This document shows positions 1 through 64,000 of a stretch of 64,000 nucleotides of DNA, one piece after another. Both the position numbers and the translations under genes were made by a program. Below the pieces are notes generated by a model. The model was given only the letters and a program-made list of their open reading frames with translations, had not been told where the DNA came from and ran no database searches. The stretch's first letter is position 1. Each line of letters starts with the position of its first letter. The DNA is from Eubacterium sp. (GTDB lineage: Bacteria; Bacillota; Clostridia; Oscillospirales; Acutalibacteraceae): the NCBI GenBank assembly GCA_017463985.1, contig JAFUEH010000007.1:1-64000 (forward strand), read 5' to 3'.

Positions 1-37
1 AATTTCTACAACAATTACCGTATTCAATACAAAACAA

Positions 38-68
38 AACTGACACCTCTTGAACAAAGATGTCAGTT
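38..68 (-). terminator. Probable rho-independent terminator
   Basis: On the minus strand a stem AACTGACATCTT / AAGAGGTGTCAGTT closes a short loop and is followed by TTGTTTTG. It lies about 100 bases past the stop of the lipoprotein gene at 170-598 and would end the arabinose operon transcript. Nothing else is visible in bases 1-169. Confidence 0.6.
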
Positions 69-169
69 CGTTGCTTAAATCTTAATATTCTATCTTGGTG
101 GCCCTTTTTGTGCTGTCTTCACAATCTGGGGCGGTTCAAAATGTTTCAGTCACCCTTATTTTTGTTGGA

Positions 170-598
170 TCAATAGCCGCAGGCGCCATCTATCGTTTCC
201 CATTCGCCGCGGGCATTTTTACCGAGCGCATCCCGATACACGTCATAGTCGCAATCATTGTTGAAACCGTGACTTGCGGCGCCCTGCTTCGTATGAAAGC
301 TGACGTAAAACAGGATAACCTCCTCATATTTCCCGTCGCCGTAGTATTTTTTCGTTTCCTCCGACGCATCATCGCCGGCGTAGGTTACCGAATAAAGCAC
401 GGCAATGGCAGGGCTGTGCTCATAATCGTACATTGTTTTTTCCGCGGCGGTTTTTCGGTCTTCCTCTGAATAAAGACGGCTCTCGCCGAGGTCAACCACC
501 GTATTGGCGGTTTTATCCGTTTTTTCTTCCAATGCACAGCCGAACAGGCACATCGGAAGTATAAGGATAAGCAATAGGCTAATGATTCTTTTGAACAA
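170..598 (-). CDS. Small hypothetical lipoprotein
   Basis: A 142-residue secreted lipoprotein of unknown function. The N-terminus is a signal peptide MFKRIISLLLILILPMC followed by lipobox L-F-G-C, so it should be lipid-anchored on the outer face of the membrane. I chose the TTG start at 598 because AAGGGGG sits 7 bases upstream and because it places the hydrophobic segment at the N-terminus; longer in-frame starts run into araD. The mature part is acidic and Tyr-rich with no recognised domain. It begins 25 bases after the araD stop on the same strand and is probably co-transcribed with the arabinose genes, but nothing links it to sugar uptake. Confidence 0.75.
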   Translation of the reverse strand: MFKRIISLLLILILPMCLFGCALEEKTDKTANTVVDLGESRLYSEEDRKTAAEKTMYDYEHSPAIAVLYSVTYAGDDASEETKKYYGDGKYEEVILFYVSFHTKQGAASHGFNNDCDYDVYRDALGKNARGEWETIDGACGY

Positions 599-623
599 TG
601 CTTTTCCCCCTTGAACGTTTGTC

Positions 624-1331
624 TTATTTTTGTCCGTAATAGGCATTCTTGCCGTGCTTTCGTTGGTAGTGCTTATCAAGCAGATAATCCTCAATACCGA
701 TATCGGAGCCGCTGCTGAGCGCAGCAACACTTTCCGTACGATAGGCCATCTTACAGACCTCCTCCAGGATCAGTGCATTTTCCACTGCCTTTTCCTCGTC
801 CTTTCCCCAGGTGAACGGACCGTGACGGTGCACCAATACCGCCGGACACGCGTCCGGCGACACGCCGCGGCGCGCCAGCTCCTCTACAATGACTTTACCG
901 GTATTCAGCTCGTATTCGCCGTACACCTCTTCCGCTGTCAGTCCGCGGGTACAGGGGACGTCACCGTTCGCAAAATCGGCGTGTGTTGTACCGTAAGCCG
1001 GCACATCGCGTCCCGCCTGCGCCCAGGAGCAAGCCCAGGAAGAGTGAGTATGCACAATACCGCCGAGCGACGGGAACTGACGGTACAGCTCCAGATGGGT
1101 CGGCGTGTCACTGGAGGGATTCAGCCTGCCCTCCACCTTATTGCCGTCCAAATCCATGACCACCATATCGTCTGCCGTCATCGTGCTGTACGGCACGCCG
1201 GAGGGCTTAATGACGACCAAGCCCTTTTCACGGTCAATCGCGGACACATTGCCCCAAGTGAGCACGACGAGCTGATATTCCACCAGCTTTAAATTCGCTT
1301 CAAAAACGCGTTGCTTTAATTCCTCCAGCAT
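624..1331 (-). CDS. araD: L-ribulose-5-phosphate 4-epimerase
   Basis: Cytoplasmic class II aldolase-fold epimerase that converts L-ribulose-5-phosphate to D-xylulose-5-phosphate, the last step of arabinose entry into the pentose phosphate pathway. About 235 residues, normal for AraD. Visible landmarks are the N-terminal [10 protein letters not shown], the substrate loop KPSGVPY, the zinc-ligand pair in VHTHSSWA and the C-terminal HRHGPFTWG. The start is placed at ATG 1331 with TAAGG eight bases upstream; the GTG at 1340 overlaps that SD and the araA stop and is less likely. It directly follows araA, and the gene order kinase-araA-araD supports the assignment over other class II aldolases. Confidence 0.95.
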
Positions 1332-1341
1332 AGTCAGCACC

Positions 1342-2814
1342 TTACATTCCGAGCCGATAGGCTACATCGTTATAGAATAATTCCTTGCGGAAAGCATTGA
1401 TTTCCGTATCCTGATTGATATGCACAAATTCAATACCCATGATCTCGGCAAAGTCGCGCAGATGCTCCGCCGTCAGCGCATAAGACAGCACACTGTGATG
1501 CGCGCCGCCGGCATAGATCCAAGCCTCGGCAGAGGTCTGCAGGTTCGGCAGCGGCTTCCACAGCACACCGGCTACCGGCAGCTTCGGCATATCGTTTACC
1601 TGCTCCTTACACTCCACATCGTTCACGATCATTCTCAGCCTGTCGCCCATGTCCACGAGCGTAACGACGATCGCCTTGCCGGTCTGTGCCTTAAATACAA
1701 GGCGTGCCGGATCTTCTCTGTCACCGATGCCGAGCGGATGCACCTGAATCTTCGCTTTTTCCGCCGCTAGGGTCGGGCAGACCTCCAGCATGTGCGAGCC
1801 GAGCAGCATTTCATTCCCCGGTTCAAAATGATAGGTGTAGTCCTCCATGAACGCCGTACCGCCGTCCATGCCCTCCGCCATCAGCTTCATCAGGCGCGTC
1901 ATGGCAGCCACCTTCCAGTCACCCTCCGCGCCGAAGCCGTAGCCCTGACGCATCAGGTCCTGTGCGGCAAGACCGGGCAGCTGACGGAGACCCTGCAGAT
2001 CCTCAAAATTCGTATGGAAAGCGCCGAAGCCCTCTTTTTCAAGGAATTTTTTCAGCGCAACCTCTTCCCTTGCCTGATAGCGCACTGCCTCGATATTATC
2101 GGTATCCATCACATAGTTGGCCTCGTATTCCGCCAGCTGTGCGTCGATCTCCTCCTCTGTGACAGCGTCCACCATGCGGATAATATCACCGACGCCGTAA
2201 TGGTCTACCTGCCAGCCAAGCTTGATCTGCGCTTCGATCTTATCGCCGTCCGTAACGGCAACATTACGCATATTATCAGAAATACGGAGCACGCGGAGCT
2301 TACGTGATTCGCAAGCGCCGACAGCCGCGCGCATCCATACACCCATTTTCTCCTGAAAAGCCTTGTCCTGCCAGTAGCCGGCAATCACCTTTTGGTGCAG
2401 GCGCATCCGGGCGGTGATATAACCGTGCTCTCTGTCGCCGTGGGCAGACTGGTTCAGGTTCATGAAATCCATATCGATTTCGCCCCAAGGAATGTCGCGG
2501 TTATACTGCGTATTCACGTGCAGAAACGGCTTTTTCAGCTCAGAAAAGCCGGCGATCCACATCTTAGAGGGTGAGAAAGTATGCATCCAGGTGATCACAC
2601 CGGCGCAGCGCGGATCGTTATTCGCAGCGCGCATAATGCCCAAAATTTCGCCGGAGCGCTTCACGCACGGCTTCGCAACAACACGGCAAGGCAACGCCTC
2701 GCTCCAGGCGGCAGCCATCTCGGCAGCGTGTGCGTCGATCGTTTCAAAAATATCCTCGCCGTACAAAAACTGTGTGCCGACCACAAACCAAAATTCATAA
2801 TCCTTTAAGCTCAT
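1342..2814 (-). CDS. araA: L-arabinose isomerase
   Basis: Interconverts L-arabinose and L-ribulose, a Mn2+-dependent cytoplasmic enzyme. At 490 residues it is full length. The N-terminal half shows [11 protein letters not shown] and the conserved [12 protein letters not shown]; the catalytic glutamates lie in FGAEGDWK and in [12 protein letters not shown], and metal-ligand histidines in [10 protein letters not shown] and VHINQDT, as in the family. The SD AAAGGAGAAA precedes the ATG. Twelve bases separate it from the upstream kinase gene and it abuts araD, so the three genes form one transcription unit driven by the promoter at 4432-4460. Confidence 0.97.
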
Positions 2815-2826
2815 CGTATTTCTCCT

Positions 2827-4389
2827 TTATATATTTTCATAAGCGGCAATCTCCGCCTTCAGGGCTTTCTCATAGCGTGCCATATATTGCTCAAAGCCTT
2901 CTACGTCCGCCGGCTCCGGCGCAAGCGTCGTGCTCTCGTAGTCTGCAAATACCGTTTCCAAATAGCGTTCCAGGCTCTCGCCGTTACCGTAAGCCCGATA
3001 GGCCGCCAGCACCGCCGCGCCCCAAGCGCCGCCCTCGCCGGCTGTCTGCATCACGGAAACCGGTGCATTCAGCGCACCTGCCATCAGCCGTTGTCCGACG
3101 ACCGGCGTTTTGAATAAGCCGCCGTGGCCGGTGAGCTGATCAATTTTGACGCCCTCTGCTTCCAATATTTTCATACCGAGCTTCAGGGTCGCCATCGTAG
3201 AATAGATCTGCGCTCGGAAGAAATTCGGCAGCGTGAAGCGGCTGCCCTGCGTGCGCACCAACAGCGGCCGTCCGTCCGCTGTATGCGATACGGGTTCTCC
3301 TGAAAAATAGTTGATGTTCACCACGCCGCCGCAGTCCGCGTCGCCCTCCAACGCCGCGTTATACAGCAGGTCGTAGAGCTGCGGTACCGTCAGCGTACTG
3401 CCGGCACGTCCGGCCAGCTCTGCCATCAGCTTCACCCAATAATCCAGATCCGTACAGCAGTTATTGCAATGCACCATCGCCACCGGCTTGCCGGTCGGCG
3501 TGGTAACCATATCGATCTCCTCATATACCTTTCGCAAAGCTTGCTCCAACACGACCATCGCAAAGATCGAGGTACCGGCGCTGACATTGCCCGTCCTGAC
3601 CGTCACGGCATTGGTCGCCGTCATGCCGGTACCGGCATCGCCCTCCGGCGGACAGAGCGGAATCCCCGGCTGCAGCGTACCGGTCTCGTCCAGCAGTCCG
3701 GCGCCGCGTTCCGTCAGCACGCCTGCCGCCTCACCGGCTAACAGCACACGCGGCAAAAGCTCACGCAGCCGCCACGGAACCGCCTTTGCCGGCTCCAGTG
3801 ACTCAAATTTATCCAGCATCGCTTCATCGTACTGATTAACGGTGCTGTCGATCGGGAACATACCGGACGCGTCACCGATACCAAGCACCTTCTCCCCTGT
3901 CAGCTGCCAGTGTACATAGCCGGCAAGCGTCGTCAGAAACGCAATATCCTTAACGTGCGGCTCGCCGTTCAGCATTGCCTGATAGAGATGCGCAATGCTC
4001 CAGCGCTGCGGAATATTAAAGCCGAACAGCTCCGTCAGCGCCGCGGCCGCTTCACCGGTGATGGTATTGCGCCAGGTACGGAAGGGTACGAGCATTTTTC
4101 CGTCCTTATCAAAGGCAAGATAGCCGTGCATCATGGCGGAAAAGCCGATCGCGGACAGGGTCTTGATCCGCGTACCGAGTGACGCGCAGAGATCGTTATA
4201 CGCCGCGCGCAGTCCTGCCCATATTTCCTCCGTGTGGTAGGTCCACACGCCGTTTTCCAGTCGGTTTTCCCAAGTGAAGCCGCCGCTGGCGACCGGACGG
4301 CAATGCTCATCTGTCAGCACCAGCTTGATTCTCGTTGAGCCAAACTCTACGCCCAATACTTCCTTGCCGGTCAGGGTATATGCAGCCAT
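2827..4389 (-). CDS. FGGY-family L-ribulokinase (AraB-like)
   Basis: ATP-dependent sugar kinase of the FGGY family, 520 residues. The N-terminal phosphate-binding segment [13 protein letters not shown], the mid-protein [13 protein letters not shown] / [13 protein letters not shown] and the C-terminal adenosine motif [20 protein letters not shown] are all visible. Position directly upstream of araA and araD makes L-ribulose the likely substrate. The sequence resembles the xylulokinase-like ribulokinases of Clostridia rather than the classical enteric AraB, so the family is firm and the substrate is inferred from context. SD GGAGGAG lies just upstream of the ATG. A sigma-A promoter at 4432-4460 would start the operon here. 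Confidence 0.85.
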
Positions 4390-4431
4390 AGTATCTCCTC
4401 CACGTTCTGTTGTGATTTTTTTGATATTTTT

Positions 4432-4460
4432 ATTTTACAATAACGGGCGTCTGAAATCAA
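4432..4460 (-). promoter_or_regulatory. Sigma-A promoter of the arabinose operon
   Basis: Minus-strand TTGATT, 17-base spacer, TAAAAT, about 45 bases upstream of the kinase start. No obvious catabolite-response or AraR operator was recognised next to it. Confidence 0.6.
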
Positions 4461-4475
4461 TATCTCGCAGGAGAA

Positions 4476-5003
4476 TTACTTGAAATATTTATCAATTCTC
4501 GGCTTATATTTTTTTACATAAAGCAGCGTCAGCAGCCGCAGCAGCCGTTCGTAGATCACAAAGATCAGGTTGGCCGCCAGCAACAGCACCGGTGCGCTCC
4601 ATTTTCCGAGGAAAAGCTCAAACGGCACACCAAGCACATACGTGCACAGCAGCTCTGTCGCCACCACGCCGGCATTAAACAGCAGCAGCTTGAGCACACC
4701 ACGCAAAAACGGCGAACGAAGCCGGTCAATCCGCTCCCGTACCGGCGGATAATAGCCGAAAAACAGCACGTACAGCAGCACGCTTTCCTTATCGTTCAGT
4801 AATATAAGCGACAGCACGCTGACAGCCGCAAACACCAGCCAAGCGGTTTTGGCACCGGCGCTTTGATAGATCATGATCATGAGGATACCGCAAAGCAGCG
4901 GCATGATATAAGCTAACACCCATATCACCGAGCCGAGCGCCAACAGCAGCACCGACAGCGCCGCCGTAACACCGGCAACGGCTACCGTAACCGATCGTTT
5001 CAA
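4476..5003 (-). CDS. Small integral membrane protein
   Basis: A 175-residue protein dominated by about five hydrophobic segments (roughly residues 5-50, 55-80, 105-125, 130-160), with a basic C-terminus YVKKYKPRIDKYFK. The overall look, with an early PLLCGI-type segment and a central YYPPVRERIDR loop, resembles small ECF-S-like or DUF-type membrane proteins, but I do not recognise the family. It has its own promoter (5026-5054) and lies 86 bases upstream of the arabinose kinase gene, which also has its own promoter. A role in pentose uptake is possible but unsupported. Confidence 0.75.
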   Translation of the reverse strand: MKRSVTVAVAGVTAALSVLLLALGSVIWVLAYIMPLLCGILMIMIYQSAGAKTAWLVFAAVSVLSLILLNDKESVLLYVLFFGYYPPVRERIDRLRSPFLRGVLKLLLFNAGVVATELLCTYVLGVPFELFLGKWSAPVLLLAANLIFVIYERLLRLLTLLYVKKYKPRIDKYFK

Positions 5004-5025
5004 CTGTAAATCACCTCTATGTAAT

Positions 5026-5054
5026 ATTCTAATACACGATACAAAATATGTAAA
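5026..5054 (-). promoter_or_regulatory. Sigma-A promoter for membrane protein 4476-5003
   Basis: Minus-strand TTTACA, 17-base spacer, TAGAAT. The start codon at 5003 follows with GAGGTGA as SD. Confidence 0.6.
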
Positions 5055-5101
5055 TAGTGTGAATGATTCGTTAAATATTTGTTCAATTTTTGTAACGCCT
5101 C

Positions 5102-5130
5102 TTTACATTTGGCTATTGAATGATTATAAT
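5102..5130 (+). promoter_or_regulatory. Sigma-A promoter for lipoprotein 5188-6198
   Basis: TTTACA, 17-base spacer, perfect TATAAT. It is divergent from the promoter at 5026-5054 and gives a leader of about 50 bases. Confidence 0.7.
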
Positions 5131-5187
5131 CAAATTGCATAAAATGGTTTATTAGCGATTATTCTATTGAATGATGAGGTGTTAGAG

Positions 5188-6198
5188 TTGAGAAAAAGTA
5201 TAGCGATTTTGTTAGCGTTTGCGCTGCTCGTGACCGTAGCCTTTGCCGGATGCAAAAAGGGCGAGGACGAAGCGGCACAGGACGTTTCTGTTGACGAGCA
5301 GGTTGGCGATGTAGAGCTTGGCTTTGAAGACGTGGAGGTAACGGACGAAAACGGCGAAGCTGTCACCGACGCCAACGGCGAGGCTGTCACCGAGGAGGTG
5401 GCGGTAGAATACGCCAAGGACAAGGACGGCAAAACGAAGGCTTACGTGCTGGACAGCAGTGGCAACCGTAAAAAGGACAAGGATGGTAACGACGTAACGA
5501 TCAAGTCCGATACGGCTGAGCAGATGGATAAGACCACGACGAAAAAGAGCGAAAGCGGCACAAAAAAGGACGATAGCGGCAAGGAAAGCACCAAGGAAAC
5601 CAAGACGACGGAATCCACTACGGCAACGACCGAAAAGAGCGCCGGCACCACTAATCCGGAGCTGACGACCAAAAGCTCTTATGTTCCGACGCCGAGCGTT
5701 CATGAAAGCGGTGATCCGGTTGTGTTCTCCGCAGAGGATCAGCAAATCATTAAGCAGATGTTAGAGGTTCCGTACCTTTACACCGCCAGCTATGATAACG
5801 GCAGCGTACCGATCTCGATCGCCTCGCACACCGCGATCTGGATGGCACAGCGTACCGGTCTTTCCGCTTCGACTTACGCTTCCGGCACCGTGGTACTGGA
5901 TCTGTTCAAGTATTACGGTCAGACCGTTGTGAACTTCAAGTCCAAGTGCAACAGCGAGGGCGACTGTGAAAACATCGTTTATAACGCTAACTCAGACACC
6001 TTCACGATTGCTGCTTTTGAGGACAGCACTCACGAGGTAACGCTGACCGGCTTTGAGGATCTCGGCGGCAACAATTTCTACAAGGTCACCGGCACCGTCA
6101 GCGGCGCTAAGGGCGTTAAAACTGTTACCGCAGTCGTACAGAAGAATAAGCTGGACAACAGCCTCGGCTTCTCAATTAAAGCACTGGAATGGAAATAA
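5188..6198 (+). CDS. Thr/Lys/Asp-rich lipoprotein of unknown function
   Basis: A 336-residue secreted lipoprotein. The TTG at 5188 is taken as start because GAGGTG lies 6 bases upstream and the product then begins MRKSIAILLAFALLVTVAF with lipobox F-A-G-C. Residues about 25-165 are low-complexity and charged, with a near-duplicate of TDENGEAV / TDANGEAV and long Lys-Thr-Ser runs, which look like an extended wall-spanning linker. The C-terminal half, after SVHESGDPVVFSAEDQQ, looks like a compact beta-rich domain of about 170 residues of unknown family. Monocistronic: its own promoter and a strong terminator at 6214-6246. Confidence 0.85.
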   Translation: MRKSIAILLAFALLVTVAFAGCKKGEDEAAQDVSVDEQVGDVELGFEDVEVTDENGEAVTDANGEAVTEEVAVEYAKDKDGKTKAYVLDSSGNRKKDKDGNDVTIKSDTAEQMDKTTTKKSESGTKKDDSGKESTKETKTTESTTATTEKSAGTTNPELTTKSSYVPTPSVHESGDPVVFSAEDQQIIKQMLEVPYLYTASYDNGSVPISIASHTAIWMAQRTGLSASTYASGTVVLDLFKYYGQTVVNFKSKCNSEGDCENIVYNANSDTFTIAAFEDSTHEVTLTGFEDLGGNNFYKVTGTVSGAKGVKTVTAVVQKNKLDNSLGFSIKALEWK

Positions 6199-6213
6199 CC
6201 GAATAAACATATT

Positions 6214-6246
6214 AAGACTGCCTCCTTTGGTGAGGCAGTCTTTTAT
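6214..6246 (+). terminator. Rho-independent terminator
   Basis: AAGACTGCCTC, loop CTTTGGT, GAGGCAGTCTT, then TTTAT. It follows the lipoprotein stop by 15 bases. Confidence 0.9.
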
Positions 6247-6263
6247 AATACCTTAACAATAAT

Positions 6264-6285
6264 AAGAACAGCCTCTGCTGTCCTT
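6264..6285 (-). terminator. Weak terminator downstream of rpiB
   Basis: Minus-strand AAGGACAG / CTGTTCTT hairpin (one G-U pair) followed by ATTATTG. It lies past the rpiB stop and is plausible as the end of the fhs-tsaE-tsaB-rpiB operon. Confidence 0.45.
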
Positions 6286-6307
6286 ATCTTTTTCATTGTA
6301 TTGATTT

Positions 6308-6766
6308 TTAATCGTCGTACACCGTCTCGCCGTTCTCGATCGCGGTGATCTGGTCGATACGGGTCTGGTGTCTGCCGCCTTCAAATTCCGTATGCAGGAA
6401 CACATCCACCAGCTCGATCGCTAAGCCTGCGCCGACCACTCTGGCGCCCATGCAAAGCGCGTTAGCGTCATTGTGCGCACGGGTGTATTTGGCGCTGAAG
6501 TAATCGCTGCAGCAGGCAGCACGGATTCCCTTTACTTTATTGGCGGCCATGGAGATGCCGATACCGGTGCCGCATACCAGGATCGCCTTATCCGCTTTGC
6601 CTGAAACGACCAGCTCGCACGCCTTTTGGGCAGACTTGGCATAATCGTAACGCTCCGGCGAATAGCAACCGGCATCGATATACTCGATCTGTTTTTCCTT
6701 GAGATAGCCGTTGATGATTTCCTCCTTCAGCGGAAAACCGGCATGGTCCGATGCAATGACAATCAT
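6308..6766 (-). CDS. rpiB: Ribose-5-phosphate isomerase B
   Basis: RpiB/LacAB-family isomerase interconverting ribose-5-phosphate and ribulose-5-phosphate in the pentose phosphate pathway. 152 residues, normal length. The N-terminal IASDHAGFPLKEEI, the catalytic cysteine in LVCGTGIGISMAANK and the phosphate-binding HNDANALCMGARVVG are all present. The ATG overlaps the tsaB stop by four bases, so it is the last gene of the fhs-tsaE-tsaB-rpiB unit. The Cys-containing motif and length argue for RpiB rather than galactose-6-phosphate isomerase. Confidence 0.95.
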   Translation of the reverse strand: MIVIASDHAGFPLKEEIINGYLKEKQIEYIDAGCYSPERYDYAKSAQKACELVVSGKADKAILVCGTGIGISMAANKVKGIRAACCSDYFSAKYTRAHNDANALCMGARVVGAGLAIELVDVFLHTEFEGGRHQTRIDQITAIENGETVYDD

Positions 6767-7461
6767 GATATTTCTCCTTTACGTTTCATTTTTAATTTCA
6801 ACTCGCGCTCTGCCTGCGGCAAGCGCAGATAGGTCGGCATCAGCTGCGCCGGCGGTATCCTGTCGTGATGCGCAGCAGCCAGCGCTACCGCTGTGGCGTT
6901 TTGATATAGCTGCTCCTCAGCAGCAAGCCGGCAATTTTCCAGCCCGATATGCGCCGCACATAGCTGCGCGCCGTCACCGGCAAGAATCACGTGATCAAAC
7001 GCCGCCAGCTCCTCACGCAGCGCCTCCAGCGCAATGGCTCTGTCGGGCGTCAGGCGTTCCACGTGCGTCCCTTCAACGCAAAACAGGGCATTGTAAAACT
7101 GCATTCGTCTGGCGTCCATCAGTGCACAGATGACCGTTTTTTCCGCCGTGCCGACAAAATTATAGGCAATTGCCTCGAGCGTGGACACCGGAATACACGG
7201 CGTATCGTTCAAAAACGCAAGGCCCTTGGCCGTCGCCACACCGATGCGCACACCGGTAAAGGAACCCGGTCCGGCTGTAATCGCGATCGCGTCCAGCGAA
7301 CGGTAGGGCGTATCCCCCATCACCCGTTTGATCATCGGCAGCAGCGTTTCGCTGTGCGTCAGGCCGGTGTTCATCCATTCATTTTTCAGTATGCGGTCGC
7401 CGTCCGTTAAGGCCGCAGAGGCCGTCACGGCACTGGCGTCAATCGATAATATCAAGCTCAC
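6763..7461 (-). CDS. tsaB: tRNA threonylcarbamoyladenosine protein TsaB
   Basis: Partner of TsaD in the complex that makes t6A at position 37 of ANN-decoding tRNAs. 232 residues. The N-terminal actin-like fold begins LILSIDASAVTASAAL, and the family signature AITAGPGSFTGVRIGVATAKGL, which contacts TsaD, is seen in part as GPGSFTGVRIG. A GTG start at 7461 overlaps the end of tsaE by 23 bases, and the stop overlaps rpiB. TsaB and TsaE adjacent is the usual Firmicutes arrangement; tsaD is not in this window. Confidence 0.95.
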   Translation of the reverse strand: MSLILSIDASAVTASAALTDGDRILKNEWMNTGLTHSETLLPMIKRVMGDTPYRSLDAIAITAGPGSFTGVRIGVATAKGLAFLNDTPCIPVSTLEAIAYNFVGTAEKTVICALMDARRMQFYNALFCVEGTHVERLTPDRAIALEALREELAAFDHVILAGDGAQLCAAHIGLENCRLAAEEQLYQNATAVALAAAHHDRIPPAQLMPTYLRLPQAERELKLKMKRKGEIS

Positions 7462-7891
7462 GATTTGCTTCCTCTTTGTTCATCACCGTGATCTGCCGTG
7501 TGTTCTCCCCCGTTTTTTGAATACGGACGATCAGCGCGTCCTCCGGCAGGGCGTGATAAATATTTTCGCTCCACTCCACGAGCAGCGTTGCACCGGAATC
7601 CAGCGCGTCAAAATAGCCGGTGGTAACCAGATCGTCCCACGTTTCCACGCGGTACATATCGTAATGGCAGGCACGGCAGCCGTTGCCGATATATTCGTTG
7701 CAAAGGGCGAAGGTCGGTGACGACACCTGCGCGTCGATACCCATGCCCTTTACAAAGCCGGCCGTAAAAGCCGTTTTGCCGGCGCCTAGGTCACCGATAT
7801 AGCCGATCACCGCCGGCAGCGGCAAGCGCTGTGCCAACGAAGCAGCCAACGCCTGTGTTTCCTCATAGCTATTGGAAATATATTGTTTCAT
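7439..7891 (-). CDS. tsaE: t6A ATPase TsaE
   Basis: P-loop ATPase that energises the TsaBD complex in tRNA t6A synthesis. 150 residues. The Walker A GDLGAGKTAF is at about residue 35, followed by the family's VSSPTFALCNEY and HYDMYRVE, and Walker-B-like LLVEWSENI. The ATG shares one base with the stop of fhs and the 3' end overlaps tsaB, so translation of the three genes is probably coupled. Confidence 0.95.
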   Translation of the reverse strand: MKQYISNSYEETQALAASLAQRLPLPAVIGYIGDLGAGKTAFTAGFVKGMGIDAQVSSPTFALCNEYIGNGCRACHYDMYRVETWDDLVTTGYFDALDSGATLLVEWSENIYHALPEDALIVRIQKTGENTRQITVMNKEEANRELDIID

Positions 7892-9558
7892 CAGAACAGT
7901 CCTACTGTATTGCCGTTTTCGTCCACATCGATCCGGAAGGCTGACGGCGACTTGGAAAGGCCGGGCATCGTCATCACGTTACCGGCAAGGCATACGATAA
8001 AGCCGGCGCCGTTGGATAGGCTGGCGGAGGTGACGGTAATCCTGAAGTGCTTCGGTCTGCCGAGGAGCTGCGGATTGTCGGAAAGGCTGTACTGCGTTTT
8101 TGCCATACAGACAGGCATACTGTCCGCGCCGAGCGCAATAAAGCCGTCGATCGCTTGCTTTGCTTCCTTGGTATAATTCACACCGTCCGCACCGTAGATC
8201 TCACGGGCAATCGTTTCTATTTTTTCATAAACCGGCATCTCGTCGGGATAAAGGTGATGGAAATGGTTTTCCTGCTCACAGGCAGCCACCACCTTCTCTG
8301 CCAGCGCCGTACCGCCTGCGCCGCCTTCGGCAAAGCACTTGGTCACGGCAAAATCAGCGCCTTTTTCTTGGCAAAACTGCTCAACAAAGGCGATCTCCGC
8401 CTCCGTATCGGCATAGAAATGATTGATCGCTACCACGACCGGCACACCGTATTTTTTCAGATTTTCGATATGTTCGCCGAGGTTAACGCTGCCCTTTTGC
8501 AGCGCCTCCAGGTTCTCCTCCTGCAGCCGCTCCTTCGGCACACCGCCGTTATATTTCATGGAACGAACAGTCGCTACCAGCACGATACAGGCAGGCGTCA
8601 GGCCGGCAAAGCGGCACTTGATATCCAAAAATTTTTCAGCACCGAGGTCAGAGCCAAAGCCTGCCTCCGTCACCGTGTAATCCGCTAGCTTCAGCGCCGC
8701 CTTCGTCGCGCGAATGGAGTTACAGCCGTGCGCGATATTCGCAAACGGGCCGCCGTGCATAATCGCCGGTGTATTTTCCAGCGTCTGCACCAAATTCGGC
8801 TTAATTGCCTCTTTTAACAGCACTGTCATCGCACCGTTCGCTTTGAGATCCTTACAGTAAACCGGCGCGCCGTCATACGTATAAGCCACCAGAATATTAC
8901 CAAGCCGCTGTTTCAGGTCAAACAGATCTTCGGCAAGGCAGAGGATCGCCATCACCTCGCTGGCGACGGTGATACAAAAATGGTCCTCGCGCGGAACACC
9001 GTTGAGCTTACCGCCAAGGGAACAAACAATATTTCTGAGCGCCCGATCGTTGATATCAAGACAGCGCTTCACCAGTACACGGCGCGGATCGATCTGCAGC
9101 TCATTCCCCTGCTGGATCGAATTATCCAGCATGGCGCACATCAGATTGTTGGCCGCGGTGATCGCGTGCATATCGCCGGTAAAATGCAGATTAATATCCT
9201 CCATCGGCATTACCTGAGAATAACCGCCGCCGGCAGCGCCGCCCTTAATACCGAATACCGGGCCGAGAGAAGGCTCGCGCAGCGCAACGATTGCCTTTTT
9301 GCCAATCTTCGCCATCGCTTCCCCAAGACCGACAGAGACAGTCGTTTTACCCTCGCCTGCCGGCGTCGGATTCACGGCGGTCACCAAGATCAGCTTGCCG
9401 TCCGGCTTGTCCTTTAACCGATCAAGCACCTTGTCGGAGATCTTTGCCTTATAATGGCCGTAAGGCTCGATTTCATCAGCAGAAATGCCGATACTCTCAG
9501 CGATCTCCGTGATATTTTTCATCTGCGCCTGCTGCGCAATTTCAATATCTGTCAACAT
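7891..9558 (-). CDS. fhs: Formate--tetrahydrofolate ligase
   Basis: ATP-dependent synthesis of 10-formyl-THF from formate, the C1 entry step used by anaerobes for purine and Met-tRNA formylation. 555 residues, the usual length. Walker-type [18 protein letters not shown] is near residue 70; [19 protein letters not shown] and the C-terminal [10 protein letters not shown] are typical. It has a strong GGGGGAGG SD and promoter at 9589-9617, and is first gene of the operon with tsaE, tsaB and rpiB. No other Wood-Ljungdahl gene is nearby, so acetogenesis is not implied. Confidence 0.97.
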
Positions 9559-9588
9559 ACCCTGATCCTCCCCCTATAAATTAGTTTT

Positions 9589-9617
9589 AGTATACCATAA
9601 AGTCGGTAATATTCCAA
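9589..9617 (-). promoter_or_regulatory. Sigma-A promoter of fhs operon
   Basis: Minus-strand TTGGAA, 17-base spacer, TATACT. Confidence 0.65.
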
Positions 9618-9637
9618 CAATAAAAATAAATAAGATA

Positions 9638-9666
9638 TTGAAAATTACGCTGTGAAACATTATAAT
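9638..9666 (+). promoter_or_regulatory. Sigma-A promoter of FtsW/RodA-like gene
   Basis: TTGAAA, 17-base spacer, perfect TATAAT, divergent from the fhs promoter. It gives a leader of about 45 bases. Confidence 0.7.
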
Positions 9667-9719
9667 AATTGTACAAATAAAAAGGCAGTGCCTGCGACGG
9701 GAGGTGACAGCAGCCGCTC

Positions 9720-10889
9720 ATGGAAAATTTAACAAACAAAAGGAAGTCGCTTCTTCACTTTTTAAAGGGAACGGATTTTGTCACGCTGCTGACGGCGATG
9801 CTCGCCTCTGCTTACGGTATTGCGCTGGTCTACAGCGCCACATACAAATCGCTTTCCGGCGGTAAGTTGATCTCGAGCGACGTGCGTTCTATGCTGGCTT
9901 CGGTTGCGATCGGGCTGGTGATCGCTTTCGTCGTATCCAACGTGGACTATGAGATCATTTCAAAGCTGTGGCCGCTGGTGGCGATCGGCTGTGCAGGGCT
10001 GATGATCTTTACCTTCTTCTTCGGTGTCGCGCCGCCCTCGCGACCGGACGCAAAAAGCTGGCTGGATCTAAAGGTATTTTACTTTCAGCCGTCTGAGCTG
10101 CTGAAGGTGGGCTTTATCATCTCCTTTTCCTATCATCTGGACATGGTGCGGGATAAGATCAACGAGCTGAAAAGCGTATTGCTGCTGCTTGTGCATATCG
10201 CCGTGCCGGTAGGGCTTGTGATGATGACGGGCGACGCCGGTTCTGCGCTGATCTTCATGATCATGTTCATCGGTATGCTGTTTTTCGCCAGGGTACACTG
10301 GGGCTATTTTATCGCTGGGTTCTGTGCGATCATCGTGGGTTTCGTCGTCGCATGGCGCGTCGGCATCATCAGCGGCCTGCAGCGCTCGCGTATCGTAGCG
10401 CTCTTCTATCCCGACCAGTATGCGGACGTCATGTACCAGCAGGAGCACGGCAAGATCGCGCTCGGCTCCGGCGGCTGGTTCGGTCAGGGTTACCTGCACG
10501 GAGATATGACGCAGGCGCTTTCAGGCGGCGTACCGGAAAACCAAAACGACATGGTGCTCACAGTTGCCGGCGAGGAGCTGGGCTTTATCGGCGCCATGGC
10601 CGTCATCATCATATTAGGCGTGATCATACTGCGCACGCTGAATACCGCTATGAGCGCCCGTGACAACGTCGGTTATCTGATGTGCAGCGGCATCGCGGTC
10701 ATGTTGTTTGCGCAGGTACTCGTCAATGTCGGCATGGAGCTGTCACTGCTCCCCTGTATCGGCATTACGCTCCCCCTGTTTTCGGCAGGCGGCTCCAGCT
10801 CGCTGTGTATTTATTTGGCGCTGGGTCTGGCACTCTCCATCTACCGCTATTCGCGCGCGCCGAAGGACACGCTATTCTACACAAGATAA
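9720..10889 (+). CDS. FtsW/RodA/SpoVE-family peptidoglycan glycosyltransferase
   Basis: SEDS-family integral membrane glycosyltransferase that polymerises lipid II with a partner class B PBP. 389 residues with about ten hydrophobic segments. Conserved SEDS features are the FQPSELLKVGFI segment, the large extracellular loop containing GWFGQGYLHGD and VPENQNDMVLTVAGEELGF, and the near-terminal GITLPLFSAGGSS. The loop favours the RodA (elongation) type, but FtsW or sporulation SpoVE cannot be excluded, so no symbol is given. SD GGGAGG is about 15 bases from the ATG, rather far. The gene has its own promoter and ends at the duplicated terminator at 10908-11232. Confidence 0.92.
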   Translation: MENLTNKRKSLLHFLKGTDFVTLLTAMLASAYGIALVYSATYKSLSGGKLISSDVRSMLASVAIGLVIAFVVSNVDYEIISKLWPLVAIGCAGLMIFTFFFGVAPPSRPDAKSWLDLKVFYFQPSELLKVGFIISFSYHLDMVRDKINELKSVLLLLVHIAVPVGLVMMTGDAGSALIFMIMFIGMLFFARVHWGYFIAGFCAIIVGFVVAWRVGIISGLQRSRIVALFYPDQYADVMYQQEHGKIALGSGGWFGQGYLHGDMTQALSGGVPENQNDMVLTVAGEELGFIGAMAVIIILGVIILRTLNTAMSARDNVGYLMCSGIAVMLFAQVLVNVGMELSLLPCIGITLPLFSAGGSSSLCIYLALGLALSIYRYSRAPKDTLFYTR

Positions 10890-10907
10890 TCTATATTTCA
10901 TAAAAAA

Positions 10908-10931
10908 ACGCATTGCCTGTTGACAATGCGT
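10908..10931 (-). terminator. Left copy of duplicated terminator (minus-strand)
   Basis: Stem ACGCATTG / CAATGCGT; read on the minus strand it is followed by seven T. The right copy at 11211-11232 keeps a T-tract only on the plus strand (GTTTTCCTTTT). The two halves together look like one original bidirectional terminator split by the insertion between them. Confidence 0.65.
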
Positions 10932-11062
10932 TCAGCGTGTCGAAAAAGTCAGATAATTAAATTCGACACGCTGGGAGACTTTTGAAAAAGATGCAGAATT
11001 ACGTTTTTTGCGAGCGGGTGCTGTACGTTGGTACCGCCCCCGAGCAAAAGACGGAAAACGCC

Positions 11063-11097
11063 AAAGGCCTTGCAAGCTCGATGCTTGCAAGGCCTTT
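11063..11097. repeat. Perfect 15-bp hairpin inside the insertion
   Basis: AAAGGCCTTGCAAGC, loop TCGAT, GCTTGCAAGGCCTTT. The plus strand continues AATG rather than a T-tract, so a terminator function is uncertain. Confidence 0.7.
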
Positions 11098-11210
11098 AAT
11101 GTAGTTTGGTCGTTGTGTAGAATGAATTTGTTTGAGTATGCTTCTACGAGCATTCACCTATCGCCTTCAATAATCCGGCGTGTTTATGCGCTTTTTCGAC
11201 AGTCTCAATG

Positions 11211-11232
11211 CATTGCCGGTTGACAATGCGTT
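11211..11232 (+). terminator. Right copy of duplicated terminator (plus-strand)
   Basis: GCATTG, loop CCGGTTGA, CAATGC then GTTTTCCTTTT. It would stop transcripts coming from the SEDS gene and the inserted element. Confidence 0.55.
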
Positions 11233-11248
11233 TTCCTTTTATCACGTT

Positions 11249-11962
11249 TTATGACACCTCTGCTTCCGGCAGAAGGCTGAACTTGCGAACGATCCGATCG
11301 ATCTTTTGCATCAGCACCGGCCCGAACAGCAGCAGGAACACCGCCGTAGACGCGCCAAACAGCAGCGAAAAAGACACACCGGCCGCATACACGGACAGCA
11401 CACCCTGCAAGGTCACCCGATTACCGTAAGCCGCTAGCACGGTAGAAATATCCACAAACAGGCCGTAAACGGCAAAGGCCAGCACAAAGCCAACGGCTGC
11501 CAGCAGCCAGTGCGGCGGCCGTTTTTTATTTTTACGGTGAAACAGCAGGCCTGCTACCAGACCGACCATACCGAGGGCAAACATCTGGTACGGCGTCCAC
11601 ATTCCCTGACCGAAAATAAAATTAGAAATAAAGGCGGCATAAACGCCGATAATATATCCGCGCTGCGGACCGAGGCAGACAGCCGCTACGATCACTACCG
11701 CCGCGATCGGCTTGACCTGGGGCACCAAAAAGAACGCGGCACGGCTCACGACCGCCAAGGCGATCAGCGTGGCCATCAGCGCGATCTCACGGGCAGAGCT
11801 GCGCTTTCTTTCATAACGCAGCAGCAGCGGCAGCATGGAAAGCAGCAGCACGGCTACCGACGTCACGTAATAGTTCACCTCGCTGAACAGCAGCTGCCAA
11901 AGAATAATCATCACGAGCGACAGCCCTGCCGTCAGCCATAGTAATACACGCTTAAGCTTCAT
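11249..11962 (-). CDS. ECF transporter S component (probable corrinoid)
   Basis: Substrate-binding membrane subunit of an ECF importer, about 237 residues with roughly six transmembrane segments after an N-terminal hairpin (LWLTAGLSLVMIILWQLLF). The central REIALMATLIALAVVSRAAF and VVIVAAVCLGPQRGYIIGV are typical of the S-component family with KPIAAVVI near the substrate pocket. Start ATG 11962 chosen because GAGGG is 9 bases upstream; ATG 11971 abuts that SD. It is last in a run with the fused ATPase, EcfT and a corrinoid adenosyltransferase, so cobalamin or cobinamide is the inferred substrate; other vitamins or metals remain possible. Confidence 0.85.
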   Translation of the reverse strand: MKLKRVLLWLTAGLSLVMIILWQLLFSEVNYYVTSVAVLLLSMLPLLLRYERKRSSAREIALMATLIALAVVSRAAFFLVPQVKPIAAVVIVAAVCLGPQRGYIIGVYAAFISNFIFGQGMWTPYQMFALGMVGLVAGLLFHRKNKKRPPHWLLAAVGFVLAFAVYGLFVDISTVLAAYGNRVTLQGVLSVYAAGVSFSLLFGASTAVFLLLFGPVLMQKIDRIVRKFSLLPEAEVS

Positions 11963-13385
11963 CGCAGTCATCCCTCAGTGCAATGATTTTTCCGTCCGTC
12001 AGCCGCGCAAGTGAGGTAGTATAAAACCGCAGCGAACGAAATACTGACGGCGCGGTGCCGGTGGAGAGCACATTGCCGCGCGACATAAACGATACCGCAT
12101 CCGCCACCTCTCCGACAAAATCAAGGTCGTGACTAACCAGCAGCACGGTTTTGCCCTGTTGACACAGCTGCCGCAGCAGGTGCGCCAGCTTACGCTTCAG
12201 TAGCGCGTCCAATCCCTTTGTCGGCTCGTCGAGCAGGATCAGGTCCGCTTCGCGCGCCAGCACCTTCGCCAGCGCCAGCCGCTGGGCTTCGCCTCCGGAC
12301 AGGTCATACGGATGCCGTTCCGCCAAGTGGCTGATCGAAAGAAAGTCTGTCAGTGCGCCGAACGGCACCTCGTCCGCGCAGCGGTCCTGTGTGAACAGGT
12401 CATAGACATTTTGCGTCAGCATGGCGACGCGACCAGTCGTTTTACATTTGCCGCGATAAGGCTTTTTGATGCCGGAAAGGACCTTGAGCAGCGTCGATTT
12501 GCCGCAGCCGTTCGCGCCGATCACAGCATTAATTTTTCCGCGGAAAACACGCAGCGAAAGGTCACGCAGCACATCATTACCGCGTTCATAAGCAAAATAC
12601 AGATGCTTTGCCTGCAGCGCAACATCTCCGTCGACGGTAGTCGGTTGGTCGGCGGTTGCTGTAGGCGCAAGCGCAACACGGTACTGCACCGGCAGCAAGG
12701 CGCGCAGTACCGGCTCCTTTTGCAGCAGCTCACGGACAACAGCTTCCTTCTCGCCGGCATATAACAGCCTTCCCTCCTCTAACAGCAGCACGCTGTCCGC
12801 CATTTCAAACACGGCAGGCAGACTGTGCTCACTGAGCAGCACGGTGCAGCGAAAATCGCGGTTTAGCCGCTCTACCGCCTGCAAGAAGCGTTCAGCCGCT
12901 ACCGGATCTAACTGGGCGCACGGCTCATCGAGCAGCAGGATGCTCGGCTGCATGACCATCACAGCAGCCAGATTGACCAGCTGCTTTTCGCCGCCGGAAA
13001 GCTCGCTGAGCGGACAGTCCAGCTTGTTTTCCAAATGAAAATAAGAGGCGATCTCTGCCGTTGCCAGCGCAATCTCGTCCGCGGTCCTCCCGAGGTTCGT
13101 CAAACCGAAGGAAAGCTCGCTGCGCACACGGTCGCACACAAGGCTTTCTTCGATATGCTGGGAGACATAGCCCACCATACCGCTCACCTGTACGGTGCCG
13201 GTCACGGTTCCGGCAGGTGCAATTTCCTTTTTCAGCAGCTTCAGCAGGGTGGATTTTCCGGCGGCAGAGCGACCGGTCAACAGACAGATTTCGCCCTGAC
13301 GAACAGAAAAGCTCACCGCCTGTAATGACGGTTCCGCCGCCAATGGGTATGTAAAGGTCAGTTCCTGACAGTTGACAGCTTCCAT
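11952..13385 (-). CDS. Fused ECF transporter ATPase (EcfA1-EcfA2)
   Basis: Two ABC ATPase domains in one 477-residue chain powering the ECF importer. Domain 1 (about residues 3-225): Walker A GRSAAGKSTLLK, signature LSGGEKQL, Walker B ILLLDEPCAQLDP. Domain 2 (about 255-460): GANGCGKSTLLK, LSGGEAQRL, LILLDEPTKGLDA. ATG 13385 is chosen because AAGGAGG lies 8 bases upstream; the frame stays open further upstream but without a better site. It overlaps ecfT by 28 bases and the S component by 11. Single-chain EcfAA is less common than the separate pair but occurs in Clostridia. Confidence 0.93.
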   Translation of the reverse strand: MEAVNCQELTFTYPLAAEPSLQAVSFSVRQGEICLLTGRSAAGKSTLLKLLKKEIAPAGTVTGTVQVSGMVGYVSQHIEESLVCDRVRSELSFGLTNLGRTADEIALATAEIASYFHLENKLDCPLSELSGGEKQLVNLAAVMVMQPSILLLDEPCAQLDPVAAERFLQAVERLNRDFRCTVLLSEHSLPAVFEMADSVLLLEEGRLLYAGEKEAVVRELLQKEPVLRALLPVQYRVALAPTATADQPTTVDGDVALQAKHLYFAYERGNDVLRDLSLRVFRGKINAVIGANGCGKSTLLKVLSGIKKPYRGKCKTTGRVAMLTQNVYDLFTQDRCADEVPFGALTDFLSISHLAERHPYDLSGGEAQRLALAKVLAREADLILLDEPTKGLDALLKRKLAHLLRQLCQQGKTVLLVSHDLDFVGEVADAVSFMSRGNVLSTGTAPSVFRSLRFYTTSLARLTDGKIIALRDDCDEA

Positions 13386-14224
13386 TGCAGCGCCTCCTTC
13401 CCATTCAGCATCGCCGGCAAGCAAGCCTGTACGGTAAAACAGCATACCGCAGGAATGCTCAGGCGTTTGATATATATCGTCGGTTCAAATACAAAGGCTA
13501 AGTTACCGATCGCCTTTTGCCATATTACAAACAAGCTCAGCGCCAACAGCACAATCAGCACGGTAACATCCTCTGCGGTCATCCGGAAGCGGTCGCCGCG
13601 CACAGCCCCTTGCCGGTACTGACGCGCCGTCATGGAGTCAGCCGTCGTCAAGCTGCTCTCAAGGCTGTATGTCACCAGCGCAGAAAAGCAATGCAGCGCT
13701 GCGCGCCAACGGGCGGCGAGACCTTTCTCCCTCACACCGCCGTTCAGCGCCAACTGTGCCTCGCGGATGTCTGTCAGCTTTTGTAAAAAGCGCGGAATAA
13801 AGCCCAGCACCATCGTGATCAAGAGCGCGCTTTTCGGTGCAAAGCGAAACAGATACAGCAGCCTTTCGCTGTCCAGACACCTTCCGAGTGCGGTGAACCA
13901 CAGCAAAGAGGAAGCGATCAGCATTCCTTGATGGAAGCCGTAAAACAGCGCCTCTTTTGTAAAGCTAACATCCTTTACAGTAAAAAGAACATCTTCGCCG
14001 TAATGGGCGAACAGCATATTAAAAATGCTTACAAAAAAGATTGCAAGCATTGTGTTCAGTAACGTCTTATAAAAGCCTCGCGTCTTGACCGAAAGGCTAT
14101 ACAGCAGTGCGCCGAGCAGTGCGGCGGCCGCAATGATCGGGTTGCTGAAGGAAAGCGGCAGCACAAGGCACAGCAAAAAGAAAAGCAACAGCACCAACGG
14201 ATGCAGCTTTGCAAATCTGTCCAT
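13358..14224 (-). CDS. ecfT: ECF transporter transmembrane subunit EcfT
   Basis: Membrane coupling subunit that links the ATPases to the S component. 288 residues; four to six hydrophobic segments near residues 10-45, 55-80, 95-115, 125-150 and 210-240. The cytoplasmic coupling helices carry the family's Ala-Arg patterns, seen here as MTARQYRQGAVR and the region around ALNGGVREKGLAARW. A strong SD GGAGGAGGGGAG precedes the ATG. It lies 28 bases downstream of the adenosyltransferase gene and overlaps the ATPase gene. Confidence 0.9.
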   Translation of the reverse strand: MDRFAKLHPLVLLLFFLLCLVLPLSFSNPIIAAAALLGALLYSLSVKTRGFYKTLLNTMLAIFFVSIFNMLFAHYGEDVLFTVKDVSFTKEALFYGFHQGMLIASSLLWFTALGRCLDSERLLYLFRFAPKSALLITMVLGFIPRFLQKLTDIREAQLALNGGVREKGLAARWRAALHCFSALVTYSLESSLTTADSMTARQYRQGAVRGDRFRMTAEDVTVLIVLLALSLFVIWQKAIGNLAFVFEPTIYIKRLSIPAVCCFTVQACLPAMLNGKEALQWKLSTVRN

Positions 14225-14252
14225 GTACTCCCCTCCTCCGCAATGGGCAACG

Positions 14253-14729
14253 TCAGTATTCGATGCCCTTTCTGGCAGTGACGCCGTGATCCAGCGGATG
14301 CTTCACCTTTTCAAAATGCGTCACGTAATCAGCGTCGTCAATAATTCTGTCGATCGCCTGATGGCCGGTGATGATAACCTCTTTTTGCTCGTCCACCGCC
14401 AGCGCATGAATCGTCCATAGCGCATCGTCGAGCGGAATGAACTTCGGGATCGCATCCAGCAGCTCATCCAAAATAATGAAATCACATTCGCTCTCCACGA
14501 TCGCCTTATAGGCGTTTTCGACCCACTCGTTATATTCCTCGCCGGGATTAAAGCTCAAGCTGTCCGGCGCTTCAAATACATGAAACGGCACGCTGTTCAG
14601 CTCATGCGACTTATTGTCCTTTAAAAACTGCACGAGCAGTACGTTTTTGCCGGCGCCCTGTGCGCGCATACCTGCGCCGATTGCAGCGCTTGTTTTTCCT
14701 TTTCCGTAGCCGTAATATACATGAATCAT
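14253..14729 (-). CDS. cobA: Corrinoid adenosyltransferase (CobA/BtuR type)
   Basis: Transfers the adenosyl group of ATP to Co(I) corrinoids to make adenosylcobalamin or adenosylcobinamide. 158 residues, a little shorter than CobA of enterics but normal for Firmicutes. The inverted P-loop GYGKGKTSAAIGAGMRA opens the protein; VLLVQFLKDN, the Walker-B-like FIILDELLDAI and the ending VITGHQAIDRIIDDADYVTH match the family. ATG overlaps the mreB-like stop by four bases. Placement immediately before ecfT is the main evidence that the ECF importer handles corrinoids. Confidence 0.93.
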   Translation of the reverse strand: MIHVYYGYGKGKTSAAIGAGMRAQGAGKNVLLVQFLKDNKSHELNSVPFHVFEAPDSLSFNPGEEYNEWVENAYKAIVESECDFIILDELLDAIPKFIPLDDALWTIHALAVDEQKEVIITGHQAIDRIIDDADYVTHFEKVKHPLDHGVTARKGIEY

Positions 14730-15754
14730 CTTATCCTGACATCCTCCTTTGTCTTGAAACGGTAGCCGTAATTATCCAGAATATGCATCCGGTTCAGCGC
14801 CACGCAGGCGCCCTTAGAAACGCACAGATTCGGTTGCGGCACTACCTTTACCTCCAGTCCCAGCGCCTCGGCAACCAGCTGATCCATGCCGTACAGCTCA
14901 GCGCTGCCGCCGGTCAACAGCACTTCGCCGGAGGTGATATCCGCCACCAGCTGCGGCGAGGTACGCTCAAACATCACCTGCGCCGCTGCCACGATCTCAC
15001 TGAGGATTCCCTTGAGCGCATGGCACAGCTCATTGGAGCTGACCTCTATGATCATCGGCAGGCCTGTTTCCAAACTTCTGCCCTTTGCGGTCATCGTGAT
15101 TTCCTCCTCGCGCGGTACTGCGCAGCCGATCGCCTTTTTCAGCTCCTCGGCCGTTCTGATACCGATCGCGATGTCATATTTTTCCTTTAAAAAGCGCACA
15201 ATGGCTTCATCCATGGCGTCGCCTGCCAGCTTCACCGTCTCTGTTTGGCTCATAGCCCCCTGCGACACGACCGCCATATCCGAGGTGCCGCCGCCGACAT
15301 CGATCACAAACACGCCGTTCGGGTGAATCGGGTCAATACCGGCACCGAAGGCAGCGCATAGCGGCTCCTCGATCAAGCACACCGAGCGCGCGCCGGCGGA
15401 GATCAGCACAGAAATCAGCGTCCGCTTCTCTACGTCCGTCGCCAACGCCGGAAAGCTCGCGACCACACGCGGCTTAAAGGCGCTCTTTTTAATGACCTTG
15501 TTCACAAAGTAGCGCACCATCTGCTGCGTCATGGAATAATTGCTGATGACGCCGTCCTTGAGCGGCTGCATCACTTGGGTGCCGTTTGGCTCACGGCCCT
15601 GCAGGTAATAGGCGCGGCGACCGGCATATAATATTTTTTCTGTTTCGGTGTCAAAGGCAACATAGCTTGGCTCATTGAGCACCACGCCCTTGCCGGGCAC
15701 GGAGATCACCACCGAGCTGGTGCCTAAATCAATTCCTAAATCATATCCGAACAT
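14726..15754 (-). CDS. MreB/Mbl-family actin-like protein
   Basis: Bacterial actin homologue that forms membrane-bound filaments and steers lateral wall synthesis. 342 residues, standard. Phosphate-1 loop YDLGIDLGTSSVVI, phosphate-2 VFVIDVGGGTSDMAVV and adenosine motif VLLTGGSAELYGMDQL are intact, so it should bind ATP. It stands alone, without mreC or mreD, between recD2 and cobA, which is unusual; it is probably an additional paralogue (Mbl or MreBH class), with the main mreBCD cluster elsewhere. Its start lies 45 bases from the recD2 stop. Confidence 0.9.
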   Translation of the reverse strand: MFGYDLGIDLGTSSVVISVPGKGVVLNEPSYVAFDTETEKILYAGRRAYYLQGREPNGTQVMQPLKDGVISNYSMTQQMVRYFVNKVIKKSAFKPRVVASFPALATDVEKRTLISVLISAGARSVCLIEEPLCAAFGAGIDPIHPNGVFVIDVGGGTSDMAVVSQGAMSQTETVKLAGDAMDEAIVRFLKEKYDIAIGIRTAEELKKAIGCAVPREEEITMTAKGRSLETGLPMIIEVSSNELCHALKGILSEIVAAAQVMFERTSPQLVADITSGEVLLTGGSAELYGMDQLVAEALGLEVKVVPQPNLCVSKGACVALNRMHILDNYGYRFKTKEDVRIR

Positions 15755-15799
15755 ACCTACACTCCGTTCGCATCATCGTCAAAGCTAAGTATTAATATA

Positions 15800-18013
15800 C
15801 TATAAAGCGCTGTCATTTTCAATAAAAAATTTCAGTGCGCTGAACCGGCGCGATTTACGGTCATTTTTTACCATCGCTGCCACGCCGGCCTCATTCCCCA
15901 CCAGCACCAGCAGCTGCTTTGCTCTGGTGAGCGCCGTATAAAACAGATTGCGGTAAGCCAGCTTTTCCGGTGTGCCGAGCACCGGCATGACCACCGCGGT
16001 GAACTCGCTGCCCTGACTTTTATGAACCGTCATGGCATACGCCAGCTCCAGCTCACGCACGCTGTCCAGCGAATAGAGAGCCTCTTTATCGGCAAAGGCG
16101 ACCTTGATGACATCATTGCCGGCGTCGATCTCCTTCAGAATACCGATATCACCGTTGAACACACCCTGACCGCTGTCAGCGCCCTTAAACCAAGGAACGT
16201 CATAATTATTTTTGATCTGCATAACCCTGTCACCCTCGCGCAGGGTATAGCCCTTATAGTGCAGCTCACGCTTACCGAACATCGGCGGATTGATCGCCTG
16301 CTGCAGGACAGCATTGATATTGGCCGTACCGACCTCTCCGACGCGGCTGGGGCAAAGCACCTGAATATCATTCAGCATATCAAAACCAAAGGAGGCCGGC
16401 AGCCGCTTTGTCACAAGGTTCAGGATCTTGCGCGGCGCCAGGTATTTGCTGTCCTCGCGCAGCAGGAAGAAATCGGATTCGGCACTGTTATCATACACCG
16501 GCAGCTCTCCCTTCACCACGCGGTGCGCATTCGTCACGATCCGGCTTTGCAGGGCCTGACGGAAGATTTTATCGAGCGTGATCACGCTCATGACGTTGCT
16601 CTCGATCAGATCCTTCAGCACATTACCAGCGCCGACAGGCGGCAGCTGATCCTTATCGCCCACCATAATCAGACGGCAATGCAGCGGCATGGCGTCCAGC
16701 AGTGCGGCGAACAGCGTAACATCCACCATCGACAGCTCGTCGATAATGATTGCGTCACAGTCCAGCGGATTGCCTGCCTGATGAACAAAGCTCGGCGTTT
16801 CGCTGTTCTCTTTATATTCCACCTCCAGCAAGCGGTGTACTGTCTTAGCCTCATAGCCGGTCAGCTCCTCCATCCGCTGGGCAGCACGGCCGGTCGGTGC
16901 AGTCAGCGCTACCTTCAATCCGCGGCTTTTCATCATGCTGATAATGCCCTTGACGGTGGTGGTTTTACCGGTACCGGGACCGCCGGTGAGGATCAATAAG
17001 CCTTTATTGACGGCGATCTCGATCGCTTGGCGCTGCTTATCGTCAAAGGTAATGCCGTTAGCCGCTTCAAAGGTCGCCAGCTCAGAGGGAGCGATCAGGC
17101 TCTCCTGCGGCGGAAACTGTATCATCATTTTAATGCGGTCTGCGATCGTCCTTTCCGCCTGATAGATCGACGGAATAAACAGGAAGGGACGGCCGTCCAG
17201 TTCCTCCTGCACCAACGCGCCGGCGGCGATCGCATTATCGATCGCAATGTCCACATAGTCGTTGTTGCATTCCAGCAGCTCGCACGCCGGCTGAAACAGC
17301 TTATCGCGCGGGATACAGGTATGTCCGTTACCAAGGTTATGATTAACGATATGCACCACGCCTGCCTGCGCACGGCAGTCGTAAGCCGGCTGCTCCTCCA
17401 AATTTTCAGCAATTTCATCTGCGCGATCAAAGGTAAAGCCGTTCAGGAGGCCGATCAAGGCATACGGATTTTCCTTCACGAGCGCCACTGCCTCCGCCTT
17501 ATAGAAGCCGTAGGTTTTGATCGCTTCGCTATTCGTCATACCGAGCGAGGTCAGTTGAATGATCGTTTCACGTGCGGCAAACTGCGCTTTAAAATCCTTG
17601 CTGATCTGACGGGCGCGCGTCGGCGTAATCCCCTTGATCTCCGCCAGGCGCTCCGGTTCATTTTCAATGACGTCGAAAGCATTGACGCCGAAAGCCTCCA
17701 CGATCTTGGCAGCCGTCGCCTCGCGGATACCGCGGATAATACCGGAGGAAAGATAACGCAAGATACCGTCGGCCTCTACCGGCAGCGTCTCCTTGATCGT
17801 TTCGGCGCGGAACTGACGGCCAAAGGACGGATGAACGACCCATTTGCCCTCACATTCTACCTGAACGCCCTCCGCCGGCTCCGCAAAGGTACCCAGCACG
17901 GTAACGCCTTCCTCGCCGGTATCGATCTCCATGATCGCAAAGCCGGTATGCTCGTCATAATAATTCAGCACCTCGACAGTACCTGTTAACTTTTCAAGCA
18001 CCTCGTTATCCAT
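15800..18013 (-). CDS. recD2: RecD2-type 5'-3' DNA helicase
   Basis: SF1B helicase of the RecBC-independent RecD2 (YrrC) class, about 737 residues. N-terminal OB-like and helix-hairpin-helix region (YLSSGIIRGIREATAAKIVEAF) precedes the motor: Walker A LTGGPGTGKTTTVKG, Walker B AIIIDELSMVD, motif III GDKDQLPPVGAG and motif VI AMTVHKSQGSEF. ATG 18013 is preferred: GGAGG is 5 bases upstream, while the upstream ATG 18028 has no SD. A promoter with extended -10 is at 18042-18050; the gene heads the run down to the ECF transporter. Confidence 0.95.
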   Translation of the reverse strand: MDNEVLEKLTGTVEVLNYYDEHTGFAIMEIDTGEEGVTVLGTFAEPAEGVQVECEGKWVVHPSFGRQFRAETIKETLPVEADGILRYLSSGIIRGIREATAAKIVEAFGVNAFDVIENEPERLAEIKGITPTRARQISKDFKAQFAARETIIQLTSLGMTNSEAIKTYGFYKAEAVALVKENPYALIGLLNGFTFDRADEIAENLEEQPAYDCRAQAGVVHIVNHNLGNGHTCIPRDKLFQPACELLECNNDYVDIAIDNAIAAGALVQEELDGRPFLFIPSIYQAERTIADRIKMMIQFPPQESLIAPSELATFEAANGITFDDKQRQAIEIAVNKGLLILTGGPGTGKTTTVKGIISMMKSRGLKVALTAPTGRAAQRMEELTGYEAKTVHRLLEVEYKENSETPSFVHQAGNPLDCDAIIIDELSMVDVTLFAALLDAMPLHCRLIMVGDKDQLPPVGAGNVLKDLIESNVMSVITLDKIFRQALQSRIVTNAHRVVKGELPVYDNSAESDFFLLREDSKYLAPRKILNLVTKRLPASFGFDMLNDIQVLCPSRVGEVGTANINAVLQQAINPPMFGKRELHYKGYTLREGDRVMQIKNNYDVPWFKGADSGQGVFNGDIGILKEIDAGNDVIKVAFADKEALYSLDSVRELELAYAMTVHKSQGSEFTAVVMPVLGTPEKLAYRNLFYTALTRAKQLLVLVGNEAGVAAMVKNDRKSRRFSALKFFIENDSAL

Positions 18014-18041
18014 ACGGTCCTCCGTCATTTTTAGTCAATAT

Positions 18042-18050
18042 ATTATAGCA
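18042..18050 (-). promoter_or_regulatory. Extended -10 promoter of recD2 run
   Basis: Minus-strand TGCTATAAT (TGn plus perfect -10) 29 bases upstream of the recD2 start. The -35 region is T-rich and poor, typical of extended -10 promoters. Confidence 0.55.
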
Positions 18051-18092
18051 TATACGACGAATGAAAAAAAGAGGTAATCCGTAAAACGGCGC

Positions 18093-18124
18093 AAAAAAAC
18101 AAGGGATGGAAAACCCATCCCTTG
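18093..18124 (-). terminator. Terminator of tuf
   Basis: Minus-strand CAAGGGATGG, loop GTTTT, CCATCCCTTG, then seven T. Strong rho-independent structure 15 bases past the tuf stop. Confidence 0.95.
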
Positions 18125-18138
18125 CAGTGAGTATTCAA

Positions 18139-19332
18139 TTACTCCTCGATAGCGATAACAACGCCTGAACCTACGGTTCTGCCGCCCTCACGGATAGCAA
18201 AACGCAGACCGTTTTCGATAGCGATCGGAGTGATCAGCTCAACGTTCATATCAACGTTGTCGCCAGGCATACACATCTCTGTGCCTTCCGGAAGAGTGAT
18301 AACGCCGGTAACGTCTGTGGTTCTGAAATAGAACTGAGGACGATAGTTGTTGAAGAACGGAGTGTGACGGCCGCCCTCGTCCTTGGACAGAACGTAAACC
18401 TGGCCGGTGAACTTGGTGTGAGGCTTAATGGAACCCGGCTGAGCAAGAACCTGGCCTCTCTTGATCTCTGTTCTCTGAACACCACGCAGCAGGCAGCCGA
18501 TGTTGTCGCCGGCCTCTGCATAGTCGAGGATCTTTCTGAACATCTCGATACCGGTGCAAACGGTGGTTCTGGATTCTTCTTCAAGACCTACCATTTCAAC
18601 CTGGTCGTTAGTCTTCAGCTGGCCTCTCTCAACTCTACCGGTAGCAACAGTACCACGGCCTGTGATCGTGAATACGTCCTCAACAGGCATCAGGAACGGC
18701 AGGTCAGACTTACGGTCAGGAGTCGGAATATAATCATCAACAGCGTCCATGAGCTCGCCGATGCAAGCGCAAGCAGGATCGTCAATGCTGTCAGCCTCAA
18801 GAGCCTTCAGAGCAGAACCCTTGATGATCGGGCATTCGTCATCAAATTCATACTCAGCAAGGGTCTCACGGATTTCCATCTCAACGAGTTCAAGCAGCTC
18901 TTCGTCGTCAACCTGGTCGGTCTTGTTCATGAAGACGATGATTGCCGGAACGCCTACCTGACGGGCAAGGAGAAGGTGCTCCTTGGTCTGAGCCATCGGG
19001 CCGTCGGTAGAAGCGATAACAAGGATAGCGCCGTCCATCTGAGCAGCACCGGTGATCATGTTCTTAATATAGTCAGCGTGACCCGGGCAGTCAACGTGCG
19101 CATAGTGACGCTTGTCAGTCTCATACTCAACGTGAGCAGTGTTGATGGTGATACCACGCTCTCTCTCTTCAGGAGCCTTATCAATGTTCTCATAAGCTTC
19201 GAACTTTGCATAGCCCTTAGCAGCCAGATACTTGGTGATCGCTGCGGTCAGAGTGGTCTTGCCGTGGTCAACGTGACCGATGGTACCAATGTTTACGTGC
19301 GGTTTGGTACGGTTAAAATGTTCTTCTGCCAT
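18139..19332 (-). CDS. tuf: Elongation factor Tu
   Basis: GTPase that delivers aminoacyl-tRNA to the ribosomal A site; 397 residues. G1 [10 protein letters not shown], the switch I region [14 protein letters not shown]3 [12 protein letters not shown] and G4 NKTDQ are all normal. SD AAGGAGG precedes the ATG. It has its own promoter (19378-19406) and terminator, so it can be made independently of fusA. The sequence [13 protein letters not shown] and domain 2/3 residues look standard; no kirromycin-type change was sought in detail. Confidence 0.98.
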
Positions 19333-19377
19333 TGGAATTTCCTCCTTAAAATTTACAATAGAAAATTGTGCAATGAT

Positions 19378-19406
19378 ATTTTAACAAATACTTTTCAAAA
19401 TATCAA
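19378..19406 (-). promoter_or_regulatory. Sigma-A promoter of tuf
   Basis: Minus-strand TTGATA, 17-base spacer, TAAAAT in a very AT-rich 102-base gap between fusA and tuf. Confidence 0.7.
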
Positions 19407-19434
19407 GTATTTTTATGAAATTATGGTATAATTA

Positions 19435-21543
19435 TCAATTCTTTGAACGTTCGTTGATAATTTTCTCAGAAATTGACTTCGGAACCGGATCATAACCCTC
19501 TGGTTCCATGGTATACTGGCCTCTGCCCTGAGTCTTGGAACGCAGGTCGTTAACGTAGCCGAACATCTCTGACAGCGGAACACGCGCATTGATCTGCTTC
19601 ACGCCGCCGATTCTGTCCTCCATGCCCTGGATCTGACCGCGGCGGGAGTTCAGGTCACCGATCACATCGCCCATGTAATCCTCCGGTACGATGACCGTTA
19701 CCTTCATCATCGGCTCAAGAATGATCGGGTTAGCCTTCTTAGCTGCATCCTTAAACGCCATAGAGCCTGCGATCTTGAACGCCATTTCAGAGGAGTCAAC
19801 CTCATGATAAGAGCCGTCATAAAGCTCTACTCTGACGTCCACTACCGGATAACCGGCAACGATACCGCTCTTCATAGCCGCCTGGATACCGGCGTCTACA
19901 GCAGGGATATATTCCTTCGGGATTGCGCCGCCGACCACCTGGTTATCAAATGCATAACCCTGGCCGATGCCATTTTCATCCACGTTCGGGAACATACGGA
20001 TCTTAACATGACCGTACTGACCGGAACCACCGGACTGCTTCTTATACTTCAGGTCAGACATGGAGTCGCCCTGAATCGTCTCTTTATAAGCAACCTGCGG
20101 TGCACCGATATTCGCCTCGACCTTAAATTCACGCAGCAGACGGTCAACGATGATCTCCAGATGGAGCTCACCCATACCGGCAATAATGGTCTGGCCGGTT
20201 TCCTCGTCAGTATACGCCTTAAAGGTAGGATCTTCTTCTGCCAGCTTCGCCAGCGCAATACCCATTTTTTCCTGGCCAGCCTTCGTTTTCGGCTCGATCG
20301 CCACGCGGATAACCGGATCAGGGAAGTTCATGGACTCGAGGATGATCGGATGATCTTCATCGCACAGCGTATCGCCGGTCGTCGTATTCTTTAAGCCAAC
20401 GGCTGCAGCAATATCACCGGCGTAGCATTCCGGAATATCCTCTCTGTGGTTAGCGTGCATCTGCAGAATTCTGCCAAGTCTTTCTCTGTGTCCCTTGACG
20501 GAGTTGAAGCAGGTCTTGCCTGCGACGGCAACGCCCGAGTAAACACGGAAATAGCAGATCTTACCGACATAAGGGTCGGTGGCAATTTTAAAGGCCAGTG
20601 CAGAGAACGGCTCGTCATCGGAAGAATGACGGTATTCCTCTTCGTCAGTGTCAGGATTAACGCCCTTGATGGATTCAATATCTGTCGGAGCAGGCATATA
20701 GTCGACGATTGCGTCAAGCAGCGGCTGAACGCCCATATTACGGTAGGCTGTTCCGCAGCACATCGGCACCATCTCGCCGGCGATCGTGGATTGACGGATG
20801 ATCCGTCTGATGTCCTCTATCGTCACGGCGTCCTCGCCCTCTTCAAAGTATTTTTCCATCAGCTCCTCGTCCTGCTCAACGATATGCTCAATGAGCTTGG
20901 TTCTGTATTCCTCCGCAAGCTCCTGCATTTCAGGACGGATCTCTCTGATCTCAAATTTTTGGCCGTTATTCTTATCAGGCTCAATATAAATGATTTCGTG
21001 ATTCTCAACCAGGTCGATAATTCCCTCAAAGGTATCCTCAGAGCCGATCGGCAGCTGAATCGGAATGGCGTTACACTGGAACCTGTCCAGCACCATGTTA
21101 TAAACATTGAAGAAATCGGCACCCATAATGTCCATCTTATTGACAAAGATCATTCTGGGTACTTTATATTCGTCAGCCTGACGCCATACGGTTTCAGACT
21201 GCGGCTCAACACCGCCCTTTGCGCAAAGCACGGTAACGGAACCGTCGAGCACACGCAGGGAACGCTGCACCTCTACTGTGAAGTCAACGTGACCGGGGGT
21301 GTCGATGATATTGATTCTGTGATCTCTCCAAAAACAGGTGGTAGCAGCCGAGGTGATCGTAATACCTCTCTCCTGCTCCTGTTCCATCCAGTCCATGGTA
21401 GCAGCACCGTCGTGGGTTTCACCGATCTTATGGTTAATACCCGTGTAAAAAAGGATACGCTCCGTTGTAGTTGTTTTACCTGCATCGATATGAGCCATGA
21501 TACCGATATTTCTGGTTTCCTCTAGAGATACTTTTCTTGGCAT
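19435..21543 (-). CDS. fusA: Elongation factor G
   Basis: Ribosomal translocase GTPase, about 702 residues. Start ATG 21543 begins [20 protein letters not shown], the usual EF-G N-terminus; 25 further in-frame codons upstream have no family similarity. G1 [15 protein letters not shown], switch [15 protein letters not shown]3 [12 protein letters not shown] and G4 NKMD are intact, and domain IV ends with the normal EF-G C-terminus. AAAGG precedes the start. The 5' leader contains an inverted repeat (21576-21626). Part of the str operon after rpsG, before tuf. Confidence 0.98.
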
Positions 21544-21575
21544 TTTTTCATACCTTTCTGCCCACACAAAGTCAT

Positions 21576-21626
21576 GAATTTCCGCAAAGCCAAATCTGTG
21601 GGCGAACAAGGAATACACGGAAATTC
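21576..21626 (-). promoter_or_regulatory. Inverted repeat in fusA leader
   Basis: GAATTTCCG (21576-21584) and CGGAAATTC (21618-21626) pair perfectly across 33 bases that contain further complementary CCCACA / TGTGGG segments. It would fold the mRNA just upstream of the fusA SD. A regulatory role is a guess. Confidence 0.4.
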
Positions 21627-21753
21627 AGCCGCCGATTGCGGCAGTGCGCTGTGTTGAAGCAGAGTAAGTAAAATCCGAACACGGTTTAAAATGGCAGATT
21701 CGCCTTATCTCTGCGTTAAAATACTTAAGGCACACAGCAGCCGAAAAATCAGA

Positions 21754-22224
21754 TTAATATCTGAAGTGAGCAAAAGCCTTATTAGCTTCAGCCATTCTGT
21801 GCGTATCGTCACATCTCTTGACGGCGCCGCCGGTCTTGTTAGCTGCGTCCATAATTTCAGCAGCAAGACGTTCTCTCATGGTTCTTTCACTTCTTGCACG
21901 GGCAAAGAATGTGATCCATCTGAGACCAAGCGTCTGACGTCTTTCAGGACGAACCTCAAGCGGTACCTGGTAAGTAGCACCACCGATACGGCGAGCCTTT
22001 ACCTCGAGAACCGGCATAACGTTCTCCATTGCAGCGTCGAATACTTCAATCGGATCCTTACCTGTCTTTTCCTGAATAATTTCAAAGGCACCGTAAACGA
22101 TCTTCTGTGCAACACCCTTCTTGCCATCCAGCATAATGTTGTTGATAAGACGGGTCACAACCTTTGAATTGTAAAGCGGATCAGGTAATACATCACGCTT
22201 AGCGATTTGACCTCTTCTTGGCAT
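21754..22224 (-). CDS. rpsG: 30S ribosomal protein S7
   Basis: Primary rRNA-binding protein nucleating assembly of the 30S head; 156 residues, full length. It begins [20 protein letters not shown] and contains [17 protein letters not shown] and the beta-hairpin region [17 protein letters not shown] typical of S7. SD AAGGAGGGAAG lies just upstream. It is separated from rpsL by 317 bases instead of the usual few dozen. Confidence 0.98.
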
Positions 22225-22302
22225 CTTCGCTTCCCTCCTTCATTAAATAGTATGAGTTCATAGGTACTCGGTTTTTCCGTGGAGCCAACAAAAAGTCTAC
22301 GC

Positions 22303-22332
22303 ACTATATAAATAGGTATAAACTATTGTCAG
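22303..22332 (-). promoter_or_regulatory. Possible internal promoter before rpsG
   Basis: Minus-strand CTGACA, 18-base spacer, TATAGT about 80 bases upstream of the rpsG ATG, in the unusually long rpsL-rpsG gap (22225-22541). The gap holds no gene. Confidence 0.4.
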
Positions 22333-22340
22333 TCCATTCA

Positions 22341-22392
22341 TTGCAGAAGTAGCTTGTTTTACTTCTGTGAAGTAAATAATTACTTCAGAAGT
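22341..22392. repeat. Nested inverted repeats in the rpsL-rpsG gap
   Basis: TGAAGTAA, ATAA, TTACTTCA forms a perfect 8-bp hairpin (22368-22387) enclosed by ACTTC / GAAGT, and an alternative pairing exists with the upstream AGAAGTA. The two are mutually exclusive, as in an attenuator, but there is no T-tract. Confidence 0.45.
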
Positions 22393-22541
22393 GATTGATT
22401 ATCGAAACGGATAGAAGAAAATTCAAGAGAACGGATGGATTGTCACATTTCTTTGATGCAGGCATACTGACGTATGTCAAATCAAAAAATGGGACAAGGC
22501 GCCGTTATATTGAATTTTATCGATTCGGCTTCGGTAATTAA

Positions 22542-22961
22542 TTACTTCTTAACTTTAGGTCTCTTGGCACCGTACTTGGAACGGCTCTGCATTCTGCCGG
22601 TCACGCCCTGGGTATCCAGTGTACCGCGGATGATGTGGTAACGAACACCGGGAAGGTCCTTAACACGGCCGCCGCGAACCATAACAACAGAGTGCTCCTG
22701 GAGGTTGTGACCAACGCCCGGGATGTAAGCAGACACTTCCATACCGTTGGTAAGACGAACTCTGGCAATCTTACGGAGAGCGGAATTCGGCTTCTTCGGG
22801 GTCGCTGTCTTAACTGCTGTGCAAACGCCGCGCTTCTGCGGAGAAGCGTTATTCGTCATAACGTTCTTCTTCGTGTTTAAGCCCTTTAAAAGTGCAGGTG
22901 CTTTCGCCTTCTTTTCAAGTGACTTACGTCCTGTTCTTACAAGCTGATTAAAGGTAGGCAA
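22542..22961 (-). CDS. rpsL: 30S ribosomal protein S12
   Basis: Decoding-centre protein, 139 residues. The loop with Lys43-equivalent, [20 protein letters not shown], and the Lys88-equivalent [13 protein letters not shown] are wild-type, so no streptomycin-resistance change is seen. The N-terminal segment differs from Bacillus S12 ([19 protein letters not shown]) but is alignable. First gene after its own strong promoter (23158-23187), with a roughly 190-base structured leader. Confidence 0.98.
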
Positions 22962-22994
22962 TAGTTTATCTCCTTTCTGAATTATTTATGCACG

Positions 22995-23088
22995 TATGCG
23001 CATAAGATAAGCTTGACCGTTAACGCCGATCGGCTGTTCAAGCCTATCTTATACGCATACCCGCGGAGTGCAGACAAGCTGCACTCCG
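22995..23088 (-). promoter_or_regulatory. Structured 5' leader of rpsL
   Basis: In the transcript, a 22-bp stem forms between 23038-23059 and 22995-23016, with two positions as G-U pairs and an inner GCCGATCGGC palindrome in the 21-base loop. Just upstream a perfect 10-bp hairpin CGGAGTGCAG / CTGCACTCCG (23064-23088) is present. There is no terminator T-tract. Autogenous control of the str operon by S7 or another ribosomal protein is possible but not shown. Confidence 0.6.
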
Positions 23089-23157
23089 TTGGCATTTTGT
23101 ACAAATATCCTGTGCGAATTTTAGTAAAATCGCCAAATCGCACTGACACGATTACGT

Positions 23158-23187
23158 ATTATAGCATTGGTTCCTACAATTTGTCAA
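23158..23187 (-). promoter_or_regulatory. Strong sigma-A promoter of rpsL
   Basis: Minus-strand consensus TTGACA, 18-base spacer, consensus TATAAT. It starts the str operon independently of rpoBC. No terminator is evident after rpoC, so read-through may add to it. Confidence 0.85.
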
Positions 23188-23221
23188 GGATATTTTTAAT
23201 ATATTAAGGAAGGTTTTTCAG

Positions 23222-26200
23222 TTAGTTAGTGCTACCTGAAAGCAGTTCCTGCAGCTGCTCAATATTGAAGATCTCCTCTGAGCCCTCTGCGCTGAAATAG
23301 CTGGGGATTACATCCACGTCTCTGAAAACATCCATACCGGTTCCGGCCGGAATCAGCTTACCGATCAGCACGTTCTCCTTCAGGCCAAGCAGCGGATCGC
23401 TCTTGCCCTTGATCGCGGCGTCGGTCAGCACTCTGGTGGTCTCCTGGAAGGAAGCAGCCGACAGGAAGGAATCCGTTGCCAGAGAAGCCTTGGTAATACC
23501 CATCAGCAGCGGCACATACGTCGCGTGCTTCAGGTTCTCCTCCCCTGCTCTGATTCTGGCGTCGACCTTGTCGTTGGCCTCATCCACCTGAGATACATCC
23601 ATCATCGTGCCCGGGATCAGGTCGGTATCGCCGGCCTCGTCCACCGTACACTTCTTCAACATCTGACGGACGATAACCTCAATGTGCTTATCGTTGATAT
23701 CAACACCCTGCGTACGGTAAGCGAACTGAACCTCTTTGATCAGGTAGTTATAAACTGCCTCCTTGCCGAGGATCGCCAGCACGTCGTGCGGGTTCTTGGC
23801 ACCCATGGTGATCTCCTGACCCTTCGCAATATGCGCGCCCTCCACGATATTCTCATGCAGACGGGAGCCGTAAGGAATCAGGTACTTCTTTTCTTCGCCC
23901 GTCTCGGTATTATATACCACAACGTGACGGCTCTTCTTGATCTCCTCAAAGCGAACGTCGCCCTCGATTTCGGAGAGGATCGCCAGCTGCTTCGGCTTTC
24001 TGGCTTCAAACAGCTCCTCGACTCTCGGCAGACCCTGGGTGATATCCTCACCGCCGGCAACACCGCCGGTGTGGAAGGTTCTCATGGTCAGCTGGGTACC
24101 CGGCTCACCGATGGACTGTGCGGCGATCGTACCGACCGCTTCACCGACCTGTACCGGTTCATTGAACGCCAGGTTGGAGCCGTAGCACTTGCAGCACACG
24201 CCGTTGCGGGATTTACAGGTGATCAAGGAACGGATCTTCACAGAGGTAATACCGGCGTCCACAATACGCTCCGCATCCTCTGCGGTCATGATTCTGTCGG
24301 TATCCATGAGGATCTCGCCGGTTTCCGGATGTACGACCGGCTCGGAGACATAACGGCCTACCAAACGCTCCTCGAGTGACTCGAGCACACGCTCGCCGTC
24401 CATGATGGAATAAACCTCAATACCGTCATGGCAGCCGCAATCTCTGTCGCGGATGATAACATCCTGCGAAACGTCAACCAGACGTCTGGTCAGGTAACCG
24501 GAGTCAGCGGTACGCAGCGCGGTATCGGTCAAGCCCTTACGCGCACCACGGGAGGAAATGAAGTATTCCAGAATATTCAGACCTTCACGGTAGTTGGCAC
24601 GGATCGGAACCTCGATCGTCTTACCGGAGGTATTAGCGATCAGACCTCTCATACCGGCCAGCTGACGCAGCTGCGAGGTACTACCACGCGCGCCGGAGTC
24701 AACCATCATGTGGATCGGGTTATGCGTTCCGTCGAAGTTACCGGTCAGCTCGTTCGATACCTTATCCGTACAGTCCTCCCAAGCCTTGATAACGGCGGAG
24801 GAACGCTCCTCATTGGTGATCTCACCCCAGTTATAGCTGGCCATGATCTCATCCACCTTAGCCTCTGTTTCGGCCAGGTATTCCTTTTTCTTTTCAGGAA
24901 TCAGCGCGTCAATAACGGCAACCGTCGTACCGGAAATGGTAGAATACTTATAGCCCTGCGCCTTCAGCTCGTCGAGCATACGGGAGGCAACAGACACGCC
25001 GTGCTTATGAATACACTTGTCCGCGATCTTCGTCAGTCCGCCCTTCTTCACGACGAAGGAAACCTCCAGGTCAAACGCATTGTCCGGATTGCTTCTGTCG
25101 ACAAAGCCAAGGTCCTGCGGCACCGGACGGTTAAAGATCACGCGGCCGACAGTGGTTTTCACCAGCTTAGAGACTGTCTGACCGTCAATTTCCTTTGTGA
25201 AGCGGATCAGACACTCACTGTGCAGACCGAGCGAACCCTCCTGATACGCCATCAGCGCCTCATCGGTATCGCGGTAGATATTATACTTGGTGACCTCTTC
25301 GCCGTCGATCACTTCTGTTCTCGGCGCGCCGGGCTCACCCTCTTTGATCATCGTCAGGTAGTAAGAACCGATGACCATATCCTGCGTCGGCACTGCCACC
25401 GGCTTACCGTCGGACGGCTTGAGCAGGTTGTTAGCAGCCAGCATCAGCATTCTTGCCTCTGCCTGCGCCTCAGCGGACAGCGGTACGTGAACAGCCATCT
25501 GGTCACCGTCGAAGTCTGCGTTGAACGCGGTACAAGCCAGCGGATGCAGCTTGATCGCTCTACCCTCAACGAGCACCGGCTCAAAGGCCTGGATACCCAG
25601 TCTGTGCAGCGTAGGCGCACGGTTCAGCATAACCGGATGATCCTTGATAACAACCTCGAGGGCATCCCATACTCTCGGGTCGTCCGCCTTCTCTACCTTC
25701 TTACGGGCAGACTTGATATTGGAAGCGACGCCGGTCTCCACCAGGCGCTTCATGATAAACGGCTTGAACAGCTCGATCGCCATTTCCTTCGGCAGACCGC
25801 ACTGATACATCTTCAACTCCGGACCGACAACGATAACGGAACGGCCGGAATAGTCAACACGCTTACCGAGCAGGTTCTGACGGAAGCGGCCCTGCTTACC
25901 CTTGAGCATATCGGACAGGGACTTGAGCGGACGGTTGGACGGACCGGTGACCGGTCTGCCGCGTCTGCCGTTATCAATCAGGGCGTCAACCGCCTCCTGG
26001 AGCATTCTCTTTTCGTTTCTGATAATAATATCAGGGGCGTGCAGCTCCATGAGTCTCTTTAAACGGTTGTTACGGTTAATGACTCTGCGGTACAGGTCGT
26101 TGAGGTCGGAAGTAGCAAAGCGGCCGCCGTCCAGCTGTACCATCGGGCGAATATCCGGCGGAATAACCGGAATCACGTCTAAGATCATCCACTCCAGCTT

Positions 26201-26869
26201 GTTGCCGCTGTGGTAGAAGGCATCGACAACATCGAGGCGCTTCAGCAGCTTGACGCGCTTTTGACCGGTAGCGGTCTCCAGCTCCTCCGTCAGCTGTGCT
26301 CTGAGTGTCGGCACGTCGATCTCCATCAGCAGCTCCTTGATCGCCTCAGCGCCCATGCCGGCCTTAAAGTCGTCCTCATATCTTTCACGCATCTCTGCGT
26401 ATTCCTTTTCGTTGAGGATCTGCATCTTCTCCAGCGGCGTATCGCCCGGATCGGTAACGATGTAAAGCGCAAAGTAAAGCACCTTTTCAAGGTATCTCGG
26501 GGAAATATCCAGTACTAAGCCGAGGCGGCTCGGAATACCCTTGAAATACCAGATATGCGATACCGGCGCTGCCAGCTCAATGTGGCCCATACGCTCGCGG
26601 CGTACCTTGGCGCGGGTGATCTCAACGCCGCAGCGTTCACAGACCTTGCCCTTATGGCGAACCTTCTTATATTTACCGCAATGACATTCCCAGTCCTTCA
26701 TGGGGCCGAAGATGCGCTCGCAGAAAAGTCCGTCACGCTCTGGCTTCAGGGTTCTGTAATTGATGGTTTCCGGCTTGGTAACTTCGCCGTAGCTCCATTC
26801 GCGGATACGCTCCGGTGAGGCAAGTCCTATTTTAATTGAACTGAATTCTGTTGTTGAATTATGATCCAT
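23222..26869 (-). CDS. rpoC: RNA polymerase beta' subunit
   Basis: Largest core subunit, 1215 residues, normal for Firmicutes with no large lineage insert. Zinc-binding CHCGKY...CERCG at the N-terminus, the catalytic Mg site [12 protein letters not shown], bridge-helix and trigger-loop region [20 protein letters not shown], and second zinc site [13 protein letters not shown] are present. It starts 56 bases after rpoB with an AGGAGAG SD. Confidence 0.98.
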
Positions 26870-26924
26870 ATTTGGAAGCTCTCCTTTTCTATAGTTTATT
26901 GGAAATTAGTCAGAACCGAACGGT

Positions 26925-29900
26925 TTATTCGTCGTCATCGTCGAACGAGCCGAACGCGTCTGCGAAGTTGGAGAAGAAATCTGCGTCTCCGTCATCGTCG
27001 TCCTCGTCGTCAATAAAGTCCTGACCTGCTTCCGATAATGCCAGCTCCTCGTCAGCGTCCACAAAGCCGTAGCCCTCGGTGTCGCTGCCAAAGTCGTCCA
27101 CGTCGGTCATTGCTTCGTCTACGCCGGTATCGTCAGCCGGTGCGCTGACAGGAGGAATACCGTCATCGTCAAGGTCCTGCTTGAGCTCAACCTCTTCACC
27201 GTTCTTATCATACAGTCTGGTGTCGAGGCCGAGCGCCTGAAATTCCTTAAAGAGCACCTTGAACGCCTCCGGTACGCCGGCGGGCGGGATGTTCTCGCCC
27301 TTGACGATCGCCTCATACGTGCTGACACGGCCTACCACATCATCCGACTTCACCGTGATGATCTCCTGCAGGGTGTAAGCAGCGCCGTAAGCCTCGAGCG
27401 CCCAAACCTCCATCTCACCGAAACGCTGACCGCCGAACTGCGCTTTACCGCCGAGCGGCTGCTGCGTGACAAGGCTGTAAGGACCGGTGGAACGGGCGTG
27501 CATCTTATCGTCAACAAGGTGATGCAGCTTCAGATAGTACATATAGCCGACGGTGACGCGGTTGTCAAATACCTCACCGGTTCTGCCGTCGGTAAGCGTC
27601 GTCTTACCGTCATAAACCTTGTTGCCGTTTTCATCAACATAGTAACCGATATCCGCCTGCTTCAGACATTCACGGATATCATCCTCGTGTGCGCCGTCAA
27701 ATACCGGCGTCATCATCTTCCAGCCAAGCGCCATCGCGGCATAGCCGAGGTGAACCTCCAGCACCTGACCGATGTTCATACGGGAAGGTACGCCGAGCGG
27801 GTTCAGCACGATGTCAAGCGGACGTCCGTCCGGCAGGAACGGCATATCCTCCTGCGGCAGTACACGGGAAACAACGCCCTTGTTACCGTGACGGCCGGCC
27901 ATCTTATCGCCTGCCTGAATCTTACGCTTCTGCGCAATGTAAACACGAACGACCTTGTTCACGCCCGGGCTGAGCTCGTCGCTGTTCGCTCTGGTAAATA
28001 CCTTTACGTCCACAACGATACCGTATTCGCCGTGCGGCACCTTCAGGGAGGTGTCACGCACCTCGCGCGCCTTTTCGCCAAAGATCGCACGGAGCAGACG
28101 TTCCTCCGCCGTCAGGTCGGTCTCGCCCTTCGGCGTTACCTTACCGACAAGGATATCGCCCGAGTGAACCTCGGCACCGATGCGGATAATACCGTCCTCG
28201 TCAAGATCCTTCAGCGCTTCCTCGCCGACGTTCGGAATATCACGGGTGATTTCCTCCGGACCGAGCTTGGTGTCACGCGCTTCCTGATCGTGCTCTATAA
28301 TATGAATAGAGGTGTAAACGTCGTCGCGCACAATTTTTTCATTAATCAGAACGGCGTCCTCGTAGTTGTAGCCCTCCCAGGTCATGAAGCCGATCAGGGC
28401 ATTCTTACCAAGGGAGATTTCGCCGTTGCAGGTAGCCGGACCGTCAGCAATCACCTGTCCGTCCTCTACCGTCTGATGCAGGGAAACGATCGGGCGCTGG
28501 TTAATACAGGTGCCCTGGTTGGAGCCGGCGAATTTGATCAGCTCATAGCGGTCGATCTCACCGGTCTTTGTCTTAATTTCAACTGTGTCAGCGTCAAGAC
28601 CGACTACCACGCCGCCGCGCTTCGCAGCCACGACAACGCCGGAGTCATAAGCGGCCTTGTATTCCATACCGGTACCGACCACAGGCGCCTCTGTTTTCAG
28701 CAGCGGCACTGCCTGACGCTGCATGTTCGCGCCCATCAGCGCACGGTTAGCGTCATCGTTTTCAAGGAACGGAATCATCGCGGTTGCCACCGATACAACC
28801 ATCTTCGGGGAAACGTCCATGTAATCCACTCTTTCGGGCGGCATCGTCAGGAACTCGTCCCTGTAACGGCAGGTAACTCTGGCGTTGGCAAAACGGCCTT
28901 CCTCGTCGAGCGGCTCGTTCGCCTGGGCGACCACAAACTCGTCCTCCATATCGGCGGTCATATAAACAACCTCGTCGGTAACGACGCCGGTTTTCTTATC
29001 GATCTTACGGTACGGCGCTTCGATGAAGCCGTATTCGTTCAGGCGGCTGTAGCAAGCCAGGTAAGAGATCAGACCGATGTTAGGACCTTCCGGTGTTTCA
29101 ATCGGGCACATACGGCCGTAATGCGTATAGTGAACGTCACGTACCTCAAAGCCGGCACGGTCTCTGGACAGACCGCCGGGGCCGAGCGCGGAAAGACGTC
29201 TCTTATGGGTTAACTCCGCCAGCGGGTTGTTCTGGTCCATGAACTGCGACAGCGGCGAGGAACCGAAGAACTCGCGGATCGCCGCCACGACCGGACGGAT
29301 ATTGATCAGCGCCTGCGGCGTGATCGCCTCCTCGTCGTCCTGCGCCTGCAGAGTCATTCTTTCGCGGATGACGCGCTCCATACGGGTAAAGCCGATACGG
29401 AACTGGTTTTGCAGCAGCTCGCCCACGGCGCGGATTCTTCTGTTGCCGAGGTGGTCGATATCGTCGGTTCTGCCGACGCCGAGCGCCAGGTTGTTCAGGT
29501 AAGATACCGTGGCGAAAATATCGTCAACGATAATGTGATTCGGGATCAGGTCGTCATGCTTGATGCGGATTTCCTCTTCGATGGCCTGCTGGTCATCGCC
29601 GCACTTTTCGAGGATCTCCATCAGTACACGGTAAGAGACCTTTTCATTGATCGCAAGGGCTTTCTTGTCGATCGTCACGTACTTGTCGATATTGACCATA
29701 CCGTTGGAAGCGATCTTGACCTCTCTGCCGCTTTCCAGCTGCACGTACGCAAACATAACGCCTGCGTCCTCGATCTCGTTCGCCTTCACCGAGTCGATCT
29801 TTTCACCGGCATCCGCGAGGAATTCACCCTGCGGTGAAATCACCGGACGTGACAGGATCTGACCGTTCAGACGGTCGGCAATGCCAAGCTTTTTGTTGTA

Positions 29901-30725
29901 CTTATAACGGCCGACTCTCGACAGATCGTAACGGTGCGCGTCAAAGAACAGTCCGTCAAGGTGCGCCTGCGCTGTCTCCAGCGTCGGCGGCTCGCCCGGG
30001 CGCAGCTTTTTGTAAACCTCCAGCAGCGCCTCCTCCATGTTCTTGGTTGCGTCCTTTTCGATCGTGGCCTCAATTCTTTCGTCCTCGCCAAAGAACTCGC
30101 GGATCTCCTCGTCCGTGCCGAGGCCGAGGGCTCTCAGGAACGTCGTAATGAAGATCTTTCTGTTCTTATCGATTCTGACATAAAACAGGTCGTTGGCGTC
30201 GGTTTCATACTCGAGCCAGGCGCCGCGGTTCGGGATCACCGTGTTGGTGTAAAGCTCTTTACCTGTTTTGTCGTGCTCCATGTGATAGTATACACCGGGA
30301 GATCTGACAAGCTGCGATACAATACATCTTTCTGCACCGTTGATAACAAAGGTGCCTGCGTCGGTCATCAGCGGAAAATCGCCCATGTAGATGGTGTTTT
30401 CCTTCACCTCGCCGGTTTCCTTATTCACCAGGCGGGCTCTGACCTTGAGCGGCTTTGCGTAGGACACGTCACGCGCCTTACACTGGGCAATGGTGTATTT
30501 CGGCTCATCGTCCATGGAATAGTCGATGAAATCCAGCACCAGGTTACCGGTATAATCAGCGATCGAGCCGATGTCGCGGAAAACCTCCTTCAGACCCTCG
30601 TCAAGGAACCACTGGTAAGACTTCTTCTGCACCTCAATCAGGTTCGGCATCTGCATAACCTCATTGATTTTTGCAAAGCTCTTTCGTGTAGTTGTACCAA
30701 CCTGTACATCCTTCACATTCACCAT
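26925..30725 (-). CDS. rpoB: RNA polymerase beta subunit
   Basis: Core polymerase subunit, about 1266 residues. ATG 30725 ([10 protein letters not shown]) is favoured by GGAG upstream; 18 extra in-frame codons exist but lack similarity. The rifampicin region [20 protein letters not shown] / [13 protein letters not shown] is wild-type; catalytic [11 protein letters not shown] and the clamp-binding end [20 protein letters not shown] are normal. The last 75 or so residues form a strongly acidic Asp/Glu tail not present in Bacillus. Unusually, rplJ-rplL do not precede it; the next upstream gene is a surface protein. Confidence 0.98.
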
Positions 30726-30888
30726 AAAGGTATTCACTCCGTTTCGTTTAGATTTGCTAAAATATGAGAATTCGGACAAGCCGCTGCAACCGGCGGCAAA
30801 GCCGTGTATCCGACAGAAAACAATATATTTTTTGATTAGCTTATAATTAATAGAAAAGCTTAAAAAATATAAATTCCCATTTTAAAGT

Positions 30889-30924
30889 AGTATAGAGTAT
30901 AATACTTCGCTCTGTCAAAGTCAA
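30889..30924 (-). promoter_or_regulatory. Two overlapping sigma-A promoters of rpoBC
   Basis: Minus-strand TTGACT, 17 bases, TATACT (30896-30924) and TTGACA, 18 bases, TATACT (30889-30918) overlap, shifted by 6-7 bases. They lie about 165 bases upstream of the rpoB ATG. The rest of the 333-base gap 30726-31058 is AT-rich leader and the terminator at 31009-31050. Confidence 0.7.
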
Positions 30925-31008
30925 GAAAAATTTTATAAAATTTTCAAATTCATTTTCAAAACTTAAAAAGTTTTTTAACTACCCAGCCGTGTGTTTTGCG
31001 TTTTTGGC

Positions 31009-31050
31009 AAAAAAAGAGCGCTGCCGTGTGCCGGAACACACCGCAGCGCC
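31009..31050 (-). terminator. Terminator of the LRR surface protein gene
   Basis: Minus-strand GGCGCTGCGGTGTG, loop TTCCG, GCACACGGCAGCGC, then CTTTTTTT. Strong stem separating the surface protein gene from rpoB. Confidence 0.93.
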
Positions 31051-31058
31051 AAAGGTCA

Positions 31059-33626
31059 TTACGGGTTTTGACATTCCCCTTTTGCATTAAAGCGATAGGT
31101 TTTGCCGCTGATCGTTTTGCTGCCGGTGACCATATCGCCGTTCGGATTCAGATAATACCACTTGCCGGCGTCCTTCAGCCAGCCGGTTTTCATTGCGCCG
31201 CTCGCGTTAAAGTAATACCACTTGCCGCTGATATACTTCCAGCCGGTCGTCATTGCGCCGCTGCCGGTGAAATAATACCAAACGTTCTTGATCTTCAGCC
31301 AGCCGGTGATCATCACGCCCTTGGAATTCAGATAGTACCACTTGCCGTCAACCTTCTGCCAATACTTCAGCATGACGTTATCCTTATACAGATACCACTT
31401 GCCGTCGACCTTGTACCAGCCGTTTTTGCCGACCAGCTTCGGCACCGACTTCGGCGTCCGGCTGAGCTCCTCGCCGCACACGGTACAATAGACAACCTCG
31501 TCATAGCTGCCGGCCTTGCTGTAGGTCGGCTTGACTTCGTTCTCCTTGACAGCCGCACCCGGGGTATGACCGAGCTTCTCGGTTGTCTTAGTCTCCCTGT
31601 TCAGTTCCTCATTGCAAACGGTGCAATAGATCACTTCATCATACGAACCTTCCGCAGTACAAGTAGCAGCGACTTCGTTCTCAACAACGACTTCGCCCGG
31701 GGTATGACCGAGCTTGTCAGTCGTCTTGGTCTCGCGGCTCAGTTCTTCATTGCAAACGGTGCAATAGATCACTTCATCGTAAGAACCTTCCGCAGTACAG
31801 GTTGCCGGTACTTCGTTCTCAATAACGACTTCACCTGCTGTGTGACCAAGCTTGTCAGTCGTCTTGGTCTCCCTGCTCAGTTCCTCGTTGCAAACGGTGC
31901 AATAGATTACTTCATCGTAAGAACCGTTCGCAGTGCAAGTAGCAGCGACTTCGTTCTCAATCACAACTTCGCCCGGGGTATGACCAAGCTTGTCAGTCGT
32001 CTTGGTCTCGCGGCTCAGTTCTTCATTGCAAACGGTGCAATAGATTACTTCATCGTAACTGCCATCCGTTGTGCAAGTAGCAGCCACTTCATTTTCAATG
32101 ACAACTTCGCCCGGGGTATGACCGAGCTTGTCAGTCGTCTTGGTCTCGCGGCTCAGTTCCTCATTGCAAACGGTGCAATAGATTACTTCGTCATAAGAGC
32201 CATCCGTTGTGCAAGTAGCAGCGACTTCATTCTCGATCACAACTTCACCCGGAGTATGACCAAGCTTTTCCGTTGTCTTGGTCTCTCTGCTCAGTTCCTC
32301 ATTGCAAACAGTGCAATAGATTACTTCATCATACGAACCGCCAGCTGTACAAGTAGCAGCGACTTCATTTTCAATAACGACGTCACCTGGGGTGTGACCG
32401 AGCTTCTCTGTCGTTTTGGTCTCTCTGCTCAGTTCCTCGTTACAAACAGTGCAGTAAATTACTTCATCATACGAGCCTCCCGCTGTGCAAGTAGCAGGCT
32501 CTGCATTTTCAATAATCGGTTCACCGGCAGTATGGTCAAGCTTGTCGATCGTCTTGGTCTCTCTGCTCAGTTCTTCATTGCAAACAGTACAATAGATTAC
32601 TTCATCATACGAACCGCCAGCGGTACAAGTGGCCGGCACTTCATTCTCTATCACAACCTCGCCTGCAGTATGGTCAAGCTTGTCGGTCGTCTTTGTCTCA
32701 CGGCTCAGCTCCTCGCCACATTCTGTACAGTAAACCACCTCGTCATAAGAACCGTCAGTCGTACAGGTAGCCGGCACTTCATTTTCGACCACGGCCTCGC
32801 CGGGCGTATGAACATGAGGCTGCTTAAAAATATACGTAACGCTATCCTTAAAGAGTACATCATTGCCGCCCTCGTCGTTCTTGATCGTCACGCGGCTGTT
32901 CCAGGTCTCTTCATAGTCGTCATAGCGCACGGTTTGCAGGCCCGTCACGCTGTCGAACGCAGCCTCGTTAATGAGCGTCAGTGAAGCGGGCAGCGTAATC
33001 TCCTCCAGCGTCGCCGCATAGAAGAACGCACCGTTGTCGATCACGGTCACGCCGTCCGGCACGGTATAGGCGGTGTCAGTTTTTTTAGAGGCATAACGGA
33101 TCAGCTCCGTCATATCCTTATTGTAAAGCACGTTGTCCACGGCGGTAAAATGCGTATTCGCGCTGTCCACGGTGATGGTTTTCAGACGCTCTGAGCCGCT
33201 GAAGGCGTTGGTGCCGATGCTGCTGACGGAGGCCGGCAGGTGCAGCTCCTGCAAGAAGAAGAGGTGGTAAAAGGCATTCATGCCGATCGTTTCCACATCC
33301 TTGCCGAGGTTCAGCTCATCGATCGCGTTGCAGTCATGGAACGCCATGTCGCCGATGGTTTTAATCCCGTCCGAAATCGTCAGCGACACAATTTCGCCAT
33401 GCATAAAGAACGCCGCTCTGCCGATCGCCGTCACCGGATGGCCGTCCAGCTCGTCCGGAACGGTCACGATCGTGCGGTTACCGCTGTAGCCGGTAATCGT
33501 GGCTTCGTCGCCGCTGAGGGTATAGGTATAATCGCCGCTCGTATACGCCAGCGCCTGAAAGCTGACCGAGCATAGTGCAGACAGCACCATGGCGAGCGAC
33601 AGTACAAGACTGATGATCCGTTTCAT
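31059..33626 (-). CDS. Secreted LRR protein with ten 46-residue repeats and wall-binding domain
   Basis: An 855-residue surface protein. Residues 1-27 are a signal peptide. Residues about 35-270 are BspA-like leucine-rich repeats (LRR_5), for example SLTISDGIKTIGDMAFHDC. Residues 273-732 are ten tandem 46-residue units of the type HTPGEVVIENE...YCTVCNEELSRETKT, each with one His and, except in the last, three Cys (C-x11-C-x2-C). Residues 733-855 are about five choline-binding-type repeats (GKWYYLN..G.M.TGW), which hold the protein to the wall. BspA-like LRR proteins often mediate adhesion; the role here is unknown. It has its own promoter and terminator. Confidence 0.92.
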   Translation of the reverse strand: MKRIISLVLSLAMVLSALCSVSFQALAYTSGDYTYTLSGDEATITGYSGNRTIVTVPDELDGHPVTAIGRAAFFMHGEIVSLTISDGIKTIGDMAFHDCNAIDELNLGKDVETIGMNAFYHLFFLQELHLPASVSSIGTNAFSGSERLKTITVDSANTHFTAVDNVLYNKDMTELIRYASKKTDTAYTVPDGVTVIDNGAFFYAATLEEITLPASLTLINEAAFDSVTGLQTVRYDDYEETWNSRVTIKNDEGGNDVLFKDSVTYIFKQPHVHTPGEAVVENEVPATCTTDGSYDEVVYCTECGEELSRETKTTDKLDHTAGEVVIENEVPATCTAGGSYDEVIYCTVCNEELSRETKTIDKLDHTAGEPIIENAEPATCTAGGSYDEVIYCTVCNEELSRETKTTEKLGHTPGDVVIENEVAATCTAGGSYDEVIYCTVCNEELSRETKTTEKLGHTPGEVVIENEVAATCTTDGSYDEVIYCTVCNEELSRETKTTDKLGHTPGEVVIENEVAATCTTDGSYDEVIYCTVCNEELSRETKTTDKLGHTPGEVVIENEVAATCTANGSYDEVIYCTVCNEELSRETKTTDKLGHTAGEVVIENEVPATCTAEGSYDEVIYCTVCNEELSRETKTTDKLGHTPGEVVVENEVAATCTAEGSYDEVIYCTVCNEELNRETKTTEKLGHTPGAAVKENEVKPTYSKAGSYDEVVYCTVCGEELSRTPKSVPKLVGKNGWYKVDGKWYLYKDNVMLKYWQKVDGKWYYLNSKGVMITGWLKIKNVWYYFTGSGAMTTGWKYISGKWYYFNASGAMKTGWLKDAGKWYYLNPNGDMVTGSKTISGKTYRFNAKGECQNP
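31431..32810 (-). repeat. Ten tandem 138-bp repeats within the surface protein gene
   Basis: Ten in-frame units of exactly 138 bp, no indels. Units 5 and 6 encode identical peptides and units 4-9 differ by few residues, whereas unit 10 is most divergent (lacks the first Cys). This gradient points to recent expansion in the middle of the array by unequal recombination. Confidence 0.95.
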
Positions 33627-33673
33627 AAAAACACTCCTTTTTTTGCGTTGGGTTGCGATAAAAGTTCAATTTA

Positions 33674-33702
33674 ATTTTAACATACCGTGCCCCGTTTCGC
33701 AA
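33674..33702 (-). promoter_or_regulatory. Promoter of the LRR surface protein gene
   Basis: Minus-strand TTGCGA, 17-base spacer, TAAAAT, then AAAGGAG before the ATG at 33626. Confidence 0.5.
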
Positions 33703-33745
33703 CAGGAAAATTTTCAAATTCCGTCAAAGGAGCATATAGAATGTA

Positions 33746-33774
33746 TTGAATTTACAGAATTAATCTGTTATAAT
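33746..33774 (+). promoter_or_regulatory. Sigma-A promoter of the SBP-nagB-metG-tatD operon
   Basis: TTGAAT, 17-base spacer, perfect TATAAT, about 50 bases before the ATG at 33826. Confidence 0.7.
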
Positions 33775-33825
33775 ATTTAATCACGAATACAGTTAACACG
33801 GTGTTGAACCGATACGGAGAGCGAT

Positions 33826-35532
33826 ATGAAGTCCATCATCCGGCGCCTGAGCGCGCTGTTACTGGCGGCAGTGCTGACAGCCTCCCTGTTCAGCGGCTGC
33901 TCTGCAAAAGAAAAACGAATCAATTTTATGTACCCCTTCACGGCGGACGTCAACAGCTACGATCCGCAGGTGGCGGCGACGTCTGACGAATTTCTGATTA
34001 TTGAAAATACCTTTGAGGGACTGATCAGGATGCAGGACGATGGTACGGTCGTCAAGGGCTGCGCCGACAGCTGGGACATCAGCGCCGACGGGCTGACCTA
34101 TACGTTCCGTCTGAAGCAGGGGCTCAAATGGAATATCACGACCGACCAATATACGGAGGGCGATCACAAGGGCGAGTACAAGGACAAGCGGCTGCAGCTG
34201 CTTGGCTATGAATTCAATCCGGACATTACGGCGCATGACTTTGTGTTTGCGCTGCAGCGCGCCGTATCGCCGGAGACGCAGTGCCCGATGTTCCCGTCCG
34301 TTGCCGCGATCGAAAACGCGGTGGCGATCAATAACGGTACCGCCTCGCCGGACACACTCGGCGCAGAGGCCACGGACGATTACACGCTGGTCATTCATCT
34401 GGCCGCACCGGACGAAGGCTTTTTACAGACGCTGACGACCGCCGTCGCCATGCCGTGTAACGAAGAATTTTTCCTGGCAACGAAGGGCCGCTACGGGCTG
34501 GAGCTGAAGTACACGCTGTTCAACGGACAGTTTTATGTCAGCCAAATTCTGGACGCCTCGTACCTGCTCAAGCGCAACGAGGAATACAAAGGTGAATTCC
34601 CGACGGTCATCAACCAGCTTTCCCTGCGCATCAGCGCCAACGACGAGGAGACCGGCAGCAAGAGCGTTGCCGGCAGGCTGGAAAGCGGTTCTTATGACGC
34701 CGCCTTTATTACCGGCCAACAAACCGAGCAGCTCGGTCACGACAGCGGTATCGCCTACGTTCCTTACGAGGACACGACCTGGGCGCTGCTGCTCAATACG
34801 GGCAACGAGGTTTTTCAGAATGACGACCTGCGGTATGCCTTCTGCGTCGGGCTGACCAAAACCGACGTAGCGGACAAGGATTATCTGCAAGCGGCGGACA
34901 ACCTGCTGCCGCGCTCCTGCACGGTCGGCGGACAACCGGCGGCGGAGGCGATCGGTCGCACCACGTATACCCCGAACGAGGAAAAAAGCATTACGTACTG
35001 GAAAAGCGGCTTAAAGGCGCTGGGCGTCAGCGACGTCACCGTGACCGTGCTGACCGTGCCGGAGATGGAAATGCCGCTCAAGGAAATGCTGCAGGGCGTG
35101 CAGGCCGGTATCGGCAGCGTGATCAAGGACGATGACGGCAATGCGCTGCACTTTACCCTCAAGGTGGAAACCGCCTCACTCAGCGAGCTGTCATCAGCCG
35201 TAGCGAAGCGTGAATACGACGCGGTGCTGTATCCGTTCAGAAGCAGCTCCACCTCCCCTGTTACGTATTTAAAAGATTTTTGTACGAATAATAAAACCGG
35301 CTTCGACGCCACGGCCGCTGAGGCAGCCCTAACCGAAGCCGAAGGTGCGCAGGACACCGCCGCGCAAACAGACGCGCTGCGCCGCGCAGAGCAGGCCATT
35401 GTAGACAGCTTCTCTGTCTATCCGATGCTGCGCGAAACAAGCTATTACGCCAGCGCAAAGGGCGTCACCGGCATTCAGTTCCACGCCGGCTCCGGACGGG
35501 TGAGCTTTGTGGCGGCAACAAGAGAGGATTAA
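33826..35532 (+). CDS. Oligopeptide-type ABC substrate-binding lipoprotein
   Basis: Family 5 extracellular solute-binding protein, 568 residues. Signal peptide with lipobox L-F-S-G-C near residue 25, then NFMYPFTADVNSYDPQVAAT, the ADSWDISADGLTYTFRLKQGLKW segment seen in part as DGLTYTFRLKQGLKW, and ITAHDFVFALQRAVSP, all hallmarks of OppA/DppA-like proteins. No permease or ATPase gene is adjacent, so it must work with a transporter encoded elsewhere or act as a sensor. It is the first gene of a plus-strand operon; the next gene begins 13 bases later. Confidence 0.93.
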   Translation: MKSIIRRLSALLLAAVLTASLFSGCSAKEKRINFMYPFTADVNSYDPQVAATSDEFLIIENTFEGLIRMQDDGTVVKGCADSWDISADGLTYTFRLKQGLKWNITTDQYTEGDHKGEYKDKRLQLLGYEFNPDITAHDFVFALQRAVSPETQCPMFPSVAAIENAVAINNGTASPDTLGAEATDDYTLVIHLAAPDEGFLQTLTTAVAMPCNEEFFLATKGRYGLELKYTLFNGQFYVSQILDASYLLKRNEEYKGEFPTVINQLSLRISANDEETGSKSVAGRLESGSYDAAFITGQQTEQLGHDSGIAYVPYEDTTWALLLNTGNEVFQNDDLRYAFCVGLTKTDVADKDYLQAADNLLPRSCTVGGQPAAEAIGRTTYTPNEEKSITYWKSGLKALGVSDVTVTVLTVPEMEMPLKEMLQGVQAGIGSVIKDDDGNALHFTLKVETASLSELSSAVAKREYDAVLYPFRSSSTSPVTYLKDFCTNNKTGFDATAAEAALTEAEGAQDTAAQTDALRRAEQAIVDSFSVYPMLRETSYYASAKGVTGIQFHAGSGRVSFVAATRED

Positions 35533-35545
35533 GGGTGAGACAGGT

Positions 35546-36025
35546 ATGGTAAGCACCGACAGCGGTAAACGGAACAGGCGCGCTGTTGCCGTCAGCTGGG
35601 TCTTATGCGTGCTGTGTATGGGGGCGATCTTTTGGTTTTCCTCCCGTACCGCGAGCGAATCCACCGCGCAGAGCGATGTGTTTGTGGAATGGCTGATGAG
35701 CCTTTTCGGTGAGAGTGCGCTGTGGGTATTTATTGTCCGGAAAAGCGCGCACTGTCTGGAATTCACCGGCCTTTCCCTTTTATTCAACACGGCGTGGTAT
35801 TTTACACGCGAAAGGAAATCGGTGCTCCTTGCCGTCGCCTGCACCTCGCTTTATGCCGTTACGGACGAGCTGCATCAGCTGTTTGTGGACGGCCGCTCCT
35901 GTGAGCTGCGGGACTGGGCGATCGACACGCTCGGCGCCGTGCTCGGCGCGCTTGGCTTTTTAGTGCTGCTGGCGCTGACGCAAAAAATCATCCATCATCG
36001 GCAACAAAAGAGGAAAAAGCAATGA
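35546..36025 (+). CDS. VanZ-like membrane protein
   Basis: 159-residue integral membrane protein with about four transmembrane segments. The VanZ features are WFSSRTASEST after the first segment, RKSAHCLEFTGLSLLF and the central TDELHQLFVDGRSCELRDWAIDTLG-type motif, seen here as DELHQLFVDGR. The function of VanZ-family proteins is poorly known; some raise teicoplanin tolerance. ATG 35546 is chosen for its AAGGG and position after the upstream stop. It overlaps nagB by four bases. A second, diverged VanZ-like gene is at 58978-59463. Confidence 0.85.
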   Translation: MVSTDSGKRNRRAVAVSWVLCVLCMGAIFWFSSRTASESTAQSDVFVEWLMSLFGESALWVFIVRKSAHCLEFTGLSLLFNTAWYFTRERKSVLLAVACTSLYAVTDELHQLFVDGRSCELRDWAIDTLGAVLGALGFLVLLALTQKIIHHRQQKRKKQ

Positions 36026-36747
36026 ATGTACTCGTATTTGATACGGAGGAGCAGATCGGCATCGCCGCCGGCTACTATCTGTGCGGTCAGGTGCTGCAAA
36101 AGCCTGATTCCGTACTCGGGCTGGCAACGGGCTCTACGCCGATCAAGGCCTACAACCATATTATTCAGCTATACCGTCAGGGCGCGGTCGATTTTTCAAG
36201 GGTCACGACGTTTAATTTAGACGAATACTGCCGGCTGCCGGTGGACGATCCGAATTCCTACCGTGCCTTCATGCAGGAGCACCTGTTCCGCCACATCAAT
36301 ATTACGGCGGAAAATATTCATTTTCTGGACGGTAACGCGGCGGATCTGCAAAAAGAATGTGCCGCTTACGAGCAGCGCATCCGCGACGCCGGCGGCATTG
36401 ACATCCAGCTGCTGGGCATCGGCTCTAACGGACATATCGCCTTTAACGAGCCGGCAGCGTCCTTCCAGCGCTGGTGCCACGTTGTGCAGCTGAAGGACTC
36501 CACGATTGCCGACAACAGCCGTTTTTTTGACTCGGTGGAAGCGGTGCCGACCAGCGCCGTAACCATGGGGATCGGCTCGATCATGCAGGCAAAGCGGATT
36601 CTGATCATCGCCCTGGGCGAAAAGAAGGCCAAGGCGATCCGCCAGGTCATCAGCGGCGACGTAACGCCCGCCTGTCCTGCCAGCATCCTGCAGTTCCACA
36701 AGGACGTGACGCTGATGCTGGACAAGGGCGCCGCCAGTCTGCTGTAA
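36022..36747 (+). CDS. nagB: Glucosamine-6-phosphate deaminase
   Basis: Converts glucosamine-6-phosphate to fructose-6-phosphate and ammonia, feeding amino sugars into glycolysis. 241 residues. GLATGSTPIKAYNHI (phosphate loop), TFNLDEYCRL with the catalytic Asp, and GIGSNGHIAFNEPA with catalytic His are intact. Its ATG overlaps the VanZ-like stop (ATGA). nagA is not in the window. Together with a sialidase-like protein further along it hints at use of host amino sugars, but the two are 20 kb apart. Confidence 0.96.
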   Translation: MNVLVFDTEEQIGIAAGYYLCGQVLQKPDSVLGLATGSTPIKAYNHIIQLYRQGAVDFSRVTTFNLDEYCRLPVDDPNSYRAFMQEHLFRHINITAENIHFLDGNAADLQKECAAYEQRIRDAGGIDIQLLGIGSNGHIAFNEPAASFQRWCHVVQLKDSTIADNSRFFDSVEAVPTSAVTMGIGSIMQAKRILIIALGEKKAKAIRQVISGDVTPACPASILQFHKDVTLMLDKGAASLL

Positions 36748-36805
36748 GAATAACAGTACAAAAAGTGTGACAATGCAAAAACCAATTTTATTGGAGGAAA
36801 TATCT

Positions 36806-38761
36806 ATGGAAAGAGAAAAGTTTTATATCACCACGGCGATCGCATATACCTCGCGCAAGCCGCACATCGGCAATAGCTACGAGATCGTGCTGACGGACGC
36901 CATCGCGCGCTACAAGCGCCTGCAGGGCTATGATGTATTCATGCTGACCGGCACGGACGAGCACGGCCAAAAAATCGAGGAATACGCCAAGGCTGCCGGC
37001 GTCACACCGAAGCAGTATGTGGACAAGGTCGCCGGCGAAATCCGCGGTATCTGTGACCTGCTCGGCACGAGCTATGATAAATTCATCCGCACCACCGACG
37101 GTTATCACGAAAAAGCTGTACAGAAGATCTTTAAGAAGCTGTACGATCAGGGCGATATTTACAAGGGCGAGTACGAGGGCATGTACTGTACGCCGTGCGA
37201 GAGCTTTTGGACCGAGAGCCAGCTCGTGGACGGCAAGTGTCCCGACTGCGGCCGCGAGGTCAAGCCGGCGAAGGAGGAGGCCTATTTCCTGCGCCTGTCG
37301 AAGTATCAGAAGCAGCTGGAGGCATTTATTGAGCAGAACGAAAACTTCATCTATCCCGAAGCGCGCAAAAAGGAAATGCTCAACAACTTCATCAAGCCCG
37401 GTCTGCAGGATCTTTGCGTGAGCCGTACCTCCTTTAAGTGGGGCATTCCGGTCACCTTTGACGACAAGCACGTGATCTATGTCTGGATCGACGCGCTGTC
37501 CAACTATATCACAGCGCTGGGCTACGATACAGAAAACCCGGGCGAGCTGTACAAAAAATACTGGCCGGCCGACGTGCATATCATCGGCAAGGACATTGTC
37601 CGCTTCCACACGATCTACTGGCCGATCATGCTCATGGCGCTCGGTGAGCCGCTGCCAAAGCAGGTATTCGGTCATCCGTGGCTGCTGTTCGGTGAGGACA
37701 AGATGAGCAAGAGCCGCGGCAACGTGATCTACGCAGACGATTTAGTATCGCTGCTCGGCGTGGACGCCGTGCGGTATTACCTCCTGTCAGAAATGCCTTA
37801 TGCCAGCGACGGCTCAATCACCTACGAGACGATCATTGAGCGCTTCAATTCCGACCTCGCCAACACCTTTGGCAATCTGGTCAACCGCACGATCGCGATG
37901 CAGAACAAGTATTTTGACGGCGTAGTGCAGCCGCCGATCGCCGCGGAGCCGGTCGACGAGGAGCTGATGGGCTTTGCGCTCGACACCGTAGAGAAGGTCG
38001 AGGAATGCTTTAAGACCTACCGCGTGGCGGACGCGATCGAAGCTGTGCTGAACCTTGCGAAGCGCTCGAATAAGTATATTGACGAAACCATGCCATGGGC
38101 GCTGGCAAAGGACGAGGCCAAGCGCGAACGGCTCGGCACGGTGCTGTATAATCTCCTGGAGGCGATCCGCTACATTGCGGTACTGCTCTCCCCGTTCATG
38201 CCGTTGACGAGCGAAAAGATCTTTGAACAGATGCACTGCGACGTGAAGTCTTACGACTCTTTGAATGCCTTCGGCGCACTGCCGGACGGCATCACCGTGG
38301 GCAAGGCGGAGCCGCTCTTCCAGCGTATTGATACGGAAAAAATGCTGGCAGACATCGCCGCCAAGCAAGAGGCAGCCACCAAGGAAGCAGCCGCCGCAAA
38401 GCCGCAGGACGGCGCAGAGGAAGCGGAGGAAGCCGCACCGGCGGAGATCAGCATTGACGATTTCTTTAAATGTGACCTGCGCGTGGCGGAGATCCTTGCC
38501 TGCGAAAAGGTGAAGAAATCCAAAAAGCTGCTGAAGCTGCAGCTCAATGACGGCTCCGGCAAGACCAGACAGATCGTGTCCGGTATCGCCAAGTGGTATG
38601 AGCCGGAGGACCTGATCGGCAAGCGCGCGATCATTGTGACGAACCTCAAGCCGGTGAAGCTCTGCGGCGAAATCAGCGAGGGTATGCTCCTCTCCGGTGA
38701 AAAGGGCGACGACGTGCGCGTTACCTTCGTCGACATGGAGCCGGGCGCAAAAATCTGCTAA
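36806..38761 (+). CDS. metG: Methionyl-tRNA synthetase
   Basis: Charges tRNA-Met. About 651 residues from ATG 36806, which has GGAGG 8 bases upstream. Class I signature PHIGN (HIGH) at residue 19, zinc knuckle Cys128/131/145/148, KMSKS in GEDKMSKSRGN and the C-terminal tRNA-binding EMAP/Trbp111 domain (about residues 545-651, ISIDDFFKCDLRVAEILACE). An Ala/Glu-rich linker precedes the C-terminal domain. It is followed by tatD, the conserved Firmicutes order. Confidence 0.97.
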   Translation: MEREKFYITTAIAYTSRKPHIGNSYEIVLTDAIARYKRLQGYDVFMLTGTDEHGQKIEEYAKAAGVTPKQYVDKVAGEIRGICDLLGTSYDKFIRTTDGYHEKAVQKIFKKLYDQGDIYKGEYEGMYCTPCESFWTESQLVDGKCPDCGREVKPAKEEAYFLRLSKYQKQLEAFIEQNENFIYPEARKKEMLNNFIKPGLQDLCVSRTSFKWGIPVTFDDKHVIYVWIDALSNYITALGYDTENPGELYKKYWPADVHIIGKDIVRFHTIYWPIMLMALGEPLPKQVFGHPWLLFGEDKMSKSRGNVIYADDLVSLLGVDAVRYYLLSEMPYASDGSITYETIIERFNSDLANTFGNLVNRTIAMQNKYFDGVVQPPIAAEPVDEELMGFALDTVEKVEECFKTYRVADAIEAVLNLAKRSNKYIDETMPWALAKDEAKRERLGTVLYNLLEAIRYIAVLLSPFMPLTSEKIFEQMHCDVKSYDSLNAFGALPDGITVGKAEPLFQRIDTEKMLADIAAKQEAATKEAAAAKPQDGAEEAEEAAPAEISIDDFFKCDLRVAEILACEKVKKSKKLLKLQLNDGSGKTRQIVSGIAKWYEPEDLIGKRAIIVTNLKPVKLCGEISEGMLLSGEKGDDVRVTFVDMEPGAKIC

Positions 38762-38776
38762 TCGACACATACAGAC

Positions 38777-38795
38777 GGGCGGCCACCGGTCGCCC
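38777..38795. repeat. Short GC-rich intergenic palindrome
   Basis: GGGCGGCCACCGGTCGCCC followed by CTGCA, between metG and tatD. It resembles the dispersed GGGCG...CGCCCCT palindromes common in intergenic DNA of gut Clostridia; no T-tract, so not a terminator. Dispersed-repeat status is from memory, not verified. Confidence 0.45.
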
Positions 38796-38816
38796 CTGCA
38801 CTTTTTAAGGAACAAC

Positions 38817-39593
38817 ATGAACGCTATTTTCGATACCCACAGTCATTACGACGACGAACAATTTGATAACGACCGCGACGCGCTGCTGTCTTCTCTGCCC
38901 GCAAAGGGCGTAGTAAATGCTGTCAGCTGCGGCGTCGACATCGCCACCTCCAAGGCCAATCAGGCGCTGGCGCATCAGTACGGCTATCTTTACTTTGCCG
39001 CCGGCTTTCATCCGGAAAATCTGGAGGGCTTCGACCTGAGCGACCTGGCAGCGATCGAATCGCTGGCGGCGGATGAAAAATGCGTGGCGATCGGTGAGAT
39101 CGGGCTGGACTATCACTGGATGGCTTCACCAAAGGAAACGCAGCAGGCCTTCTTCCGGGAGCAGGCGCTCTTGGCCAACCGGCTGGGCTTGCCGGTGATC
39201 GTGCACGACCGTGAGGCGCACGGCGACACCCTGGCGCTGCTGCAGGAAACGAAGCCGCAGGGCGTGCTGCACTGCTTCTCCGGCTCTAAGGAGATGGCAA
39301 GAGAGATCATCAAGCTCGGAATGTACATCGGGCTGAACGGCGTGGTAACCTTTAAGAACGCACGCAAGAGCCTCGAGGTCGTACAGGAGATTCCGCTCGA
39401 ACGGCTGGTGCTCGAAACAGACTGCCCTTACCTCTGCCCCGTACCGTACCGCGGACGGCGCAACGATTCCTCCTATATCCCGTATGTTGCCGAGCGGATC
39501 GGTGAGGTGCTCGGGCTGGAGGCGCAGGCGGTGCTGGATATCACTGCCGCGAACGCACGGCGCCTGTATCAGCTGGATGAGTCCGTGCTGTAA
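38817..39593 (+). CDS. TatD-family metal-dependent hydrolase
   Basis: Amidohydrolase-fold DNase/hydrolase, 258 residues from ATG 38817 (AAGGA 5 bases upstream). N-terminal DTHSHYDDEQF holds the first metal His pair, GEIGLDYHW the Glu ligand, VIVHDREAHGD and VLHCFSGS further His ligands, and LETDCPYLCPVPYRGRRN the Asp. All ligands are present, so it should be active. The proven role of such enzymes is 3'-5' exonuclease or D-aminoacyl hydrolase, depending on the paralogue. Its stop codon lies inside the left arm of palindrome A (39590-39676). Confidence 0.93.
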   Translation: MNAIFDTHSHYDDEQFDNDRDALLSSLPAKGVVNAVSCGVDIATSKANQALAHQYGYLYFAAGFHPENLEGFDLSDLAAIESLAADEKCVAIGEIGLDYHWMASPKETQQAFFREQALLANRLGLPVIVHDREAHGDTLALLQETKPQGVLHCFSGSKEMAREIIKLGMYIGLNGVVTFKNARKSLEVVQEIPLERLVLETDCPYLCPVPYRGRRNDSSYIPYVAERIGEVLGLEAQAVLDITAANARRLYQLDESVL

Positions 39594-39676
39594 CACATGT
39601 AACACATGATTTTGGTTTTTTTCTATTTTCAATTTCTTATAGAGGAATTTATATTTTTATGTGTTACATCTGTTAC
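39590..39676. repeat. Palindrome A
   Basis: Left arm GTAACACATGTAACACAT (39590-39607), right arm ATGTGTTACATCTGTTAC (39659-39676); 17 of 18 pair. The arm is two copies of GTAACACAT. Loop 51 bases. The tatD TAA is within the left arm. Confidence 0.85.
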
Positions 39677-39680
39677 ATCG

Positions 39681-39784
39681 GTTACACGTTACGGGTTGTT
39701 ACGGGTAATTTCAGGTTATTTCTATTTTTGATTTCTTTATAAGGGATTTACTGTTTTAACCCGTAACTACCTGTAACCTGTAAC
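39681..39784. repeat. Palindrome B
   Basis: Left arm 39681-39706 and right arm 39759-39784; 23 of 26 positions pair. Arm core GTTACGGGTTGTTACGGGT. Loop 52 bases with ATTTCTATTTTTGATTTC. Confidence 0.85.
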
Positions 39785-39805
39785 TAAATCATAAGAATTT
39801 TATAA

Positions 39806-39896
39806 AATTACGCTTATTACGCGTAATTTTCGGTTTTTTTCTATTTTCACTTTCTTTTAAGGAATAACCTGAAATTACGCGTAATCATGCGTAATT
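39806..39896. repeat. Palindrome C
   Basis: Left arm 39806-39829 (AATTACGC, then ATTACGCGTAATTT) and right arm 39872-39896 pair over 22 positions with a two-versus-three base interruption. Loop 42 bases containing CTATTTTCACTTTCTTTTAA. Confidence 0.85.
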
Positions 39897-39918
39897 CTGT
39901 AATAAATCCTCTTACTAC

Positions 39919-40023
39919 CTTACGACCTTACGGGTTATTACGGGTTATTTCAGCTTTTTTCTATAATTGATTTCTTTATAGGGAATTTACTGTTTCAACC
40001 CGTAAGACCTGTAAGGTCGTAAG
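39919..40023. repeat. Palindrome D
   Basis: Left arm 39919-39946 (starts CTTACGACCTTACGGGTT) and right arm 39997-40023 pair at 25 of 28 positions. Loop 50 bases with TTTCTTTATAGGGAATTTAC, closest to the loop of B. Confidence 0.85.
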
Positions 40024-40047
40024 AATATAATATATTTTCGTCCGCTA

Positions 40048-40077
40048 TGACTGTCTCAAAGGGAGACGGTCTTTTTT
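40048..40077 (+). terminator. Terminator of the SBP-nagB-metG-tatD operon
   Basis: GACTGTCTC, AAAGG, GAGACGGTC then six T. It follows the palindrome array by 25 bases, which means the array is transcribed. Confidence 0.85.
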
Positions 40078-40115
40078 GTGTTCTAAGCCGGCGACCGGGC
40101 TCATATAGTATAGCG

Positions 40116-40916
40116 GTGATCGTTATTAAAAGGATAAAGAACAAGGTGCTGTTTGCACTGACAGCCGGTTGCGTGGTGCTCTGTGCGGTGCTGGGTATCT
40201 GGACAGCCACGGTAGCCGGTGACGCGGCAAGGCTGACGCCGGAGCCGTTTTACACCGTCTGTAACCGCTGGTACGGCGAGAGCGGCAAAAAAGAAAATAT
40301 CGTCGGCCGTTCCGTCACGCAGCGCACCGTATATCAGACCGCGCTGGCGGACCGGCGGCACACCGGCGAATACCTGACCGTAAAGAGCAAAAACCTCGGC
40401 CTCACGGCTTATACCGGCGGCAAAATCCTCTTTTACCGTGCGCCGGAGAGCGGCGTGGCATTCAGCTTTATCCCCGTCGGTGAGCTGGATGAGGGCGGCA
40501 CGGTGGTCCTGCAGCTGGAGCCGGTCAACAACAAAAGCGGGATGCTGCTTGACAATATTGTCGTGTCGAATAAAAACGATTATCTGCTCACCCTGCTTGT
40601 GGGCAGCCGCCGGACAGTCCTGACGGCGCTGTGTCTGCTGCTGGCGCTGACCGCGGTGATGACCGTCGCCGCCGTAAAAATAAAAGGCAAGCAACGCAGC
40701 GGCTTCGGTATCCTGTACCTCGCTGTATTCCTTGCCTTGTGTTTCGTTGTTTGTATTCTCAGGAGCGACCTTGCCGCTTTTCTGATCGGCAGCGTCACCG
40801 GTATTGCCATCCTGCGGCATACCCTGCCGCTCCTGCTGCCGATACCGCTACTCGCGTTTACCGTATCACGGGTACGGCTCAGCCGCAGTTCACCTGGTCC
40901 GAGTAAGCGACCCTGA
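40116..40916 (+). CDS. Membrane protein resembling a truncated 7TM sensor
   Basis: About 266 residues. An N-terminal hydrophobic segment (VLFALTAGCVVLCAVLGIW) leads into about 120 extracytoplasmic residues, then three or four membrane segments, as in the N-terminal half of 7TM-DISM-type receptors that normally continue into a signalling domain. Here it stops after SRVRLSRSSPG, 38 bases inside the 3' end of the convergent PI-PLC gene. The GTG start 40116 is tentative (weak SD); GTG 40146 is an alternative, while upstream codons lie in the terminator. A 3'-truncated gene or an unknown intact family are both possible. Confidence 0.55.
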   Translation: MIVIKRIKNKVLFALTAGCVVLCAVLGIWTATVAGDAARLTPEPFYTVCNRWYGESGKKENIVGRSVTQRTVYQTALADRRHTGEYLTVKSKNLGLTAYTGGKILFYRAPESGVAFSFIPVGELDEGGTVVLQLEPVNNKSGMLLDNIVVSNKNDYLLTLLVGSRRTVLTALCLLLALTAVMTVAAVKIKGKQRSGFGILYLAVFLALCFVVCILRSDLAAFLIGSVTGIAILRHTLPLLLPIPLLAFTVSRVRLSRSSPGPSKRP

Positions 40917-43900
40917 GCACGCCGTCACCGTCGTAATAGGTACAGTAAGCGCGTGCCGCCCAGGCATACTGCGTAAAGCGCCGCACGTTGACGGCATACA
41001 CGCCGTCGTGCGCTGCGGTATTGAACTTGGAGGTCGTCGTCATGTTGTCCAGCGTCAGCGTGAGCTCGGACGGGTCAAAGCTGTCCGGCTTGCCGTAACG
41101 GAAGGCGATACCCTTCTCCACGACCTCACAGCCGTCAGGTACGCTGAGCGCCATGAGATAGGAACCGACCAGCGCTTCTTCATCTAGCGCAAGCGTGAGC
41201 GTCAGCGCCGGAATCCCCTGCGTAACAGCCGGCAGCGCCGGTTCGGTAACGTCCTGCTCCGTATACACCGGCGTCAGGTTCACGTGCTCCCCTGCCGTCA
41301 GGCTAGCCAATACGGTGCTGTCGTCATACCCCCAGCTGCCGTTCATGCCGCCGTAATGATACGGTACCGCCGGACAGAGCGGTGCGATCGAGCTGACCGC
41401 CTTCCAGTCCGCCGGTGTTTTGCTGACGCGCTTTGCGATATAGCCGTTGCCGTAGGTAAAGGTCAGCACTGCCGCACCGTAGGGATCGAACAGCGCCTTG
41501 ACATCGGTATTAGAGGACAGCACATAGTCAAACGTCGCATCGGTTGAAAGCAGCCGGTGCGTTTTTATTTCATACCAGCCGCCGAAGGTATTCGACTTCG
41601 CCGCCGTCGCCGTCAGGTGAACCGTTGTTCCGAACGGTACGCTGAAGCTGCCGGTGCTCGCCGCGTCCTCCAGCCCGTCGTAGCGCACGCTCACGGCGCC
41701 GCCAGCGTCCTTACTGACGTTCAGCGCCAAATACGGTACCAGGTTATAAATCGCCGTTAAAATCGCTTCTGTGGCGTCATCCACCGCGCGCTGGGAGGTG
41801 CTGCTGATGGCCGCCTCACCGTCGCTGAGACAGTTCGCCAGTACAGTATAGGAGGCGGCGGTATAATCTGCCTCCGCATAGCTGCTGCCGAGCGCGATCG
41901 CTGCCGCCAGCGCGGTCGTATCGGTCGCTACGCTCACCGCCAGTACCACATCCACGGTCGTATCGTCCGTCAGTGTAAAGGAATAGGTACGGTCGCTGCC
42001 GGTCTGCGTACCGGCGTTCGTCGTAATAAGCCACTGCGCAACTGTACCGCTGCCGGTATACGTCGCCGTGATCGCCGCGCCGGCAGGCACAGCACTGAGC
42101 GCCGTCGTGACGGTGCCGTCCACGCTGATCGCAATATCGCCATCAGCAGAACCGGACGGAAAATACAGCACACCGTCCCGACCGTCAAAGCGGTCAAGCC
42201 ACGTGACAGAGCCGCTGACGCGCGCCGGCGCTGCCGTAAAGTCGTTGGTCAGCACCGCGTCCAGCGCACCGCATTCCGCCCGATAAAGCGCGGCTGCCTC
42301 CGTTTCTGTTAACGCCGCGCAGAAGCACTTGACATTATCGAGGGAAAGCGTGGCCGTGCCCCAGTAGGGCGTGTACGACCCGAGATACAGCTGCGTGGAC
42401 GGACTGGCTAAGAAGGACAGCAGACCGCCGGTGCTTTGGTACTGCGCTGTTCCCTGCACGGTAACGTCTGCCGTGAGCACCCCGTTCACATACACCTGAA
42501 AGGCGTAATCGCTCAGAATATTGACGGTGATCAACTGCCACTGCTGCTTGCGAATGGCCGCGTTCGCCGTGGTATGGTCAAAGTACAGTCCGGCGGAGGA
42601 CAGGCTCGTGTCGCTGCCGCCGTTGCCGTTATTGAAGCGGATATAACCGTCGGTACCGAGCGTAAAATATTTCATCTCCCCGATCGCGCCTTGCGCAAAG
42701 GTCAGGCTTTCGCGGTTATCCCAGTAATTGCCGTTGATCCGCTGCCAGTAGCTCACCGCAAAGCCGTGTGAGGTATCCAACTCGGCAAACGGGCTTTCTC
42801 CTGTCGCCACATAGTTCGTCGCGCTCGCGCCGGTACCGCTGTACGGGAAATAGGCGGTGCTGCTTCTGCCGTCGTTCTCTGCCGTGCGGTGCGACACGTA
42901 ATTTCCGTTATCCACCGTACCGGTCACCGCCGTACCGCCAAGCGAATCGGTAAACGTATTTTCATAGACCGGCAGCAGCTGCGCTGCCGACAGCGCATAA
43001 TCGTAAAAGGACGCCTTGTCGAGATAGCTGTCCGCCGTGCCGCCCATATTATAGATATTATAGGTTGCGCCGTAATACAGGTGAATGTCCGGCGACGACA
43101 GGAAGGAAAAAATGCCGTCGCTGCCGCTCACGCCGTTCGGATAACCCGACGCGCATACCTCGCTCAGCGCCACTGTCCTTTTCAGCACACCGTTCACATA
43201 GTAATCGAGATAATGCAGACCGGCGCTGTCCTTATAGATCGTGACGGTAATGTCCGCCCAGCCCTGTCCGACGGTGTTGATTTCCGCCGCAGTATTCAGA
43301 TCGAAGTAGCAGTTATTCCAGCCGCCGGCGCCGCCGTTGCCGTCATTGAAAAGAACGGTACCGTTACTCATCAGGATGAAATAGCGGTTATCCGCATTCC
43401 GTCCGGTAGAGAAATTGATGATTGCATTGTTCCAGCCGTTATCCGTATCGCAGCGCACCGTATACTGCAGCGTCACGCCGGAAAGCGTTTTACCGGCAAA
43501 GGGGTTCGCCTGCTCACGGCTGATATTGCCAGCCTTGACGTTAATGCTGTAATAATCGGTGCTGACGTTGTCAGGGATCGCGTTGTTACCGATGGCGGTC
43601 ACGCTGTCCGGCAGGCTGATACTGCTCACGTTGTCAAAGCCGTAAAAGGCGTAGTCACCGATGCGCGTCACGCCGTCGTTCACAATGATCTTCGTAATCA
43701 GATCGGTATTATACTGTCCGTCGAACAGGCAGTTTTTCGCCTGGTCGCTCCACGGCGCAGTCGTACCGGTATTCTTAATACCGCGGCTCGTATCGAGCGC
43801 ATAGTCGTTCATGGCGCCGCTGCCGCTGACGGTCAGCGTGCCGGTCAGGCGGTTCAGCTCGTAGGTAATATTGCCGTCCGTGCCGGTCATGAGGTTCGAC

Positions 43901-44961
43901 ACCGCCTCGTTATTTTCCACGATCTTACGCGCGGCTGCCTCGGTGATGAAGTCCATCTGGATAAAGCCCGACGGCTTGCCCTTATCAAAGGTCAGGTTTA
44001 AGAAAGCGGGGTTGATCGTATTGGCATAGCTCTGTGGGTTCGGGATCGAAGCCGAGGTCGTCGTCGAGGTAAAGCTCAGATAATATTCGCCGCGGTAATG
44101 ACCGAGCGACAGCATTTCCTGCGCCGCCTTCAGCTTATCGGACGTGGAGAGCTTATACATATCCTGTACATGGTACTTCGCGCCGGACGACCAGTCCTCG
44201 CCCGTCACATAGCACGGAGAGGTCAGCGAGGTGCTCTCCTGATCGTCATACTTGATCTTTTGGCCGCTTTCCTCCTCGCTCGCCGTGGAGCCGGAGGAGG
44301 CGATGTAACGGTCAAAGCGGTTAAACAGCACGATTTTTCCGCGCACGTCGTCCAGCGTCGGGACAGCTTTCGCAAGATACCAGTAATCCTGATACCGATA
44401 ATCCTCGCCGTAAAAATACTTGTTCTGTCCGTAGCCGTGGATATATTCATAGATCGCGCTCGTGAAGGTCGGCGCGCCGACATTGCCGTCGTCCTCCTTG
44501 ATCATCAGAAAGACGCTTTCGCTCGGGTGCGCGTCCAGCCAGTTGTAGACATCCTGCAGCAGGAAATCGAGATAATAGTAGTCGTTCCCGTTCCAGCAGT
44601 CCACGCTGCCGTGCACCGTCTTAACGGAATGGGTCGACGCGTCCACCTCGCAGCGAATATCGAGATAGCGCACGCCTTGATTCAGCTGCTCTGTGATATT
44701 CAGGCTCTGGCACTTGGCGATCCGCGAGGTAATGCCGAAGGCGTCCTCGTTGGCGAACTTCCGCGCGCAGGAATCATGCGTACCGGGCACCGTCAGCTCA
44801 GTGATCTTTGTTTCGCCGCGGATGGCGCTCATCCAGTCTGTCAGCGCCACGCTGCTCAGGCTGACCGCCTGCTCATAGCCCGAAGCCGCACCGGCCGTCA
44901 CCGGCGGCAGCACCGTCAGCGCCAGCAGTAGCGCCAGGCATAAGGAAACCAGCTTTTTCAT
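40879..44961 (-). CDS. Large secreted PI-PLC X-domain protein with LRR and LamG-like modules
   Basis: About 1360 residues from ATG 44961 (AAGGGA upstream, signal peptide MKKLVSLCLALLLALTVLPP). Residues about 35-330 form a PI-specific phospholipase C X-like domain: LTVPGTHDSC with His62 and TVHGS with His117 are the likely catalytic pair, and RYLDIRC is conserved. Then a short LRR_5 segment (DGVTRIGDYAFYGFDNVSSI), two concanavalin/LamG-like domains each with FNDGNGG / FNNGNGG and DYYVNGVLKR / QVYVNGVL, a FIVAR-like helical stretch and beta-rich domains. No LPxTG or wall-binding repeats, so release into the medium or non-covalent retention is likely. The substrate is unknown. Confidence 0.85.
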   Translation of the reverse strand: MKKLVSLCLALLLALTVLPPVTAGAASGYEQAVSLSSVALTDWMSAIRGETKITELTVPGTHDSCARKFANEDAFGITSRIAKCQSLNITEQLNQGVRYLDIRCEVDASTHSVKTVHGSVDCWNGNDYYYLDFLLQDVYNWLDAHPSESVFLMIKEDDGNVGAPTFTSAIYEYIHGYGQNKYFYGEDYRYQDYWYLAKAVPTLDDVRGKIVLFNRFDRYIASSGSTASEEESGQKIKYDDQESTSLTSPCYVTGEDWSSGAKYHVQDMYKLSTSDKLKAAQEMLSLGHYRGEYYLSFTSTTTSASIPNPQSYANTINPAFLNLTFDKGKPSGFIQMDFITEAAARKIVENNEAVSNLMTGTDGNITYELNRLTGTLTVSGSGAMNDYALDTSRGIKNTGTTAPWSDQAKNCLFDGQYNTDLITKIIVNDGVTRIGDYAFYGFDNVSSISLPDSVTAIGNNAIPDNVSTDYYSINVKAGNISREQANPFAGKTLSGVTLQYTVRCDTDNGWNNAIINFSTGRNADNRYFILMSNGTVLFNDGNGGAGGWNNCYFDLNTAAEINTVGQGWADITVTIYKDSAGLHYLDYYVNGVLKRTVALSEVCASGYPNGVSGSDGIFSFLSSPDIHLYYGATYNIYNMGGTADSYLDKASFYDYALSAAQLLPVYENTFTDSLGGTAVTGTVDNGNYVSHRTAENDGRSSTAYFPYSGTGASATNYVATGESPFAELDTSHGFAVSYWQRINGNYWDNRESLTFAQGAIGEMKYFTLGTDGYIRFNNGNGGSDTSLSSAGLYFDHTTANAAIRKQQWQLITVNILSDYAFQVYVNGVLTADVTVQGTAQYQSTGGLLSFLASPSTQLYLGSYTPYWGTATLSLDNVKCFCAALTETEAAALYRAECGALDAVLTNDFTAAPARVSGSVTWLDRFDGRDGVLYFPSGSADGDIAISVDGTVTTALSAVPAGAAITATYTGSGTVAQWLITTNAGTQTGSDRTYSFTLTDDTTVDVVLAVSVATDTTALAAAIALGSSYAEADYTAASYTVLANCLSDGEAAISSTSQRAVDDATEAILTAIYNLVPYLALNVSKDAGGAVSVRYDGLEDAASTGSFSVPFGTTVHLTATAAKSNTFGGWYEIKTHRLLSTDATFDYVLSSNTDVKALFDPYGAAVLTFTYGNGYIAKRVSKTPADWKAVSSIAPLCPAVPYHYGGMNGSWGYDDSTVLASLTAGEHVNLTPVYTEQDVTEPALPAVTQGIPALTLTLALDEEALVGSYLMALSVPDGCEVVEKGIAFRYGKPDSFDPSELTLTLDNMTTTSKFNTAAHDGVYAVNVRRFTQYAWAARAYCTYYDGDGVLRVAYSDQVNCG

Positions 44962-45018
44962 AAGACAACATCCCTTCACTTCATTTTTTGCCGTGAAACA
45001 GTAGAGTAATCCGATAAT

Positions 45019-45047
45019 ATAATAACACAAGCCGCCTGTCATTGCAA
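45019..45047 (-). promoter_or_regulatory. Promoter of the PI-PLC-domain gene
   Basis: Minus-strand TTGCAA, 17-base spacer, TATTAT, about 60 bases before ATG 44961. Confidence 0.55.
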
Positions 45048-45104
45048 GTAAGCGTGAAAAAAACGCATCACCCTTCTGTTCCGTGCGCGCACGAAAAGAG
45101 GCGC

Positions 45105-45134
45105 AAAAAAGGGAAGGCAAAAGCCCTCCCTTTT
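45105..45134 (-). terminator. Terminator of the GH3-esterase unit
   Basis: Minus-strand AAGGGAGGGC, TTTT, GCCTTCCCTTTTTT, past the esterase stop. Confidence 0.9.
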
Positions 45135-45167
45135 AACGATTGATTTTACGGAATATTTAGTTGGAAG

Positions 45168-47300
45168 TTACGGATTGGTGCAGGCACCGTTGGTGTTGAA
45201 GTAATAGCGCTTGCCCTGATAGTCAAGATAGCTCGTTCTCATCGTGCCGTTTTGGTTAAAATAATACCACTTGCCGCCATCCTTCAGCCAGCAGCCATAG
45301 CGCATCTTGCCGTCAGCGTTCACATAATACCAGTTGTCGCCGTCCTTGACCCAGGTGCTCGTTTTCATCGCACCGTCAGCCGTAAAGTAGTACCAGTTAT
45401 TCTTATACTTGAGCGCCTCGGTTCTCATGGTACCGTTCTGGTTGAAATAGTACCACTGGCCCTTATACTGCAGCCACTGAGACGCGCGCATTTCGCCGGT
45501 ATCGTTGAGGTAATACCACTTGCCGCCGTCCTTCAGCCAGCCGGTAGCCATCGCGCCGTCCGCTTTCAGGTAATACCAGTACTTGCCGATCTTCTGCCAG
45601 CCGGTACGCATCGCGCCGTCTGCGCCGAGATAATACCACTTGCCACGGATCATCTGCCAGCCGGTCTGCATCTCACCGATGAAGTTCATGAAGTACCACT
45701 TGCCGTCAACCTTCTGCCAGCCGGTGGTCATTACGCCATTCTTGTAATAGAACCACTTGCCGCTCTTTTTCTCCCAGTTTTTGCCGGTGATCTGCGGCTT
45801 GTCTGCAGCGGTGATATTGATCAGCTTCTGTGAGGAATCGGCACGCAGGAACTGATTCCAGCCGTACTTGCTCTTTACCGAGGCAATATCACAGGAGCAC
45901 TCGCCGGCTGCGAGATAAGCGATCAGGTTGATCGCGTCGCCGCCGTAGTTAAACTGCATGTGCTGAATATCGCGGATGAACCACACGTTATCCGGCGTCA
46001 CACAGGTAGACGCATTGATCACGCCGTCAGGAGAAACATAGCTGCCCTTGGCGTCGCTGCCGGTCAGGTAGTAGCCAAACGGCGCTACGGTCGCACCGCC
46101 GGAGGCATACTTGGTATCGATCAGGACATCGGTCTGCTCCATGATATGAGAGGTGACCGGAATACCGGGCGAGCCGTAGCAGGCAAAGATCGCTACCTCG
46201 GCGCCCTGCGCCTTGACGGCCTTCAGGTTAGACGCCAGTCTGCCCTGTACCTTATGATAGTTCGTGATCTTCTTGTAAAGGCCGCTGCTCTTATCCAGGA
46301 AGCCGATGCGCACCATGTTATTCACGCATTCGTCAAAGCGGTCGTAAGGGATACACTCCCAATACGCCGGAATATTACCGATCCAGTCCTTGAGCGCGAG
46401 GTGGAACAGCTTCGTCACGCGCTCCTCATCCTCCGCGAGCGCGCTCAGGTAGTTGGCCAGATAGCCGATTCTGTATTCACCGATATTACCGGCAAGGTTA
46501 ATCAGCGTGGACTGAGAGCCGCCGCTGAATTCCGTCTCCATGATCTTGGCAAACGCCAGCAGGTCAGCCTTGTTGATTTCAACATCGTAGGCATACATCG
46601 AGGCAACCTCAACGCCCATGATCGCCGGATTCACAAAAATGTAACGCGCCACGTCATTACGGCTCTTATACGCGTCCATATAGCAGTTGAGGATAGCGCC
46701 GCCGAGCGAGGAACCAACCAGCACAACCTTCTTGGCACCGGTCTCCGCCTTCACCACGTCGACAAAATGAGCCAGGTTGGCAGCCGTTTCTACTAAGTCA
46801 ACACGCCAGTCATAGTTGAACGCATAGACGTTTTTGGCGCCGATCCTGTCGGCAATCGTCTTCACGATCGCTTCCTCGGAATGGTCTCTCTGATCCATGT
46901 AATCCTGATGCTTGACCATCGAATCCTCAAAGTAATTGTTGTTACCGGTGCCTTCCGGAACATTACCGTCCTCGTCACAGTTGAGCGGCGTTTCTCTGAA
47001 ATAATCGCCCATGGCGTTGAACAGCTTATCCTCGTCCACTTCCTTTTGGCGGGCAGGGTCAAGCATTTTCAGAAATTCGTTACGGATCGTTTCGTTGCCG
47101 AGCAGGCTGGAAACATCGATACCGTAAGCGCGCATCTGTGCCTCTGCGTCCGTACCGACGTCCGTATACAGCGGCGACATACCGAGACCGTGCACACAGA
47201 TCACCGGCGTAACCGCTTCCTTTGCAAACGCGATCGCCGTCGTAGACAGCGTCAGCGCCAGCGTTAATATCACACATAAAGCTCTGATAATTTTTTTCAT
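45168..47300 (-). CDS. Secreted LCAT-like esterase/acyltransferase with wall-binding repeats
   Basis: 710 residues. Signal peptide 1-26, then an alpha/beta-hydrolase domain: oxyanion region VICVHGLG (33-40), a conserved YAFNYDWRVD and nucleophile elbow LVGSSLGGAIL with Ser198. The catalytic domain resembles lecithin:cholesterol acyltransferase/PGAP1-type lipases. Residues from about 500 to the end are some ten choline-binding-type repeats (GKWYYLN.DGAM.TGW) that should hold it on the cell wall. It lies 26 bases downstream of the GH3 gene. Lipid or ester substrates at the surface are inferred; none is proven. Confidence 0.88.
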   Translation of the reverse strand: MKKIIRALCVILTLALTLSTTAIAFAKEAVTPVICVHGLGMSPLYTDVGTDAEAQMRAYGIDVSSLLGNETIRNEFLKMLDPARQKEVDEDKLFNAMGDYFRETPLNCDEDGNVPEGTGNNNYFEDSMVKHQDYMDQRDHSEEAIVKTIADRIGAKNVYAFNYDWRVDLVETAANLAHFVDVVKAETGAKKVVLVGSSLGGAILNCYMDAYKSRNDVARYIFVNPAIMGVEVASMYAYDVEINKADLLAFAKIMETEFSGGSQSTLINLAGNIGEYRIGYLANYLSALAEDEERVTKLFHLALKDWIGNIPAYWECIPYDRFDECVNNMVRIGFLDKSSGLYKKITNYHKVQGRLASNLKAVKAQGAEVAIFACYGSPGIPVTSHIMEQTDVLIDTKYASGGATVAPFGYYLTGSDAKGSYVSPDGVINASTCVTPDNVWFIRDIQHMQFNYGGDAINLIAYLAAGECSCDIASVKSKYGWNQFLRADSSQKLINITAADKPQITGKNWEKKSGKWFYYKNGVMTTGWQKVDGKWYFMNFIGEMQTGWQMIRGKWYYLGADGAMRTGWQKIGKYWYYLKADGAMATGWLKDGGKWYYLNDTGEMRASQWLQYKGQWYYFNQNGTMRTEALKYKNNWYYFTADGAMKTSTWVKDGDNWYYVNADGKMRYGCWLKDGGKWYYFNQNGTMRTSYLDYQGKRYYFNTNGACTNP

Positions 47301-47326
47301 GATTTTTCTCCTTTACTGCAGGTGCC

Positions 47327-49816
47327 TTAGATGGATTTCAACAGCTTCGGCAGCTTCGCAATCGTGGCACCGAGGCGCCAGAAAATTCTGTTAAAGCCGC
47401 GGAAGGTGGAACGTCTGTCGTCCAAGATCCACATCAGGCCCTCCGCCTGCTTGGCGGAAAAGGCACCCATTGACATGGCGACAAAGTTCCTGATCGGGAT
47501 CTGCGTTGCCATCGCGGCCAGCATCTTGCCGTCGCCGTTCGCGTCAGAGCCCATACCGCCCATGATCTTTTCGATCAGACGGCAAATCCGTCCGCCCCAC
47601 TTTGTATGACGGGCGTCGTTCAGGCAGCAATACTTGTCGATCGGCTTGTCACGGTCAATCTCCGGACTCGGCAGCTCGCCGTTCACCGTCGCATAAACCG
47701 CGGCAAAATCGTCACGGCTGATAGCCGCCACGTTGTTGTAATAGTTCGGTGCCGCCGCACGGTAATCGGGCACCTCGCCCTCGACCGTACCCTCGACGTA
47801 AACCTTTGCGCCAAGGCGGATGTCCGCGGAGGAAGCGCCGACGCCGATCATGAAGTCGCCGGACTCCACAAACCAATCGTTCGTGTTGACATTGAAGAAG
47901 GCAAAGGCTCTCTTATCGAGCGCAATCTTGACTTCCTTCTCCTCGCCGGCCTTCAGAAATACCTTCTGGAAGCCGCGCAGCTCCTTCTTCGGGCGGTAGA
48001 TCGTAGACTCTGCGTCCGCCACATACAGCTGGGCGATCTCGGCGCCGTCAACGTCGCCGGTATTCTTGATCTTAAAGGAAACTGTCAGCATGTCGGTATC
48101 CTTGATGCGCTCAGCCGACAGCTGGATATCGCTATATTCAAATGTCGTATAGGACAGACCGTAGCCGAACGGGAACACCACCGGCTTGTCAGCAGCGTCA
48201 TAATAGCGGTAGCCGATATAAACAGACTCTCTGTGCTCGGAGGTCACCGGACCGCCCGGATAGTTACCGAAGGTCGGATTGTCCTCAAAGGAGGCAGGAT
48301 AGGTCTCGGCCGTTTTACCGGACGGGTTCACCGCACCGGTCAGGATTCTTGCCACGGCAGCGCCGGACGCCTGTCCGCCAAGGCCGGAGTTCAGCAGCGC
48401 CTTTACCTTGCCGAGCCACGGCATCAGTACGACGGAGCCGCCTGCCAGTACGACAGCCGTATTCGGGTTCACGTCAGCCATTCTTTCGATCAGAGCGTTG
48501 TGGCTCTGCGGCATATTGATGTCAGCGCGGTCATAGCCCTCGCCCTCAAATTCTTCTGTCAGACCGGCGAATACCAGCACCACGTCAGCAGCAGCGGCAG
48601 CCTTCTCCGCTTCGGCAAACAGTGCATCGTTCACCTCGTCCTTGCTCTTTTCATAGCCCTGCGCATAGGTAACATCCACGCCGAGCTCCTTCAGCTTATC
48701 AAGGGCATTGTCGAGCATGGTCGGGTTAATAACAGAGGAGCCTGCGCCCTGGAAGCGCGGAGACGCTGCCAGCTCACCGATCACGGCTACCTTCTGACCT
48801 GCCTTGAGCGGCAGCAGGCTGTCGTCATTCTTCAGCAGCTGCATCGAGCCCTCGGCAATCTCCTGTGCGATCGCGTGGTGTGCCTCCGGATCGAACGTAT
48901 GCGTTTTCTCCAGTGCCGGCTTAGACTTCACGATCAGGTCGACCACAGCGTCCACACGCTCGTCGAGCACCGCCTCGTCCAGCTCGCCGCTCTGTACCGC
49001 CTTCACGATCAGCTTGGTATTCATGCTGCCGGAGGTCGGCATTTCAAGATCGGTGCCGTTCTGCAGACCCGGGATACGGTCAACCGAAGCGCCCCAGTCG
49101 GTCACGATCATGCCTTTAAAGCCCCATTCGCCGCGCAGGATTTCCTGCTGGGTATGATAATTTTCAGACGCATACACGCCGTTGATTTTATTATAAGCAT
49201 TCATCACCGTCCAGGGCTGTGCGTCCTTGACAGCGATCTCAAACGCCGGCAAATAGATCTCACGCAGGGTTCTTTCATCGATGATCTCATTGAGCACCAT
49301 TCTGAACGCTTCCTGTGAGTTCGCGCAGAAATGCTTCAGCGAGGTGCCGACGCCCTTAGACTGCACACCCTTGATGATCGCAGCGGCGCACTTACCGGCC
49401 AGTAGCGGATCTTCCGAAAAATACTCAAAGTTTCTGCCGCAAACGGGCGCGCGCTTAATATTCGTACCCGGGCCGAGGATCGTAGAGACCTTTTCCTTCA
49501 AGCACTCCTGACCCATTGCCTCGCCCTCTTTTACGAGCAGGTCAGGGTCCCACGAGCAGGCAGAGGTTGCCGCCGGCGGGAAGCAGGTCGTCGGGACGGA
49601 ATTGCCGAGACCGATGCCGCCCTTTTGCTTTTTTGCGCCTTCCGGCTCTACATAGTCCTTACCTTTTTGCTTACGCAGACCGTGAGGGCCGTCCGTGATC
49701 ATGATCTTCGGCAGACCAAGCTCCGGCGCTTCCTCCAGGTGCCAGTAATCGTAACCGGACACAAAAGCGGCCTTTTGCTCCAGTGTCATTTTTCCCACGA
49801 TTTCAGGGTGTTTCAT
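47327..49816 (-). CDS. GH3 family beta-glucosidase
   Basis: Retaining beta-glycosidase, 828 residues from ATG 49816 (AAAGGAG 8 bases upstream). The (beta/alpha)8 domain holds TDGPHGLRKQ, KHFCANSQE and the nucleophile Asp240 in GMIVTDWGAS; the second domain contains LVFAGLTEEFEGEGYDR, and the C-terminal fibronectin-III-like domain begins near YIGYRYYD / PFGYGLSYTTFEYS. No signal peptide, so it hydrolyses imported oligosaccharides in the cytoplasm. Substrate (beta-glucosides or beta-xylosides) cannot be set from sequence. The extra C-terminal 100 residues after PDYRAAAPNYYNN are of unknown function. Confidence 0.93.
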   Translation of the reverse strand: MKHPEIVGKMTLEQKAAFVSGYDYWHLEEAPELGLPKIMITDGPHGLRKQKGKDYVEPEGAKKQKGGIGLGNSVPTTCFPPAATSACSWDPDLLVKEGEAMGQECLKEKVSTILGPGTNIKRAPVCGRNFEYFSEDPLLAGKCAAAIIKGVQSKGVGTSLKHFCANSQEAFRMVLNEIIDERTLREIYLPAFEIAVKDAQPWTVMNAYNKINGVYASENYHTQQEILRGEWGFKGMIVTDWGASVDRIPGLQNGTDLEMPTSGSMNTKLIVKAVQSGELDEAVLDERVDAVVDLIVKSKPALEKTHTFDPEAHHAIAQEIAEGSMQLLKNDDSLLPLKAGQKVAVIGELAASPRFQGAGSSVINPTMLDNALDKLKELGVDVTYAQGYEKSKDEVNDALFAEAEKAAAAADVVLVFAGLTEEFEGEGYDRADINMPQSHNALIERMADVNPNTAVVLAGGSVVLMPWLGKVKALLNSGLGGQASGAAVARILTGAVNPSGKTAETYPASFEDNPTFGNYPGGPVTSEHRESVYIGYRYYDAADKPVVFPFGYGLSYTTFEYSDIQLSAERIKDTDMLTVSFKIKNTGDVDGAEIAQLYVADAESTIYRPKKELRGFQKVFLKAGEEKEVKIALDKRAFAFFNVNTNDWFVESGDFMIGVGASSADIRLGAKVYVEGTVEGEVPDYRAAAPNYYNNVAAISRDDFAAVYATVNGELPSPEIDRDKPIDKYCCLNDARHTKWGGRICRLIEKIMGGMGSDANGDGKMLAAMATQIPIRNFVAMSMGAFSAKQAEGLMWILDDRRSTFRGFNRIFWRLGATIAKLPKLLKSI

Positions 49817-49861
49817 TCCATTAACTCCTTTCAAAGCATAATATTCAACACAATCGTAAAT

Positions 49862-49890
49862 ATTATACAATAAAGAAATCCGTTTGTCAC
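49862..49890 (-). promoter_or_regulatory. Sigma-A promoter of GH3 gene
   Basis: Minus-strand GTGACA, 17-base spacer, TATAAT, about 45 bases from ATG 49816. Confidence 0.65.
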
Positions 49891-49920
49891 TAACTTTTGT
49901 TAAAAAAATATACTTTACTT

Positions 49921-49951
49921 AAAAAAAGAAGTGAACATCCGTTCACTCCTC
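49921..49951 (-). terminator. Terminator of the beta-galactosidase operon
   Basis: Minus-strand AGTGAAC, GGAT, GTTCACT then CTTTTTTT. The stop codon of the upstream gene (49943-49945) is within the stem. Confidence 0.85.
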
Positions 49952-50554
49952 TTGATTATCAGGTAATTCCAGCAGGATCAAGCCGCCTTTTTTGGCACGG
50001 CCAGACGCCCAGAGCGCTGCAAAATCCAGCCACTCGTACATACTGTAGGTCACCGCCTTGACCCATAGCGCGCCGTCGCGTTCCTCGTAGCCGTTCAGGA
50101 TAAACCAGTGCCATTCGTAATCCTTAAACCGCGGATCATGATGGTTCAGGCATAAAAACGGGACGGGCAATCCGCTGTCTAATTGGCTTTTCAGTGCCGC
50201 AGCGGCGACCTCGACCGGCTCTGTCCCCTCCACGCCGGACAGCATCACCGCACTGCCGCGGTCGCGCAAATACGCACCGAAGCCGTCAATATAGAGCGAA
50301 AGGCGGTCAATACCGCTCATGCGCGGATGGAGATACGGCTTCATGACGTCAGCAAACGCGACGTAATCCGCCTTTGTCAGGTTATTTTTATCAAAGGGAT
50401 ACAGCGAACAGCCCTTGTATAAATCCAGATAGATACAGACCTCGCAGGCCGTTTCTGCGCCGCAGCCGCCAAGCCGCATCATAAAGGTGGAAAACCAATC
50501 CTGGTTGCCGCCGTAGGACGCGCCGATATAGAAATACGGAAGTTCCTTTTTCAT
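49943..50554 (-). CDS. Cysteine-peptidase-like hypothetical protein
   Basis: 203 residues, no signal peptide, function unknown. Gln18 (GGNQDWF), Cys31 in LGGCGAETA and His149 in EWHWFILNGY, with Asn154 after it, are spaced as in papain-like or C39-like cysteine peptidases and the GGCGAET context resembles the C39 nucleophile motif. Several further Cys (37, 40, 49) are present. ATG 50554 is chosen over an upstream start lacking SD. It is the last gene of the unit lacZ-nnrE/D-lipoprotein. Whether it is an active peptidase is inference only. Confidence 0.7.
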   Translation of the reverse strand: MKKELPYFYIGASYGGNQDWFSTFMMRLGGCGAETACEVCIYLDLYKGCSLYPFDKNNLTKADYVAFADVMKPYLHPRMSGIDRLSLYIDGFGAYLRDRGSAVMLSGVEGTEPVEVAAAALKSQLDSGLPVPFLCLNHHDPRFKDYEWHWFILNGYEERDGALWVKAVTYSMYEWLDFAALWASGRAKKGGLILLELPDNQEE

Positions 50555-50594
50555 CCAATCACCACGGCCATTGTAACACAGTCCGCCGCGGTTT

Positions 50595-51077
50595 TCAATC
50601 AAAAATCACGGTGATACCGGCCTCCGGCACCGACAGGGTATTCCAGCTGCCGTCGCGGTTGCGTGACAGCGAAAAAGCGCCTGCGGCGCATTGACCGCTG
50701 TAGACGGTCAGGCTCTCTTGCTGTACCGGCGTTGCCGCCGTGCCGGTCACGCTGTCAAACACCGACCACAGCAGCCGTGCCGGATTGGTCACATCCAGCG
50801 CTTCACACGGATGCTGCTGCACCATCTCACCGCGTGCAAAGGTCACTGTATTCCCGTCACAGGACAGCACCGTATCGGCGGCCGCCGTTGCCGTAGGAGT
50901 GACAAAAACCGTTCCGCTCTCCAGCTGAATTTCGCACGGAAAGGAATAGTCGCCAAAGGTATACTGCGCCGCCGCGCGAAAATCCGACACCGGCGCCGGT
51001 GTATCAAAAGAAGCCGTGCAGGCTGCCAAAGCCCACACGGCTATTATCAGTACGCTGATTATTTTATGTAGCTTCAT
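50595..51077 (-). CDS. Small lipoprotein
   Basis: 160 residues: signal peptide MKLHKIISVLIIAVWAL with lipobox L-A-A-C at about residue 20, then an extracytoplasmic domain of beta-strand appearance (FGDYSFPCEIQLESGTVFV, TVLSCDGNTVTFARGEM) with two or more Cys. No known family recognised; the layout resembles outer-membrane-independent carrier-like lipoproteins. It begins 14 bases after the NnrE/NnrD stop and ends 40 bases before the peptidase-like gene, so it is in the same operon. Confidence 0.8.
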   Translation of the reverse strand: MKLHKIISVLIIAVWALAACTASFDTPAPVSDFRAAAQYTFGDYSFPCEIQLESGTVFVTPTATAAADTVLSCDGNTVTFARGEMVQQHPCEALDVTNPARLLWSVFDSVTGTAATPVQQESLTVYSGQCAAGAFSLSRNRDGSWNTLSVPEAGITVIFD

Positions 51078-51090
51078 GCCATCATCCCGA

Positions 51091-52596
51091 CTAATCGTAT
51101 TCAGACATTAAAGTACCGAGCTGTTCTGTCATATCGCTGACAAGCATCCCTCGCTGGCTCATTCGCTTGGCCGCGCGATCACCGCACAAGCCGTGAAGAT
51201 ACACCGCCGCCTTTGCCGCCTCAAAGGGCGCTATGCCTTGGGCAATAAAAGCGCCGAGCATTCCGCTGAGCATATCGCCGCTGCCGCCCATCGCCATGCC
51301 GGGATTGCCGGATGTGTTGACAAACACGCGTTCTCCGTCCGTCACTACGGTGTTTGCCCCTTTTAATACAAGAATGACGCCGTTCTCCTTTGCAAACGAC
51401 CTGGCAGTAGCTATTCTGCTCTCCTGTATCTCGGCAACCTGCTTTGATATGAGCCTTGCCATCTCGCCGGGATGGGGCGTGAGAACAACCGGCACCTTAA
51501 TCTCTTCAATCATATTTATGCGCAAAGACAGCGCATTTATTCCGTCAGCGTCTAAAACGATCGGACACTGTGCGTTTTTCAGCACCGCCTCCGTGATGGC
51601 AAGCGTATCGTCGTTCACGCCCATACCGCAGCCGAGCACAACGCTGTCGGCACGCGACAGAGCCTGCAGCAGTCCTGCCGCCGCATGGCGCGAGAAGGTG
51701 CCTTCTTCATTGCTGCATACCGGTCGGAACACCGGCTGCGTCAGGTGCGCCGCTGCCAGCGGATAGGCTCGATCGGGCAGTGCCAGCTCTACAAGCCCTG
51801 CACCGGCGCGCAGCGCTGCCTGCGTCGCCATCACCGCTGCGCCGAACATCTGATAGCTGCCGGCGATATTCAGCTGACGGCCGAAGGTGCCTTTATTGGC
51901 GTTCTTATCGCGCTGCCGGAACAGCGCCTTCACGTCCGCCGGTTCGACGGTATGCGCATAAGCGCTGTCGTCATAGCAGACCTCGGGGATACCGATATTG
52001 ACGGTCACCGTCTCACCGCAGTAGGCGTTGGCAGGCGGCAGCACGTGGCAGTATTTCAGGGTTGAAATCGCGACCGTCAGATCCGCCTTGACAGCGTTTT
52101 CGCAAACCGCGCCGGTCGTCGCGTCCGTACCGCTCGGCGTGTCCACCGCGATCACGGTAGCGCCGCTTTGACGCACGGCGGCAAACACGGTATCAAACGG
52201 TGCACGCGGCGCGCCGTGGAAGCCGATGCCAAAGATACAGTCCACCACAAACGGATAAGCCGAGAGATCGCAGGGAAAACGGCGCACCGGCACACCGCTC
52301 GCCTGCGCCTCCTCAAAGTAAGTCAGCGGCTCCGCGATCGACGGCGCTTTATCGCACAGCACGATCTCCGGCAGCGCGCCGTAGGCATACAGCAAGCGCG
52401 CGATCACAAAGCCGTCGCCGGCATTCTTTCCGTTACCGCACAGCACGGCCACGCGCTGATTTTTCATTTCGTATTGCGCCGTCATGGCCTCAAAGCAGGC
52501 CGTACCGGCTCTTTTCATAAGCGCCGCCTCCGTAGCATAACCGTCAAAGCAGTTTTGCTCGGCAAGGCGGATCTCCGCTGCATTTAAAATCCTCAT
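51091..52596 (-). CDS. nnrE-nnrD: Bifunctional NAD(P)H-hydrate epimerase / dehydratase
   Basis: Repairs hydrated NAD(P)H: the N-terminal epimerase domain (about 1-210; LCGNGKNAGDGFVIARLL, IDCIFGIGFHG-type loop) interconverts R and S forms, and the C-terminal ADP/ATP-dependent dehydratase (about 225-495; LTPHPGEMARL, NTSGNPGMAMGGSGDMLSG) restores NAD(P)H. About 501 residues. Start ATG 52596 has GAGGGTGA upstream and overlaps the GH2 stop by four bases. A housekeeping enzyme riding in a glycosidase operon. Confidence 0.95.
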   Translation of the reverse strand: MRILNAAEIRLAEQNCFDGYATEAALMKRAGTACFEAMTAQYEMKNQRVAVLCGNGKNAGDGFVIARLLYAYGALPEIVLCDKAPSIAEPLTYFEEAQASGVPVRRFPCDLSAYPFVVDCIFGIGFHGAPRAPFDTVFAAVRQSGATVIAVDTPSGTDATTGAVCENAVKADLTVAISTLKYCHVLPPANAYCGETVTVNIGIPEVCYDDSAYAHTVEPADVKALFRQRDKNANKGTFGRQLNIAGSYQMFGAAVMATQAALRAGAGLVELALPDRAYPLAAAHLTQPVFRPVCSNEEGTFSRHAAAGLLQALSRADSVVLGCGMGVNDDTLAITEAVLKNAQCPIVLDADGINALSLRINMIEEIKVPVVLTPHPGEMARLISKQVAEIQESRIATARSFAKENGVILVLKGANTVVTDGERVFVNTSGNPGMAMGGSGDMLSGMLGAFIAQGIAPFEAAKAAVYLHGLCGDRAAKRMSQRGMLVSDMTEQLGTLMSEYD

Positions 52597-55478
52597 AAGA
52601 CTGTCACCCTCACAGAAATCCGGCATCCGGTCAGCCGGTTTTTACGGTAAAGCTTTGTCGGCACCGGTCCGCAGGCGCCGGACGCTGCTCCGAGCTGGTA
52701 GCCGTCGATATGCAGGAAGGTAAAGTCCTGCGGCGTCAGCTCCTCCTGATGCATCGCTGCAGCGCACTGCTGCGACGTAAAATGATCGGCACTGAAAATA
52801 AACGGCTGTTCCATCCGCTCAAAGCACAGACCGTGTCCGTTTTCATCGGTCACACAGGCGCGGTGGACGCCGGAGCGCATACTGCTTTCCTGCGGTTTAA
52901 TATATTTTTCACGCATGGCCGCTACCGGCATGGCATACTCGCCAAGCAGCGCGTGCTCTCGGAAATCGGGTAGGTTCTGCCGTTCGCCCAAGCCGAAGTA
53001 ATTCACACGGTCAAAGCGATCCGGCAGGCGCAGCGTCAGTCCAAAGCGCGGTGCAAACGGTATCAGCCGTGAATCGGTACATTCCAGCGTAATCACTGCG
53101 CTGCTCTCGTTTTCCTGAAAACAAAGCAGACTGACGGCAGCAGCGCGCTTGCCCTTGCCGGTCACCAGCTTTCCCTCGACAGAAAGCAAGCCGCGCTTTT
53201 CATCTTTCACGGGCTTACCGAGCTGCAGACGTTCGGTGGACAGCTGCAGCTTTTCCCACACCTTATTCAGGTACATATCGTTGTCCAGCGGTGCACGGAA
53301 CAGGCTCGCGCCAAGCGTGGCGGTCACACCGTCAAAGGAAAGCCGGATACCGTCCTGCTGCGGCCGCAGCGTCAAGGTGCCGTTCCCCACAGCAAAGGAC
53401 CGCTCCGCCTCCAACTCTGTGTGATCCGCAAAGGTCAGCTGCTCTGCGGCAACCGTTTCCCCGTCCGCCAGATAGCGGAACACCACGGTCTCACACCGTT
53501 CACCGACAGGCAGCTTTTCCAGTGCCTCGCCGTGCGGCGGCAGCGTCAGCGAAAAGTGCCCCTGTGCCAGCTGTCCCAACCGGTTGTAGGACGTCCATTC
53601 CACCGTGAGCGACAGCGGACGGAAGCAATACAGGCTGGTAAACACAAAGCCCTCCTCCGTCACGGCGGCGCGTACCGGACGGTAGCAGTTTTTCATCTGC
53701 AGCGCGCCGGCGTGCGGCGTTCTGTCAGGATAAAACAGGCCGTCCACGCAAAAGTTTTTATCGTGCTTTTCCTCGCCGTGGTCACCGCCATAGGTCCAGC
53801 GATACGGACCGTCCTCATGGTACACGGCATGGTCGCAGAACTCCCAGATACAGCCGCCCATCAGGTTATCGGCGCGCAGGAAATCGCTGACATACGTTTC
53901 CAGCTCACCGGCGCCTACGCCCATCGCGTGAGCATATTCACACAGAAAATACGGCTTGCTGTACCACTTTTTGGCCAGTCCTCTGCCGTCCGCCAACTTT
54001 TTCATTTTACCTTGCCACGGATACATCTGTGAGATCACGTCATAAGCAAAGCGGCGCGTATGCACCACGTTTTCATAGTGGATCGGAATATTTGTCCGCT
54101 GCTTCAGCCCTTCGTAACACACATCCTGGTTTGCATAGCCCCACGCCTCGTTACCCAGCGACCACATCGTAATGCCGGCATGGTTCTTATCACGCTCAAA
54201 CATCCGCAGCACACGGTCCCAATAGCGCGGCGCCCACGCTTTATTATGGGAGCAGGCGCCCGGCTTATGCAGCTCTGTCTGGCAGCCGTGCGTCTCAATG
54301 TCGGCTTCATCCACCACGTACACGCCGTAAATATCGCAAAGGTCAAGGAAGATCGGGTCGGGCGGATAGTGAGAGGTACGCACGCAGTTGACATTGTATT
54401 CCTTAAAGAGCTTCACATCGCGCTCCATGTCCTCCACGGTCATCACATAGCCTTTTTTGGGATCGGTGTCGTGATGGTTGACGCCAAGGAGTTTAATCTT
54501 TTCGTTATTAAAATAGAAAACATTTCCTTTGATTTCGATATGCTTAAAGCCGACAGGACGGCGGATAACTTCCACCACCTCGCCGTCCACAGACAGCGTC
54601 AGCAGCAGTGTATACAGGTTCGGCAGCTCAGCGCTCCATTCCGCCACCTCCAGCTCCCGGAAGGTCAGCTTGTCGATCGCTTCCGGCGTGACGTCAACGG
54701 ATTTGGATACCCCCAGCTCCGGCAGCTGCACCGTCAGCACGCAGGGCTTTGTCAGCTTCAGCGAGGGCAGCACCGTCAGGTCATATTTACCGTCGCGGTA
54801 GGCTGTCCGGAGCTCGAAATCGTAAATGCTGTTATCCCCTGTTTCATAGAGCAGCACATCACGAAAAATGCCGTTATTGCGGAACATATCCTGACATTCC
54901 AGATAGGTGCCGTTACTGAATTTATGCACCACAGCAACCAGCTCGTTTTCGCCGTCAGAAAGGCAGTTGTCCAGCTCAAATTCAGCCGTATTATGGCTGC
55001 CCTCGCTGTACCCGACATACTGTCCGTTGACATACACATCGAGCGCGCCGGCCACGCCGAGGAAGGCGAGCGTATAGTGCCGCTTGCCCTTTTCCGCGGT
55101 AAAAAAGCGTCGGTACACGCCGACGGCACAGTCCTCGGGGATCGCCGGCGGTGCCGGCTTGAACTGATAGCGCGTGTTCACATAATACGGCGGCTCGTAG
55201 CCGGTAAACTGCCAACAGGACGGCACCGTCACGCGGTTAAAGGGCGTTTGCGCCGTATCCAGCACCGCTGGCAGCTCGGTCGCGTGCGCATAATAGGCAA
55301 AGTCCCATTCGCCTGACAGCACCGTGACCCGATCAGAGGCATAGCGCTCCGAAAGCACATCCGTCGCCGCCAGTGCGTCCGCCGTGCCGAAAGGAATAAA
55401 GTACGCGCGCGGCGTGAGCACATTATCCTTGTATATCGCAAAATCGCAGAAATTGTTATGATTCAGCTTATATTGCAT
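52593..55478 (-). CDS. GH2 beta-galactosidase (LacZ-like)
   Basis: 961 residues from ATG 55478. Sugar-binding N-domain (about 45-210), Ig-like domain (215-315), TIM barrel with NHHDTDPKKGYVMT and acid/base Glu444 in MWSLGNEAWGY, nucleophile Glu514 in FLCEYAHAMG, then a beta-sandwich C-terminal domain ending in the small chain domain (about 700-961). No signal peptide, so it is cytoplasmic and needs a sugar transporter, none of which is nearby. Promoter 55495-55523 gives only about ten bases of leader. It heads an operon with nnrE/D, a lipoprotein and a peptidase-like gene. Confidence 0.95.
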   Translation of the reverse strand: MQYKLNHNNFCDFAIYKDNVLTPRAYFIPFGTADALAATDVLSERYASDRVTVLSGEWDFAYYAHATELPAVLDTAQTPFNRVTVPSCWQFTGYEPPYYVNTRYQFKPAPPAIPEDCAVGVYRRFFTAEKGKRHYTLAFLGVAGALDVYVNGQYVGYSEGSHNTAEFELDNCLSDGENELVAVVHKFSNGTYLECQDMFRNNGIFRDVLLYETGDNSIYDFELRTAYRDGKYDLTVLPSLKLTKPCVLTVQLPELGVSKSVDVTPEAIDKLTFRELEVAEWSAELPNLYTLLLTLSVDGEVVEVIRRPVGFKHIEIKGNVFYFNNEKIKLLGVNHHDTDPKKGYVMTVEDMERDVKLFKEYNVNCVRTSHYPPDPIFLDLCDIYGVYVVDEADIETHGCQTELHKPGACSHNKAWAPRYWDRVLRMFERDKNHAGITMWSLGNEAWGYANQDVCYEGLKQRTNIPIHYENVVHTRRFAYDVISQMYPWQGKMKKLADGRGLAKKWYSKPYFLCEYAHAMGVGAGELETYVSDFLRADNLMGGCIWEFCDHAVYHEDGPYRWTYGGDHGEEKHDKNFCVDGLFYPDRTPHAGALQMKNCYRPVRAAVTEEGFVFTSLYCFRPLSLTVEWTSYNRLGQLAQGHFSLTLPPHGEALEKLPVGERCETVVFRYLADGETVAAEQLTFADHTELEAERSFAVGNGTLTLRPQQDGIRLSFDGVTATLGASLFRAPLDNDMYLNKVWEKLQLSTERLQLGKPVKDEKRGLLSVEGKLVTGKGKRAAAVSLLCFQENESSAVITLECTDSRLIPFAPRFGLTLRLPDRFDRVNYFGLGERQNLPDFREHALLGEYAMPVAAMREKYIKPQESSMRSGVHRACVTDENGHGLCFERMEQPFIFSADHFTSQQCAAAMHQEELTPQDFTFLHIDGYQLGAASGACGPVPTKLYRKNRLTGCRISVRVTVL

Positions 55479-55494
55479 AGTATCACCCAAAACG

Positions 55495-55523
55495 ATTGTA
55501 TTACAAAACGGGAGGGCAGTCAA
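55495..55523 (-). promoter_or_regulatory. Sigma-A promoter of the GH2 operon with very short leader
   Basis: Minus-strand TTGACT, 17-base spacer, TACAAT, ending 16 bases before the ATG. The expected leader is GGGTGATACT-like, about 10 bases, just enough for an SD. The -35 directly follows the ADH terminator. Confidence 0.7.
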
Positions 55524-55561
55524 CAAAAAAATACCGCCCCAGAGAAGCTCTAAGGCGGTAT
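55524..55561 (-). terminator. Terminator of the alcohol dehydrogenase gene
   Basis: Minus-strand ATACCGCC, 15-base loop, GGCGGTAT, then seven T in TTTTTTTG, immediately before the GH2 promoter. Confidence 0.9.
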
Positions 55562-55572
55562 CATAAAATGTG

Positions 55573-56784
55573 TTATGCCATGAAGGAGCGGATCACTGCC
55601 TCACAGTCAGCCGGCGCCATGATCTTCGGTACGGGATAACCGGGGTTACCCTCCTTGAGCGCACGCTTGACGAGCGTAGGCATATCCTCTTCCTTGATAA
55701 AATCAAACTTTTCAGGTATATTCATTGCCTTATTCATTCTTCTGATTTCGGCAATAAACGCCTTGCCCTTTTCAGCCGTCGACATATTCGGCGTCGTAAC
55801 GCCGATCAGGTCGGCCAGCTTAGCGAGCTGCGGATAAGCAGCGTCGGCATACCAGTCAAGCACATACGGCAGGATGACCGCATTCGCGAGACCGTGCGGC
55901 GTACCGTAAAGGCCGCCGAGATTGTGCGCAATGGCGTGAACATAACCGACATACGCTCTTGTGAACGCACAGCCGGCATAGAACGAAGCCTTGAGCATCG
56001 CCTCTCTCGCGCGTATATCCTTTCCGTCTGCATAAGCCTTTTCCAGATTGTCGTGAATCAGGACAGTGGCATTTTCTGCATACCAAATTGTGGATTTTAC
56101 GTTGCTCTTGCCGATATACGCCTCGACCGCATGAGTGAGTGCGTCCATACCTGTTGTCGATGTGATGTGCGGCGGCAAACCTACGGTCAGGGCCGGGTCA
56201 AGCACCGCGTATTTCGGACGGAGACAGATATCGTTGATCGCATTCTTCTCGTGTGTTTCGGGGTCGGTAACAACGGCTGCAACGGTGGTTTCTGAGCCGG
56301 TGCCGGCGGTCGTCGGTACGGCAAAGAACGGTGGCAGCTTATGGAGAACCTTTAAGTAGCCGCGCATTTTGCGCACAGACTGTCTCGGCTTCACAACACG
56401 CGCCGCCGCAGCCTTTGCACAGTCCATCGGTGAACCGCCGCCGAAAGCGATGATTCCCTGACAGCCGTTCTGAACATACAGGTCCTTACATTCCTCGATG
56501 TTCGGAATCGTCGGGTTTGGCTGAACGCCGTCATAAACGACATAGTCAATGCCGACTTCCGTGAGCTTTTCAAACATCGGGTCAAGCAGATGCAGGCCCA
56601 TCAGGCCTTTATCGGTGACCACCAGGATCTTGGTTAAGCCCTTATCCTTGATGAACTCAGGCAGCTGTAACACAGAGCCTGCGCCCTCGAGGAGCTTCGG
56701 TTCGGACCAGTCCATAAAGCACATTGCTACTTTAAAAACTCTCTGATAAAGTCTGTACCAGCATTTTTTTAAAGTCCAGAGCAT
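55573..56784 (-). CDS. Iron-containing alcohol dehydrogenase
   Basis: Group III NAD(P)-dependent alcohol dehydrogenase, 403 residues. NAD-binding GGGSPMDCAKAAA, the family signature VPTTAGTGSETT, the metal ligands in MDALTHAVEAYIG and YVHAIAHNLGGLYGTPHG are conserved. Ten to twenty N-terminal residues (MLWTLKKCWYRLYQRVFKVA) precede the usual start of the domain and look amphipathic. SD GGAGG 7 bases upstream. The substrate (ethanol, butanol or a diol) cannot be decided. Regulated perhaps through the palindrome at 56846-56861. Confidence 0.93.
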   Translation of the reverse strand: MLWTLKKCWYRLYQRVFKVAMCFMDWSEPKLLEGAGSVLQLPEFIKDKGLTKILVVTDKGLMGLHLLDPMFEKLTEVGIDYVVYDGVQPNPTIPNIEECKDLYVQNGCQGIIAFGGGSPMDCAKAAAARVVKPRQSVRKMRGYLKVLHKLPPFFAVPTTAGTGSETTVAAVVTDPETHEKNAINDICLRPKYAVLDPALTVGLPPHITSTTGMDALTHAVEAYIGKSNVKSTIWYAENATVLIHDNLEKAYADGKDIRAREAMLKASFYAGCAFTRAYVGYVHAIAHNLGGLYGTPHGLANAVILPYVLDWYADAAYPQLAKLADLIGVTTPNMSTAEKGKAFIAEIRRMNKAMNIPEKFDFIKEEDMPTLVKRALKEGNPGYPVPKIMAPADCEAVIRSFMA

Positions 56785-56815
56785 CCTTTTACCTCCTTAT
56801 TAGATTTCATTCTTA

Positions 56816-56843
56816 TTTTACCACATCCTGAAAATAATGCAAT
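56816..56843 (-). promoter_or_regulatory. Promoter of the alcohol dehydrogenase gene
   Basis: Minus-strand TTGCAT, 16-base spacer, TAAAAT. Confidence 0.55.
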
Positions 56844-56845
56844 AG

Positions 56846-56861
56846 GTAATTTGAATTACCG
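56846..56861. promoter_or_regulatory. Operator-like palindrome upstream of the ADH promoter
   Basis: GGTAATTTGAATTACC, two perfect 7-base arms around TG, ends two bases from the -35. It is compatible with a dimeric repressor or activator site. Confidence 0.4.
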
Positions 56862-56906
56862 TGCGCGGCAGTCGGTTGCGGCGACGTTTTTTGAGACAGC
56901 TTTATC

Positions 56907-56935
56907 TCGACAAAGCCAAAAATATATGCTATAAT
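56907..56935 (+). promoter_or_regulatory. Sigma-A promoter of sialidase-like gene with short leader
   Basis: TCGACA, 17-base spacer, perfect TATAAT. The -10 overlaps an upstream in-frame ATG at 56934, which therefore cannot be the start; the transcript should begin near AGGTGATATTATG. Confidence 0.65.
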
Positions 56936-56951
56936 GGCGTCAGGTGATATT

Positions 56952-58190
56952 ATGGAACAAAAATATAATTACTATTCTCCCTCTATGCTCAGCGTTGACG
57001 GTACGCTGGTAACGGTGAGCTGCCGCGCCAAGGCCGGCGCACAGTGGGGCTTTATTCAGCTTTTATGCGAACGCCAGCGGACGGACGGCACCGGCCAGAC
57101 CTCCACCGTGATCTGCTCCCCGCCGGCGAGAGTCATTAACAGTGAACCGGACAATACCAAAACCGCTTTTTTCACTGCGCCTGCAACCGCGCTGACGAAG
57201 GACGGTAGCATTATTCTGCTTTCTGCCTTTTTCCCGGAATCAAAGGGCTGTGCGGACAAGCATCTGTTGGAAAAGAAAAAGATCGCCTGCGCCTACCATG
57301 ACGGCAAACGCTATCCGCTGATTTACGACAGGGACGGCAACTTTTTCTATATTCTGGATGACGGCAGCGTGATCGACCGGCACAAGCAGCCGACAGCCTA
57401 TACTGTGGAGCCGCTTGGCGAGCTGTACAAGAACGGGGAGTATGTCGGCAACATCTATCTCAACGGCGCCAAAGGCAAGCCAGACCGTGAAAATCAGACG
57501 ACCCACGGCGCACCGCTGAAAGCGCCGAAGCGCAGCTACCTGCTCATGTTCCGTTCGAGCGACGGCGGCAAGACCTGGTCCGCGCCAAAGGATATTACCC
57601 CGTTTATTCTCAGCGACAAGGACAGCCCGTACCTGGTGACGGCCTCCGGCGCCGCACTGACGACCGACAGCGGCAGACTGATCTTTACGCTGAAAAGTGA
57701 AAAAGAGAATATCTGTATTTATACCGATGACGGCGGCGAAACCTGGTGCCGCAACCAGCGCCAGCCCTTCACCGGTACAAAGGGCGACTGGATCGCTTAC
57801 GAAACACCCGACCGCCATCTGCACGCCGTGGCCAACAACGGCGGCAAGCTCAGCGCCGGTCTTTCCGGTGATAACGGCATCCTTTGGATGAAGGGCGATA
57901 AGCCGCGGCTGAAAGCCGGCAGCGGCGCTTTTGGATGTCTTGTGACAGAGGATAAGGTGCTGATCTCACACCCTGCGCCAAAGAGCGCAGCCGCCGGTAT
58001 TACCGTCGGTGATTTCGTTTTCGATAAAAAGGGTGGCTATAAGAGCACTGCGTGGCGCCGCGAGGAAGCCTTGCTGGAGCAGCCGATCGGCGCCTCCACC
58101 CTCGCCAAGCTCGATGAGGAAACCGTCGCAATCGCTTACGAGGACACTGCCGCCGGCGATATTAAAATTGAATTTATTAAACTGAAGTAA
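56952..58190 (+). CDS. Sialidase/BNR-repeat-like protein
   Basis: 412 residues from ATG 56952 (AGGTGAT upstream). Two Asp-box motifs, SSDGGKTWSAP and TDDGGETWCR, sit in a beta-propeller-like sequence of the sialidase (GH33-like) superfamily; TENSE-type arginine triad residues were not securely identified. No signal peptide, so it would act inside the cell or be exported by another route. Monocistronic, with an own promoter and hairpin after it. Neuraminidase, a related glycoside hydrolase or a non-enzymatic BNR protein are all possible. Confidence 0.7.
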   Translation: MEQKYNYYSPSMLSVDGTLVTVSCRAKAGAQWGFIQLLCERQRTDGTGQTSTVICSPPARVINSEPDNTKTAFFTAPATALTKDGSIILLSAFFPESKGCADKHLLEKKKIACAYHDGKRYPLIYDRDGNFFYILDDGSVIDRHKQPTAYTVEPLGELYKNGEYVGNIYLNGAKGKPDRENQTTHGAPLKAPKRSYLLMFRSSDGGKTWSAPKDITPFILSDKDSPYLVTASGAALTTDSGRLIFTLKSEKENICIYTDDGGETWCRNQRQPFTGTKGDWIAYETPDRHLHAVANNGGKLSAGLSGDNGILWMKGDKPRLKAGSGAFGCLVTEDKVLISHPAPKSAAAGITVGDFVFDKKGGYKSTAWRREEALLEQPIGASTLAKLDEETVAIAYEDTAAGDIKIEFIKLK

Positions 58191-58211
58191 CGATACGCTA
58201 CTGACAGAAAG

Positions 58212-58240
58212 AGCCGCCGAGATGCATCGGCGGCTATGTT
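58212..58240. terminator. Perfect 9-bp hairpin between convergent genes
   Basis: AGCCGCCGA, GATGCA, TCGGCGGCT, then ATGTTGATTT on plus. The tail is T-poor, so termination may be partial. Confidence 0.6.
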
Positions 58241-58247
58241 GATTTCA

Positions 58248-58994
58248 TTAAAACTGATATTGGTACGGGAAGCCGTAGACCTCATAAGAGCCTACCTCGT
58301 CCGCATTAAACTCATAAGCGGTACTGCCGGTTTCAAAGCCCATCTTTTCGCCGGCGCCAAGCTCATTATCCAAAATAGTAAACTCCTGTGCCAGGAAATT
58401 ACCGTCAGTATCATACAGGTTTGCTACCACGTAAGCCATTGACTCAGCAGTATCGGTCGTATTCTCTACGCGTCCTACAACGTGTGCGCTGTTGTATTCC
58501 TGATCCTTCACCTGAATCTCTGACAGCTCATAACGGATACAATCCACTGTCGCCTTTTCCACATCGACATGCGGTACCACCGTCAGACCGTCCTCACTGC
58601 CGCCGTCGAAAAGTGTTTCTTCATAATAGTAAGCGGTTTCACCCGGCTGTAAGACCTGTGGGTAAACACTGACCATGGATATACTCTGCACCAACGTTCC
58701 GGACGCATCCTCTACATCAATCGTTCCGGTGGAAAGGTATAAATCGGTAGTACCCGTATTTTTCACCGGTACAGCGACCATGATCCATTTCGTATCAATG
58801 CTGTTCGTCCACACCCGAACAATGCCGTCGCCTAGCTCGTACTCCGCCGTGTCTGCTGCAACAGTAACATCGCCGGCAGCCGTGGTGTCGCTATCGGTTT
58901 TTTCAGTTGCGTCAGTGGAACCGCTGCCGATCGCAAAGGCACTGAACAACAGCAACGCCAACACCAGGCACAATACTCTAATTCCTTTTTTCAT
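58248..58994 (-). CDS. Secreted FxLYD-type domain protein
   Basis: 248 residues. Signal peptide MKKGIRVLCLVLALLLFSAF without a clear lipobox Cys, then a Thr/Asp-rich linker and two beta-sandwich-like parts; the second contains AHVVGRVENTTDTAESMAYV and VANLYDTDGNFLAQ, which resemble the FxLYD domain of Firmicutes surface proteins. ATG 58994 is chosen because GGAGG is 7 bases upstream. It overlaps the VanZ-like gene by 17 bases and is co-transcribed from 59487-59515. Confidence 0.8.
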   Translation of the reverse strand: MKKGIRVLCLVLALLLFSAFAIGSGSTDATEKTDSDTTAAGDVTVAADTAEYELGDGIVRVWTNSIDTKWIMVAVPVKNTGTTDLYLSTGTIDVEDASGTLVQSISMVSVYPQVLQPGETAYYYEETLFDGGSEDGLTVVPHVDVEKATVDCIRYELSEIQVKDQEYNSAHVVGRVENTTDTAESMAYVVANLYDTDGNFLAQEFTILDNELGAGEKMGFETGSTAYEFNADEVGSYEVYGFPYQYQF

Positions 58995-59463
58995 ACATAG
59001 ACCTCCAAATAAAATAATTAAAACCAGCCATCGTAATGGCAAGAATTTCCGTTACTATGTCCCAAGCGTCAAAGGTGCCGCGCAAAATGCGGCCTGCCTG
59101 TAACAGCTCTAAGCAGACCGACAGCACAGCCGACAGAAGCATCGACAGCCACAGGAACCGTTTGCGCCAAGGCAACAGCAGCGCAACACAGCTTTCCAGC
59201 GCAAACGCCCATAAACCGTCACACAGATAATTGCGCACAAAGCGCCAAAAGCGGCGCTGCAGCAGGATAGCTGACCGGTCAGGCAGAGCGCCCAAAAGAA
59301 ACCGATGTGCCAGCCAGTCGGCAATCCGCGTATCAGGCGCTAACACCAGATACAGCCCTGCGCCGAAGACCAGCGGCAAGAGAATATTCACCACCGCAAA
59401 AAGCCAACTGTGATATTTCGCATTTTTCGTTTTTGACTGTTCCATGGCTTGCGGTCCCATCAT
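58978..59463 (-). CDS. VanZ-like membrane protein
   Basis: 161 residues with four to five hydrophobic segments (YHSWLFAVVNILLPLVFGAG, ALESCVALLLPWR, FLWLSMLLSAVLSVCLEL). The segment VCLELLQAGRILRGTFDAWDI matches the conserved ELLQ..-R-G-FD-DI pattern of VanZ-like proteins (compare DELHQLFVDGR at 35546-36025). N-terminal residues are charged and it starts at ATG 59463 with AAAGG upstream. Strong promoter TTGACA-17-TAAAAT. Function unknown. Confidence 0.75.
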   Translation of the reverse strand: MMGPQAMEQSKTKNAKYHSWLFAVVNILLPLVFGAGLYLVLAPDTRIADWLAHRFLLGALPDRSAILLQRRFWRFVRNYLCDGLWAFALESCVALLLPWRKRFLWLSMLLSAVLSVCLELLQAGRILRGTFDAWDIVTEILAITMAGFNYFIWRSMYEKRN

Positions 59464-59486
59464 CGGCAGCGCCTTTCTTTAGTAGT

Positions 59487-59515
59487 ATTTTATCCTACTT
59501 TATACGATTTGTCAA
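59487..59515 (-). promoter_or_regulatory. Sigma-A promoter of VanZ-like gene
   Basis: Minus-strand consensus TTGACA, 17-base spacer, TAAAAT. Confidence 0.8.
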
Positions 59516-59558
59516 GACAATATCTCCTTTTGTGTTACACTAATAACGAGGTGAGGAC

Positions 59559-59705
59559 ATGAAGCCGTTAAAAGAAAAAATCAGCATCACGATCGACGCT
59601 GATCTGTTGGCAAAGCTCAAGGAGCTGGCGGAGGAGGATGACCGCTCCCTTTCGCAATATATTAACATCGCCCTGAAGAAGCACACGGAGAGGTTAAAAA
59701 AATAA
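59559..59705 (+). CDS. 48-residue ribbon-helix-helix protein
   Basis: Small Arc/CopG-type DNA-binding protein: KISITIDADLLAKLKELA then EEDDRSLSQYINIALKK, the classic strand-helix-helix spacing. GAGGTGAGG precedes the ATG. It stands alone without a toxin gene, so it may be a repressor of its own or the divergent VanZ-like gene rather than an antitoxin. It is short but the RHH pattern and strong terminator directly after it (59705-59734) support expression. Confidence 0.8.
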   Translation: MKPLKEKISITIDADLLAKLKELAEEDDRSLSQYINIALKKHTERLKK

Positions 59706-59734
59706 ACGCTGTTCGGCAGAACAGCGTTATTTTT
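59705..59734. terminator. Bidirectional terminator
   Basis: AACGCTGTTC, GGCA, GAACAGCGTT, then ATTTTT on plus and TATTTTTTT on minus. It serves both the RHH gene and the ferredoxin gene. Confidence 0.9.
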
Positions 59735-59745
59735 ATGTTCTTGCA

Positions 59746-59916
59746 TTATGCCTGAGCAGGAGCACCTACAGGGCAAACACCTTCACACGCACCGCACTCG
59801 ATGCAGGTGTCAGCGTCGATAACATACTTGTCATCGCCTTCTGTAATAGCGCCAACAGGACATTCAGCAGCACAAGCGCCGCAGGAAATGCAATCGTCAG
59901 AAATTGCGTATGCCAT
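59746..59916 (-). CDS. 2[4Fe-4S] ferredoxin
   Basis: 56-residue clostridial-type ferredoxin with two CxxCxxCxxxCP clusters (Cys 9/12/15/19 and 38/41/44/48), each holding a [4Fe-4S] centre. GGAGG is 7 bases upstream of the ATG. It is an electron carrier for pyruvate:ferredoxin oxidoreductase or hydrogenase, genes not present here. Monocistronic with own promoter (59967-59995) and terminator. Confidence 0.96.
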   Translation of the reverse strand: MAYAISDDCISCGACAAECPVGAITEGDDKYVIDADTCIECGACEGVCPVGAPAQA

Positions 59917-59966
59917 AACATTACCTCCACTTAAGATTAAGATAAGTCCATATTCCTATCACAAAT

Positions 59967-59995
59967 ACTATAACAAATGAAGGGCTAAAATGCAA
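59967..59995 (-). promoter_or_regulatory. Sigma-A promoter of the ferredoxin gene
   Basis: Minus-strand TTGCAT, 17-base spacer, TATAGT, with an AT-rich upstream region. Confidence 0.65.
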
Positions 59996-60026
59996 TAGTT
60001 TTATCAAAATTTTTTAAAATTTTTAA

Positions 60027-60067
60027 ACGCCTGAAAGCTAGTGATTGCAACGCTTTCGGGCGTTTTT
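60027..60067 (-). terminator. Terminator of the ricT operon
   Basis: Minus-strand ACGCCCGAAAGC / GCTTTCAGGCGT with one G-U pair, followed by TTAAAAATTTT. It would also work on plus (GTTTTTGC). Confidence 0.75.
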
Positions 60068-60082
60068 GCAGTTAGCACGTGC

Positions 60083-60907
60083 TTACTGACGACCGCCCTT
60101 CTTCACCACGCGCACCTCGTCGCGGTTCACGACGATCGGCGCGCCGTCAGGCATATTATTCAGCTGTACCTTGAGCTGACCGGTCAGCACGGCGGCGTCC
60201 ACTACCACGCCTCTGCCCTCACGGCAATCCACCACGGTGCCCTTTTGCGGTGTGATCTTATTTAGGTATTCATAAGAATTCTGCTCATATTTCAGGCAGC
60301 ACATCAGCCTGCCGCAGGTGCCGCTGATTTTTCCCGGGGAAAGCGACAGTCCCTGCTCCTTCGCCATTTTAATAGAAACGGAATGGAAATCGTTCAGGAA
60401 CGTGGAGCAGCAAAACGGTCTGCCGCAGATACCGAGACCGCCGAGCATTTTCGCCTCATCCCTGACGCCGATCTGACGCAGCTCGATACGGGTATGGAAT
60501 TCACTCGCAAGGTCCTTGACCAGCTCACGGAAATCGATCCTGCCGTCAGCCGTAAAATAGAAAACGATCTTAGAGCCGTCAAAGGTGTATTCCACCTCTG
60601 TCAGATCCATTGCCAGGCCGTGGTTTTCGATCTTCCGGCGGCAAACGGCGTACGCTTCCTTTTCCTTTTCCTTATTCAGCTGGAGCTGACGTTTATCCTT
60701 CTCGGTCGCCACACGCAGCATCGGCTTCAAGGGCGTCACCACCTCGTCGTCCGGCACCTCTTTTACGCCGCTGGACGCCACGCCGCATTCCACGCCGCGT
60801 GCCGTTTCAACAACGACCAGCTCCCCTTTCTTAACGTCCATCCCCTTGGGGTCAAAATAATACACTTTTCCTGTGTCCTTAAAACGGACACCAACTACTT
60901 TTATCAT
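60083..60907 (-). CDS. ricT: RicT/YaaT-like PSP1 domain protein
   Basis: 274 residues. PSP1 domain (about 15-110; VGVRFKDTGKVYYFDPKG, VVVETARGVECG) and a Cys-rich segment GRPFCCSTF plus TCGRLMCC that in the Bacillus RicA-RicF-RicT complex binds Fe-S clusters. The complex promotes mRNA maturation and sporulation/competence phosphorelay. In this Firmicutes cluster it follows holB, as expected. RicF and RicA genes are not in the window. Confidence 0.9.
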   Translation of the reverse strand: MIKVVGVRFKDTGKVYYFDPKGMDVKKGELVVVETARGVECGVASSGVKEVPDDEVVTPLKPMLRVATEKDKRQLQLNKEKEKEAYAVCRRKIENHGLAMDLTEVEYTFDGSKIVFYFTADGRIDFRELVKDLASEFHTRIELRQIGVRDEAKMLGGLGICGRPFCCSTFLNDFHSVSIKMAKEQGLSLSPGKISGTCGRLMCCLKYEQNSYEYLNKITPQKGTVVDCREGRGVVVDAAVLTGQLKVQLNNMPDGAPIVVNRDEVRVVKKGGRQ

Positions 60908-60928
60908 AACTACTCTCCGTTTATTATG

Positions 60929-61909
60929 TTATCCGCGGGCATTCATCAGCTCCGTGCATACTCTCGTCATCATCAGCTGCATATTGGCGTTCACGAGCGT
61001 CAGCTGCTGCAGCCGATCCATCGCCTCCACCATTCTCATCAGCTTGGCGCGGCTGTAAGTGGCGGCCAGCTGCTCCGCCATCGCTGCGTTGCCGCTGAGC
61101 GGCTCACTGCTGCCGTAAACCAGCGCGTCGCGCAAAACCGTTTTGAACAGCGTCAGCGTCTGCGCCAGCAGCTCACGGTCCCAGCGGAACTCACTGCACG
61201 TTTTCAGCAGCCGGTATTCACTGCCGGACAGTAAGGCTTCGGCCATCCCGTTCGCCAGCTGATTGACCTTTGACAGCCGACCGTCGGACAGGCTCTCCAT
61301 TGCCTTGCCGAGATTACCGCCCCAGACCTCGCAGGCGTGCAGCGCCTCCTCGTGGCTGACCGACGGCATCTGCGCGCAGACATAATCCGCGCCCTGTGCA
61401 GCCGGCACGCCCTCCAGCGACAGCACCACGCAGCGCGACAGGACCGTTTCCAGCATGGCGGATTTATTTGTTGCCGTCAGCAAAAACAGTGCGTACGTCG
61501 GCGGCTCCTCTAATATTTTCAGGAGCGCATTCTGCGCCTCCGCCGACATACTTTGGCAGTTGCCGAGGATAAAAATACGCCAATCCGCCTCGTTCGGCCG
61601 CATAAAGGCGTCTCGCTTCACCTCGCGCACGCGGTCGATATGAAACGCCTTCACCCTGTCGGGCGCCGTATATTCATAAATATCGGGATGGATTCCCTTT
61701 TCGACCTTCGAGCACTGGGCGCAGTGACCGCACGGCTTTTCGCCTTCGCCTCTGCAGAAAAGGTTCAGCGCGATGTCGTGCGCCAGGGTGCGCTTACCGA
61801 TACCGGTCTCGCCCTCCAGCAAAACCGCATGCGGAAAATGCCCCGTCGCCATCATGTAGCGCAGCTGCTCCTTCAATTTTTCATTACCGATAAAATGATG
61901 AAATTCCAT
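60929..61909 (-). CDS. holB: DNA polymerase III delta' subunit
   Basis: Clamp-loader subunit, 326 residues. AAA+ N-domain with a modified P-loop LEGETGIGKRTLAHD, a zinc site CRGEGEKPCGHCAQC, and FILGNCQSMSAEAQNALLKI / TNKSAMLETVLSRC typical of delta'. C-terminal helical collar domain follows. Located between darA and ricT, the conserved order. Confidence 0.93.
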   Translation of the reverse strand: MEFHHFIGNEKLKEQLRYMMATGHFPHAVLLEGETGIGKRTLAHDIALNLFCRGEGEKPCGHCAQCSKVEKGIHPDIYEYTAPDRVKAFHIDRVREVKRDAFMRPNEADWRIFILGNCQSMSAEAQNALLKILEEPPTYALFLLTATNKSAMLETVLSRCVVLSLEGVPAAQGADYVCAQMPSVSHEEALHACEVWGGNLGKAMESLSDGRLSKVNQLANGMAEALLSGSEYRLLKTCSEFRWDRELLAQTLTLFKTVLRDALVYGSSEPLSGNAAMAEQLAATYSRAKLMRMVEAMDRLQQLTLVNANMQLMMTRVCTELMNARG

Positions 61910-61914
61910 GCTTT

Positions 61915-62238
61915 TTAGAATTTTTGGAAATTTTCGATATCCATCGTAAACGCTACGGCACCGCCCTCTTCCACGTCGACAGCCTGCTTGAGCAGCGAGC
62001 CGTGGAGCGTGCTGGTAACGCCCTGTGTTTTAACCATTCGCTTGGTGACGTGCTGCTTCAGAATATCGTACAGCTTTTCCACCCGTTCCTCGTCACAAGC
62101 AATTAAAATAGCGGTATGGCCGTCCACTAAGAACTGGCCGGTGGTGGAAATACGCGTGGCAAAATAACCGTTATCCGCAACGGCTGTCATGACACGCTCG
62201 GTATCTTTATTAGATATGATCGTCATAACCAGTTTCAT
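61915..62238 (-). CDS. darA: Cyclic-di-AMP receptor DarA (YaaQ)
   Basis: 107-residue PII-like trimeric protein that binds c-di-AMP. MKLVMTIISNKDTERVMTAV, NGYFATRISTTGQFL and HTAILIACDEERVE are family hallmarks. ATG 62238 gives the normal DarA length; an upstream TTG in frame would add eight residues. It lies between holB and an AEC transporter. In Bacillus it affects osmolyte-linked c-di-AMP signalling; the output is not known. Confidence 0.92.
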   Translation of the reverse strand: MKLVMTIISNKDTERVMTAVADNGYFATRISTTGQFLVDGHTAILIACDEERVEKLYDILKQHVTKRMVKTQGVTSTLHGSLLKQAVDVEEGGAVAFTMDIENFQKF

Positions 62239-62291
62239 GTTATCACTCTTTCTTTCATACAAGCCAAAAAGGCACTTCCATACGCTGACAC

Positions 62292-63230
62292 TTAAATCAC
62301 GGAGGACAGCGCTACGATCACCGGCATGGTAATAATGCCGAACACGCTGGTCTGTCCTACCAGCTCACTGGGCAGCTTCGTATCGTTATCATATTTCGCC
62401 GCATACATTGCCGTATTCGTAGCGATCGGCGCCGAGGCGGATACGGTCAGCGCTGTACGCATGCCGCCCTCCACGCCCAGCAGCTTAAACACCAGGAGCA
62501 TCGTCACGGGAATCACTATCAGTCTTAAAAAGGAGACCAGATAGATTTCTTTTTTGACAAAAATATTTTTAAAGTCGCAGTTCGCGAAGAAGGTGCCGAA
62601 CACGATCATCGCCATCGGTGAATTACAGGCCGCCACACGCGTCATGGCATCCGACAGAAAGCCCGGCAGATGCACCTGCAGCAAAAACAGCGGAATACCG
62701 ATGATCACGCTGATCGAGCCGGGGTTAAAAATCAGGTTTTTCAGATTGATCTTCGCCTTTCCGCCGGAAATTTCATGAATACCGTAGGTAAAGGCAAACA
62801 CGTTAAACACAGCCACATAGCAGGAGGAATAGAACACGCCCTCTTTGCCGACAACGCTCTCCGCCAGCGGCAGCGCTAAGAACGCCGCATTGGAAAAGGT
62901 AATGGCATAGTGGTAGATGCCGCGGATCATCCTGTCCGTCCGCCGGAAGGACAGCGCGGAGATACCGACGCCCAGCAGGTGCGTCAGCACCGCCAGACCG
63001 AAGGCGATCGCCAGCCCGCGGATATGCTCCGGCGTGCGCTCCATGTTGAGGAAGGTGTTGATGATCGCCACCGGCAGGATCATGTTAAATAACAGATCTA
63101 CCAGCCGCTTACCGTCCGCTTGGGTAAATATTTTGGTTTTATCCGCTGCAAAGCCGACGGCCGCAATCAGATACAGCACACCAACCTGCATGGCCACCGT
63201 TGTCAGGTTACTAAAGAAGTTATTCAACAA
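62292..63230 (-). CDS. AEC family transporter
   Basis: 312-residue auxin-efflux-carrier-type membrane protein with about ten hydrophobic segments. LLFNMILPVAIINTFLNMER near the first hairpin, AFLALPLAESVVGKEG, NPGSISVIIGIPLF and SAPIATNTAMYAAKYD near the end are typical. These carriers often export malate or other organic acids; the substrate here is unknown. The gene begins 2 bases after the upstream membrane protein, so it belongs to the same operon. Confidence 0.9.
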   Translation of the reverse strand: MLNNFFSNLTTVAMQVGVLYLIAAVGFAADKTKIFTQADGKRLVDLLFNMILPVAIINTFLNMERTPEHIRGLAIAFGLAVLTHLLGVGISALSFRRTDRMIRGIYHYAITFSNAAFLALPLAESVVGKEGVFYSSCYVAVFNVFAFTYGIHEISGGKAKINLKNLIFNPGSISVIIGIPLFLLQVHLPGFLSDAMTRVAACNSPMAMIVFGTFFANCDFKNIFVKKEIYLVSFLRLIVIPVTMLLVFKLLGVEGGMRTALTVSASAPIATNTAMYAAKYDNDTKLPSELVGQTSVFGIITMPVIVALSSVI

Positions 63231-63232
63231 GG

Positions 63233-64000
63233 TCAGTTATTCTCCATGCTTGCATTTAACATAATATTTTTTTCGAGCGCAAAGGCAAAGCTGCCGATAA
63301 GCAGCACCGCCGCCGCTGTCACGGTATCCGGTTCCCCAAGCTGCAGCGCCCCGTCAAGGAGCAGCATCAGCGTGTCAAAAAAGAACAGCTCCGCCAGCAG
63401 CACCAGCAATCTGTTAAAAAACACGGTCATGCGCATCACACTGCCGCCGCGCGCCAGCTCCAGCAGTAAGAAGAAGCTCCATAACAGCGCCGCCGCCGTC
63501 AAGGCGTACTGCAGCACCGTGTGCGGCGTTCTGCGCACCGCGTCGGTCGCGCTGATCAGCGCCAGCATCCGACCGATCGCCCACAGCACCGGCACGAGGT
63601 GCATCCACCGCACCGTGCGAAAATCATAGCGCTGCGAAGCATAGCTCAGCCCCACTAAGCAGTAGTAAAAGCTGGACAGTAGCGCACCGGCAGCCGTGAT
63701 ACACAGCGGCGCAAAGCCGGCAAAGATATGGTAGGCACCGGACGCAACGCTTTGATAGATCAGATGGCAGTGCAACACAAAATCCGCAAAAAAGCCGACT
63801 GCCGCCGTATAGGCAAACCAGTGCAGCCGCCACCGGTTATCGGGCGAAAAGGCCGCCGTCTGATACGGTGTACGCAGGCTGTCCCACAGCTGCAGCAGCA
63901 CCGCCGCACCGATCAAGGCATACAGCGCCGCCTCCGCCGCCGTGCCGGCCGCCGTAAACAGCATATACGCACGAAGCGCCAGCGCCGCAGCCGCACAGCC
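63233..64000 (-). CDS. Partial membrane protein running off the window
   Basis: The frame is open from 64000 (GCAAAALALRAY before an internal Met) to the stop at 63233, so at least 255 residues and the true start lies outside. About six hydrophobic segments, a cluster of aromatic residues (HCHLIYQS, YHIFAGFAPL) and a Leu-rich end. No family is recognised. It ends two bases before the AEC gene, suggesting that the operon continues upstream. Confidence 0.75.
   Translation of the reverse strand, partial: GCAAAALALRAYMLFTAAGTAAEAALYALIGAAVLLQLWDSLRTPYQTAAFSPDNRWRLHWFAYTAAVGFFADFVLHCHLIYQSVASGAYHIFAGFAPLCITAAGALLSSFYYCLVGLSYASQRYDFRTVRWMHLVPVLWAIGRMLALISATDAVRRTPHTVLQYALTAAALLWSFFLLLELARGGSVMRMTVFFNRLLVLLAELFFFDTLMLLLDGALQLGEPDTVTAAAVLLIGSFAFALEKNIMLNASMENN

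Follow-up and report, generated by a model that had tools for sequence, protein, structure and literature searches.

An array of quasi-palindromes behind tatD

The window, by which we mean the whole 64,000-nucleotide stretch of Eubacterium sp. DNA that was analysed, contains a tatD-family gene (ORF at 38817–39593, forward strand) that is separated from an unrelated gene by four quasi-palindromes of 90–106 nt each (39588–40023). Unit A (39588–39677) has arms at 39589–39607 and, inverted, at 39659–39677 around an AT-rich core (39608–39658); it carries two TGTAACACA-type sites per arm, matches the family covariance model described below and supplies the stop codon of tatD, which lies inside its first repeat. 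Unit B (39681–39784; arms 39681–39706 and 39759–39784, core about 39707–39758) has arms with three GTTAC-type sites each, of which the inner two are GTTACGGGT. Two ATTACGC-type sites occur in each arm of unit C (39806–39897; arms 39807–39824 and, inverted, 39877–39895, with the core in between), and three TTACG-type sites in each arm of unit D (39918–40023; arms about 39919–39946 and 39997–40023). An intrinsic-terminator-like hairpin with a T-tract (40049–40081, forward strand) follows 3' of the array, its stem starting at 40049, about 25 nt after the array ends. Four palindromes with jointly changing arms, overlapping the tatD stop codon and ending before a terminator, are therefore present as the initial annotation had described them, around a conserved AT-rich core.

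Tandem 9–10-mers, hereafter sites or iterons, make up each arm, two in A and C and three in B and D, and are inverted across a core of ~52 bp. The cores are AT-rich, with 70–82% AT in the central 50 nt of the 12 units of the source genome, and the inner gap is nearly constant: across 20 units of five genomes, 18 have a gap of 50–54 nt. With the family covariance model the window yielded no unit beyond these four, and a BLASTN search of phages and plasmids with the array as query found nothing; likewise, no Rfam model matched the window at its gathering score, and we do not assign the units to an Rfam RNA family. The left arm of unit C, together with the T-rich core behind it (39804–39830), itself scores as a terminator-like site.

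The units form a dispersed family in the source genome

A covariance model built from 11 units of the source genome (R1), used together with BLASTN, identified 12 distinct units in the 2.58-Mb draft assembly, that is, the 11 training units and one more. Besides the four in the window, three lie in a row on contig C25, two on C6 and one each on C19, C30 and C37. A search of this kind had been suggested for deciding whether a structured family exists elsewhere, and it reveals a dispersed one; a mobile element and a protein-binding array had both been among the options offered for the array.

The iterons of all these units are variants of one GTNAC-like kind. Units D and U6 (contig C6) are 92–93% identical, and the likeness ends at the unit borders. 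C is closest to U30 and A to U25c and C6b, while B matches D and U37 equally well. Units A, C and D have their best counterparts elsewhere in the genome, outside the array, with B tied, which favours separate arrivals of the units more than simple tandem duplication. Used as an exact pattern, the core of the source-genome units had no match in genome contigs or viral contigs, and two exact iteron patterns from the same genome were absent from the viral contigs scanned.

Repeated sites can account for the covariation of the arms

RNA folding of 39580–40080 gave a z of −14.1, none of 100 shuffles being as good, and six DNA folds of single units (all four on the forward strand, A and B also on the reverse) gave z values of −4.6 to −7.5, without an equal among 200 shuffles. 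Across 11 units of the source genome, 89.4% of the pair cells were standard, compared with 25–41% when the partners were slid, and two-sided changes occurred in 34 cells against a shuffle mean of 13.0. The excess of compensatory changes that had been named as a test of the hairpin is, thus, real.

If pairing alone were selected, outer sites should best match outer sites, and inner sites inner ones, across the core (nested comparison). However, in 20 units from five genomes site identity was 0.889 for nested, 0.875 for crossed and 0.878 for direct comparisons, with nested not above crossed or direct (Wilcoxon p 0.32 and 0.40), and 18 further units from five other genomes gave 0.824, 0.840 and 0.840, respectively. 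One unit of genome G005 that has no neighbouring rep gene matches perfectly in the crossed comparison and imperfectly in the nested one. The site finder used for these values treats the three comparisons equally; it accepts a left arm only if identity within it reaches 50%, takes no account of spacer bases and uses two sites per arm even where three exist, and it picked doubtful sites in U25a, U25c, G080_C5b and G070. The equality of the three identities implies that the covariation is explained by repeated copies of one site, and that the arms pair because these sites are laid out inverted. The claim that a hairpin, and not a sequence, is under selection is not borne out; as far as these alignments indicate, each unit maintains multiple copies of one site, and the covariation can be explained without pairing.

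The hairpin itself may nonetheless play a role, in view of three observations: in the rep-linked units with GGGGCA/GTGGCA iterons (L074–L080, L104) the outer site is unlike the inner one and matches across the core; spacers also match in some arms, for example in U37; and in pRN1 a mutated stem is reported to have been functional only after its symmetry had been restored (PMC4234260). For the SCCmec protein Cch2, a D5_N-type helicase, binding is described as lost without direct repeats and kept without inverted repeats (PMC7581432).

The module lies directly behind genes for D5-type primase-helicases

Two of the 12 source-genome units follow the C-terminus of a Rep protein, encoded on C6 by an open frame that enters from the contig end and on C37 by a broken remnant, of which 68 residues could be aligned, in front of the unit. 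The C-terminal protein corresponds to Pfam Pox_D5 (PF03288, E 5e-11), and a full-length relative from G080 contains D5_N, DUF5906 and Pox_D5 domains; Pfam detected no primase domain in this short Rep. PDB matches of the G080 Rep were 'DNA primase' 7ola (E 6e-12), which we take to be the SaPI5 Rep, ASFV C962R and poxvirus D5/E5 chains. No D5_N domain was found in the source assembly.

In relatives, the module lies directly behind the stop codon of genes for D5-type primase-helicases (Rep) with a C-terminal Pox_D5 domain, its start falling between 5 nt upstream and about 100 nt downstream of that stop. A strict four-site test was passed by 22 of 44 cellular rep loci; control windows taken elsewhere in these loci passed it in 8 of 771 cases, and shuffled sequences in 4 of 440. 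This set, 48 loci minus two with no rep stop in reach (L085, L105) and two duplicates (L131, L078), is the one in which the pattern was first noticed; the 17 viral loci were fetched later, and 13 of them passed, against 18 of 463 control windows, the number of independent viral loci being below 17, as tails are common to L142 and L145, to L149 and L150, and to L147 and L083. Two of six named phage records also passed. Several of the reps that failed the strict test (22 of 44, and four of the six phage records) are followed by looser repeats as seen by eye.

The iterons behind the reps differ, being TGTAGCTAA in G080, TGTAGCAGC in L102, GGGGCA/GTGGCA in L074–L080 and TTTAGAGGA-like in two Micavibrio loci (L081, L083). 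A second covariance model (R2), built from the source-genome units and three units of two congeners, matched the module at the rep stop in six of nine rep-linked loci outside its training set (L095, L099, L102, L104, L077 and L074; missed were L096, L098 and L115). Other families of the order account for two of these six, and other Clostridia-type records for two more. SaPI-type phage satellites carry integrase, regulation and packaging genes around rep and origin. The ORFs flanking the array and the G080 rep are host-like by eye; gene names (coaD, hisF, uvrC, integrase and so on) were likewise assigned by eye, except for the tatD family and the Pfam-tested Rep. At another locus (L072, G033:C8), a distant D5-type rep lacks a four-site module behind its end and precedes what by eye resembles a gene for a tyrosine integrase, and the intergenic stretches of L095–L098 hold other GC-rich repeats (GTAGGGGCGATTCACGAATCGCCC and similar), unlike the units.

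Rep tails and iterons change together

Two loci of G094 (C193 and C258; L098 and L099) share the first 99 nt of the 3' part of rep and differ in the last ~28 codons; their iterons also differ (GTGGCA and GTAACAG), and their cores are alike. The Rep body on a third contig, C188 (L097), ends in the same 99 nt with which C193 and C258 begin. This constitutes an assembly branch with two alternative rep tails, and collapsed copies or population variants would both look so. The reps of G005 and of G094 C193 share a flank (83% identity over 261 nt) and can, because of it, be placed at the same host locus, yet their tails and iterons differ in sequence.

Over a wider set, similarity of Rep tails correlates with similarity of left arms (r 0.48, p 0.0002, n=29), and continues to do so once the helicase core is accounted for (r 0.33, p 0.0004, n=24), although the helicase core itself is about as strongly related to arm similarity (r 0.51). 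The close Reps of G080, G005 and G094 have tails that are 64–70% alike and arms that are unlike. The set used for the correlations is without the near-duplicates L076, L079 and L121, and arm offsets were read by eye. At the sequence level, our comparisons show that Rep tail and iterons change jointly; that the tail sets iteron specificity is a correlative suggestion.

Most units found in the genus are orphans

The early models missed most relatives, R1 finding units in three of 60 genomes and R2 in five of 40. A third model (R3) identified 44 units in 11 of 80 draft genomes of the genus, both strands merged: 12 in the source genome, 13 in G080, four in G085, three each in G033 and G094, two each in G028, G025 and G005, and one each in G078, G063 and G070. 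Only six of the 44 lie behind a rep end (C6, G080 C21, G094 C193 and C258, G005 C34 and G078 C12) and one behind the C37 remnant; 36 are orphans lacking both, and the remaining one (G085 C62) is truncated at the end of its contig. A genus-wide search with the G080 Rep (E 1e-10 or better) placed no rep at the orphans, and a search for rep remnants at 14 unit loci, where C6 and C37 alone stand out, and at 17 more loci found none at orphans.

Genomes may hold orphans of several specificities. For instance, the 12 orphans of G080 show by eye about nine iteron types (TGTAGC, TGTAAC and TGGCAA twice each, and TGTCCC, TGGTCC, TGTCAC, TGTTCC, GTACAA and TGTTTT), and the sole Rep found in this genome sits by TGTAGCTAA. 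G025 (83% complete) and G028 contain orphans and no D5_N match, as does the source assembly. All four genomes that have either a solo-type rep or the C6 tail contain orphans, as do six of the 76 others (p 0.00013); this grouping was chosen post hoc, counts G033 (distant rep of similar length) among the others and includes genomes on which R3 was partly trained.

Unit loci are often close to terminator-like hairpins. Such a hairpin lies within 60 nt at 24 of 32 unit loci, as compared with 87 of 577 random positions, a set that includes coding DNA; at 15 of these 24 loci it lies within 10 nt. The unit is on the T-tract side in 19 of the 24, the window array being among the other five.

The tatD gene is present in 54 of 60 genomes. 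Among the best 30 of these 54 loci, one of which is that of the source genome, 25 of the 29 relatives have at least 600 nt behind tatD, and none of the 25 contains a unit there; no homologous next gene was in reach in the 29. The comparison of tatD 3' regions that had been suggested earlier thus yields absence in every relative with enough sequence.

Discussion

We consider the units to be, with a probability of about 0.8, orphan replication-origin modules of the D5/pRN1/SaPI kind, their function being predicted from sequence features. Two or three inverted iterons on each side would be bound by the C-terminal winged helix of a primase-helicase Rep, and two Rep assemblies would then open the AT-rich core of ~52 bp. 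The window units, which have no adjacent rep, would be orphan origins, either dispersed as units consisting of the origin alone or remaining from rep elements that have since gone.

By analogy, the module itself is of a known kind. The initial annotation knew of no named repeat class with such a combination of features, but stem-loop origins with unconserved arms have been described behind primase-helicase genes (PMC4234260). According to that paper, a 100-bp stem-loop behind rep is required for replication of pRN1; it has a 21-nt stem and a 58-nt loop, and its Rep combines an SF3 helicase with a winged helix. Among pRN1 relatives the sequence of the stem-loop varies and the stem-loop is kept, and Bordetella phage BIP-1 also has one (PMC4234260). 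Our units resemble these origins in their unconserved arms and in the position of rep-linked relatives 3' of Rep, and the 90–106 nt units of the window agree with their ~100 bp length, ~20-nt arms and ~50–60-nt loop. They differ in that their arms are visibly repeated 9–10-mers, whereas the pRN1 paper recognises no iterons in that plasmid (PMC4234260), in that the window units form a chromosomal array with no adjacent Rep, and in the short G080 Rep with no Pfam primase domain. Whereas the rep-linked relatives sit downstream of a Rep that has an SF3 helicase and a winged helix, the window units follow tatD, and we therefore call the latter origin-like orphans and not pRN1-type replicons.

SaPI origins have iterons directly behind rep, which the C-terminal domain of Rep recognises (PMC7581432), as it may do here; the SaPI5 Rep is a D5_N-type helicase like that of G080, although the window units are orphan and in an array. 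In PLE, the origin changes in step with the initiator's DNA-binding domain (PMC8263062), as the iterons do with the Rep tail here; the PLE initiator is, however, of the RepA_N kind, and orphans go unmentioned in the available portion of that account (PMC8263062). REP/REPIN sequences with their RAYT are also dispersed, palindromic, intergenic and partly arrayed (PMC2817692, PMC3116915), but our units have variable arms around a conserved core, and the linked gene encodes a helicase and not a Y1 transposase. The units were not classed as REPINs, as no Y1 transposase was found in G025, G028 or G033 and that of the source genome is on a contig where no unit was detected, nor as MITEs, which have constant terminal inverted repeats and a target-site duplication, since the arms vary between units and no duplications were seen by eye. 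In a literature search that covered few subscription papers, we found no description of Rep-less chromosomal origin arrays and no report of several specificities per chromosome or of rep-plus-origin units flanked by host-like ORFs.

How the orphans arose can be read in several ways. One version of the origin reading commits itself to a mode of spread: the units would be miniature mobile elements, copied in trans by Rep without a transposase and settling beside intrinsic terminators. We hold this to be quite possible, at somewhat below even odds. It is consistent with the identity between D and U6 confined to the unit, with the best matches of the array units lying elsewhere (B tied), with the patchy distribution in 11 of 80 genomes, with rep remnants being confined to one locus (C37) of the 31 searched, with the proximity to terminator-like hairpins and with the occurrence of orphans in all genomes that have a solo-type rep or the C6 tail. 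Against this, neither a target-site duplication by eye nor a base-exact empty site was seen, no insertion chemistry is known for such units, and the last two associations are tempered by the coding DNA among the random positions and by the post hoc grouping and training of R3. Somewhat less probably, the orphans are scars of successive whole rep-plus-origin elements, each with its own iteron type, of which only the origin was left; the broken rep tail before the C37 unit fits such a history, as do the many iteron types per genome with matching sites within each unit, as if each had recently served its own Rep, but rep remnants are absent from the remaining loci searched.

The host might also keep the units as decoys, chromosomal iterons binding incoming Reps and weakening their replication while the genome gathers iteron types. 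The diversity in G080 would suit this reading, and there are precedents: in lambda, plasmids with a partial origin (ITN3-4 plus oop transcription) block replication (PMC3349717), and for PLE satellites the authors name a phage nuclease as the likely force selecting the joint change of origin and initiator (PMC8263062). We nonetheless regard decoys as rather improbable: two exact iteron patterns of the source genome are absent from viral contigs, its iterons are all of one GTNAC-like kind, and single copies in the chromosome may not suffice to titrate Rep. Least likely by far is a 3' UTR RNA structure or a REP/REPIN-like palindrome, for which the strong predicted folds and the placement between tatD and the terminator could be invoked. 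The window has no Rfam match, repeated sites account for the covariation, the 25 informative relatives have no unit behind tatD, the sole Y1 transposase found in the source genome lies on a contig in which we found no units (C21), and such transposases are absent from three of the six unit-bearing genomes searched (G025, G028, G033). The Y1 gene on C21 is of the IS200-like type (G000:C21:34330-34686).

Under the origin reading, a family of covarying palindromes becomes readable as candidate binding sites of a widespread initiator, and a sequence rule emerges by which origins can be located in D5-type phages and satellites and Rep tails can be matched to iterons. Chromosomes would then carry about a dozen predicted orphan origins and, if these move or interfere, they would represent a new mode of interaction between small replicons and their hosts. 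More speculatively, and in our estimation unlikely as a whole, origin-only units could represent a novel type of miniature mobile element that a D5-type primase-helicase multiplies in trans, with no transposase involved. Tail and iterons would be swapped as a cassette, so that genomes build libraries of orphan origins of different specificity; if true, such libraries could both record and brake related replicons.
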